From NCBI GenBank assembly GCA_028753945.1, contig JAPNXP010000004.1, positions 4,650,001 through 4,714,000 of the forward strand: a stretch of DNA of 64,000 nt, written 5' to 3'. The position numbers were made by a program, and so were the translations under genes. The notes beneath the pieces are model-generated. The model had not been told where the DNA came from, made no database searches, and worked only from the letters and a program-made list of their open reading frames with translations. Source of the DNA: Hexactinellida sp. DTS-2022. Taxonomy: Eukaryota > Porifera > Hexactinellida. Shown piece after piece: positions 1 through 64,000 of the stretch; positions within the stretch are counted from its first letter, which is position 1, and every line of letters begins with the position of its first letter.

Positions 1-1
1 T

Positions 2-400
2 TTAGATCTCAAATTCAACTCCTTTATTACTGATATTTATGGAGCTATAGATGTCAAACTAACTTCTGATGAGATTGTAGTATTGTCTCTTCGTAATCTC
101 TGTGTGTCTCTATACACATATTCTCACCAATTGATTCGTGAGATGATTCCTTTGGGTGAAGGTAATCCAATTGTTAAACCTTCTTATTTAATTCTGGATA
201 AATCCTCAAATATTCTTATTACCGACTCTACTAGGCATTGTGTTTGTATCTTCTCTTTTGAAGGACAGTTGATCCACAGATTCGGTAGAGAAGGGGAGAA
301 GAGAGGAGAGTTCATATGGCCAAGGGGAATAGCAATCAATGGCAAAGGGAGGATTATAGTTGCATCTTTGAACCCAGAACATTGCGTTCAAGCATTTTGA
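2..400 (+). CDS. C-terminal part of an NHL-repeat protein, cut by the window edge
   Basis: The frame is open from base 2 to a TAA at about 400 and encodes the last ~132 residues of an NHL beta-propeller protein. It is nearly the same protein as the C-terminal third of the intact gene at 11252-12499: it shares the blades around ILITD..RHC and LIHRFG.EGEKRGEF and the ending NPEHC.Q.F. NHL propellers are protein- or RNA-binding platforms, often found behind coiled coils in TRIM-like proteins. The 5' part, expected to hold a coiled coil, lies outside the window. No stop or frameshift is visible, so it may be a working paralogue. Partner and substrate are unknown. Confidence 0.8.
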   Translation, partial: LDLKFNSFITDIYGAIDVKLTSDEIVVLSLRNLCVSLYTYSHQLIREMIPLGEGNPIVKPSYLILDKSSNILITDSTRHCVCIFSFEGQLIHRFGREGEKRGEFIWPRGIAINGKGRIIVASLNPEHCVQAF

Positions 401-1770
401 TTTCTAACAGATTATCATTATTTAACATTTCTATTATTCAAATCTCCCTTTACAATTTTGTTTATACTTTTCATATTCTATTCCTAACAAGTATAGAAGC
501 TAGCCATTCTTCCTCATTATTTGTTGAACTTTGAATTAAATTAAATTTTGTTTCACAAAATGGTCCAAAAAGCGTGACTTAGGGAGGAATGTATAATTTC
601 GGAACTTTGCATTATGTAATGTTTGAACATCCCCTATATCTGCGGTTTTCAAACTTATCTACCCTCCGACCGCCTAACAATTTTTCCAATTAATTCGCGA
701 CCCCTAAATTTGCTTAAGAAATATATTTAATGGAATAGAACTAATAGAGTTTATTCTTTACACTTTTTGGCTATAAAGAATGAAGAATAAACTTGGATTT
801 TAACTTGGTGATGAATTTCAGGTACATTACAGTGTTCTTTCGAAAATTAATTGTATCTTACGACTTCCTAGAGATTGTTCCAAGACCTCCCCCCCCCACC
901 CGTTTGAAAAACACTGCCCTTTACAGGGGCGTAGACTCGTTTGGAGATTGTTCGGGGCCTTATAGGCTGGATGTTAGGATTGGTAGGGCCATCTTGGTAT
1001 TTTGTGCTAGCTTCTATGGGGAAAAGACTATTGTTGGTAGGGCCATGACCGTACCACTCAGGGTTTCATCTATACTCCCCCCCCCCCCCCTGAAATTATT
1101 TTTTGAGTAAAAAGACCCCATTAACTATAGCGAAATGTAAATTACCGCCCCCCCTGAGGTAAAAGTCTAGATCCATCACTGCTACCACTACCAGCCTTAC
1201 CGGAGCCTACGCCTATACTTTATGTATTATGCCTGTTAATAGGCTGTTATTTATCAACATCTAAATTATGCATAAGCTAACACACATTTGTTACAGAACA
1301 ACTACGTAGTAGTCGCTGACTCGCCCCAAGGCATAAAAATTTCTACTATTTATCAGCAAAAATCAAGATCAAGAAAAAAATCTAAAATTTAGATAACTAT
1401 AAAACTCGTTGTTTTTCACTAAACTGTGTCTTAGCTTGAGATTATCCACGAATTATAGAAGGACCGTCCAAAATTTCGTTGAATGCTCATTACTATGTTA
1501 TTTCTAGGCGCGCTAAAATCGAGAGCTATTTCCATAGACGTGCACAAATTGAGTATTAAGGCGCGTGTGGGCGAGCTCAAACTTAATCTAGGCGCTCAGA
1601 GATTTTGCCTTAAAGCACTTCCAAGGTCTTTTTTGGACATCAGAAAATAACCTTAGCGTATAACCTTGTTTCCCAACATATAAGCCCTATACAATTTATT
1701 CTTTCATACTTATCCTGATCTATTTTCTTTCATTATATTCTATAATTAGTTTGTGGCATATCATATTTTA
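401..1770. other. Gene-free repeat debris with poly-C runs
   Basis: I see no gene. The stretch holds several C-runs (about 888-899, 1077-1091, 1147-1154) next to motifs such as caggggcgtag (about 925) and gatccatcactg (about 1170). Comparable G/C-run ends occur in hAT-type MITEs elsewhere in the window, but no target duplication could be found here. It looks like overlapping old insertions. Confidence 0.4.
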
Positions 1771-2700
1771 GTTAGGGAATTTTAACTCAAAACCTTGAAA
1801 AAAATTGTTACCAAACAATTTCTACACTACTGTCTTCTTCTGGACCCAAATAAACATAGAAAAAAAGTTGCAAGCCCAAACCCGTGAGGAAAATTTTTTA
1901 CACGGGTTGCGGTTTCTGATTTTCCATAGTAAATCGCCGACATTTCTGGAGCTAACTTTCTCAAACCAGCTCCAATCAAATTATTATCACCATATTGGTA
2001 CTCTGCGTTAAATTTCCAGCAATTTGATATATCACATGTCCATATTTGGAAGAATTTTTCCATAGCAACGCTGGAATGTCTTAGGAATGTGTAAAAATTC
2101 CATTATCAAATTGTGTTCCCACTTAATCAAGTGACCCCTCATTCGACTCCATTCAGCTACCTGAGTAAAATTATACACATACCGACACTCTAAAATGTGA
2201 TTTTATAAAATTATTCGAGATTTTTGAGATTAACTGTAAATCTCGAATAATTTTATAAAATCACATTTTAGAGTGTCGGTATGTGTATAATTTTACTCAG
2301 GTAGCTGAATGGAGTCGTATGAGGGGTCACTTGATTAAGTGGGAACACAATTTGATAATGGAATTTTTACACATTCCTAAGACATTCCAGCGTTGCTATG
2401 GAAAAATTCTTCCAAATATGGACATGTGATATATCAAATTGCTGGAAATTTAACGCAGAGTACCAATATGGTGATAATAATTTGATTGGAGCTGGTTTGA
2501 GAAAGTTAGCTCCAGAAATGTCGGCGATTTACTATGGAAAATCAGAAACCGCAACCCGTGTAAAAAATTTTCCTCACGGGTTTGGGCTTGCAACTTTTTT
2601 TCTATGTTTATTTGGGTCCAGAAGAAGACTCTAGTGTAGAAATTGTTTGGTAACAATTTTTTTCAAGGTTTACCTATAATTTGAGGTAAAATTCCCTAAC
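1771..2700. mobile_element. 930-bp near-perfect foldback palindrome (MITE-like)
   Basis: Left and right halves are reverse complements over roughly 430-450 bp each, with a short loop at about 2221-2240. The ends are gttagggaat and attccctaac, each flanked by TA, which suggests a Tc1/mariner-like target. Only a few differences separate the arms: one near 2151, two or three near 1829, and a small indel near 1790/2675. Identical 77-codon open frames on opposite strands (from 2063 leftward and from 2398 rightward) are mirror images of the same sequence, not genes. The high arm identity implies recent formation or gene conversion. Confidence 0.85.
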
Positions 2701-2702
2701 TA

Positions 2703-3300
2703 TTTCTTTTGCGCAATAAGTTGTATAGTCTCAGTATAAATAGCAACAGTATATCCTATTGTCTTATTCTGCTCTGTTAACTTATTCAATTCTATACTTT
2801 CGTTTCAAACATTCCTTTTACACAACTTGCTCCATCAAACTTCAAACTTCAGGTCAGTCTAATTTTTTTCTACAATAATACTAGAAACACAGCCTTATGG
2901 AGCTCGCTCCATTTTGAACGCACACTGAGGTCCGCTACTATTTTAATACTAACAATTTATGAGATTTATTGGTTAAAGCTGTTGGTCCTTACATTTGTAC
3001 TCGGGCCTACACCCTGCTTGTATTTAAAACATTTCCCTCTTAACCCGAAATCGCTGGGACTAGTCAAACAAATTCGGATAACTTAAATCTTCAAACCATG
3101 GGCGTAGGTAGCCATGGGGGGTGCTTCAAACCATTTTGTGTATTCACTGAAATAATTTGGACCTTGGTCGCTCAACTTATAGTCCGGTGGTCCGTGTCTG
3201 TTTACCCACCCGTCTATAATAGCTGAGACTAAATGTGTGCGACTCCTTATTTGTCACAGGGAAAACATATTTCAAATTGTTTCTATGAGGAGTAAAAATG
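2703..3300. other. No gene seen
   Basis: This is AT-rich sequence between the palindrome and the Gypsy remnant. No convincing coding frame or terminal repeat was found. Confidence 0.4.
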
Positions 3301-6300
3301 TCTGTGTTGGGTTGAAGCCCATGGTGAAGTGGCTACATCGAAGGCTACGAACTCTCGTGGTTTCTTCGCGGCGCAAGGAGGACTAACTTTTCTTTTGCTT
3401 GTTTCTTGGATTTATTATTGCGACAAATCAGGCATCCTCTACAAAACTGTCTGATGTCTGAGTTCAACTGCTTCTAGTAGAATTGATTCCTAACGACACG
3501 TGTTGTCTTGGGTTGTACTGAATTTGTATACGTACCTTTCGAAATGTTCGGTTTCGTTATTTACTTTACAATCAACCTCAAATCAGCTGGGGCGTTATCT
3601 TTCCCTTTAACATGTTCGATTTCGTATTCCCTAACCTGAAACTCCTGTAACCAACGTTCGAATTTTTCGAGCGGGTCTTTCTGCCACAGTAGCCCAACTA
3701 TAAGGATAACTATGGTCCCGAAATAAATCGGACGCTCGAAGCTGCTTTTCTACTAGCCGCGATTATTGCCCAACATTCGAGCTCCCCTGCTGAATAGTTA
3801 TTCTGGGAAGATGTGAGCCCAGACAAAAAGTATGCGATAGGTTTTAAAAAGCCGATTCCGTCCTCTTGGGATAGTATACCCCAACGGCTGTCCCGAAAGC
3901 GTCTACCTGTAAGCACATACTCTGAATTCCAATTGGGGACAGCGAGAGTCACAGGTGGCTTAATCAGTTTATCCCTAAGTCCCTGAAAGTATCTCTCCTC
4001 GGCTGAGCCCCAAGTCCATTCCACAGAATCTCGTGATAGGAGCTACAACGGCTCTGCACAGTCTGCAAACCCCATAACTTGTTCTCGATAATAATTTACT
4101 AGCCCCGAGAAATCTCTATAATTCTTTCTTCGTCCTAGCGCTCTCCACGTTTTGATATTTTCGACGAGTCTGGGAGTTGGACGGTGACCTTCCTTTGAAA
4201 TGATTAGTCCGACAAACTCTCCTTCTGGATATGCAAAGCAGCACTTGTTTCGCCTAAGCTGGTCAATTGCTTTTCTCAGTGCTTCTAAAGTTGCCTTCAG
4301 GTCTGAGAGATGGCCTTGTAATCTGTGGACTGTACGCATATGTACATGTCATCGACGTAAGGATCCGCTCGATCGACAAGCTTGAGCGTCTCGTTCATTA
4401 GACGCTGCAGGGTTGACACAGTGGGCATTTACGTGGAAATAGGCTACTTTTTTTGTATTCCCAAATCACTTAATCATTTCCTTCATTGAATTCACCATAC
4501 TTTCAAACATAGGAATGTAAATTTTCACTTATATCTAACAATAAATTTGTTGTTATGGTGATGATAGCCAAAGGCATTTGAACAATAGGAATTTAATTTT
4601 GCGGTTGATCAAAATGACTAGGTTCATTGCAATATAATATGTACACAATTAGTAAATTGATTGATTGATTTCAAGTATATTTTATAACTATATATATAAC
4701 TACATCAATTTAAATGATTGGAACTCTTCCAACATATTTTGTTTTTTGGTGCCAACTTTTTCTTATGCTTCAGTTTCGGACAAAAAAAATCATTTAGGCC
4801 GCCATCTAAAAAATGATGGGAGTTATAGTGCTGTGCCCTGCTGTGAAATCTGTATAGTTTTAAAATGTTGCTTCTATACTAATATTCAAATTACAAAAGT
4901 ATTTTACCCCGCACGGAGGCGCACTGAACACTTTATTTTACAAATGGATATACCACTTCATTAAATATATAGCATCACTTTCAATCGAGAACCTCTTGAA
5001 TTTCTCAAAATGCAACCTTTGTGAGAGAAGCTTCCAATCCAGTGACTTTATGGAATACGATCATTTGGGATCTGACTAATATCAAACAATTCGGTGTCAA
5101 TTTGGTGAATTAAAGTTTAGCAGGGAGCTGACTGTCGGCGAATTAGTGGAAACATACTTTTTTGCATACTCAGATGTCAATAATATTGCCAAAACTGTGT
5201 TCTACTTGCTCTAAAACCTAGGTGATGCAATATTCTTATAAAAAAGTAACTAATTGAGCGAAAAGGGGCGACGTGGGTCACTTAATAACTTTGAACCATA
5301 TATATTAGGATTTTTGAAATAATTACACCTTGTTCAAGAAATATAATCAATAATCATGGGTGAACAATAAAAATTTTGTTAACAAACCTAAATATAAATT
5401 ATGATAGAATTAACATGAATTGTCTAGAACTACGTTTTGGAGACTACGTACATCATTTTTGATAATGCCATTCAGTTTGCAGCTACCGATAACCTATATT
5501 TCAATAATACTTCATAGAGTCTATCTAGCATAGTTTTCCTATTTCCACTTACACCCCTGAAAATGCCCACTGTGGTTGATCCACTGTTTATATATCCGAA
5601 GGGCATTCTGTTGAACTTAAAGAGACCTTTTGGAGTAGCGAATGCAGTTTAATGCCTGTCCACTTCGCTTATCTCTATTGCCCAATATATGCAGAAGCGC
5701 CGTCCGAAAAAGAGAAATACGTGTCTTCGTGCTTTCTCTCAAGAATATATTTGGGTGAGGCATGGGATAAGAATAGGTATGGGTTGCTTTGTTCAGTTTC
5801 CTGTAATCAACGCAGAATCTTCTAATCCCGTCATGTTTAGTAACTAACAGGACTCTACTTGCTCATGTGAGTCCGATCTTCGAGAGATTGGATTGGAAAG
5901 CATTTCCTATACTTGGCGCATAATTTCCTCTTCGAACGAAGGCGCCACTGGGAAGATCATCTGTTTTATTGGTTGAGTATTTCTAGTCTTAATAATGTGT
6001 AAAACTGCCTTAGCCACAGTGGGATTTTGGGTTGGCTGCGAAGAGGCCGAAGACGTCAGAATATTTGAGCAAAAGCTTTCGCAGTGAGTTTTCCTGGATA
6101 GGTGTTAGATCAGGGTTGAGATTCTCGCTCAATTCTTCAGGTGCCACGTTTCTCTTACAGTATATCCAGTTTGTAGTCTGAGTGATTCTAAGAAACATGC
6201 AATACTGAGTGGTTCGCCTCCTTGAATAGCAATTTGAGGGTGTTTCCAAATGTCGCCGGTACGGATTTGGTTATTCACCCAATTGAATTCCATAATTTCC

Positions 6301-6345
6301 ATTATTCCCAATTTTGAAAGTAAATCTCTTCCCAATATACAAGTG
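3300..6345 (-). pseudogene. Decayed Ty3/Gypsy retrotransposon (protease-RT-RNase H-integrase)
   Basis: Minus-strand reading gives the Gypsy order. A retropepsin C-terminal piece (GRDLLSKLG) is at about 6335-6130. Reverse transcriptase pieces follow, ending with QRLMNE and YVDDM just left of the insertion at 4417, then the RT thumb region at 4339-4043. RNase H and connection (YFLSGLTSSQNNYS) are at 4024-3710, and an integrase zinc finger with CRGCLICR is near 3480-3430. Many stops and frameshifts show it is dead. A separate 1158-bp element sits inside the RT coding region. A second, differently broken Gypsy copy is at 44.3-47.3 kb. Confidence 0.8.
4417..5574. mobile_element. Non-autonomous DNA transposon with CACAGTG termini and 5-bp TSD
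   Basis: Termini are CACAGTGGGCATTT at 4417-4430 and its exact reverse complement at 5561-5574. Homology resumes further in (gtggaaatagg on both sides), so the terminal repeat is about 38 bp. The element is flanked by GTTGA at 4412-4416 and 5575-5579. Removing it together with one GTTGA rejoins the Gypsy RT frame (TLQRLMNE). CACAGTG ends plus a 5-bp duplication is the signature known for Transib/ProtoRAG elements, whose ends are related to RAG recombination heptamers. Chapaev-type elements also start CAC but usually make shorter duplications. No transposase is visible inside; the open frame at 4665-4964 resembles nothing I know. Confidence 0.7.
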
Positions 6346-6764
6346 TTTTGAGCTCCGATTAGTACAGATTCAATGTCCCGGGTACCTTGACTGGCTCCTG
6401 AAATATATCGTATATTTCACTTGTCTCAGGTTGCGAACAGTTTCTATGTCGAGTTCCCCCCCTTCGAGAATTAGCACAGTCTATTTACTCACATACCTGC
6501 CAATCCAGTTGAGTTATATCCCTGTTCGCTGTTCCAGTTTCCTCTGTACATTGCCCAAATTCCCTCAGAAACTCCAAAGTTTTTTTCTCGCTCGCTGAGC
6601 TCGCTCTTCTGTAGAATCCTTACATACAAAGTAATACACTGACAAAGACATTGAATTCACGTGGTGACAATACAGAATGCATGGCAAAGTTATATTTATT
6701 AAGTTTCACATTAATCAAATTAATTACTTGGATAGGAGAAAACATGGAGTCAATCCGAGAAAAT

Positions 6765-7032
6765 CTTTATTATTTAAACTCGATTGTTGTGTGTGTGTGT
6801 GTGTGTTTGTGTGATTGTCCGGATTGTATTTAAGTGATGGGGGAATAGAAACCGCATTTATATATTAGATATAAACTAACTTCCAATTGTTATAATAGGT
6901 AAACAAGTATGCTGAACACGAATTTCGCATTTATGAATTTCTAATATGAATATTTGTTGTTGTTGTTGTTTACACAAATAGGTACACAAATTTATGAAAA
7001 TTCAAAATCAACTAGAAGCTAGCTTTCAACGG
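6765..7032 (+). repeat. Left half of an R1 interspersed repeat, split by the Mutator-like element
   Basis: This begins near ctcgattgttgtgtgtgtg, passes a GT-rich run and gtccggattgtatt, then ttgttgttgtttac, and ends at ctttcaacgg. The same family is seen at 10375-10620, 12885-12965 (part), 14637-14885 (reverse) and 52235-52645. It continues on the far side of the insertion at 10111-10262. The copy at 52 kb is uninterrupted at this point and serves as an empty site. Confidence 0.7.
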
Positions 7033-7272
7033 GTCGCCGGAATAAGTCCGAATTTTAAGTAGGAATAAGTTCGAAAACTTATGAAGTAGGAATAAGTTCG
7101 AATCCCTATTAATTTGGAATAACCCAGAAAACCCATGCATGAATTATCAGATTTAGAAGTATTTAATAAATATGATGTATTACTGGACAAAAAGATATGG
7201 AGTGAATATAAACTAACAATATATTATATTTATAAATAGATTAAGAAGTTATTAAATGAATAATTAACTAAA

Positions 7273-8357
7273 TAGAGCATTGAGAGCAGTATTATACTGA
7301 AAGACCCTCATAATCCCAACAATCTTCTCACGACAGATAGGACAGTCATGTTTCAACTGTTGTAATCTATTTGACAACTTTCGCAAAATCCAGCATGTGC
7401 ATAACTTTCATGCAGTAAGGCAAAATTTTCGCCCTGCTTCCCTAGGCACACATGACATTTGATCTCTCTAAATTCGTCATCTCTGGATGAAACTGAATCT
7501 TCCTCATCTGATAGCCCTGTTTGATCACTTGATGTATTTTGCATACTTTGATTTTGACAGCCTATCGTAAATGAAATTGCGTTAATATATTCAAGGGGTG
7601 AATATATTTTGTTTAGATACTTTGTTTTGTATTCTGTTCTGAGTTCAACATTTTTATGAGACTTAAGTTTGGGTAATCTTGTAATTTCTAACCCATCATC
7701 CAGTCTCTTTACTTCTAAATCATAATCAGACATTACTTTATCCATTGCTGACATGAATTTCCATGTGTTTGGATGGTTTGTTTTATGTAAGTCTTCAGAG
7801 TAATATTATGATAAGATTCTGCGCCATTATATGTAGTGACCTCATTGTAAAAAATAGTCAAGTTTTGACTCCCATCAATCCATGTTTTAATCAAATAATT
7901 TTTGAATGAACTCACTAGTTCCAATTCTAAATCAGCTACTCCCAACTAACTCTAAATGAATTGCTATGAAAGTAGGACTAATCTCATCTTCAGTTAAAAA
8001 TGGCAACGCCATCAATTGACGAACCCATTTTTAGAAAACTTTGTTAGTTAAGTAACATTCGTTGTTGAAGATTTCTCTTAAACCATCTGTAGATGATTCT
8101 GCTATACGTTTTATTCTATTTGCTAGGACAATACTATCTGACATGTATTCAGAAAGAGAATGGTTATGCGCTTTTGTAGCCTCTAATAGAGACCTTATGG
8201 CAGGAATTCTCGCCAATCCTAGACAATTACATTGCTTTGCAAGAGTGCATCGGAGGTAGATATTACCATTTGATTCGCGATTTTTGGTATACCTATATCC
8301 ATCTGATAGGTAGTTCAAAGAATTTAACCGTTTTCCTTCAATGATTGAATATTCCAT
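7273..8357 (-). pseudogene. Internally deleted FLYWCH-MULE transposase with C-terminal RING
   Basis: From 8357 leftward the frame starts with a FLYWCH zinc finger: DGYRYT, a CTLAKQCNC cysteine pair, then KAHNHS. It runs straight into the C-terminal part of MULE transposases: WVRQLMALPFL near 8030, then YNGAESYHN near 7840. The DDE catalytic core that should lie between is missing, so this is a deletion derivative. It ends with a RING-like C3HC4 finger: CHVCL, then HAGFCESC at about 7385, then DCPICRE near 7345 in another frame. At least two frameshifts or stops are present. The FLYWCH finger is known in MULEs as a DNA-binding module. Loss of the core means it cannot transpose on its own. Confidence 0.75.
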
Positions 8358-8389
8358 TCTAAACTGATTGCAAAATTACAAATTAACTA

Positions 8390-9354
8390 CTGTATTTCTC
8401 AGTCAATTATCCGTTTGGGTCAACCTATCATCCGTTTGGGTCAACCAATCATCCGATTGGGTCAACCAATCATCCGATTCAGTCAACCAATCATCCGATT
8501 GGGTCAACCAATTATCCGACTCATCCAATGAATATGAATACAGTTGTTTTTCATTTTGGTATACGGTTGGTGTAATTATATAAGCAGGTAAATATGAGGC
8601 ACAAACAAATAATTTGCTTAATAACTTTCAAGATACAAACTTTTATTCTTCAAAAATGGACACAACATTGGGAACCTCAGAATCTGTTGGAAGTAACAGT
8701 GTAGCTCCAAAAGGAGGCAAAACAATTACAAACGAGGTGCGCAGGAGATTAATTGATGCCCACGAAGCAGGCCTGACCTACAAGCAAATGTCCCAACTAT
8801 TTGGTGTAAAAGTAGATACTGCATATAGGATTTGTAGTTTGAGAAAGTATGAAGTGAAGAATAGAGGTGGCTCTAGAGGAAAGAAATTAAATGATACAGA
8901 TGTTCATTTTTTACTTGAAAAGGTTGAATCCCGTCCAGACATCACGCTCAATGAATTGAAAGAAAAACTGGCTTTAAAAGGTGTACAGGTTTCAGTGAGC
9001 ACAATAGCCAGATGTCTTGAAGGGAAATTCATTACAATGAAAAAATTGGAACAAATTCCAATAAATAGGAATTGCGACGAACTGAAGGCATCAAGAAGGG
9101 AACACGCAACATGGTTGATGTCCCAGCATGAGATGGGTGCTCGTTTTTGTTATGTTGATGAGTGCGGGTTTGGACTCTACACATCAAGAACAAGAGGTAG
9201 ATCGTTATCATCCTTAGAATGGAGTCGGATAATTGGTTGACCGAGTCGGATATTTGGTTGACCCAATCGGATGATTGGTTGACTGAATCGGATGATTGGT
9301 TGACTGAATCGGATGATTGGTTGACCCAATCGGATAATTGACTGAGAAATACAG
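8390..9354. mobile_element. Tc1/mariner-family deletion derivative with 21-bp phased terminal arrays
   Basis: Ends are CTGTATTTCTCAG and its reverse complement, flanked by TA (8388-8389, 9355-9356). Just inside each end lies an array of a 21-bp unit containing gggtcaaccaatcatccg. CCG occurs at 8411, 8432, 8453, 8474, 8495 and 8516 on the left. CGG occurs at 9226, 9247, 9268, 9289, 9310 and 9331 on the right. That is six copies per end, all exactly 21 bp apart. The interior holds only the 5' part of a transposase gene. Confidence 0.85.
8656..9209 (+). pseudogene. Tc1/mariner (IS630-type) transposase, 5' half only
   Basis: The ATG at 8656 opens a frame of ~185 residues. The N-terminus is a paired-like helix-turn-helix (RRRLIDAHEAGLTYKQMSQLFGV region, residues ~30-60), followed by a second HTH with SVSTIARCL. 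The protein then reaches the first catalytic aspartate in VDECGF and continues TSRTRGRS, as in IS630/Tc1 proteins whose next block is the catalytic core. There the coding sequence stops abruptly against the right terminal array. The second aspartate and third acidic residue are therefore deleted. The element can only move with help from a full-length relative. Confidence 0.8.
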
Positions 9355-9370
9355 TAGTATGTATATATAT

Positions 9371-9678
9371 CAGAGTTGCCGTGGGTATGGAAATTCCCAT
9401 GGGGATCCCCATACCCATGGGAATGGGAATGGGAATCAGATTTTCCCCTGTGGGAATTCCCATGGGATATTCGAATATGGTTTCATTAGGCCATCCTTAA
9501 TTAATATAGGCTTTACTATTGATACGAATCTGCTTTAGTAATTAAATTGTTTTTTATGTATACGTATGTATATTATACTCCCCTTTGGGATTCCTTATGG
9601 CATATGGGGATTCCCACAGGATTCCTATGGGAATGGGATGGGAATAGGAATGGAAATTCCATTCCCACGGCAACCGTG
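9371..9678. mobile_element. hAT-like MITE
   Basis: Inverted ends are cagagttgccgtggg at 9371 and cccacggcaaccgtg ending at 9678. Both sides lie in an AT dinucleotide run, consistent with an 8-bp ATATATAT duplication. The interior is rich in gggaat/attccc imperfect palindromes. No gene is present. Confidence 0.6.
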
Positions 9679-9794
9679 ATATATATATAATTGCAAAAGT
9701 GTTAAACAAAAATAGATGACTAATTAATGAATGCAAATGCAAGTGTTATGATAAAACACCAATAAACTGACTTCAGACCCATTTATTGGTTTTC

Positions 9795-10110
9795 GAACTT
9801 TTCAACTTGGAAGCCTTTCGATCTTATTCCTACTTCACAAATATTTTCGAACTTATTCATACTTACAGGCCTTTCGATCTTATTCCTACTTCACAAATAT
9901 TTTCGAACTTATTCATACTCCATAAGTTTTCGAACTTATTCCTACTTACAGGCCTTTCGAACTTATTCCTACTTCACAAATATATTCGGACTTATTCCTA
10001 CTTCACAAATATATTCGGACTTAATCCTACTTCATAAGTTTTCGAACTTATTCCTACTTCATTTTTCGGATTAATTCCTACTTCAACTTTCGAACTTATT
10101 CCGCATCCCC
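9795..10110 (+). repeat. Right terminal tandem array of the Mutator-like element
   Basis: About a dozen variants of ttcgaacttattcctacttc occur at irregular 23-32 bp spacing. The array is inverted relative to the short array at 7033-7130. The right end is about three times longer than the left, so copy number has drifted between ends. Confidence 0.75.
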
Positions 10111-10374
10111 CTTTCAACGGCTATTATAGGTAAACAAGTTAAAAGTATGGAAAATGGTTGTTAAGGATGTATATATTAACTATAACAAACTTACTAACTA
10201 TCTATTCAATGATTTACTGAGGAGTATGCCGCGTAGCGCCTGTCGATTTGAGGTGCGTACCACCCATTGTTTGATATAATATTCGGTTGTCTGTCTATGT
10301 TTGGGTTGACAACCTAATATACTTGGTTGACCGAATAGACAAAACAACTGACCCTCTCTATATTATTCAAACTT

Positions 10375-10620
10375 CTTTGTTTGTTTTGTCCGGATTGTTT
10401 TAAAGTGATGGGGAATGGCAACCGTTTTTATAATTGAGATAGAGTTTAACCTCCAAATGTTATTATAAGTTAACTTAATTAATAGGTAAGCAGGTATGCT
10501 GATTACAGTGATTACGAATTTCACATTAACACATTTCTTATATGAGTAATAAATGTTGTTGTTTACAAAAATCGGTAAACAAATTATTCAAAATTGAAAA
10601 TGAACCTAGAAGCCTACTAC
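10375..10620 (+). repeat. R1 repeat copy
   Basis: This is the same family as the repeat at 6765: gtccggattgtttt, gtgatggggaat, then ttgttgtttac and gaacctagaagcc. It is gene-free. A fragment of the hairpin-containing end (gagatcgaagggctcgt) appears near 10720. Confidence 0.65.
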
Positions 10621-10771
10621 AGAAACTTAGAAAAGGGAGCCAAGTATGCTGATTACAAATTCAAATTTTTCAAATTTTTATTGTAAATCTTATTATCTAT
10701 TGAAAAGAGCGAGATCGAAGGGCTCGTAGTACTGTACAGCTGAACTAATAGTATTTTTTGGCGACCAAATA

Positions 10772-10938
10772 CAGTCAACTCCGCTTAATAGAGCCACCGG
10801 TTAATCGGGAAAAATTTCACAGGATTTATAGGACAGAATTACACTTTGGCTAACAATATTTTCTGTTAATCGGTTTCTCCGCTTAATCGGGTCAAAACAA
10901 CCTGGTCCCAAGGTGGCTCTATTAAGCGGAGTTGACTG
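10772..10938. mobile_element. TA-flanked MITE, pogo/Tc1-like
   Basis: Perfect inverted repeats of about 27 bp begin cagtcaactccgcttaatag, flanked by TA on both sides. Related ends are seen at 31406-31586 and 48787-48895. It has no coding capacity. Confidence 0.8.
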
Positions 10939-11251
10939 TAGTAGTAAATTTGGTTGAGATATTCGGTTGAACTTTAGGTCCACCAGATATTTATATTTGG
11001 TGAACAGAATATATTAGGACAGCAAAATGTCCACATACTGATGTTTGAAATATTTGGGTACAATCTTGGTTTTATCATACAAGATGTGACTATTTTTGCG
11101 CGTATTAAAAGGAGTGCACATAGAGCTTAATCCCTTAATGCTCTGAGTTTAAACAAGTTATTAACTAGATTAGCTACAGATTTGACTCTATTTTTCGATT
11201 CTGTGTATTCGTGTTAAATGAATTTAATAGTCATTTGTAGAACACTGTACA

Positions 11252-12499
11252 ATGGCTAGTGCTTATGGTGTGGGAGAAGAGAGCTTCCTCTCTCACGTGG
11301 AGAGAGTGCGTAGCGAGATACACACTAAGTTCATAAGAGCTCACGAGCTGCTACTGGCTAGAGAAGCCGATCTGTTAGCAGAGTTACAGAGATTGGTAGA
11401 CGAGTATACGGGAGAGGGAATAACTCAACAAATCAAAGAACTTTCTCATTCGAAGGATGTTCTCAAGTTCGCTCTCAAGGGAAATGAGAACAAACTTATA
11501 TTTGAGCAAAGTGCTGCTCCTATTGATGCACGCATTAAAGAATATGAAACTAAACTCCGAACATCAAAAGATATCTACAAGAGTGTGTCATTGGAATGGG
11601 ATGTGGAGCTGGAGAAGAAACTGAGTGTAACAGGTGAGATACGACTTAATGGTGTGAAAGAAGGAATACGAGACTACAAGCAGATAGGAGATCCTGTTGC
11701 GGTGTTTGGGAAACATAACAAGAAAAGGTCTTCTTCACTTGGTGTTTTCTGTTATCCAGCTGGTATAGCTGTTAATCATGTGAATAATAATATTTACATT
11801 TGTGATGGAGGTAATCATCGTGTTCAAGTTTATAGCAAATCGTTTGAATTTGTATTCCAATTCAGTGTAGAGATGAACACACCAGTTGGCATTTGTATAA
11901 AGCAGAACAAAGCATATGTCACACAGTATAGCTCTCATTGTCTCAATGTATATTCTATTAAAGGGAAATATCGTAACTCAATTGGGAAGAAAGGAAAGAA
12001 AGAATTATACTTTGACAGACCAGGAGGACTTGATATTTCCACTGACAGAGATAGAATATATATAGCTGAATATGGAAATGCTAGAATTCAATGTTTGAAT
12101 TTAAATCTCAAATTCAACTCTTTTATTACTGATATTTATGGAGCTATAGATGTCAAACTAACTTCTGATGAGATTGTAGTATTGTCTCTTCGTAATCTCT
12201 GTGTGTCTCTATACACATATTCTCATCAATTGATTCGGGAGATGATTCCTATTGGTAAAGATAATCCAGTTGGTACACCTTCTTCTTTCATTCTCGATAA
12301 ATCTTTGAATATTCTTATTACCGACTTTACTAGGCATTGTGTTTCTATCTTCTCTTTTGGAGGTGGGTTGATCCACAGATTCGGGAAAGAAGGAGAAAAG
12401 AGAGGAGAATTCATAATGCCAAAGGGAATAACATTCGACGTAGAAGGGAGAATTATAGTCACATCTGATAACCCTGAACACTGCATTCAATTATTTTGA
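11252..12499 (+). CDS. Coiled-coil / NHL-repeat protein (TRIM-NHL-like without RING or B-box)
   Basis: Single-exon gene of 415 aa. Residues ~10-145 are rich in E/K/L heptads and read as a coiled coil. From ~150 on there are NHL-type blades: AGIAVNHVNNNIYICDGGNHRVQ at ~170-190, GGLDIS...RIYIAEYGNARIQ at ~260-285, and LIHRFGKEGEKRGEF near the end. NHL propellers bind protein or RNA. The coiled-coil plus NHL layout is that of TRIM2/3/71-like proteins lacking the N-terminal ubiquitin-ligase fingers. The start at 11252 fits because the next in-frame Met is far downstream and upstream sequence is AT-rich non-coding. Three partial or broken relatives lie in the window (2-400, 47450-48235, 48330-48560), so this is a locally expanding family. 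Confidence 0.88.
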   Translation: MASAYGVGEESFLSHVERVRSEIHTKFIRAHELLLAREADLLAELQRLVDEYTGEGITQQIKELSHSKDVLKFALKGNENKLIFEQSAAPIDARIKEYETKLRTSKDIYKSVSLEWDVELEKKLSVTGEIRLNGVKEGIRDYKQIGDPVAVFGKHNKKRSSSLGVFCYPAGIAVNHVNNNIYICDGGNHRVQVYSKSFEFVFQFSVEMNTPVGICIKQNKAYVTQYSSHCLNVYSIKGKYRNSIGKKGKKELYFDRPGGLDISTDRDRIYIAEYGNARIQCLNLNLKFNSFITDIYGAIDVKLTSDEIVVLSLRNLCVSLYTYSHQLIREMIPIGKDNPVGTPSSFILDKSLNILITDFTRHCVSIFSFGGGLIHRFGKEGEKRGEFIMPKGITFDVEGRIIVTSDNPEHCIQLF

Positions 12500-12884
12500 A
12501 TTCTGACATTAGCTACATTTTAACATTTTCTTTCTACTTTCCTATTCCTTTCCTAAATTGTACTTGTATTGAGACCTCCTGAATTATTTATAATTGTTTA
12601 TTAACCTTAAATTGAATTAGTTGTATATAAGCTATGGTTTTGTTTACGAAAAATATTAATGTAAACTAGTGCACGACGAAATGAAATTTTGATGGTGGCT
12701 GATTAATTCACCACCTCACTATTTCTTTTGGCTAAAGAATACCAACTGCGGCTTTAACAAACCAATGATGACTGATTCTGATGTCGTAAAAAACATTAAT
12801 ATTCATAACAAATAATGCAACCAAATATATGTATAATCTATCCAAAGTCAAATGATCCACAATTTATAGTGGACAAGTGTGCTG
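12500..12884. other. 3' flank of the NHL gene, no gene seen
   Basis: AT-rich sequence without a convincing frame. The first ~150 bases resemble the 3' flank of the fragment at 2-400, as expected for duplicated genes. Confidence 0.4.
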
Positions 12885-13600
12885 AACACGATTTTCGCGT
12901 TTATAAATTTCTCACATTAATATTTGTTGTTGTTGTTGTTGTTTACACAAATAGGAAAACAAATTAATTTAAATTCATAAACATAACGTACCTTTCTACA
13001 GTTTTCCATGGTAGAAAATGTGGGGAGTAAGGCCGCACAGCGGCCGTTAACTTGAGGTGCGTAGCGCCGATCTGTCGCAAAGCGACCGAGACCGAAGGGC
13101 TCGTTATCGTTAAATTCAGATGCTGGAACGGAACGCGCAATATTGAGAAAACTATCATTACTATTACCTTTAGTCCTTAAGGACTTATATTTTCTTTGAT
13201 AGTCTAGACGGGCAATTCGTCTCTCATTACTCTCGTCCTCGAAATGAGCCTTATTATGATCTCGCTGGCGCTTGCGGCGGATAATTAGTTCTTCGCTGCT
13301 CTCACTTAGAAAGTAAGACTTCTGATATTCTAACTGGCGTTCAAGACGGGTAGCTCTCATCTGCATTATGATCGTCACGGTGGGATAATTGGTATTCTAG
13401 TTGTTGACCGAGACGGGTAGCTCGTTCTTCACCACTCTGATTCTCATAATATGCCAGTTGATACTCTTGCTGTTTCTTAAGCCTGGCCTGTTTAGGTTCA
13501 AGTGTTTCATTACTCCTCGAAATTTCCATCCTCAATACATCGTTTTTAGCAAAACGTGATTTGCATTGAGGACCGCGTTTAGTAATTCGGGGCATTATGA
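12885..13600 (-). pseudogene. Helitron-like N-terminal ORF fragment in an R1-related repeat
   Basis: Minus-strand ATG at 13595, one frameshift near 13345, then open to a possible splice donor at 12991. The protein is a run of repeats of the type RLxxQxEYQ...ESxEE, the arginine-rich N-terminal repeat common in Helitron replicase/helicase proteins. The last part of the frame (13108-13025) is DNA with two hairpins, ggccgc-aca-gcggcc-like and gtcgc-aaa-gcgac. The same block recurs without the ORF at 52560-52645 and, modified, at 25337-25450. Rep and helicase domains are absent. Superfamily assignment is by analogy only. Confidence 0.5.
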
Positions 13601-14636
13601 AGGCTTTAATTGATTAATTAATCAAAAGTTTGGAAATGAAGAGTTTATAAGGTGGAATGAAATGTGAAGTTTGAAAGGTTTTAGTTTAACTATTTATGCG
13701 ATTAATGGGACTATTAAAGTACTAACTTATAGGGTAAATTTTATTGGTCAAATGTATTGACCCAGAATTATTTGTATTTATTTTTTCAGCCAATTAAATT
13801 GCAGTCTCAAGTAGGCTTCCTATAATGCATACTTAACAGCTGATAGTTTTGACACCTTTTGAGAGGGAAGATGTGAGTATTTTTCTTAGATATTAGATCT
13901 TGTTTTTAGATACAGTATTCCCTACCCCCTGCCAGATTTCAAGTCTGTAGCTCTTACCAGTTCCTCAATCAATTCCGAACAAACAAACAAAAAAACAAAC
14001 CCTCGCGATTTAATATATAAGATTAGTTAAGTCCCTAATGCAAAGTTTTGTGGCTTATGAAATATTTTTGATGTCTAACGCCACCAAACCCACCGAAATT
14101 GCTACAATGTGCTCTGATGTATAGAATTCTAAAAGAGGTGTATTATGCAAAACAAAGCTCTCATTTAATTACTGGCTCACTACGTAGTTATTAGCAATTA
14201 TGACATGTTTGTAACCGGTTATGTGATTTGTTGGTTTTGCTCTTATAACCGATATCCACTATATTATCTTATTATTCCTTCGAATTATATGGTCACCACG
14301 ATACTTTGCCTCACCCGTTCAAAACACTCCCCATATTAATTAATTAATTACTGTATTATAAAATCTATTTTAAGTAAACTTATTCTATATTGCAACCGAG
14401 TTACTCATTTCGTACTTATTGATGCTTGTGCTATGTGAGTTTGTTAATGTCCTAAATAAAATACCAGCCCCCTAATTATGCTTAAGACTACTAAGCTCTC
14501 CAGGGCTATTGGAGCCAGATTCAATCAAAACAAATTATGATATTATGATATCGAATAGATCATATAGAGATCTCGACCGGCCGGTCAGGGTTCGACCGGT
14601 ACCCGACCCAAACGGTGGACTGGTTCCGTCTCTGCT
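13601..14636. other. Repeat sequence without genes
   Basis: A ~240-bp stretch (about 13790-14030, aattaaattgcag to atataagatta) is shared with 42125-42465, indicating a dispersed repeat. A GC-rich inverted motif, gaccggccggtc, lies near 14575. No coding frame is supported. Confidence 0.45.
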
Positions 14637-14885
14637 CTAGGTTCATTTTGAATTTTTCATAATTTGTTTGGTAAACAACAATAATATATATTCATATTAG
14701 AAATTTGTAAATGCGAAATCCCATATTCTATGGAAATTCGTAATCAGGACACTTGTTTAACTTTTATAACATTTTGAACTTGTTTCTATCTCAAATTATA
14801 ATTGCGCTTCTATTCCCCCAACACTTTAATACAATCCGGGCAAACAAACAAACACACAAACAAACAATCAACAATCGAGTTATAA
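14637..14885 (-). repeat. R1 repeat copy, reverse orientation
   Basis: Reverse complement of the R1 family: it reads gtaaacaacaa, then caatccgggcaaacaaacaa, and ends in aatcgagttataataatata. Confidence 0.65.
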
Positions 14886-14889
14886 TAAT

Positions 14890-15495
14890 ATAGATTATAA
14901 AGTGGATGCTGGTTGTAAGAACATCATCGGAACTTCATATAATGTTCTTTAACCGGTGTAGCAGCCGAGATTAACCCCCACCCAGTTTAATCCCGGGGAT
15001 AATCTAGGCTAGCCAAGATTATCCCCAAGAGCCTATTTTAACCCCTATTTTAACCTCCGGTAGATCAAACAAGTAATTATGCTCTTCTATATTTATAGTA
15101 GTTGAAACAGCAAATATAGACATCGTAAGTGTCGCCGCCACACGCATTGCTTGTATTCTACAAACAAATAACATCATAATTTGCTGACCATTAACCCTGG
15201 GGTATAATCTGGGCTAGCCTAGACTATACTTGGGGTTAATTTAGGCTAGTCCAGATTAAACCCAAAAAATGGGGTTAATCTGGGCTAAAGGGTGTAATCT
15301 GGGCTAGCCTAAATTAACCCCGGGGCTTAATATGGTTAGCCCAGTTTATACCCGGGGTTGAACTGGGTGGGGAGGTTAATCTAGGCTGTTACACTGGCAC
15401 AAATTTATATAGCGGTGTATGGCAACTGTTTTCCAGTAGAATGTTCTTATATCAGGCATGTTCTTATAACCGGTGTTCTTATATCCAGCATCTAC
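14890..15495. repeat. Nested inverted-repeat elements
   Basis: The outer ends agtggatgctggttgtaagaa (about 14902) and gttcttatatccagcatctact (about 15470) are inverted. Inside is a second inverted pair, gcagccgagattaaccccca (about 14960) and ggttaatctaggctgttaca (ending about 15392). The core has repeated palindromic ggggttaatctgggctagcc motifs. A gene-free nest of two MITEs is the simplest reading. Confidence 0.6.
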
Positions 15496-16528
15496 TCTAT
15501 AGATATATGCATTGCATAGCTCCCAAGTGACCCGCCCTGGGCGGGTCCGACCCGCATTTGAGCATCGAAACCCGCTGACCCGTGAAGGTCCTCGAAAAAC
15601 CCGCATTGGAAAAATAATTTTCTGGAGCACAATTCTCTAAAATCAGATCAGTATTAAGACTAAGCACGCTTAAAACACCTAAATAGTTCCCTTTTTGTTC
15701 ATCACTCTTATTCAGTAAATAGGTAGTAAAACTTGTCTTTTTCCTATATAGAAACTAACATAAATATGTCAAAATGACTTTACCAATCTAATTTTAAGTA
15801 TATAAGAGGCCGCATTGGACCATCTCAAACTTGGGAGGTATGGACTATTGTAATCATGGTATTGTAATCGAAAAAACATTACTGAAAAATTAATCTCACA
15901 ATGAATACCTAAACTACCGTTTAGTCAAAAATTAATTGTACTCATGTAGAGTTAGTACATCCACAAAAGTCACTGGCATTTTCTAATGAAATAGTCAACT
16001 TAACGTGTGAGAATTTACCATAGGTCTATTTGAAGCCTGCTTATGAAATGCGGGTGTTCTAGTGCCCAACCAAAACCAACTCTTGGCTAAGCCTTTGGGT
16101 CTATGGAAAATGTGGGTGGTGGGCCTATTTTGAAGATGGGCCTGGGGCTGCAGCTCCATCAGCCCCCGTCTTAATCTGGCCCTGCCTTTACTTTCGTCCG
16201 TGCAAACCATGTTGGATATCACTGGCTTGGTATTGGTAGATGCGTGATGTGCCCTATTAGACGCCTACGCTCTCCGACTCACCGAGAACAATTCGTGACG
16301 GGTGTGGTTTCGTCCCAATCCAGGGACTCATCAGGAGGGTAACCCTCGACCACCTATGCAACGCCCGTGCGTCGCTACTTACCACCGTACTGCCGGTAGA
16401 CGCACTCATTAGCTCTACCGGTACTGCCGCTACACTAGGTTCCCCTATTCACTAGTGTACTCCTGCCAGCCATCATCACACAACTATGTCGTGAGAAAAC
16501 TTCTGGCTTATAGGAATATATTCGCCAA
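15496..16528. other. No gene seen; GC-richer patch before the NACHT gene
   Basis: Bases 15525-15610 repeat gacccgc motifs. Bases 16190-16260 (cgtccgtgc...atcactggc) are also seen near 32205-32260, so this is a shared repeat. The patch 16260-16440 is GC-richer than its surroundings and could hold promoter or 5' sequence of the NACHT gene, but nothing decisive is visible. Confidence 0.35.
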
Positions 16529-16862
16529 ATGGATGAGGGTGAATTTGAAAATAAATTTAAGCAGGAATTGACAAGTCAGCTAAAAGAAATGAAACAGTGT
16601 GAATGGTATTTAAAATATTTCTTACAAATGCAGCACAGCACAGTTCAACAATTGTTGGGAGATGATGTAACGGTTAATCTAGCAGAGGTGTTCATCGAAC
16701 TGACAATCATAAAAGAGAAACCTCGATCCATTAATTTCCAAGATGAAACAACCTACAACGAGATTGCTTATCTCAGAAAAATAGCAAATAAAGAAGTGAC
16801 AATACAGCCAATTTACTTCACAAAAGAATTGACGACATACGAATAAAAAATCCAGAAATTTG
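16529..16862 (+). pseudogene. 5' part of a NACHT (NLR-like) gene, cut by the KDZ transposon
   Basis: The ATG at 16529 opens 105 codons of a helical region ending FTKELTTYE, followed by a stop and then GAAATTTG (16855-16862), the left copy of the transposon's target duplication. The remainder of the gene resumes at 22126, where GNPGCGKTFLAKRTALRF is a Walker A motif. In NLR/STAND proteins a linker like VFIELTIIKEKPR usually precedes the NACHT P-loop, so the two halves belong together. The transposon separates the linker from the ATP-binding loop. The gene is an immune-receptor-type ATPase by family. The product is lost here. Confidence 0.75.
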
Positions 16863-16882
16863 GAGCTATTAAAAATGTCAAT

Positions 16883-16997
16883 CCGCATGCGGAATAAGTG
16901 AATCCGCATGCGGAATAAGTGAATCCGCATGCGGTATAAGTAAATCCGCATGCGGAATAAGTAAATCCGCATGCGGAATAAGTAAATCCGCATGCGG
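16883..16997 (+). repeat. Left array: six CCGCATGCGG palindromes at 21-bp spacing
   Basis: Perfect 10-bp palindromes start at 16883, 16904, 16925, 16946, 16967 and 16988, every 21 bp, separated by aataagtgaat-like spacers. The array ends 75 bp before the transposase ATG, so it overlaps the promoter region. 21 bp is two helical turns, which puts all sites on the same face of the DNA. The core CGCATGCG is that of the NRF1 consensus. Confidence 0.95.
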
Positions 16998-17072
16998 AAT
17001 TATTCGTATATGTATGCATCATTGGCGGAGTACAATAATTTATACCTGTTATTGACATTTTTTAGAAATATT

Positions 17073-19891
17073 ATGGCGGAAAACAGTAACAGAGAGCTAC
17101 AGTTAATTCCTTCCAAGAAACGGAGATGGAATGAATTGTATTGTGAAGTGACATCAATATGCGAATCAACAGACACACTAGAAATTACTCTAATACCAGG
17201 TTCTAACTTAGAATACAATGAAGAAGCAGTGTTCGAACATGGATTTCCTTCAGTTCATCAAACGATGGACCCTTGCGGAACTATTTTATTTCCAGATTCT
17301 AATTTAAATTACAACGAAGAAGCAGTGGTCGAACTTGGAATGTCTTTTGTTCACCAATATTGCCATCAATTATTAAAAAAATCACAGTTATGGTATTTAG
17401 AAGAAGCGAATATCTACATAATGCCCGACTATAAAATTAATGAAGGTTAGTGACAAAATAACTTATTTGCTTCAAACTGTCCTTATTAAATTCATCATAT
17501 AAATTATGTTTGTTTTTAGGTAGAGTTACTCTGAAGAATTCCATGGTAATCATCAATAGTAACAAATTAATTTGCTTGGAATGTTCTTCAGTAACATGTA
17601 CCCACTTTCAAGCCTATGAGTTATGTTTTCGGAATCATTGTAACGTGTTTTGCACTGTGGTATCTTCTACAATTACAGAAACAAAGTATTATATACTGAA
17701 CACAAGTACTATTGTATTGCAGAACAAAGAAAGTTTCCATATAATGAAATTTCTAGCAGGAAAATGGTTTTGTGACACTTGCACTAAGCTATGCAATCTG
17801 AAAAAAACACTAGAAAAGATACTAACATTACATCAAGAGGATTTGGAATGTATTTCAGTACCTAAAAACACATTTGAATCCACGATATCTTCAAGCCCAA
17901 TTCCTTTTTCATTTGATTCAATCCAATCACAAATATATACTGAGCAAGCGGTAAATGGAATGAATTTACCTCATAACCTGATTCCAGAAGTTACTATATG
18001 TGAGAATGGATATCAGTATTCAATATTAAATCTTAAGTTAGAAAATATTGGAATCGTCCTTTATTTAGAAAATGATGTGCGCGAGCTGGCTCAATGCAAA
18101 GGTACTTATCTCATTATTGTAACAACAACAATTATCTCTGATTTTTTTGTATATTCCTTTGTTTAGTGTACAGTTCATATTGTATTGGACCGTGTAAATG
18201 CAAATGTGGATATCAAGGAAAAGAGTTCTTACTTCTGAACTTAAATAACAAATATTTCATCCATTATGCTTTGCTGTATGAATATAGTGAATTAATGACT
18301 CATTCCAGGAACCCCCTATTTAGTTATCTGAAGTAAGTTCAATTCTATAATCACACGGCCCAGGATATTCCATATTTTATACGAATATCTCTATTGTAGG
18401 GCAAAGAATGACAAACTAACTAGAACGGGTAATCCACACCAATACAAATATCACATCATGCAGCACGCCTGGAAATCTTATCTACGATTAGTAGATATTG
18501 ATTATGCAAACAATTTTTGTTGCATTAAATGCAAGGAATCTCCTTCAATAATCATTCTGGATGGCATAGCGATGGGGACAACAAAACTCTTGCCTCCAAA
18601 AGACGATAATATTGATGAATCTCAACAATATCCGCTTATTCCGATAGCAGAGCGAGTATATGTTGCTGATGTGAAAACTCGAAAATTATTACTAAGATTT
18701 ATTGAGTCAGGGTTAAGTAGTTTAGATTTTGCAAATGCTCTAGAATCCGTGAAACCTGAATTCGCGAAATATATTGTATATTGTTCTGAACAACATGGTG
18801 TTATAAAAAAAGTTCACCGAAGTTTTCCACTTGTCCAAGAAGTAATCCAAGTGTTCTCTCGATGTGAATCAATCTTTGCTATTGTTCGGATTTCTGCAAT
18901 TTCAGTGGTACAGCGCAAACTACTAGCCGAATTATCGCAACATAAGACTGGGAAGTTATCTGACTTACAATCTATGTATCCCAAAACAAAATTTCTTGAA
19001 CTGCTTATAAATTCGTTACCCCCAGACATTGATATTCCGAATGATAAAATCACATTAAACGAAAATGTTGCTGAAGTTTTAATGAGTATTCTTAAACAAA
19101 TACAAGTCTTAATTCGAAAACCAACCCGAAAAGTGTGTGAAGTGAATGTGTGTGATGTTAAAGACCACTTCAACTGTTATCCAGCATTAAACAACAATTT
19201 CAAGTAAGTTTTATCAATCTATTTTAATTATATTACTTAATTATGTAATATCCTCCGATTTAACAGTGTATATTGATTGCTTCATTCTAGAATTCCTCAG
19301 TATCTCCAAGATCAACACGTTGAAAATCAGAAAAATTGCAAGAAACTTTATCCTAAGCATCAGAGATTTTCCCCTGGATTGCTTATGATGGCTTGTCAGC
19401 ATAGAAAATGTTATGGCTTTGAAGTTATGAAATTAAGGGAGTCAACCGTCCTCATTTTCAATATGTTGTTAAAAAAGTTCAAAACGATGCCGGAAGTAAT
19501 TATATATGACAACGCTTGCAATTTGCATTCAACATGTATAATGAGGTATGTTCTTCATCCAGTATTTTCTAATTATTATTATTGTTAGATATTTGAGTGA
19601 TTTAATTAGCTAGAAATTAACTCTATTCTCTAATTTAGGGACCCATTTCTTTTCCGCAACACAACTTTCTTAATAGACAGATTTCATTCTAAGAATCACC
19701 AATGCAATCCAATATATTCTATGAACACCTGGAACACTGATGATATGAGAGTAATTAATTCACAAACATGTGAGCAAATTTTCTCATTACTTAGACGTAT
19801 TGCGACTCAAGTGGCATATATGAGGATTGAAAATGTGTTTTTAAACTCCCGTTATTTCTTAGCATGTTGGAACAAAGGTATTAATAATTGA
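17073..19891 (+). CDS. KDZ (Dileera/Kyakuja/Zisupton-type) transposase, six exons
   Basis: Exons 17073-17445, 17520-18101, 18167-18332, 18400-19203, 19291-19545 and 19639-19891 join in frame through GT/AG introns of 65-93 bp to give ~810 aa. The protein has cysteine clusters (CLECSSVTC, WFCDTCTKLC, then a CxC knuckle PCKCKCGY around residue 330). A KDZ-type RNase H-fold follows: DG in IILDGIAMG (~427), YDNACNLH (~717), DRFHSKNHQC (~740) and CEQIFSLLRRI (~774). The block PGLLMMACQHRKCYGF also fits the family. The last block resembles the HMGXB3-related domain derived from KDZ transposases. It cuts and joins transposon ends in the nucleus. No disabling change is seen. Exon borders were chosen by eye. 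Confidence 0.85.
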
Positions 19892-19945
19892 GTAAATTAT
19901 GTCTACATACATGTATGTCTAGCTGTCTACAAAAATGAAGTATTA

Positions 19946-21879
19946 CTATATTCTTCTACAATTATTGCACTGAAAACAATCCGAAATTGAAGTGTTCGGG
20001 AGATTATAGCAATGGTTGTGAAACCAAAAGTTGCAGGTGTCGCACTGAATACTGTACTCATTTCCATCTTCTGCGTAAGCAAATTCAGGCAGATTGCAGT
20101 CACAAATACACTCAATTGTATACCTTTGAGGAATGGGGACCTTGCCCGTGCGTTTTCCTCTAGTAATACTAGGAAAGGGAGTGATTACTTCTCTTTCGAT
20201 GCATTTGCGCATATGTTCTCTCATATTAGCCTGGGTCCACGTGAGGTACACTGGATCACTTCCAGTTGCTAATGCAGTAACAACTGCAGCAGCAAAGAGA
20301 CCGCAATCTGTCCAACCTAGTTGTTGTTGTATCTTTGGAACTTGAACTTCAAGCTGCATAGATTTGTCGGCATACAATAGTGCAAGCTGGGTATCGATAT
20401 CAGTTGCTGTAATTCCTTGAAACATCGAGTCATACAAACGTACTCCGTTAACGCTATCGGAACTGGAACACACCCAATGATTTTTCTTGCTATGATGAAT
20501 TTGTACGCTCAACTCGTCACGTGGCATCTTCTTAAAACTAAGGTTCTAAAATAGAAGAATAAAATACGATAGGGTTCACCTACTAACAAGTCAAGTTACA
20601 CTCGAAGCTCCTTGCTATTAGACCAACTCATATAATGATAATATATCGAACTCTCTAATTTTAATACACGTATAGTCGAAAGTATATATTTACTAGGGTG
20701 CAGATGGACAACCGACTACTTTTCCGATTATCGAGGAGACGAAATAGCGAGGTTCCGATTAGGGAAGGTCAACTGTTATGTAATAAGTATCTATTCTAAT
20801 AAACAAGTTACTGAAAGTTTGAAGGATACTTAGAAACTGAATATTTACCTGGGAAAAGAGAGTGTCTTGTAACCCATTAAGTAATGGAAAACAATTCTTC
20901 AAGATATTCTAAAGAAAATTAGCTGTTAATAACAAATTTAGAAATTAATGAATTTGTTATCCTTACGTACACAAAACACATAAATAGAAGTATCTGTCAA
21001 TTGGCATTGGGTTGAAAGTTCTGTTAAACATACTTTCTTCATACTAGGTGATACTTTGTTTAAAGAAGGTAGTATATAGTTCAGTGGCGGTAGAATTTGC
21101 TGAATTGAATGACTATGAGAGGACTGGTCTAGCAGTCCATTGAAATACGAATCGTCATCTATGCTAATTTCTAAGGATCTTTTAGGAGGTGACAAGTAGG
21201 TAGAGCTTTCTAGCAATGATTGCCTTTTGATCGGGGTGCTCGTAGAAAAATGTGTATCTGTTGAGGATTCGGCTTCATTCGTCTTAATCATATTATTTGT
21301 TCGTTTATATGATACCACGATTTCAATAAGCTGCTTTTTAGTTATTCTATATTTAGTGGATTTCGAAACGCATACAAAGGGGATATATTTTGGCCACCAA
21401 ACTGGTTTTAGTTCTTCAACTTCCCAAAACCTCTTATGACGGCCTATTAAGTATACTAAAAATAAATACTCTAATTGGAAATTATATATCAAACGAGCTA
21501 ACATACCAACTGCTTCTTTGACAATTGAAGACACTATTCTTCGTAGCATCTGAGTTGTGTAAGTACTAACATCTTTTCCCAATAAATCTTGTGTTTGCTG
21601 CATTGTATATGATGGTTCATTAGTACAACCTACTGACCTTGGAGAAAGGCTACACCAAATTTCATCTTTCTGAGCAGAAATAAGATTTCGAAACTGTTCG
21701 GGTCCTAGAACAGTAAGGGTTCCTTTCCATGTTGTCACTATCCCCACGACTTCTCCTGTTCGCTTATGAAAATTATCGCACGTCTTGATCAAAGTTTCAC
21801 GACCATTAGATTTATTTATACGGAGCATGTTATAATTTAGAGAAAAATATAAGTTCTGAATTATGAGTAGCATAGTCAT
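19946..21879 (-). CDS. NRF1-like DNA-binding domain + ULP1-like (C48) protease + PHD finger, three exons
   Basis: Exons 21879-20971, 20908-20849 and 20545-19946 (minus) join in phase 0 to 522 aa. Residues ~25-190 resemble the NRF1/Ewg DNA-binding region: a GEVVGIVTTWKGTLTVLGPEQF-type block at ~42-63, then W....E.LKPVWWPKYIPF at 152-168, where NRF1 has KP-I-WWP-ED-IP, then a basic helix. Residues ~295-440 are a C48 peptidase: LTDTSIY...GLQDTL, NHW (H346), YDS (D362), Gln ~398, DCGLFA (C404). Residues ~469-519 form a PHD finger (CxC, CxxC, HxxC, CxxC). The start could instead be Met18. ULP/PHD genes are known passengers of several eukaryotic transposons. I know of no description of the NRF1-type fusion. 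A role in binding the palindrome arrays is inference. Confidence 0.8.
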
Positions 21880-22003
21880 ATATTTATGTTCAAATATGAA
21901 TCAGAGTTGGGTGTCACCTACGGCCGACGAATTCTCTTCCGCATGCAATGACTTTTGCACATGTGATGACTTGTCCGCCTGTGATGCAAATTTATACTAA
22001 ATT

Positions 22004-22097
22004 CCGCATGCGGATTTACTTATACCGCATGCGGATTTACTTAGTCCGCATGCGGATTCTCTTAGTCCGCATGCGGATTCTCTTAGTCCGCATGCGG
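22004..22097 (+). repeat. Right array: five CCGCATGCGG palindromes at 21-bp spacing
   Basis: Copies start at 22004, 22025, 22046, 22067 and 22088, again every 21 bp. A degenerate copy (CCGCATGCAA) sits at 21939 between this array and the start of the NRF1-like gene. The spacer differs from the left array (ttactta, tctctta), while the palindrome is invariant in all eleven copies. Confidence 0.95.
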
Positions 22098-22125
22098 ATT
22101 GACATTTTTAATATATGGAAATTTG

Positions 22126-23540
22126 TGCATCATAGGCAACCCCGGCTGTGGCAAAACATTCCTAGCGAAGAGAACAGCTCTCAGATTTAGCATTAACGAA
22201 CTAATGGGATTCAATACTCATTCTCAATTCCCTGCCGCAATTAAGAATGGCATACTATGGAAGTAGCAAGAATTCAGGAGGATACGAAAGTTCACTCGGT
22301 ATTTATTCAAAAATGGATTTGTCTGGGATCGGATTGCCGGTAGGACCCAGTTGGACAAATTATTTGGCGAAGCATTTGAATGAATCGAGTGGAGGAAAGT
22401 GCCATTCGTGAATACCTGACCCGTCAAGTCGTGATAAAATCAGGCATAATTCTCACGAGTCGCCTCGGGGCATGGACTGACATCTCCTTTGCACACGAAT
22501 TGAAAATAAACAGGTACTTTCAGGTGCTGGGCTTCTCGTCAGCCAACAGAGACCTATATATACGTACACGGATAACGAACGAGAGCAAATTAATTAAATG
22601 TTACCTTCTGATGGAGACACACGATCAGATGAAATAACTGTCTCTAATACCAGTTAACGCATCGTTATTCGCGGCAATACTGAAAGGAGAGGATTCTGCC
22701 TCCTTTAACACACTAACCAAGCTATACTACGAATTAGTACTGTACGTATATAACCAGGAGAGAACTAATAAGAATGGGCTTAAAAGAATACTCTTGAGTC
22801 TCACGCACTTCAAACCTCCACACAGACATACTAGCCTGCTTGCATAGAATAGGATTCATAGCAATCCTCGGAGTGACAAACAGAGATCTGGTGTCGGAAG
22901 ATACAGTAATTCTCAATTTGTGACAGGAAGAATATCCATGCTAGTGCTTAGGTCTACATCACTAGCACTACCGAAAGGAATCCGTCGGACTTATGAAACA
23001 AGTGTGGACATTTGTCCACCTGACTATGCAGGAGTTGGTATCTTGTATCTTCCCTCTATTTGGAACACATTACCTGGACTAAGCAGTACTACAGCGTTAG
23101 GTATATTTCCCACTCCGAGGCTAACTTCTCTCTGTTCCGAATGGTAGTCAGGTTCCTCTGTGGACTCCTGTCTGATAAAGCAGCTGCTCTTCTTTCCATC
23201 CTATACAGGTACCTGACTCCTCAGCCCATTCAACTTATCGATATGCCTGTGAGCTATCAACTTAAGTACCGTTATTCGTATCACCATGAAGGTTGGAAAC
23301 TATTTACCAAAAAATATTTTCAAGTAGCCTCAATTTAGTTTGAAACTAACTCAGATTTAATTCCATTATGGTTCATTAACTTCAAACAAAAATTTCCAAT
23401 ACCAGTGTATCTGTATGTACGAGAATCAGTCTCTCCTAATGAATGATTTGTTTTATCCAGACTCTCAAACTTGTTCGTCGAATTCAACTTATTTATATCG
23501 ACACTAGTCATACCAATCCCACCCAATTCAAATCTTTTTT
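22126..23540 (+). pseudogene. NACHT ATPase domain and C-terminal part of the split NLR-like gene
   Basis: The gene resumes with Walker A (GNPGCGKTFLAKRTALRF, about 22134-22190). It continues through a sensor-1-like block (KSGIILTSRLGAW, ~22440), FQVLGFSSANRDLYI, and a STAND/NACHT C-terminal block (PVNASLFAAIL, ~22650). Then FVHLTMQELVSC (~23010) and VVRFLCGLLSDKAAALL (~23145) follow, as in NLR winged-helix/pre-LRR regions. The blocks lie in different frames with several stops, so the gene was decaying or decayed quickly. Weak continuity runs to about 23540. LRRs are not recognisable. Confidence 0.75.
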
Positions 23541-24950
23541 ACAGGAAATGACAATTTGTTCTATTAAATTATTAGTATTAAGCTTTATTCAGAGAGGTAC
23601 TGTATTCACTGTGTACGTTATACTGCTAGAATATGACTACCTACATTTATATTCTCTGCACGAGTGATATATCTGTATATTAAAAGCGGAATTGTTGTGT
23701 GTTTGTTTGTTTGTTTGGATGTTTGTCCGTAATTGATTGGAAAGACTACGAGTCCCAGAAAGCTGAAAATTTGTATACAGGGGTAATTTTGTACTGCGAC
23801 AACGATCTATTGGTTTTTGAAACAAAATAACGGGATTATGACGTCACAGTTGCGAAAAACAGATATTTTGTACTAGCTTCCCAATTTTGCTCCGATCTGT
23901 AGAAAATTCAAATCATTAGACGTGCACTAAATTTCTACACCTGATAGCAGTTCACGAATTCCCATTTTACTTCTGATTGTGACACAGTTAATTAATTAGT
24001 CCCTGCACTAATCAACCATAAATAGTGTATCGTACCAACACAGGTATAGCAAAGTGCAAGTGTGTGTTTGTGTGTTTGTGTGTCCAGAATTAATAGGAAA
24101 GACTACGAGTCCTAGAAAGCTGAAAATTGGCATGCAGGGGTAATTTTACACGCTGACAACGATCTATTGGTTTTCTAAGCTAAATAACGGGATTATGACG
24201 TCATAAACGCACATATTTGAGAATAATTCATTCAGTTTTTATTCGATTCGCCCACAATTTTCGATAATAACACAACATGCAATGAGACACACGTATACCA
24301 ATTTATGGGAATGTGACGTCACGTAGGAGCTAATTTGGATACATCTCTTACACTTTTGTTTCAATCGACAAATAATTTTGTCACATTATAAAACAGAATG
24401 TATTGCATATCTCTAGAAATTTTTATAATTTTCGCTTTTACTCTGAGCCAGGTGATAACAAAAATGTAACTTCCAATTGCTGCATCATTGCATTTATTGA
24501 GGTTTATGATTTAATCTTCACCTACAATATTTCCGAAATTGCATACTTAATTAATCCAGTTTGGCTTCCATAAGTTTGTTTCTATTCGTGATGTATTTAG
24601 CTTACGTCAATGACATAAGTATGCTTAATATTACTATCAATCTGATTTGTTTTGTTAACAAGAATGCGCTTAGAGTCTCTAATGCATTGTTTATTTATTA
24701 CACCTATATTGGCTTCTACGTATAATAAGACTATCAATGGAACCTAGGATTTCTACTAGAAATGAATTAAGTTAATTAAGTAATCTAAGATTTTGGTTCT
24801 GCTTAACGATGAGATTTATTATGTTAATTATTCCTATCAATTAAATTAAATAATTCACTAACCCAGCTCCTGCAAAATATATATAGTTTATGGAGGGATG
24901 TATAAACGTTTATTACTATTAAATCAAATAGTTTGCAACCCTGAATGTAC
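23541..24950. repeat. Two copies of a dispersed repeat in gene-free sequence
   Basis: About 23666-23850 and 24045-24210 share tattaaaagcggaattgtt-like starts, a GT-rich run, gactacgagtcc, gaaagctgaaaatt, caacgatctattgg and cgggattatgacgtca. This layout resembles Helitron-type 5' ends in invertebrates, but no gene follows. The rest is AT-rich without a frame. Confidence 0.5.
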
Positions 24951-25031
24951 CTCTGCATAATAATGGTTTAATGGTGAGAATAAGACCGCGAAGCGGTCTT
25001 ATTCTCATCTTTAAACCATTATTATGCAGAG
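24951..25031. repeat. Long hairpin with a GAA loop
   Basis: 39-nt arms pair except for a 3-nt mismatch, closing on cgc-GAA-gcg. The tip is the GCGAAGC mini-hairpin sequence, known for unusual stability in DNA. Confidence 0.85.
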
Positions 25032-25336
25032 ATTAAATCCAGAGTTGGTAAATTACTTTGCAATTTACTGAAATTAATTAATTGCGTATAATTTACCAAC
25101 ACATGTCTCAATTTATTTGAGCTAACAAGCTAACGTTTTAATATAGCTGAACGAGCTACCCTTAAGAATTATTGAGCTATTAATTAACTAATAATTATTA
25201 ACTAATGAGCAATGAGAATAACTTACAAACATAATTTCCCAAAAACAAATTACAGTTACTAATCAAAACCAAAAATGAATTTTAGGCACGGCACAGGTGA
25301 ATTCATCATTAATATTATTGCTTTTAGGGAGGGAAA

Positions 25337-25450
25337 GGCCGCGAAGCGGCCGTTAATTGTATTGCGTAGTGCCTAACACGAACGAACAAAAGTCGCGAAG
25401 CGACTTTTGTGAGAGAGTGATCCGTCGCGAAGCGACCGAGACCGAAGGGC
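25337..25450. repeat. Three further GAA-loop hairpins and the R1-type end motif
   Basis: Perfect short hairpins lie at 25337-25351 (ggccgc-gaa-gcggcc), 25387-25409 (caaaagtcgc-gaa-gcgacttttg) and 25424-25436 (gtcgc-gaa-gcgac), then cgagaccgaagggctcgt. The last block ends copies near 10735, 13108 (reverse sense of an ORF) and 52641. Stems are conserved while loops vary (GAA, ACA, AAA, ATA). Confidence 0.75.
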
Positions 25451-25679
25451 TCGTTATATAAATACATTCAGCTACTTACTTGACACTATTCATTGACCGA
25501 ATATTGACCCTCTTAATCGTATATTTTTAGTTTTGTAAACGAATACTTAGCCAATTGACCAAAGTCCTGATAATAATGACCAAATTTAGAACGAGTGTGA
25601 AGTTAGCAGCGAGCTGGCAGCGAGAAATTGAGCACACTATAAGACACTATAAGTAATGAACCAACGGGTCAATCTAGAT

Positions 25680-26165
25680 GCCATTTGGAATATAGCAATA
25701 CTAGCCTAGGTACTTTCTATCAAATTAATTTTTATCTGATCTGACATCTGGGAGGCATACAGTGACTTTGCAAAAAATGTTATAATTTTTCCAAAAACTT
25801 CAAAATCCTAAAATCGAGCACAGTTTGGGACGCCATATTTTTGTATCACCAGTATATACAGAACTGCCATTTGGAATATAGCTATACTAGCCTAGGTACT
25901 TTCTGTAAAATTAATATTTTCCTGATCTGACACCTGGGAGGCATACAGTGACTTTGCAAAAAATGTTATAATTTATCCAAAAACTTCAAAATCCTAAAAT
26001 CGAGCACAGTTTGGGACGCCATATTTTTGTATCACCAGTATATACAGAACTGCCATTTGGAATATAGCTATACTAGCCTAGGTACTTTCTGTAAAATTAA
26101 TTTTTTTCTGATCTGACACCTGGGAGGCAGACAGTGACTTTGCAAAAAATGTTATAATTTTTCCA
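25680..26165 (+). repeat. Left terminal ~187-bp tandem units (2.6 copies)
   Basis: Units start at tgccatttggaatatagc at about 25680, 25865 and 26051, and run through cctgggaggca, cgagcacagtttgggacgcc and gtatcaccagtatatacaga. The last copy is truncated at about 26165. Confidence 0.9.
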
Positions 26166-26550
26166 AAAAATGTATAATTTAATACTAAGAGTCTAAGATT
26201 ATATATTCCATAACAACGACAGACTATGTGGGTATATTTCTTTCTGCAAGAATATTCTTCCAATTATTAATATACTGATGTGTTTAATTCTAATTAAATC
26301 AGTCTGTATTTAAGATTTAATGACGCTTCCAATCTGTTTATGTACATTGAAATTGCTGTTAAATTATTAATACATTTAATGATTATTTAAACACCTTGAA
26401 GGCTGAAGCGTTGAAGACAGTAAGAAAAAAATCCAAATTTGCAGGTGTGCCGACAGCATTTTCATTTGGAGGCACTATCAATTAACCAGCCATCAAATAT
26501 AGTGCCTCCAAAGGAAAATGCTGTCGGCACAGCTGCAATTTTGGATTTTG
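26166..26550. repeat. Module shared with the 36-43 kb repeats, plus palindromic MITE
   Basis: About 26185-26340 (ccataacaacgacagac..., ctgcaagaatattctt) matches 38375-38500 and 39870-40000. It is followed at 26430-26548 by a 119-bp palindrome (atccaaatttgcag ... ctgcaattttggat) also present at 37421, 39030, 40535 and 42925. Confidence 0.7.
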
Positions 26551-26925
26551 GATTCGGGTAGGTCAGGCCATGGTCGTTGGCGACGAATTTTATTAACTAT
26601 ATTTTCCACCTCGACTCGCCTGAATTAATTTCTTTCTCATTAATATTTCAGAAAAATTCAATTGATCTCTCAACCTGAAAATATACGGCGTATTAGTTTT
26701 CCTGATTGCAGTATCAGAATTTTGAATTAATAATAATATCATAATTGTTTTAGTTAGTAACTTAGTATAACCTTACAAGTTTCTGATGATTAATTGATCA
26801 TGATAATAACCATTTTACATTACATGAAATACTAATTGAGGCAATATATATATTGACTTTTAATCTAAATCGCCTTAAAACTCATTTGGACTAACAATCT
26901 ATTTATTTTTATTCATTAAATATTC

Positions 26926-29900
26926 ATGAAGATACATAGCAATTATTTAGGTTTATATATTGAGACATCTTGTCAATATTTATTTTGCTATGTTCGCAAA
27001 TTTTACTCTACTTTCTCTTCTTTCCCACATCTTCTTTCCCAAAGTACTTGTTATGTAATATTGGACTTGTTTAATATTTTTATTCATCAGTGTGGCGATA
27101 TAGAGGTAAATCCTGGACCAAGACAATTAGGTAAATAAACTGAATTAATTACATTATTAACCTGAATTGATATTGAATACTTATTTTTAATTTCTAGAAT
27201 TCAGAAACTGGGCACATGGAGAACTGCAAAAAATCATTCAAGCAATCTTTTCGTTAGAAATGAAATGGCACTAAATAGAAGAATTACTAGTCAAGAATCA
27301 AAATTGGCGTTCCCCTAATTCTTTCTGGGGTAAGTTGGCGAAGTGTATTTATAATAGAAATCGAGCACCACTGAGGGCAAAAATAATGCAATTATGGAGA
27401 AAAAATTATTCTGTTATTCGGAAAAAATTGGTTATTCTAAATGAATCTAGTCAGACTAACTCATCAAATTTGAGTTTACTTGTCAGTATTAAATTTGAAT
27501 ACCTTCCTTCAACTTCCAGTTTCCATATAGAATGTACCCCGTTCAAAAGTCCGGATAGTTGCATTAATTTGCTTTCTAATTCCAAATACTGTCAAGATAG
27601 TAGCACTACCAAATCTACTCTTATCGATACGTTCCAACAACCTGTTGATTGTGATTCAGCTTCATCCACAGACAATCATGATTTTAATAACACTGACTTA
27701 TTACTGCAAAATCGAGATGGAAAATATTCTGGCGATCGTAAGTCATATCAATTTGAATTGACCCAGAATGAATGGTTATCATTATACGAGTCAAAGAGAG
27801 CAGTTACACTGCATAGAGAATGGACGAATGTTTTTAACAAAAATTTGCTAACTTTTTTTCCATTTTGCGTCTTAAAATTTTTGTATCATCGTATCAACCT
27901 CAATTTCGCTCGAATTAACTGTCCCTATTTTGTTGCTGAGGCGAAATGCAAATTTGCAAGGTGTGTCAGCCTCAGAATTACCATAGATCGTCTACCAAGC
28001 TTTGCAAATCAAAATTTAATAGTCACAGTTATAGCTAATGGAACACTTTCAAGGCAACATTTTGATAATGAAACATCTCATAGTCGCAAATTATCAGGTC
28101 AAGCTAGAAAATTAGTTGCCGAAGAGCTAAACTATACATTGCCAAGTAAGTATCATTATGAGCAGTTTGATAATACTTTGAATTTAACAGTTGCGTCACA
28201 TGGGAATATGAACTCTCTAAAATCTGCCGATGTAATACGAAAAATAAAGTCTGAAGTTGCTTCAAAATGTAGATTTAGTGACGAGATGTTCCAAGATGTT
28301 CTAATTACCCAAAAGACATATGATAGTAACATTAAAGGAACTGTCTTTAATGGGTATATTCAAACAATATCTAGAAATCCTTTTGTTATACACTTGCACA
28401 CTGAAGAGCAAATACGTCTCCTAAAAAAGATTCCTTCAGAAAAATTTACACTACATCTAGATGCCACTGGATCGGTTATTCGTAAATTAGATAAGACTCA
28501 TAAAAGTTATCTTTATTATGCTTTAACAATAAAACACCCTTTCTCAAAGGTTAGCCCCATCCCGCTGGCTGAGATGATCAGTAGCGATCAAACCAATGTA
28601 GAAATAACTCATTTCCTCCTAAAATGGCGTTACAATGTCAAGAAGGTTCTAAAGAAAGATATTACTCCAACTCACATTGAAGTTGACTTTAGTTGGCCAA
28701 TGTTACATAGTACATGCAATGCATTCAATTCTCAAAGTTTAGATCTCTACCTGACCAACTGCTGGGAAAGACTTCATCATAGTGACTCAGAAGTAAATTC
28801 TATCAACTCAATACTCCACATTTGCTCAGCTCATATAATGCACCGGTTTAGCTATAAACTTGAAAAGAAAAGTTCGCTAAAGCCAACCAAAAGGACCAAA
28901 CGAATTATTATGTATATAATGGCTAGACTAACAAGCTCAACAACTATGGAAGATTTAAGTCAACTTTTCACTGCTTTGTGCATGTCCTGTTTCTCAAAGT
29001 TGAGGTACCCAGAAACTAAACAATATTTTACTAAACTTCAAGATGCAATATTATTTACTGTGAATAATAACGATAATACATCTGAAATAGAATACCTCGA
29101 AGAATTGGACGAAGAAATGCCAAATACACAAGGGGATAGCTTGACCTATAAAGATAAGTCACCATTTGGCAAACATTTTCAGAATATCTATAATAAGTGT
29201 TCAAATTTTATAGAAAATTTAAGCAGAAAATATATCCATCATTCTTTCGAGGAAAACAATGAATTTTATTTACCTGATTTACCGGACTTTTTGGCAACAC
29301 ACTATATGCCAATTTCTCCACTATGGACAGGTTTAATGCTTGGCCCGATATTATATCCTGGGAAAGTTGATGTTACCTTCACGAATTCTATAGCTGAAAA
29401 TTGGATGCGCATTGTCAAAATTAGTATATTGCAAAATGAAACTAAGTTAAGACCTGGGGACTTTATACGAAAGGTACGTGAAAGTATTTCTGGCAGAATA
29501 AAAGCATTTAATTTTGCATTCTTACCCATAAGTAACAAATTGATTAAAAGGATAAAGGTGGAAAAGAATGATAACACACAGGTGGAAGAAATCTGGAAGA
29601 GAGGTAAGAGAAGTAAACGTAGTTACTTTAGGAAAGCTGAACTTTCTACAGCCCGAAGTATAGACAACCAAGTTAGAAATAAAGGTATAGATACACAAAA
29701 TTCTGAAGGGAATAAGAAAAAACGAAGAAAGCGAAGGATAGATAGTAGCAGGATACAAAGTGACCATACATGTTGTGTATCGGGAAAAAATAATTATTTA
29801 CATGTAGAATCAAATGAATTATCAAGTGATGATAGTATATTTGTTACAAAATCTGATGATATCCAGACATACGATCACGGAGAGTTTAGCCCAGTAAACC

Positions 29901-30508
29901 CATCATGGCAAAAACAGAGGTGTAAAGAAATGATGCTTACATTTGTTGGTGGAGTTATTTATGAAAATCAGGCTATTAATAAAACCCTGAAAATACGTAA
30001 ATTGGTTCCCTCGAAGGAAAAGCGTATTGCACCGGATGGAAATTGTTTGTTCAGTTCTCTCTCGTATATCATAACAGGATCTGATCATAATCACAGAGAA
30101 ATAAGGGAGCTATTAGTATTAAATATGCAAGGGAAATACAGAGATTGTTGTTCAAAATACTGCAATTCACACTCAAATTTAAACGCTACAAACAACTACT
30201 CTTCAATTGAGGAGTATATAAAATCAAGTAAGATTGACAGAACTGGTTCTTGGGGAACCGACTTGGAAATATTTTTAGCCGCACAATTGCTTAAAACAGA
30301 TATTTTCTTATACAAGGATTTTGACCACCTTTGGTATAAATTTTCGGGGCATGGATTTAACGATAAGAAAGATGTCCATAATTTAACAGAAAAGAGGATA
30401 TATCTTCGTCTCTACTTAAGTCATTTTCAACCAATAACAAAAGTTAATTCAGAAGTTAAAGTGGGACAAAGCAACATATGGGAATTTGACCCTACGAAGT
30501 TTAATTAG
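26926..30508 (+). CDS. 2A-like leader, Mutator-like transposase and C-terminal OTU protease domain (one in-frame stop)
   Basis: Exon 1 (26926-27130) encodes a hydrophobic leader ending GDIEVNPGP, a match to the 2A ribosome-skipping motif D(V/I)ExNPGP. It splices in frame to exon 2 (27198-30508). Exon 2 has one TAA at 27272-27274 in an otherwise continuous frame of ~1,075 codons after it. Counting from 27335, a DDE-type fold is suggested by HLDATGS (~375), VDFSWP (~451), CSAHIMH (~498) and NSIAENWMRIVK (~687). A lysine/arginine-rich linker follows at ~760-810. From ~895 there is an OTU domain: DGNCLFSSLSY with the catalytic Cys, SWGTDLEI, and a late His in LYLSHFQP. OTU domains are deubiquitinase-like. 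The single stop may be a recent disabling change. Exon 1 could belong to another element. Confidence 0.7.
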
Positions 30509-30639
30509 ATAGAGATATATAAATCGAAGTCTGTAGTATTAGATATGATTACAATTAGCATCTTAGCATAGTTTGACAATTATTAAAAATGTAGTTTTGC
30601 TATGTCATTGGGGAACATATTTTACGTATCTGGTTTAGT

Positions 30640-31255
30640 TATTACCAAATTGACAAAAATTACCTAGTCTAGTATTGCTATATTCCAAATGGCAGTTCTG
30701 TATATACTGGTAATACAAAAATATGGCGTCCCAAACTGTGCTCGATTTTAAGAATTTGAAGTTTTTTGGAAAAATTATAACATTTTTTGCAAAGTCACTG
30801 TCTGCCTCCCAGGTGTCAGATCAGAAAAAAATTAATTTTACAGAAAGTACCTAGGCTAGTATAGCTATATTCCAAATGGCAGTTCTGTATATACTGGTGA
30901 TACAAAAATATGGCGTCCCAAACTGTGCTCGATTTTAGGATTTTGAAGTTTTTGGATAAATTATAACATTTTTTGCAAAGTCACTGTATGCCTCCCAGGT
31001 GTCAGATCAGAAAAAAATTAATTTTACAGAAAGTACCTAGGCTAGTATAGCTATATTCCAAATGGCAGTTCTGTATATACTGGTGATACAAAAATATGGC
31101 GTCCCAAACTGTGCTCGATTTTAAGTATTTGAAGTTTTTTGGAAAAATTATAACATTTTTTGCAAAGTCACTGTCTGCCTCCCAGGTGTCAGATCAGAAA
31201 AAAATTAATTTGATAGAAAGTACCTAGGCTAGTATTGCTATATTCCAAATGGCAT
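30640..31255 (-). repeat. Right terminal ~187-bp tandem units (about 3 copies)
   Basis: Reverse orientation of the left array; the landmark tccaaatggca occurs at about 30683, 30871, 31057 and 31244. The outer unique part (31256-31342) mirrors 25591-25679. Confidence 0.9.
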
Positions 31256-31351
31256 CTAGATTGACCCGTTGGTTCATTACTTATAGTGTCTTATAGTGTG
31301 CTCAATTTCTCGCTGCCAGCTCGCTGCTAACTTCACACTCGTAAATTACGA

Positions 31352-32931
31352 CTAGAATAACAATATTTAGCACCCAATTATACGAAAATTTTCAATTTAC
31401 TTATACAGGAGACTCCGCGTAAAAGAGTCACCTCGGGACCCGGTCGCTTTCACCCAATTAAGTTGAGAATCTATTAACCGAAAACATTTAACCAAATGTA
31501 ATTCCGTCCTTTAAACCCTGTGAAGTTTTGACCCGATTAAGCGGTGAAATCTATTAACCAGTGGCTTTATTAAGCGGAGTATACAGTATTTGCATGATTC
31601 TGTTCCTGAAAATGCGATTGACTCCATTAATGTATTTGGTTGCTACCAGTGGTGTATTTCATATTTAATAAGTGGGTAACGGACCAACGGTGTTATAACA
31701 TAGGTTTCGACTCCAGAAACATCTGCAGGGGCCGTATTCACTAAGAAGTTAAGTTCGAACTTAAGTCGTATTCATTAAGATTGGTATTCACTAAGATTTT
31801 AGTTCGTACTTAAGTTCGAACTTAAGTTCGAACTTTTAAGTACGAACTTTAAGCAAGCTAGGGAGGTTGCTTAAGTAATTTTGTATTAGACTAAATTAAG
31901 AATTTCTTCGGATTCGTAATAATAATAGTATACTTTTATGCTACTCTGGTAGGCATAATTCCAGTAACTTCGTTATATTTCTGCACACTATCTAGTATAG
32001 CTAGTATTATAAACACAGAGCTCTGAAAAATAGGTGATGGAGTGAGACAGTTATGGAAAGAAGACCAGACATTCCTTGTGGCTTAATTGTTCTCGAATAA
32101 TTGCCTTATTTGCTAAACATCTGAATCCTATGAGCTCTCTCATAGGATTCACTCCCTCTAATGACTCTAATGCTATTATTGAGATGTAGAGGACCCTTAC
32201 ATTCGTCCGTGCTAGCCACGTTGGGCATCACTGGCCTGGTATTTCCGCCAGGGATCTGCGCGGCATATAAATAGACACATCGGCTCTACCGCGCTCCGCA
32301 ATAAATCTGAAAAGCGGCCATATTCTGTGAGTAGCAGCAGCGCAGGTTGTGTGCATGAGACAAAATGTAATATTGTACAGTATATCGGAAGTATTTAACA
32401 GCTATGCTTGCAATCCGTAGCATAATATAAATAAACACATTCGCTTTAGCAACTATAATTGGGGATCGCAATCCTATAGTTTTCCGACTATTCGAATGCA
32501 CAGTGTAATGGCGACTAATTCGTCGCATGGAGACGGGTCAATGGCTGGTAGATTAGAATAACTGTAAAATAATTTGACGCACAGATAAATACACAAAATA
32601 ACAGTTCGCATCACCTATTTCGCACATTTTCCAGGGTAAGAAACCTAGAGAAGCTCTGTCATTCTTCATAGATAGCGAATACCCATGGTGTGCCTCGTAC
32701 AATCATGCGAGTAATTCTAGCATAGGCAAATGGTCACTTAGCCAAAGGAGAAAAATTGCAATACTTTGCTGTGATGTTTCTATTTATTTATAGCAGCGGT
32801 TCCCTACCTGGTCTACACAGAATTAAAAAATTGTATTACGGTCTATGGAAAGGGGTTCTACAAATTAAAAAGGTTGGGAACCATTGACTTACTCTTAGAG
32901 AGAAGCCACAAAAAAATGTAATTGTCTAAGT
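31352..32931. other. MITE debris, no gene
   Basis: A TA-flanked pogo-like MITE lies at about 31406-31586 (ends caggagactccgcg / cggagtatacag). Bases 31725-31860 hold overlapping palindromes of ttaagttcgaacttaa preceded by caggggccgtattcacta, a hAT-MITE-like start. Near 32795-32880, cagcggttccctacc and ggttgggaaccattg are inverted, but no target duplication is clear. No coding frame is supported. Confidence 0.5.
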
Positions 32932-33065
32932 CAGGCGTGTCAAACTGGTGGCCCGCCGGTTGCTCAGATGTGGCCCGCAATCCATTAAAATATCTGGAAT
33001 ATGGCCCGGGTAAGGGCTGGGGTTATGAAATTGGCCCACTATTCGAATCGAGTTTGACATACGTG
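32932..33065. mobile_element. hAT MITE (134 bp)
   Basis: Ends are caggcgtgtcaaactggtgg and gagtttgacatacgtg, with an exact 8-bp duplication GTCTAAGT at 32924-32931 and 33066-33073. This is the widespread 'tggcccgc' hAT MITE type. Confidence 0.85.
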
Positions 33066-33114
33066 GTCTAAGTGAACTAAGGAACTTTTTAATGTGAAAA
33101 CAAGCATCATCTAT

Positions 33115-33523
33115 ACTATTAATAGAGCAGTGTCTGTGTGTGTGTCCGCAACCGATCTCAAATCACATTTTGATTGGCCCAATTCAACCACTAATATTTA
33201 TCTCCTAATATGCATTGTTGACATTCATTTTTGATACTGCTGATCGAAAATTGATTGGCCCAATTCAACCACTAATATTTATCTCCTAATATGCATTGTT
33301 GACATTCATTTTTTGAATAAATACCACATACGGGAACAAAAATTATTTTGTTAAACATTCAATGGAACCTTCTACAAACCCGGGCAACTCATCGGAAATA
33401 CCACACAGTCCTAAGGCAATGTGTGCCATAAAGCGTTTATTTCGCAATAAAATGTTGAAAAGAAAAACACGCCTTAATCCCGAAGTTCGCGCAGCTGAAA
33501 ATGTCTCAGATAGGGAGCACTAA
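33115..33523 (+). pseudogene. Helitron-like 5' end with start of its ORF
   Basis: The stretch starts tctatactattaatagagc, a Helitron-type 5' end, and contains a 77-bp direct duplication (attggcccaattcaaccac at ~33173 and ~33252). At 33362-33523 it opens a 53-codon frame with KRKTRLNPEVRAAEN, as at the start of many Helitron replicase ORFs. The rest of the ORF is missing. Confidence 0.55.
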
Positions 33524-33634
33524 TGTAAAATACACTCAAATGTAGTATACAAAGAACTTTTGTAGGTGGGCTTGCTATAATGACTGATATATATAAATTA
33601 TCAGTAATCTGTACATAGCCACCACCACTATATC

Positions 33635-33804
33635 CAGTGATGTTTTTTTTTTGGGGGGGGGCTCGGAGGGGCGCGCGCTCCTTTTTTCCCATCAGTTATC
33701 TATAGAATTCATTATTGGGGGCCGTTTTCACCTATGTTTTCTAAGAAATGCTAAATTTTTAAAGGGAGCGCCCCCCCACATCTTTTTTTGGCAAAACACC
33801 ACTG
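33635..33804. mobile_element. hAT MITE with G/C-run arms (170 bp)
   Basis: The ends cagtgatgttttttttttgg and ggcaaaacaccactg are imperfectly inverted. Perfect 8-bp duplication ACTATATC lies at 33627-33634 and 33805-33812. Confidence 0.85.
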
Positions 33805-34293
33805 ACTATATCCATATCAAATGTATCATGCAAATATTTCCATATTACGTCAGCAAAGCGACGGGAAATTGACTAGTCATGATTAATAGAGCGTGCATTC
33901 TAGCATAGATAGTGAATACCCATGGTTAGTATCATTCGAGTATGCGAGTCATTCTGAAATACAACAGGGTTATTCGTGTATGAAAATGTCGGTATTAGTG
34001 TAGTTATAATGGTCAATGAATGTTAATGTGATTGAGACAGTGAATTGCTCTAACGAATACAATGTAAGACTTTATAGCTTACAAGTTGAAATATAATAAC
34101 TTTCTACAATAGGAAATATAATAATTACCAATGAATAGTAATCACAATAATACTTAGAACTTAGTCAATAATATATGCAATAAGACTAATTTTATTCAAA
34201 AAGTAATGTAAACTATATTACACAGTTAAAGTAAGGTTTTACTAGTAAATATAAATTACTCAATAAATGAATGAATTTACAATATAATAGAAG

Positions 34294-35460
34294 ATGATTT
34301 ATTTTTCAATTATCACAAACTCAGTGTTTTTATCCATTTTCCTAATATTCAGTGGATACTGGGGGTTGGTTTTCATCAGGAGAATCCATTGCTGCAGAAA
34401 ATACAAGAGAGGACTAGCGAGATGTTTATCAGGTGATTCAGGTTATTTAGATAAACAATTTTATTATCTTTATGAAACTGTAATATGGAAAAACACTCTA
34501 TTAATCTTGATTAACATCTTTGAAATTATTGTTGGTATTTTTTTTTTTGCATCAACTACTACCATTCAGCATTACCTTACCTATCATAAAGTAGGTAATA
34601 ATTCACTCGAGTTACCATTCACTGATTGTACAAGTTATCACAAGCCTGCACTGAATCAAGTTGATATCATGTACATGTACATGTATACGGAAATTCCTTT
34701 CTTAAATGGACTTAGCGGAATAGCGAGATCTGCTGAGTTGTTTGTGCTTGCCCTCAGTGCATGTTTGATGAGTTATCTTATTATTCGTATAAAGAAAATC
34801 AAACAACCGTCCAACACATTGAATTCTCGGCTATTCTTAGTTATAACCACCTTGTTAAGTGCAGTCATTATCCTAACTGGGTTTATACAATATACCACAG
34901 TTATTAGTACAGTAATGATCTACGTAATTGTACTTACATATCTCTGTAAATTTGTTCGCACTTCCAAACGATTCAAATATGCCTTGCTGCAGAGAGCTTT
35001 GGAGTGTCTCACACAACACGGTTCCAACGAGAAAGAGATGAAACAATACAGATACTGCAAGCACACCATTAATATTATAACATGGGGATATCTGTTCATA
35101 ATACTAGCAGAGGTCTTAATCGATCTTCCAAAATTATTGATTAGTGCATTATTCTACGGAGACTGTTATTTCCCGTTCAATTTGTTTAGTTCGTTAAACT
35201 ATGTTATCCAAACTGAAGAAGCTGTTGAAACATTTTTGAAAGTAATGGAATATACGGAATTGATTGGTAGAGCTATTTGGTTCCTATCAATGTCAATAAG
35301 CCTGTCGCCATTCGTGTTCATCACAATCTGTATTTGGAGTAAACATATTTATAAGTGCATTTATGTCACAAAGAAAATACAATATACTACTGCAAATAAG
35401 GACTTGGAAGAGATATTATTAAACAATAATAAATTTTCTCATCATAAATATGATTTTTGA
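34294..35460 (+). CDS. Orphan multi-pass (about seven-helix) membrane protein
   Basis: Single-exon frame of 388 aa. Seven hydrophobic segments are visible at about residues 7-29, 68-92, 147-167, 180-202, 204-220, 262-290 and 333-360, with basic residues following several of them and a charged C-tail. Segment number, a short N-terminus and lack of a signal peptide fit a chemoreceptor-like or other seven-transmembrane receptor. No DRY, NPxxY or other class-specific motif was seen, so receptor function is only a guess. ATG at 34294 is preceded by a stop-rich AT region. It has intact coding among decayed transposons, with no sign of transposon domains, which suggests a host gene. I do not recognise the family. 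Confidence 0.7.
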   Translation: MIYFSIITNSVFLSIFLIFSGYWGLVFIRRIHCCRKYKRGLARCLSGDSGYLDKQFYYLYETVIWKNTLLILINIFEIIVGIFFFASTTTIQHYLTYHKVGNNSLELPFTDCTSYHKPALNQVDIMYMYMYTEIPFLNGLSGIARSAELFVLALSACLMSYLIIRIKKIKQPSNTLNSRLFLVITTLLSAVIILTGFIQYTTVISTVMIYVIVLTYLCKFVRTSKRFKYALLQRALECLTQHGSNEKEMKQYRYCKHTINIITWGYLFIILAEVLIDLPKLLISALFYGDCYFPFNLFSSLNYVIQTEEAVETFLKVMEYTELIGRAIWFLSMSISLSPFVFITICIWSKHIYKCIYVTKKIQYTTANKDLEEILLNNNKFSHHKYDF

Positions 35461-35679
35461 ATGAGATGTATGATATATGATAGAATATTTGGTTGTAAAT
35501 TATGAATTAAAATTTGTGTTTGTGTTCTCATTTTTATTTGGGAAATCTTGGAATTTTTAATGGGATTTCCCGTACAATGGAAGAGAAGTGTGTTAATTGA
35601 AGGGTGTTTGAATGTTTTTCCAAAAATGGTTGTGTAATAAGTACTGCCAAAATTGATTAGTTCCGTTGTCGGAGTGCCA

Positions 35680-35940
35680 GCGGTCCCCCCGTGTCAGACG
35701 TCCCCCCGGACTTGTGCCCCTAGGGTCAGATGTCCCCCCTGGACTTGTGGCCCTATGGTCAGATGTCCCCCCGGACCTGTGACCCTAGGGTCAGATGTCC
35801 CCCCGGACATGTATGTAGCCCTAGGGTCAGATGTAGCCCTAGGGTCAGCTCTCCCCCCGGACATGTAGCCCTAGGGTCAGATGTCCCCCCGGACCTGTGG
35901 CCCTAGTGTCAGCTGTCCCCCCTCAGGGTTAGATGTCCCC
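35680..35940 (+). repeat. GC-rich minisatellite
   Basis: About eight imperfect units of ~30 bp contain ccctagggtcagatgtcccc and ggacctgtg. It differs sharply from the AT-rich surroundings. The open frame across it is compositional and not a gene. Confidence 0.85.
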
Positions 35941-36009
35941 CAATCGGACTACTTTAAATGTAGAATATCAAACTATAGTGATGTACATTGTGAAATTTAT
36001 TGTTCTGAT

Positions 36010-36390
36010 GGATGTGAAGTTAGCAGCGAGAATAGCAGCGAATAACGAGCATGATATTCACACTCATAACTTCCCAATGCATTATCAGATTGTGCTGAAA
36101 TTTTATTCACACACATTTCACGAGTGTAGCTTTGCACCATTTCAATTGTTAACACATACCATCCCAAACCACGTGACAGTGACTATGCAAAAATGGCCAA
36201 TATTTACTATATATTCCCCACTCAAGTCGAGTGAGCATGATATTCACACTCATAACTTCCCAATGCATTTTCAGATTGTGCTGAAATTTTATTCACACAC
36301 ATTTCACGAGTGTAGCTTTGCACCATTTCAATTGTTAACACATACCATCCCAAACCACGTGACAGTGACTATGCAAAAATGGCCAATAAT
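36010..36390 (+). repeat. Solo terminus of a relative of the foldback element
   Basis: It starts gatgtgaagttagcagcgag, sharing the terminal motif of the element at 25591. It then has two copies of a 186-bp unit (gagcatgatattcacactc at 36047 and 36233) containing acagtgactatgcaaaaatgg, the counterpart of acagtgactttgcaaaaaatg in the larger element. No opposite end or gene is nearby. Confidence 0.75.
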
Positions 36391-37336
36391 TTCATCAGAT
36401 TTGGATACCAATGGTGATTATTCCATACGATATCATTACTTTGGTTTCATTGACTGCTATTATTAATTACAGATAAGTATTTTGTATGGTTTCGTGATGA
36501 TTATTAATAGTATCATATTTAGTACTACGTGTACTAGTATATGAATAATAATTTTGATTACCCACTATTTTTACTGTGCCGACTATACTATAGTATAGTG
36601 GCCCAGTATTAGAATCACTGCCTTTATTATTATTATTACTGTGCCGACTATACTATAGTATAGTGGCCCAGTATTGGAATCACTGCCTTTATTATTTTTA
36701 TTATTTTTTCTCCGTAGACGGTGCCCTGGCCAGAGCTTTATAGTTGATGGGCTTAAACTTTGCATGTAGGTGCGATGGGACCGTCTAATTTGCACCTGGG
36801 GTAACGATTTTTGATTAAGAAATTTTTGACACATCTTTAACACCTTTCAAAATTTGTCTGGTCCATAACACAAAATATGTTTTACTAAACCCCCAAATTT
36901 TATTTCACATTTGGATTCACCATAAAATTCCGCGTCTGATGGGAGAAGAAAACTTTCAATAAAGAGTTTTATTTCTGCCATAAATGGGGGTTGAAATTTC
37001 TTTGTTTACTCACACTTCAGTTTCAGCATAACTGCTAAATCTAATTCCATTGTTTCAACTTGTAATAATTATATTGATTTAACTTGTTAAATCTTACTCT
37101 ATTGATTCAACTTGCGATAATTAAATTGATTTAACTTATAAATTGCAGCTGGCTTCTATTTAATTTACCATACAATGGATTAAATAAAATAATATAATAT
37201 AAGGAATTTGTTGACTTAATTCAACTCAACCGTGGATAACAATGCTAAGATAAATAACTAATAATATAATTTATAATCAATACATAATGAATGAATGGCA
37301 TCAAACTCAAGATGGTTTAAGATAGAAACAAACTTC

Positions 37337-37622
37337 AAATTTATCTACCGTTCCTTGTGACTCGGACCAATTAACAAATGCTTCTTCACACCTTGGGCGT
37401 TGATGACTTGGCGAAAAAAAATCCAAAATTGCAGCCTGCGCCGACAGCATGTTCCTTTGGAGGCACTATCAATAAACAACCAACAAAATATAGTGCCACC
37501 AAAGGAACATGCGTCGGCACAGGGTGCAATTTTGGATTTTTTTTCGCCAAGTCATCAACGCCCAAGGTGTGAAGAAGCATTTGTTAATTGGTCCGAGTCA
37601 CAAGGAACGGTAGATAAATTTG
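37337..37622. repeat. 286-bp palindrome with 20-nt loop
   Basis: The palindromic MITE is here extended by inverted host flank: caccttgggcgttgatgac occurs left and reversed right. The arms are nearly identical out to aaatttg. Other copies of the MITE lack the extra inverted flank, so this copy underwent a local inverted duplication. The open frames on each strand mirror one another. Confidence 0.8.
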
Positions 37623-40600
37623 TTTTTATTATTATTATTATTATTTTTATTATTATTATTACTGTGCCGACTATACTATAGTATAGTGGCCCAGTATTGG
37701 AATCACTGCCTTTATTATTTTTATTATTATTATTATTTCTCCGTAGCAGGTGCACTGGCCACACCTGTATACATAGAGGGCTGAAACTTGGCATGTAGAT
37801 TCGGAGTCGACGTTTAATTTGCACCTGGGGTTACGATTTTGTATTAAGAAATTTTTGACACATCTTTAACACCTTTCAAAATTTGTCTGGTCCATGACTC
37901 AAAAAATGTTTTACTAAACCCCAAAATTTTATTTCACATTTGGATTCGCCATAAAATTCTGCGTCTGATGGGAGAAGAAATTTTTCAATAAAGGGGTCAA
38001 TTTCTGCCATAAATGGGGGTTGAAATTTCTTTGTTTACTGACACTTCAATTTCAGTAAAGTGTTAAATCTAATTCTATTGTTTCAACTTGTAATAATTCT
38101 ATTGATTTAACTTGTTAAATCCTACTCTAGTGATTCAACTTGCGATAATTATATTGATTTAACTTATAAATTCCAGCTGGCTTCTATTTAATTTTAGTAT
38201 TACTATACAATTGATTGAATTAAATAATATAATATAAGGAATTTGTTGACTCAACTCAACCAACCATGGATAACATTGCTAAAATAAATAACTAATAATA
38301 TAATCTATTATCAATACATAATGAATGAATGGCATTAAACTAAAGATGGTTTATGATAGAACCGTTAAGATTTTACATTCCACAAAAACGACAGATTAAG
38401 TGATTATATTTATTTCGGCGAGACTATTCTTGCACAATTAATGTACTGAAATATTTAATTCTAATTAATTCGCTCTGTGTTTACCGTATAGAGATGGTTC
38501 CAAATAGATTATTGAGGTTATCGAGTGCGTGGAATTCAAATATTATAGTGAAATTCAATTTAAATTAATAATAATTGCAAATAATTGAACTTAATTTATT
38601 TTGCTGTATATAATAATGGTGTTAAATAATAAATAAATAAATTAAATATTTATACTAATTAGATAAATTTCATTAATCTCAGAGATGATACAAGATAGAA
38701 ACAAACTTTCAATTTATCAATTGGTCCTTATGCCAGGTACCACCTATACAAGTGGGTCTTGACACCTTGGGGTGATTATGACATCGTCAAAAAAATGTAT
38801 TTTACAATTTTGTGAATTAAATAATTCGCATGGGTTGGTAGGAGTTGGGTGAATACCCAAACGGCACCTAAAAAATGCTGACTCAGCACATATTATATTC
38901 TACTGAAACTTGAATATCTCTCAAATGAAGTGAGCTAAAACGAAACTTCCAACTCACTAAGGGTCGTTGCCTTTTGAATCACTTTTCTGAAATAGTTTAA
39001 CACCTTCATAGTGATGATGACATGGCGAAAAAAAATCCAAAATTGCAGCCTGTGCCGACAGCATGTTCCATTGGAGGCACTATCAGTAAACCACCACCAA
39101 AATATAGTGCCACCAAAGGAACATGCGTCGGCACAGCTGCAATTTTGGATTTTTATTACTGTGCCGACTATACTATAGTATAGTGGCCCAGTTCTAATCT
39201 TACTGCCTTTAATATTATTATTATTATTATTATTTTTTCTCCGTAGACGGTGCCCTGGCCAGAGCTTTGGAGTTGATGGGCTAAAACTTGGCATGTAGGT
39301 GCGTATGGACCGTCTAATTTGCACCTGGGGTTACGATTTTTTATTAACACATTTTGGACACATTTTTAACACCTTTCAAAATTTGTCTGGTCCATAACTG
39401 AAAAAATGTTTTACTAAACCCCCAAACTTTATTTCATATTTGGATTCACCATAAAATTCTGCGTCTGATGGGAGAAGAAATCTTTCAATAAAGGGGTCAA
39501 TTTCTGCCATAAATGGGGTTTGAAGTTTCTTTGTTTACTCACACTTCAATTTCAGTAAACTGTGAAATCTAATTCCATTGTTTCAACTTGTAATAATTAT
39601 ATTGATTTAACTTGTTAAATCCTACTCTAGTGATTCAACTTGCGATAATTATATTGATTTAACTTAGAAATTCCAGCTGGCTTCTATTTAATTCTAATAT
39701 TACTTTACAATGGATTAAATAAATATTATAATATAAGGAATTTGTTGACTAAATTCAACTTAACCGTGGATAACATTGCTAAAATAAATAACTAATACTA
39801 TAATTTATTAACAATAAATATTGAATGATTGGCTTTAAACTCAAGATGGTTTATGATAGAACTAACTGTTAAGATTTTACAATCCACAACAACGACAGAT
39901 TAAGTGAATATATTTATTTCGGCGAGAATATTCTTGCACAATTAATGTACTGACGTAATTAATTATAATTAATTCCTTTTGTATTTAACTTATAGACGGT
40001 TCCAATTGGATTATTGGGGTTATCGAGTGCGTGGAATTCAAACATTATAGTGAAATTCAATTTAAATTAATAATAATTGCAAATAATTGAACTTAATTTA
40101 TTTTGCTGTATATAATAATGGTGTTAAATAATTAATACATTAATTAAATTTTTATACTAATTAGCTAAATTTCATTAATCTCAGAGATGATACTAGATAG
40201 AAACAAACTTTCAATTTATCAATTGGTCCTTATGCCAGGTACCACCTATACAAGTGGGTCTTGACACCTTGAGGTGATGATGACATCGTTAAAAAAATGT
40301 ATTTTTACAATTTTTTTAATTCGACATTTAAAATGGGTTAGTTGGTGTTGGGTGATGAGCCAACACTCACATAAATATGCTGGCTCATCACATATTATAT
40401 TCTACTGAAACTTGAATATCTTTGAAACGAAGTGAGCAAAATGGAAACTTCCACGACTCTAAGGGTCGTTGCCTTCTGAAACACCTTTCTGAAATAATTT
40501 AACACCTTCATAGTGATGATGACATGGCGGGAAAAAAATCCAAAATTGCAGCCTGTGCCGAGAGCATGTTCCCTTGGAGGCACTATCAATAAACCACCAT

Positions 40601-41677
40601 CAAAATATAGTGCCACCAAAGGAACATGCGTCGGCACAGGATGCAATTTTGGATTTTTTTTTACTGTGCCGACTATACTATAGTATAGTGGCCCAGTTCT
40701 AATCTTACTGCCTTGGTTATTGGTCCGTAGCCTCTCTACTGAATAGAGTTTAATTAACTAAGGACTGAAATTTTCAGGATAGGTGTCTCATGGGTTACAG
40801 ATGTGCACCTGGGGTCACGATTTATTAATTTCGACTTGGGAAAATTTTTAACGGGACTTTAAGCTTTTTTTGTCCCATAAGAAAATACATGCAATAACAA
40901 GAAATTTTTTTTAATCATTAGTATCAGAAAACTATTTTGCAACTGATAGCTCTTCACGACTTTTTAAAACTGTCCTCATTTTCCTGATAACTAGGCTCAA
41001 AGTTGCCACAATACACCCTTAACTTTATAAAATCGTAAATTCATTAATATTCAATTATGCAATCATTTCGTGGTTTCAATGAAATAAACTATTTATGAAT
41101 AATTCAATTGATTCAGTGTTATTTCGATTCAAGTTATTGTTGATATCATAATTACAATAAAGAATTCTAGTATATATGAATAACTAATTTACATTCAATA
41201 GCTATTACTATACAAATCAATTTCTGATATCATAGTTACAATAATTTATTCTATTTATATGAATAATTCAATTTGATTCAATAGTATATAAATCGATTTC
41301 TAATACAATAGTTGTATTAAAGTTTTCTCCTATATGAAAATTCAATTTCACTCAACAGTTATTGAATTTCAGAACGATTTCTGATATTCAAACAATGGAT
41401 TAATGAGATGGAATATCTATTTGTATAAATATTTGTCTATTTGTGTGCTTGGTGCCCGAAATGTATTAGAGTGTAAGGGGGGGGGTTTATATAGCATTTA
41501 CGTATAATTGAAATATAAACTTAATCCCATATGTCATTCAAAGTAAGCGAGTATGCTGATTTAATTTTAAAACGATGACTGCTATACAAACAATGGATTA
41601 ATGAAATGGAATATCTTTTAAATGACTATTCGTCTGTGTGCGTGTTTGGTGGTCGAATTGTATTAGAGTGATAGGGG

Positions 41678-42592
41678 CAGGGACGTCGCCACGGGGGGGG
41701 CATAGGGGGGCAATGCCCCCCCTGGTAGAAATCCTCGCCCCGGGGCAATGCCCCCCCTGGTAGAATTTCGTGCCCCGGGACATACCCCCCTGCTAAATTA
41801 TTGCCAAATAACGTTGTATGTGTATTATTATTATTATTAATATTATTATTATGTACACAAGCGCGCTTCGCTTGCTTTCGCTGCGCGGCTGCAGAAAGCA
41901 CCCTTCTGGTGCTTCATATATCCCAACCAACAAATAACAGAAGTAACGTTTGTAAATTCCTTATAACGTCTACATCTAAACAACAAATATATACACATGG
42001 GTTGTTAACAACATCATATTTGGAATCAGCTTACTTAATTACTCCATATATAGTCGTTGGAAGTAAGCGGCCACGACCCTTTAAAACATGTAAATTACAA
42101 ATAATTGATTGGATTTATTATTTTTCTCTCGCCCAATTAAATTGCAGTTTCAGATTGGCATTCTATAATGCACGCTTAACAAATGTTAGACAAACTAAAT
42201 CAATTTATGCTAATTGAATGCTAGCTGCTAATCCATACAGTGCCACGATCGAATTTAATTGGTTAAAGGTTTTGTTACCTTTTGAGATTGAAGATGTGAA
42301 TATTTTTCTTAGATAATAGAACTTGTTTCTAGATACGTAGTTACCCACCTCCCTGCCAAATTTCAAGTCTGTAGCTCTTACCCAGTTTCTCAATCATTTC
42401 CGAACAAACAAACAACAAACAAAAAAATAAACCATTTATATTTAATATATAAGATAGAAACCTGATAATTTCATATTATAATCGACTCTCGTTGATACGA
42501 ATTTTGTGAGGGGGGGGGGGGGGGGGAGGGGGCATGCCCCCCCTGGTAATTTTGCCGCCCCCCCTAGATGAAAAATCCTGGCGACGTCCCTG
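41678..42592. mobile_element. hAT-like element (915 bp) with G/C-run ends
   Basis: The ends cagggacgtcgcca and tggcgacgtccctg are inverted; the exact 8-bp duplication GATAGGGG lies at 41670-41677 and 42593-42600. The interior holds a copy of the repeat also found at 13790-14030 and no transposase. Confidence 0.85.
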
Positions 42593-43059
42593 GATAGGGG
42601 GTTATAATAGAAATATAAACTAGATCCCCTTTGTCATTCTAAGTAAACAAGTATGCTGATTTCCAATTTTAAACAGTATATTAATATTCAATGGATTAAA
42701 GCAAATTAAATTTAATTGGAAATTTGTTTACTTAACTCAACTCAACTCACATTGCTAAAATAATTAGCTATTTATATCTTTTATTATCTATACATAATGA
42801 ATGAATGGCATTAAACCCAAGATGGTTCAAGATAGAAATAATATATAATCAACAATGGTTCCTTTGTCCCGTACAACTTGTTAAATGAGACTAAACACAA
42901 TGAGGCGTTCATGACATGGCGAAAAAAATCCAAAATTGCAGCTGTGCCGACAGCGTGTTCCTTTGGAGGCACTATCAATAAACCACCACCAAAATATAGT
43001 GCCACAAAAGGAACATGCGTCGGCACAGGCTGCAATTTTGGATTTTTTTAATATACAGT

Positions 43060-44270
43060 TATGTGCCTCTATTCAATATAACATAGATAGTGTCAAGCTT
43101 GTATATAGTTTCTGAATTGTTCTAGAATGTTCTCTAGCTTAATTTAACTATATAAAGGCCTAATCTTTCCAACCAATGTCCAATAACATGTGATTTCGAA
43201 ATTCCATCAACGAATATGAAGGGGAGAGCGTCTAAAGGTAAGGATTTTTGATTGTTTATTTTATTTTGAGATTGTTTCTCTCTTATTAGTAGAAGTTTGG
43301 TGTTTTTTGCTTATTCAAGCACTCGTAGCTAAATGTTAGTGGTATAGAACCTGTAGAAAAAATTTGAGCTCTTAACCTATCTTGATTTCGTCACACTCCG
43401 TGACATTAGCCCCCAAACACCGGCATTTATATTATTTTGAGAAAAAGGCCGCAAAGAATCCCCACACGATTAAATTTACGAAGTAGTATTCGATAACTAT
43501 ACCATCTAACTTAAAATGGATTATTGATGTTACTAGGAAGTTGGAACTAAGCTCTAGCTTATTATTTAATTTCAAAGTTAATGGTTTCAGTTCTGAAATG
43601 ACACCACCATATATGGGTATGTAAATTTATAGAAGAGTGACCATTTGGTTATGAGTCTCATTTGTACTTCCAATGAGTTTGTAGTAGGATATTGATGTGA
43701 ATAGATGGTTAGAGCTAAACTCTAGAGTTTATACTTTCGTTGATATAAATTTTGTTGTGTCATCAAAATTGGGCACATTACATGCCCATATAGGGATCAT
43801 TTTGAAAACGGAGGGTGTTAGACGGAGGGTGTTAGGCTCCCAAAATGTATTATGTACGTATAGGAAGTTGGGTATTGCGAGCATTTTGAGACGTATATCT
43901 TGATTCTAGCTGCTCGGGTGCCTGAGATAGAAAATGGACAAGAAAACGTACCCTCGAATGAGATTATAGACCATAAATGTTTAGATTTTCACTTTTTGCG
44001 AATTTTTTTTGATCAATTGTTGTTTATTTTCGTCATTGATTGCTAGGATAGAGAAATGATACCACCAATCTTACCATTGTTGAGGAATACAGTACTGATA
44101 ATAGTTCAAAGTGTAGAAACCAGTGATACGCTGTACAAAATAGATCATAACTCTGAAAATACGCGTGGACGTGGCTCAAAACCATATACAAACGTTAGTT
44201 ATGGTCCTTCGGCAGTGTTTGGTACAACAACAAAAAATTAATTTAAGTTGTTTTTTGGAGCGAAATTTCC
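43060..44270. other. No supported gene; possible promoter and tiny first exon
   Basis: A TATA-like tatataaagg near 43152 is followed at 43216 by ATGAAGGGGAGAGCGTCTAAAG and then gtaagg, which could be a short first exon with a donor site. No continuing exon was found. Weakly repeated blocks occur at 43550-43660 and 43690-43790. Confidence 0.3.
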
Positions 44271-44987
44271 GATTTTTTCCCTATAAGAGACACCGCTAAG
44301 GTGACTATCAAAGTTGTCCTAGTGTATACAGATGTCATCTATGTAGGAATTTGCATTCTCAACTCCGCGTAAACTATCATCAATGAGCCTGTCACGGACA
44401 TTTTGGTCCCCTTGGAAAATTGGTCCGTCTATGGAAAATTGGTCCCCATACTCAGCATTATTCACACAGAGCACAAGTACAGAGTTATTCAAGGGGACAT
44501 CCATGCTGCAGATGTGGACTCCGTCCCCCCAACCCCTTCACCACTGTCATCACCTAGGTCTTTAATTCCTCTTGAGAATGGAACAAATAAGGTATGAACC
44601 TAACGTTTCAATAAATTGAACTATTAATATGATTGTATTATTTAGGAATTACCAATTGCTTCCGACTTTCTCCCAGAGATTCAGGATCGGTCAGCATATA
44701 TCTTGGGCTTTACTTCAACTTCTTCTATTTAACCAACTGCCTCCACTCAACTCCAGAGTGCCCCTGCTCCTCAGCTAACTCTACACTGTTGTTCAAAAAA
44801 TAGAAAAGGAACATTGGCATATGTTAAAGATGCAAAACGGAGGAAAGAACTTCACAAAAGGCAAAAAAGAATCCAAATGAAGGTACTTGTTGTGTATAAT
44901 TTGTTTAAACTGTATCAATTTGACTATCTCTTTGTCTTTCTAGATATAATACCTATTGATCTGACAGTACAACCTGACTCATGCAAA

Positions 44988-45217
44988 CAGAGGTGGATTC
45001 TTTAAAATATTCTGGGGGGGGGGGGGGAATTGAACGTACCAGAGCTACTTTTTGATTTCATTATAGACTACACAGTACACATACTAAAACTACAATTTGT
45101 CCATGCAACTTGATGCAAGCTAATACGCGTTCATCCTATTAGAATTTCCAATAAATTATATTATCTTTCTTGTGGGGGGCAATTGCCCCCCCATGCCCCC
45201 CCAAGAATCCGCCGTTG
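44988..45217. mobile_element. hAT MITE nested in the ULP1 gene (230 bp)
   Basis: The ends cagaggtggattctt and aagaatccgccgttg are inverted. Exact 8-bp duplication CATGCAAA lies at 44980-44987 and 45218-45225. It includes a G-run and C-run arm. Confidence 0.88.
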
Positions 45218-45308
45218 CATGCAAACCAACAAAGTATTGGCTAGTAGAAGAATTGAAGCTGCATGAAGCAAATATACAGTATCTGTCTGGGGGGAAATGA
45301 CTGACAGA

Positions 45309-45441
45309 CATGGGCGGCGCGGCCGCACCCCGCACGGGTGATTCACCCGCGGGCCCCTCAACCGATTACAAAGGGGGGCCCTGGACAAAGGGGACTAGTA
45401 GGTCGATCACCCGGGGGCCCCCAAAAGCCGCGCCGCCTCTG
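45309..45441. mobile_element. GC-rich hAT MITE nested in the ULP1 gene (133 bp)
   Basis: The ends catgggcggcgcggc and gccgcgccgcctctg are inverted. Exact 8-bp duplication CTGACAGA lies at 45301-45308 and 45442-45449. It is very GC-rich compared with everything around it. Confidence 0.88.
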
Positions 45442-47275
45442 CTGACAGATAATCTCATCGATGCAGGACAGACTCTATTAAAATGCTTCCCTCAAATTGG
45501 AGGTTTACAGAGCACATCCTTAGGAGAAACATTGGCGTTTCAGATTCAGAGAGGGGAGTTCGTACAGGTGTTGAATGTAGCTGGAAATCACTGGACTACA
45601 GTTTCAACGTCTACGACAGCATTCGCAGTCGCATAGTTTCTACCCGCACTAGGGATCAGATTGCTGCGATACTGTTCTCCCAGCGGAAGAAAATAACCCT
45701 CACTATCCCAGCAGTTCAGGAACAACGTGGGAGTAGCGACTGTGGCCTCTTCGCTCTGGCATATGCCACATGATGTCATCTCTATGCAGCGGAGATCATC
45801 CAGCATGCAGCACAAGTGAACTATGTTCAGCATATGTTCCGAAACCATCTCCTTACTTGCCTCCAGAGAAGGCAGATTCCCCCGTTCCCAAGTACAACAA
45901 GGCCGAGGAAGCTGCTAAAGTCTTGTGCACAAGTATCATATAATATTTTATGTATTAGCTGACTACCTGAGGGCGGCAGGATGGTCCAATGCGATCAGTG
46001 CATGGAGTGGTATTATCAGTGCGTCACCATCCCTCTGCACATTTGGAGTGAAGCTGCGAATCCCAATGGTGCTGCAGTGAATGTTCAATCGACATTGAAT
46101 ACCTAAATCTACCTAATCTACCTAAGTGAATTTTTAGACTAATGAACCAATATTATAGTTCGTTCTATAGCCTTTTCCTATCTTATTTATAATTATAACT
46201 TGTTATACTTATTTGCTTGATGGGACCAAAATGCATGAAATATTGGTCCCCCGGAGCAATTTTTCAGTGACAAGCCTCTGGTATGTCGCTTGGCTATTAC
46301 AAAGACCGAATGCCATACGTGATACGATTCATCTCGTAATGTTCCCGGGGTGTGGAAAAAGCAGTCTTGCATTTATCCTCTTCTTCTAATTCAACACACC
46401 AATAAGCGTTTGGGGCGTCGAGAAGAGTAAAGAGCCTTTTATTATGCATCCTGTCCAAAATATCTTTGGGATTCGGCATAGGGTATGCGTCCTTGGTAGT
46501 AACACTATTCAAGCCGCGGTAATCTACAACAAATATTGTGTTCGATCTTTCTTTGAGACCAGAATTACACGACTACACCATGGAGAGTTCGACGTCCGGC
46601 AAATACCATTTGCGAGCATGTCTTCAACCTGCTTGTTGATTTCTCTCTCCATGACCGGTGATACCCTACGAACAGATTGTTTCACTGGATAAGAGCCCCA
46701 AGTATCGATTCTATGTTTCGTCATCGATGTAATGGCTGTTTCTATGGGTTTTCAGCGAATACACAGGAATATTCAGCTAAGAGTTCGTTGAGTTTTCTCT
46801 TTGGCAACGGTCTAGGACTCTAGGTCGCTCTTAACTATCGTTGGAGTAAACAAACAGCGACTTCTAAACATGCGATTTCTGCCCTAGAAAGCGGGTCTCC
46901 CCCTCGACAGCCGCTTGGGAATCCTTCCAAATATTTCCGAGCCTAACCCTATCCGTAGCCCAATCAAACTCCGTGGATCGGAATTTCCTCAATAGGTCGC
47001 GTCCCAGAATCCTAGTTGTTCCAGTATCGCTGAGAACTTCAAATGTATGATGCGCAACCTGCCCATCTCCAAGATCCAAAGTTAAATTGATACTCCCAAC
47101 AACTCCCACAGGTTTTTCCGACAAACCATACACTTGGCTGGCTCGATTCTCCACGAGGGGTTCAGTCCTAAATCGCATATGGTGTTGTAGTCAATTACGG
47201 AGGGACCAGCACCAGAGTCCAGGATTGCAGTTATCGATTTTCCATTTAACCTCACAGGTAGGAGAACGGAAAGTT

Positions 47276-47449
47276 ATGTACATATATATCGGCGCCCGAA
47301 GTTCAAGATCTTCCTACTACTTTTCGCGCCTCCCCTGTTTAGACATTCCTTTAAAAGTTTAAAAATGATATAACTAAGAAGTTTAATCGGAAGAAATAAC
47401 ATAACATAAGAGTAAGCTAAATATACTACTGGTTAATCTGGTAAATAAT
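47276..47449. other. Short junction, no feature
   Basis: AT-rich sequence between the Gypsy protease and the NHL pseudogene. Nothing recognisable apart from ggcgcccgaagt near 47291. Confidence 0.3.
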
Positions 47450-48235
47450 TTATTATATTTACATTTGTGATGGAGGCAATAATCGTGTACAAGTTTATAA
47501 TAAATCATTTGAATTTGTATTCCAATTCAGTGATAGGATGAACGCACCATCTCGTATTTGCATCAAACAGAACAAGGCATATGTCACACAGTATAGCTCT
47601 CACTGCCTCTATGTATATTCTACAGAAGGGAAATATCTTAATTCAGTTGGAGAGAAAGGAAAGAATGAATTAGAGTTTGACGAACCAAGAGGACTTGATA
47701 TTTCCACTGACAAACATAGAATATATATAGCTGAACATCAAAATGATAGAATTCAGTGTTTGAATTTAAATCTCAAATTCAACTCTTTGATATTTACGGA
47801 GCTTTGGATGTCAAACTAACTTCTAATGAGATTGTAGTATTGTCTGATCGTAATCCCTGTGTGTCTCTATACACTCATTCTCATCAATTGATTCGTGAGA
47901 TGATTGGTGAAAGTAGTCCAGTTGTTAAGGCTAAGTTCCTTCTGGAAATGAAAACACTAATTATCTTCCTTAGTTTGTATTCTATTTACTCTCTTTATTA
48001 TCTATCATTTAATTAAACCTTTTTCTATCATTCTTTATCAATCCTTGAATATTCTCATTACTGACATGGGTAGGCATTGTGTTTCTTTCTTCTCTTTTGA
48101 AGGAGAGTTGATCCACAGATTCTGTAGAGAAGGAGAGAAGAGAGAAGGATTTATAGAACTCGATGGTATAACAATTGACTATCAAAAAAGGATACTAGTT
48201 GTACTCAGAACCCATGCCATTGTCTGCTGAAATTC
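47450..48235 (+). pseudogene. NHL-repeat gene, truncated and frameshifted
   Basis: Starts inside a blade (IYICDGGNNRVQVYNKSFEF) and follows the protein of 11252-12499 blade by blade to LIHRFCREGEKREGF and a TGA near 48230. The coiled-coil half is missing. A deletion or frameshift near 47790 and an inserted or diverged stretch at 47930-48040 break the frame. Confidence 0.8.
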
Positions 48236-48329
48236 TAATTTCTAAATCATTCAATCTTCAATATTTCTCTTTCCTTCTTTTGTTTTTCACCTCGAATTCA
48301 ATCTCTTCAATTTAAATGAATAATCTCAG

Positions 48330-48560
48330 ATCTCACGAATCAATTGGTGAGAATATGTGTATAGAGACACACAGGGATTACGAAAAGACAATACTACTAC
48401 AATCGCATTAGAAGACAGTTTGACATCTTTAGCTCCATAAATATTAAAGAGTTGAATTTGAGATTGAAATTCAATCATTTAATTCTATCATTTTCATATT
48501 CAGCTATATACATTCTATCTCTGTCAGTGGAAATATCAAGTCCTTTTGGTTTAAACACAA
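48330..48560 (-). pseudogene. Inverted NHL-gene fragment
   Basis: The minus strand matches nucleotides of the NHL family (reverse of ctcatcaattgattcgtgag, tagctgaatatgaaaatg). It is short, stop-containing, and lies head-on to the copy at 47450-48235. The pair forms an inverted duplication. Confidence 0.7.
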
Positions 48561-48786
48561 TTGTTATAGTATTTGTTTATTCTAGGCTCTATTATATGAC
48601 AAAAATTAATTTAATTTTAATTTGTTTACCTCCCGACTATAATTATTGTTATATCCATTATTCTATTAAATTATTCACCTACATTTCTAAGTAATATCAA
48701 ACAATTAAGATGGGGACTAGCCATACTTTTGCCTACAGCAGTGCTAATTGTTAAAAAGTAAAAACCAAGGAGACTTACTTCAACTA

Positions 48787-48895
48787 CAGTATCCTCCGCT
48801 TAGCGCTTAATAGAGCCACCGCTTAATAGATTTCTCCGCTTAATCGGGTCAAAGCAACCTGGTCCCGAGGTGACTCTATTACGCGGAGTCTACTG
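48787..48895. mobile_element. TA-flanked MITE just upstream of DHX16 exon
   Basis: The ends cagtatcctccgc and gcggagtctactg are flanked by TA. It is the same family as 10772-10938 and lies 38 bp before the first recognised DHX16 coding base. Confidence 0.75.
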
Positions 48896-48933
48896 TATTT
48901 ACTACGCTCCCTAGTGCTCACTGCTGCACAGCT

Positions 48934-61037
<12,104 letters not shown>

Positions 61038-61860
61038 ATCAAAGAAGGTAGCATTGGGCCGTAATCTTGTTTATGTCCTCCCAGTCAGCAGTTCCCAAGC
61101 AATCAACGTACTTTGGCAAAATGAGTTGGGCTTTCAGGCTTGGCAGAGGTTTCAGCAATCGATCCTCATTTACTGATTAGGTGGTCGATGCAGGCCCGTT
61201 GAGTATACCTAGGGCTTCTTAATAAATGAGATTCAGCCCCCCTCTTATTACTTTCTGGCTACAGGCCTGGATCGATGAAAGTGAGGAACATGTTCAATCG
61301 CCAATATTCGCACTCTGACGGTTAGCTCTATGCTGCTGCCACTCAATTGAATAAGTGGAGCACTTGGAACAACATTGTATTCTTCTCCCAACTCACATGC
61401 CGATTTTCTAAGCTTCCGATAAGTATCATCGTAACGTTTGACTCGCAACATGGAAACAATTAATTTAGAATGATCACTGGCTCTTACAAGTTCACAATCG
61501 ACAGCTTGGAGTCTCTCACTCGACCAGTGGTCTGTTGTGAGACTCAATCAGCTATGAAAAGGCAATAAGGAAGTCAGTCTTCGTTATTGCGTTGGCCAAT
61601 GCAGTTCTTACAGAAGTGTCATAATCCGACTGCAATGCGACGAGAGAATCGTATTTTGGCTGGAAACATGTACGATATAAGATGTACTGACCATCTTGTT
61701 GGACCTTAGGCAGGGAAAGGTTTGCAGCGTTGCCCATTTAGACCTCTAGGCGTTTTGGTTATGAATTGTAACAATTTTTGTGCCGTGTCATACATGTTCT
61801 GTACAGGTTTAACCTTGCATAAAGAGCCTATGGCGAGATTCAACGAATGGCTTTACACAG

Positions 61861-62186
61861 CAGGGTTCCGCAAACTTTCATTTATATCAGGCCACATAAT
61901 CTTTACAAAATTTTCCTCAGGCCGCAAACAATATCGAGAAATTTTTCGAAATTTCTAACAAAACTATTATGTTGTTGTAATACTAGAACTATACTAATTT
62001 ATAAGCAAAAAGTGCATAAAGGACTCTAATCAAAAGGTAATAATCAGGTGTATATGTGTACAGGACAGATGAAAATTAGAAATGTCTCTCAGGCCAAACA
62101 TTATACAAATTTCCATTGGGCTATCAGGCTACACATAAGGTTGTTTCAGGCCGCATGCGGCCTGAAAAACCTAGTTTTCGGAACCC
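61861..62186. mobile_element. hAT-type insert abutting the second MITE
   Basis: The ends agggttccgcaaactttcat and gttttcggaaccct are inverted. It is bordered by tttacaca (left) and tttacagt (right), an imperfect 8-bp duplication. A perfect small palindrome, caggccgcatgcggcctg, lies at 62147-62164. Confidence 0.6.
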
Positions 62187-62194
62187 TTTACAGT

Positions 62195-63030
62195 CAGGGC
62201 CGGCTTTAGGCACACGCAACACAAGCAATCGCGTGGGGCGCCATGATTTAGGGGGCGAAAAATTGAGGTCATTTTGTGGAAACTGAATTGAACTGCAATG
62301 TTTGGATCCCCATTCTAGTTCTGTTTTATTGCTTTTGAGTAACAATAGCTGTGATTAATTTGTTATTTTCAGAAATTGTTCTTTAAATTTTACAACCTTG
62401 ATCAATTTAACATTACTAGCATTGTCCAATAAAAGAGTTAGACAAGTCAAATTCTGACGTTTCACTGACTATTATACCTACTATAGTACCCAAATTATTA
62501 GAACTATTGACTAGATTCATCTTCATATTAGTAATTAATTATTAATTATCTATTAGGCCAATGTTAATGGTAACATTGTTTCAGCTCCACACGGAGTCTA
62601 TCTGAGGATGCGGGAGGGCGGTATATCATTATCATTATCTCATTATTTGATGACGACATAGGTTAATAATTATCTGAGCAAATTTTCCAATTTGTGAGTG
62701 CTTATTAATAAAATACGCAATCGCTGGGTAATAATGATTTTAATTGTTTCTAATTTTGTTAATAACTAATTATGGCTATTTTAATGTGTTTTAATAGTTA
62801 ACCCTACCATAAAATTGGCAACGAACAGTGGCCTTACTTTGAAATGTAGGTATAGTAATGGAAATAATGATTATAATGACAATATTCGTGCGGGAGTGAT
62901 ACCCTACGCGGGCGGTGGAGCTGAAACAAGATTCCAACTAATAGTGGCCTTAAATTAGTATTTGATGGAAAACGCGGGGCGCCAAGATACCTTTTTGCGT
63001 GGGGCGCCGAAAGAGCTAAAGTCGGCACTG
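62195..63030. mobile_element. hAT non-autonomous element (836 bp)
   Basis: The ends cagggccggctttag and ctaaagtcggcactg are inverted. Exact 8-bp duplication TTTACAGT lies at 62187-62194 and 63031-63038. On the coding strand the duplication reads ACTGTAAA and falls in the YIHCK motif of the surrounding transposase pseudogene. Confidence 0.88.
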
Positions 63031-63880
63031 TTTACAGTGAATGTACGTTGCATTCTTGTATGGTTCCTGGATTTTGCCTTGAACGCCTCGAATGTGAACA
63101 CTCATGTTTGGCACCATCAGTTCTTGGCCAACAACTTTCCAATGTTTTTAATGACAGAGCAATAATGCAGAAAGCCAACAAAGTGCTCTCCAACAACATA
63201 ATCGTAGGCTGCATTAACGAACACACACAGCAAATTGTTCTTTTTACTGACTTCCTCTGATTCATCAACCAGCACACTAATAAATACGATTACTTCTTTG
63301 GCCTTCTCGCGATGTGTGCTGTGATGTGGTTTCCACAGAGTTCTATTAATTCGTTCTGTTTCCTGTTAATAATATGACATCTGTTTCACCGCGAAAGTAA
63401 ATCAGAGCATTGAATGTTTCACTGGTGTCGGTCTACCTCGCAGAGGCAGATTTTGTCGTCCGCAAATAATAAAAGTATAAATAATCTATAATAATTCCTG
63501 CTTGTTACGCTCCACTTTTTCCTTGTATGCTTTCGAAAGCTTTCTGCAATACGTCTTGTTTCCTCTGACACACTGGTGAAATATGTCTACTGATATGCAG
63601 CAGTCAAGTGAACCGAATGGATATGAGATTACTCCAGTCTGTGATAGGTTTTTGAACAAGCCCACCAGAGACAACTATACATACCGATCAATAGAGACCA
63701 TCTTTAGAATGGCTGTAAGATATCGTGTGATACTGTTCATCACAAATACTTTGTCAGTCACAAGTCGTTTTTTCTTTCCAATCAGTTTCAGTGGTGCTTT
63801 CCATCCTCTCGGCGATTTGAATTTCGATGGATGGATATTTTCAAAGAATCAGTTGGAGAATGAATATCAAATATTTTGAC

Positions 63881-64000
63881 GCTTCCATGCCAATGTCTAC
63901 AAACTCGGAATTATCACTGGCCGAGAGGTCCCGTTGCTATACACCTGCATTCTCTGTCTACTTGCAAAGACGATTACTAGAACTCGGTTGGCCTGTATAG
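63881..64000. other. Window end, nothing recognised
   Basis: Short non-coding-looking stretch, perhaps the upstream end of the hAT pseudogene. Confidence 0.3.

Follow-up and report, generated by a model that had tools for sequence, protein, structure and literature searches.

KDZ transposons, NRF1 and subterminal binding proteins

DNA transposons of the KDZ (Kyakuja-Dileera-Zisupton) superfamily, reportedly treated, Zisupton included, by Boehne et al. (2012) and Iyer et al. (2014), are among the closest described relatives of the element analysed here. It lies in a stretch of 64,000 nucleotides from the glass sponge Hexactinellida sp. DTS-2022 (contig JAPNXP010000004.1), hereafter the window. 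With KDZ elements, Zisupton in particular, it shares the transposase domain, inverted termini and an 8-bp target duplication, the length given for Zisupton in an excerpt of PMC12730594; it may also share a CxC4-like cysteine cluster (below cut-off). The accessory genes described for fungal KDZ elements in that excerpt are TET/JBP dioxygenases, whereas the window element adds an NRF1-type second gene and matching phased palindrome arrays.

The second gene is related to NRF1/Ewg/P3A2, with which its product has in common a colinear dimerisation and DNA-binding region, the WWP linker, the equivalent of Arg206 and the core of the site. Unlike these regulators, the element proteins are many-copy, mobile and fused to Ulp1-like and PHD regions, their sites are diversified by family, and identity to human NRF1 is 26% over 124 columns.

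A division of labour that may be comparable is known from En/Spm (CACTA). In the sections available of PMC2613891, TNPA attaches to repeated subterminal motifs and influences transposition as well as expression, joint diversification of protein and motif is assumed, and transposon accessory binding proteins and subterminal repeats are suspected more generally of coevolving. The likeness to the TNPA system, namely a second element-encoded protein, repeated subterminal motifs and a putative part in transposition and expression, is functional only. Transposase and termini are different, and the protein is presumably another; instead of CACTA features the window element has tips GAGCTATT/CATATATT, an 8-bp duplication and a KDZ transposase. 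Furthermore, the binding proteins of different CACTA elements show little similarity to one another (PMC2613891, same sections), whereas the NRF1-type domain is alignable across KDZ families. Harbinger-type elements (Nuwa) are also two-gene DNA transposons with a separate DNA-binding protein, a Myb/SANT protein according to part of PMC12730594, but both the DNA-binding domain and the transposase differ.

In the open-licence literature, NRF1 together with Zisupton, and Zisupton with Ulp1 and subterminal repeats, were not found, and NRF1 with transposase gave only unrelated material. Among the matches listed, no title or start of an abstract linked NRF1/Ewg to transposons or domestication; NRF1 appeared in no title among the Kyakuja/Dileera/Zisupton papers listed and in none of the TnpA/subterminal/transposon matches listed. 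A term search of the Oopsacas and Aphrocallistes genome papers returned neither NRF1 nor KDZ terms.

Anatomy of the window element

The element occupies positions 16863-22117 of the window (5255 bp). Both tips are clear and the 8-bp target duplication GAAATTTG flanks them in identical copies (16855-16862 and 22118-22125), so that the boundaries given in the preliminary description proved exact. The left, transposase-side terminus (16863-17002) starts with the tip GAGCTATTAAAAATGTCAAT, followed by six copies of the palindrome CCGCATGCGG starting at 16883, 16904, 16925, 16946, 16967 and 16988. It is an inverted repeat of the right, NRF1-gene-side terminus (22001-22117), where five copies (starts at 22004, 22025, 22046, 22067 and 22088) are accompanied by the tip CATATATTAAAAATGTCAAT on the minus strand; the inverted repeats have 130-nt arms that are 90% complementary. 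The eleven invariant palindromes reported at first sight in two terminal arrays are indeed there: both arrays keep a 21-bp phase, and palindromes differ in 0 of 250 pairwise base comparisons and spacers in 24 of 160. The window holds CCGCATGCGG 12 times (six at 16883-16997, five at 22004-22097 and one at 62151), as compared with a mean of 0.01 in 100 dinucleotide shuffles. A single degenerate site, CCGCATGC, recognised by its letters, lies between the right array and the NRF1-like gene (21939-21946).

Over 2677 bp the window copy is 99.96% and 99.85% identical to copies on C1 and C17, which occupy other sites, each with its own target duplication; the window element is therefore a recently mobile KDZ-superfamily DNA transposon. 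The duplication matches in 8/8 bp for the copies in the window, on C17 and at C1:9392xxx, over 7 bp in the C1:7023xxx copy and, read by eye, over 7 or 8 bases in five other families.

The intact KDZ transposase gene (17073-19891, plus strand) encodes 810 aa in a single open frame made of six exons (17073-17445, 17520-18101, 18167-18332, 18400-19203, 19291-19545 and 19639-19891) separated by GT-AG introns. Its product matches PF18758 (KDZ) with 33.2 bits (cut-off 26.6, E 5.6e-8), while the CxC4 cysteine cluster reaches 22.4 bits (E 1.2e-4), under the cut-off of 26.9. Motifs LDG, YDN and CEQ begin at residues 427, 714 and 771, and we take their acidic residues to be the putative catalytic ones.

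On the opposite strand, the NRF1-like/Ulp1-like/PHD gene (19946-21828, minus) has four exons (21828-21507, 21443-20971, 20908-20849 and 20545-19946) and encodes 484 aa, or 464 aa when the short third exon is left out, which also leaves the frame open; the length of 522 aa first proposed was not borne out. The NRF1-like dimerisation and DNA-binding region (21301-21828, minus strand, with a 63-bp intron at 21444-21506) was delimited by PF10491, PDB and hhalign matches. It contains the KPVWWP..IP signature from which kinship with NRF1 had been proposed, and a search against the NRF1 family supported that kinship. The spliced protein scores 26.3 bits against PF10491, above the curated cut-off of 23.5 (E 7.3e-6), with residues 83-145 matching only positions 123-185 of the 213-position profile; the unspliced 320-aa frame alone scores 21.2 bits, under the cut-off. 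Matches to NRF1 in the PDB were obtained with 8k3d (E 1.7e-6) and 8k4l (E 4.1e-6), and in hhalign (probability 97.8, E 8e-13) the family profile runs colinear with NRF1, beginning in the dimerisation region and extending into the DNA-binding one. The dimerisation exon has a weak predicted structure; the top Foldseek ranks of this weak model, none under E 0.19, were mostly MADS domains of the SRF/MEF2 type. The Arg206 equivalent is kept but Asn242 is replaced by Cys and Arg244 by Ser, and the window protein was consequently classed as NRF1-related, not as NRF1.

The rest of the product comprises an Ulp1-like (C48) peptidase region and a C-terminal PHD finger (19946-20545, minus strand). HW, LYDS and Q-x5-DCG motifs, presumably those of the Ulp1/C48 family, were recognised by eye. 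Profile search gave no C48 match for the window protein itself and placed its PHD finger under the cut-off (E 3e-4 to 1.7e-3); the region is homologous to P0004, where PF02902 and PF00628 exceed their cut-offs. A public assembly contains a near-identical gene, represented by the 296-aa frame P0001 (90% over 56% of the query).

The two genes are convergent, one array lying just upstream of each and stopping ~75 and ~175 bp from the respective start codons. We infer that each element probably supplies from its second gene a factor for its own ends and promoters, TNPA-like in its working, which would bind the arrays, bring about end synapsis and control the promoters. A dimer of the NRF1-like protein would bind each palindrome, and the two phased arrays would present both ends to the KDZ transposase. 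Because each array stands just upstream of one convergent gene, the same protein may also control both promoters. Protein and palindrome would both be specific to a lineage, the two changing together around the NRF1 site GCGCATGCGC. The short distances to the start codons, and the description of NRF1 as a promoter-binding factor in the portion available of PMC10810270, would also suit a protein acting mainly as the transcription factor of the element, driving or repressing both genes from the arrays with no role in end pairing. We regard this as a real possibility, somewhat short of an even chance, since in many families the first palindrome starts 16 bp away from where the tip motif TATTRAAAA begins, a spacing tied to the end and not to the gene. 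Moreover, there are candidate close pairs of GAGCATGCTC arrays without gene matches, as would be expected if arrays are mobility sites.

Linkage of KDZ loci, NRF1-like genes and arrays

Of the 43 KDZ loci found in the 112-Mb genome, 40 are accompanied by a convergent NRF1-like gene no more than 5 kb away (median gap 1.7 kb); in 200 random placements the mean was 0.2 and the highest count 3. No NRF1-like match was seen beside the other three or beside one further KDZ-domain match (C1:9598075).

The upstream DNA of 59 NRF1-like genes was then considered, counting each gene once (L056 included) and taking loci with an exon-1 match and at least 600 bp upstream, which leaves aside L021/L049, L029/L050, L040 and L047. 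A strictly phased palindrome array is present in 31 and a looser one in 19; none of the 95 control tiles of the window and none of the 31 downstream stretches has a strict array. The remaining nine genes show no array of their own in ~1 kb upstream, which bears on the proposed pairing, since copies with the protein but without palindromes had been named beforehand as evidence against it. Two candidates were not counted: a strict array near L084, GGACATGTCC, is part of the terminus of the adjacent element, and the GCGCATGCGC near L072 is outside the element tip. The palindrome type of L079 was assigned from its near relative L082. At the far ends, an array was detected in 7 of 9 stretches examined, and in 7 of 7 its palindrome is that of the gene end. 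The co-variation that the preliminary description suggested looking for is accordingly found: other KDZ elements have other NRF1-like genes and other palindromes, type going with type.

Among copies of the window family the gene-end array ranges between 2 and 40 palindromes, as might ordinary tandem repeats made by slippage, whose resemblance to the NRF1 site would be a coincidence. We find this hardly credible given the identity of the palindromes at both ends and the pattern of variation. In 16 arrays, variation amounts to 0.5% in palindromes versus 9.1% in spacers (2.2% versus 11.1% without the 40-copy array), and palindromes vary less than spacers in 14; L073 is invariant in both and L014 is the exception, its palindromes being more variable. 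In addition, searches yielded 90, 150 and 229 phased pairs versus 0 with reversed-pattern controls.

Palindrome types and NRF1-like protein families

Eight palindrome types were distinguished, differing by gene family. One widespread type is exactly GCGCATGCGC, the canonical NRF1 site, and in 7 of the 8 the half-site is within one base of GCGCA, that of human NRF1, as are 16 of the 1024 possible half-sites. Such clustering on a known NRF1 site, like the nearly complete linkage of NRF1-like genes to KDZ loci, argues against palindromes read by the KDZ transposase itself, the NRF1-like protein being a passenger or acting elsewhere; the transposase, which likewise varies by family, shares the linkage to these arrays, but we judge this option improbable. 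Recruitment of host NRF1 by the arrays, with the element copy as its decoy or regulator, appears slightly less probable still. An ordinary host NRF1 gene does exist (L035; PF10491 E 3e-50, 8k4l E 5e-36) and several families have the exact canonical site. However, 7 of the 8 types depart from it in both half-sites, family by family, which recruitment of one conserved host factor would not favour, and having A or T at the outer base weakens human NRF1 binding 4- to 7-fold by ITC, as reported in part of PMC10810270.

The type follows the element-encoded protein more closely than chance. On the protein tree, 10 changes of type were counted for 20 labelled families (L087 and array-less families excluded), compared with 12.5 ± 0.7 in shuffles, 1 of 300 being as low. 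A point against a close match is that a Mantel test of protein against motif gave an r of only 0.19 (p 0.037) for 19 families (excluding L016, L046, L058 and L087).

A core animal regulator is hereby tied to a transposon superfamily, and the question is whether the element acquired it or was its source. All matches with a named source in protein searches (33 and 26 matches) are from Oopsacas minuta, a range compatible with either direction of NRF1/KDZ descent; no relatives were found in viral contigs scanned with the domain alignment. In a 27-row tree, a long branch sets human and host NRF1 apart from the proteins of the elements. The element families have an intron after the glycine that precedes GR-x-x-x-FW; the host NRF1 frame has no interruption at this point. 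It is conceivable, if unlikely, that animal NRF1 descends from a KDZ end-binding protein, in which case NRF1, together with the GCGCATGCGC sites of promoters, would represent a protein-site pair domesticated from a transposon, with diversifying mobile relatives surviving in glass sponges.

Within a single genome, one alignable domain with a human relative solved on DNA has diversified along with at least eight types of palindrome, making both a protein-DNA recognition code and the change of end specificity of a transposon directly testable. A residue-by-base code is at present only a lead. According to the available part of PMC10810270, human NRF1 makes contact with the central TG through Arg206. 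Of the 56 genes covered, 54 have Arg at the equivalent position, while the other two, both decayed copies, show a stop and an unaligned residue there. Half-site position 2, the base that this residue contacts, is identical in 8 of 8 types; the GCGCTAGCGC and TTCGACAGTCGAA families retain Arg206 and lack the CATG centre. Lys/Arg at 244 is not significantly associated with CG at half-site positions 4-3 in 18 families (Fisher p 0.32; L016, L046, L058, L066, L087 and array-less families excluded), while the 12 families that remain once those with Cys/Tyr at 242 are set aside give 5:1 versus 0:6 (p 0.015), an association that amounts to 1-3 independent pairs only in a tree-based test and whose pattern L083 breaks. 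The window family keeps CG at these positions despite its Cys/Ser at 242/244.

The KDZ element and its ends

The window element (16863–22117), presented in the preliminary description as a KDZ transposon that encodes an NRF1-like protein and is bounded by NRF1-like palindromes, is upheld as such; it has two CCGCATGCGG arrays. The left array contains six palindromes (16883–16997) and the right five (22004–22097), both spaced 21 bp; a solitary twelfth CCGCATGCGG is located at 62151, outside both arrays. Element ends were set by aligning the window copy with other copies at the tips and in the flanking DNA. The termini are inverted repeats of each other (CATATATTAAAAATG at the NRF1-gene-side tip, GAGCTATTAAAAATG at the transposase-side tip), and the target duplication GAAATTTG is present at both 16855–16862 and 22118–22125. 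The copies at C1:9392xxx and on contig C17 have target duplications CTGTTTTG and ATATTTTT, respectively, while a 7-bp match flanks the C1:7023xxx copy. Over 2677 bp, the C1:7023xxx and C17 copies are near-identical to the window copy (99.96% and 99.85%, respectively), so the family has been mobile recently. The gene-end array can expand greatly: L008 (C12:6030475–6034398), a copy of the same family, has 40 CCGCATGCGG at this end versus five in the window.

Distribution of genes and arrays in the genome

The assembly containing the window comprises 112.4 Mb in 18 contigs, and an ordinary NRF1 gene (L035) is also present. Using the NRF1-like region of the window as query, at least 129 matches were merged by hand into at least 107 loci, a lower bound given that 125 of 190 first-look candidates were scored. 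The transposase query produced at least 130 matches, merged into at least 43 loci (56 of 470 candidates scored, again a lower bound). A convergent NRF1-like locus was found on the opposite strand, at most 4.6 kb away, at 40 of the 43 transposase loci; 200 random placements averaged 0.2 such loci and never exceeded 3. The Pfam KDZ model gave 16 genome matches, 15 of them within or adjoining these 43 loci; the match at C1:9598075 had no NRF1-like match nearby among those listed. In a search of 5.8 billion proteins, the relatives of the window NRF1-like region with a named source were from Oopsacas minuta, pointing to a glass sponge as the probable host.

Upstream DNA was read for 59 of the 107 NRF1-like loci. 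Strict arrays (at least two identical perfect 10-bp palindromes with at least four G/C, 17–26 bp apart and no more than 600 bp upstream) belonged to 31 of the 59 genes, and the same rule detected none in 95 window tiles or in 31 stretches downstream of NRF1-like genes. A thirty-second qualifier, at L084, was discounted as belonging to a neighbouring element. Judged by eye, 19 of the other 28 genes had arrays that were degenerate, wider-spaced or farther off, and nine of the 59 (L048, L056, L062, L069, L072, L075, L076, L077 and L079) had none in ∼1 kb upstream; a GCGCATGCGC pair lies ∼1.5 kb upstream of L079. Locus L016 shares 49% identity with the window protein across the second exon; its CCGCATGCGG array is degenerate, and a CCGCATGCGG pair is found ∼3 kb away (C4:1619007).

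Eight palindrome types were recognized: CCGCATGCGG, TCGCATGCGA, GCGCATGCGC, GTGCATGCAC, GAGCATGCTC, GCACATGTGC, GGACATGTCC and GCGCTAGCGC. An outlier family (L058, L061) has the odd-length palindrome TTCGACAGTCGAA at 22 bp and retains the equivalent of NRF1 Arg206; mixed or imperfect sites occur at L046, L063, L066 and L087. Across 16 arrays, 0.5% of compared bases differed in palindromes versus 9.1% in spacers, a comparison biased toward low palindrome variation by the picking of units for palindrome likeness. The L014 array is the reverse case, its palindromes varying more than its spacers.

Phased pairs numbered 90 for CCGCATGCGG, 150 for GCGCATGCGC and 229 for GAGCATGCTC across the genome, versus 0 for each reversed-pattern control. 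By eye, each of the ten listed CCGCATGCGG clusters had a KDZ or NRF1-like match no more than ∼3 kb away, and 14 of the 17 listed GCGCATGCGC clusters (all on C1) had one no more than ∼8 kb away; the remaining three (C1:3942018, 11492501 and 11521952) had no such match within that distance. Among the GAGCATGCTC clusters listed, four paired arrays 1–4 kb apart (C1:6911273–6912485, C1:10175396–10177075, C2:520723–524462 and C2:5248181–5251850) had no transposase or NRF1-like matches in the two genome searches, and such pairs may be candidate non-autonomous elements.

Palindrome type and the NRF1-like protein

Co-variation of NRF1-like gene type with palindrome, put forward as a check in the preliminary description, was borne out in other KDZ elements. 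The transposase-side palindrome was predicted from the gene-side type before nine far-end stretches were fetched. Seven contained an array, all seven with the predicted palindrome (GCACATGTGC ×4; GCGCATGCGC ×8; GAGCATGCTC ×3; GTGCATGCAC ×7; TCGCATGCGA ×5 and ×2; GCGCTAGCGC ×4), and the stretches of L111 and L112 had none. Target duplications matching at 7 or 8 bases were readable in five of these other families. Palindrome type also tracks the protein tree beyond chance (10 changes versus 12.5±0.7 in shuffles; 1 in 300 as low), with a weak Mantel correlation between protein and palindrome (r=0.19, P=0.037). The description of a KDZ lineage whose elements encode NRF1-related proteins and have the NRF1-like palindrome of their family at each end stands and generalises. 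This pairing, initially presented as having no known description in KDZ elements, was not found in print in the open-licence literature searched. The NRF1-like protein is best regarded as a putative end- and promoter-binding factor, in the manner of TNPA of En/Spm; the likeness, to TNPA as portrayed in an excerpt of PMC2613891, would lie in this role.

According to an excerpt of PMC10810270, human NRF1 contacts the central TG through Arg206, the next two pairs through Arg244 and the outermost G through Asn242. The residue equivalent to Arg206 is Arg in 54 of the 56 genes covered. Half-site position 2 is identical in all eight types, and positions 1, 3, 4 and 5 are all variable. Seven of the eight half-sites differ from the canonical GCGCA by at most one base, versus 16 of 1,024 possible half-sites; the families being related, no probability is attached. 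Residue 244 is Lys in the GCGC-type families of one subgroup, Ser in two GAGC families, Ala in GTGC and Tyr in GCAC. Against a simple rule for this residue stand L083 (GAGC, Arg), L031 (GCGC, Ser) and the CCGC, TCGC and CTAG families (Ser). The association of Lys/Arg at 244 with CG at half-site positions 4-3 gave a Fisher P of 0.32 in the 18 families scored and 0.015 when restricted to the 12 that lack Cys/Tyr at 242, a subset picked post hoc, and 1–3 independent contrasts are left once descent is allowed for. A residue-by-base code, as read from these sequences, is therefore a lead rather than a result.

Other features of the window

A 104-aa frame on the right side of the element (23024–23338, +) has a weak, below-cut-off match to an NLRC4 helical domain (E=0.012) and may be what is left of an immune-receptor-like gene. 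In an unbroken 1077-aa frame (27275–30508, +), possibly another transposon, the sole Pfam family matched is the OTU-like cysteine protease domain at the C terminus (PF02338, E=1.2e-9). Tc1/mariner-type helix-turn-helix matches, all below cut-offs, occur in a 218-aa frame (8584–9240, +), and NHL repeats in a 422-aa frame (11231–12499, +; E=4.7e-26). A Type III hammerhead ribozyme lies ∼500 bp left of the element (16302–16355, −; RF00008, 53.3 bits versus a gathering score of 48.5).
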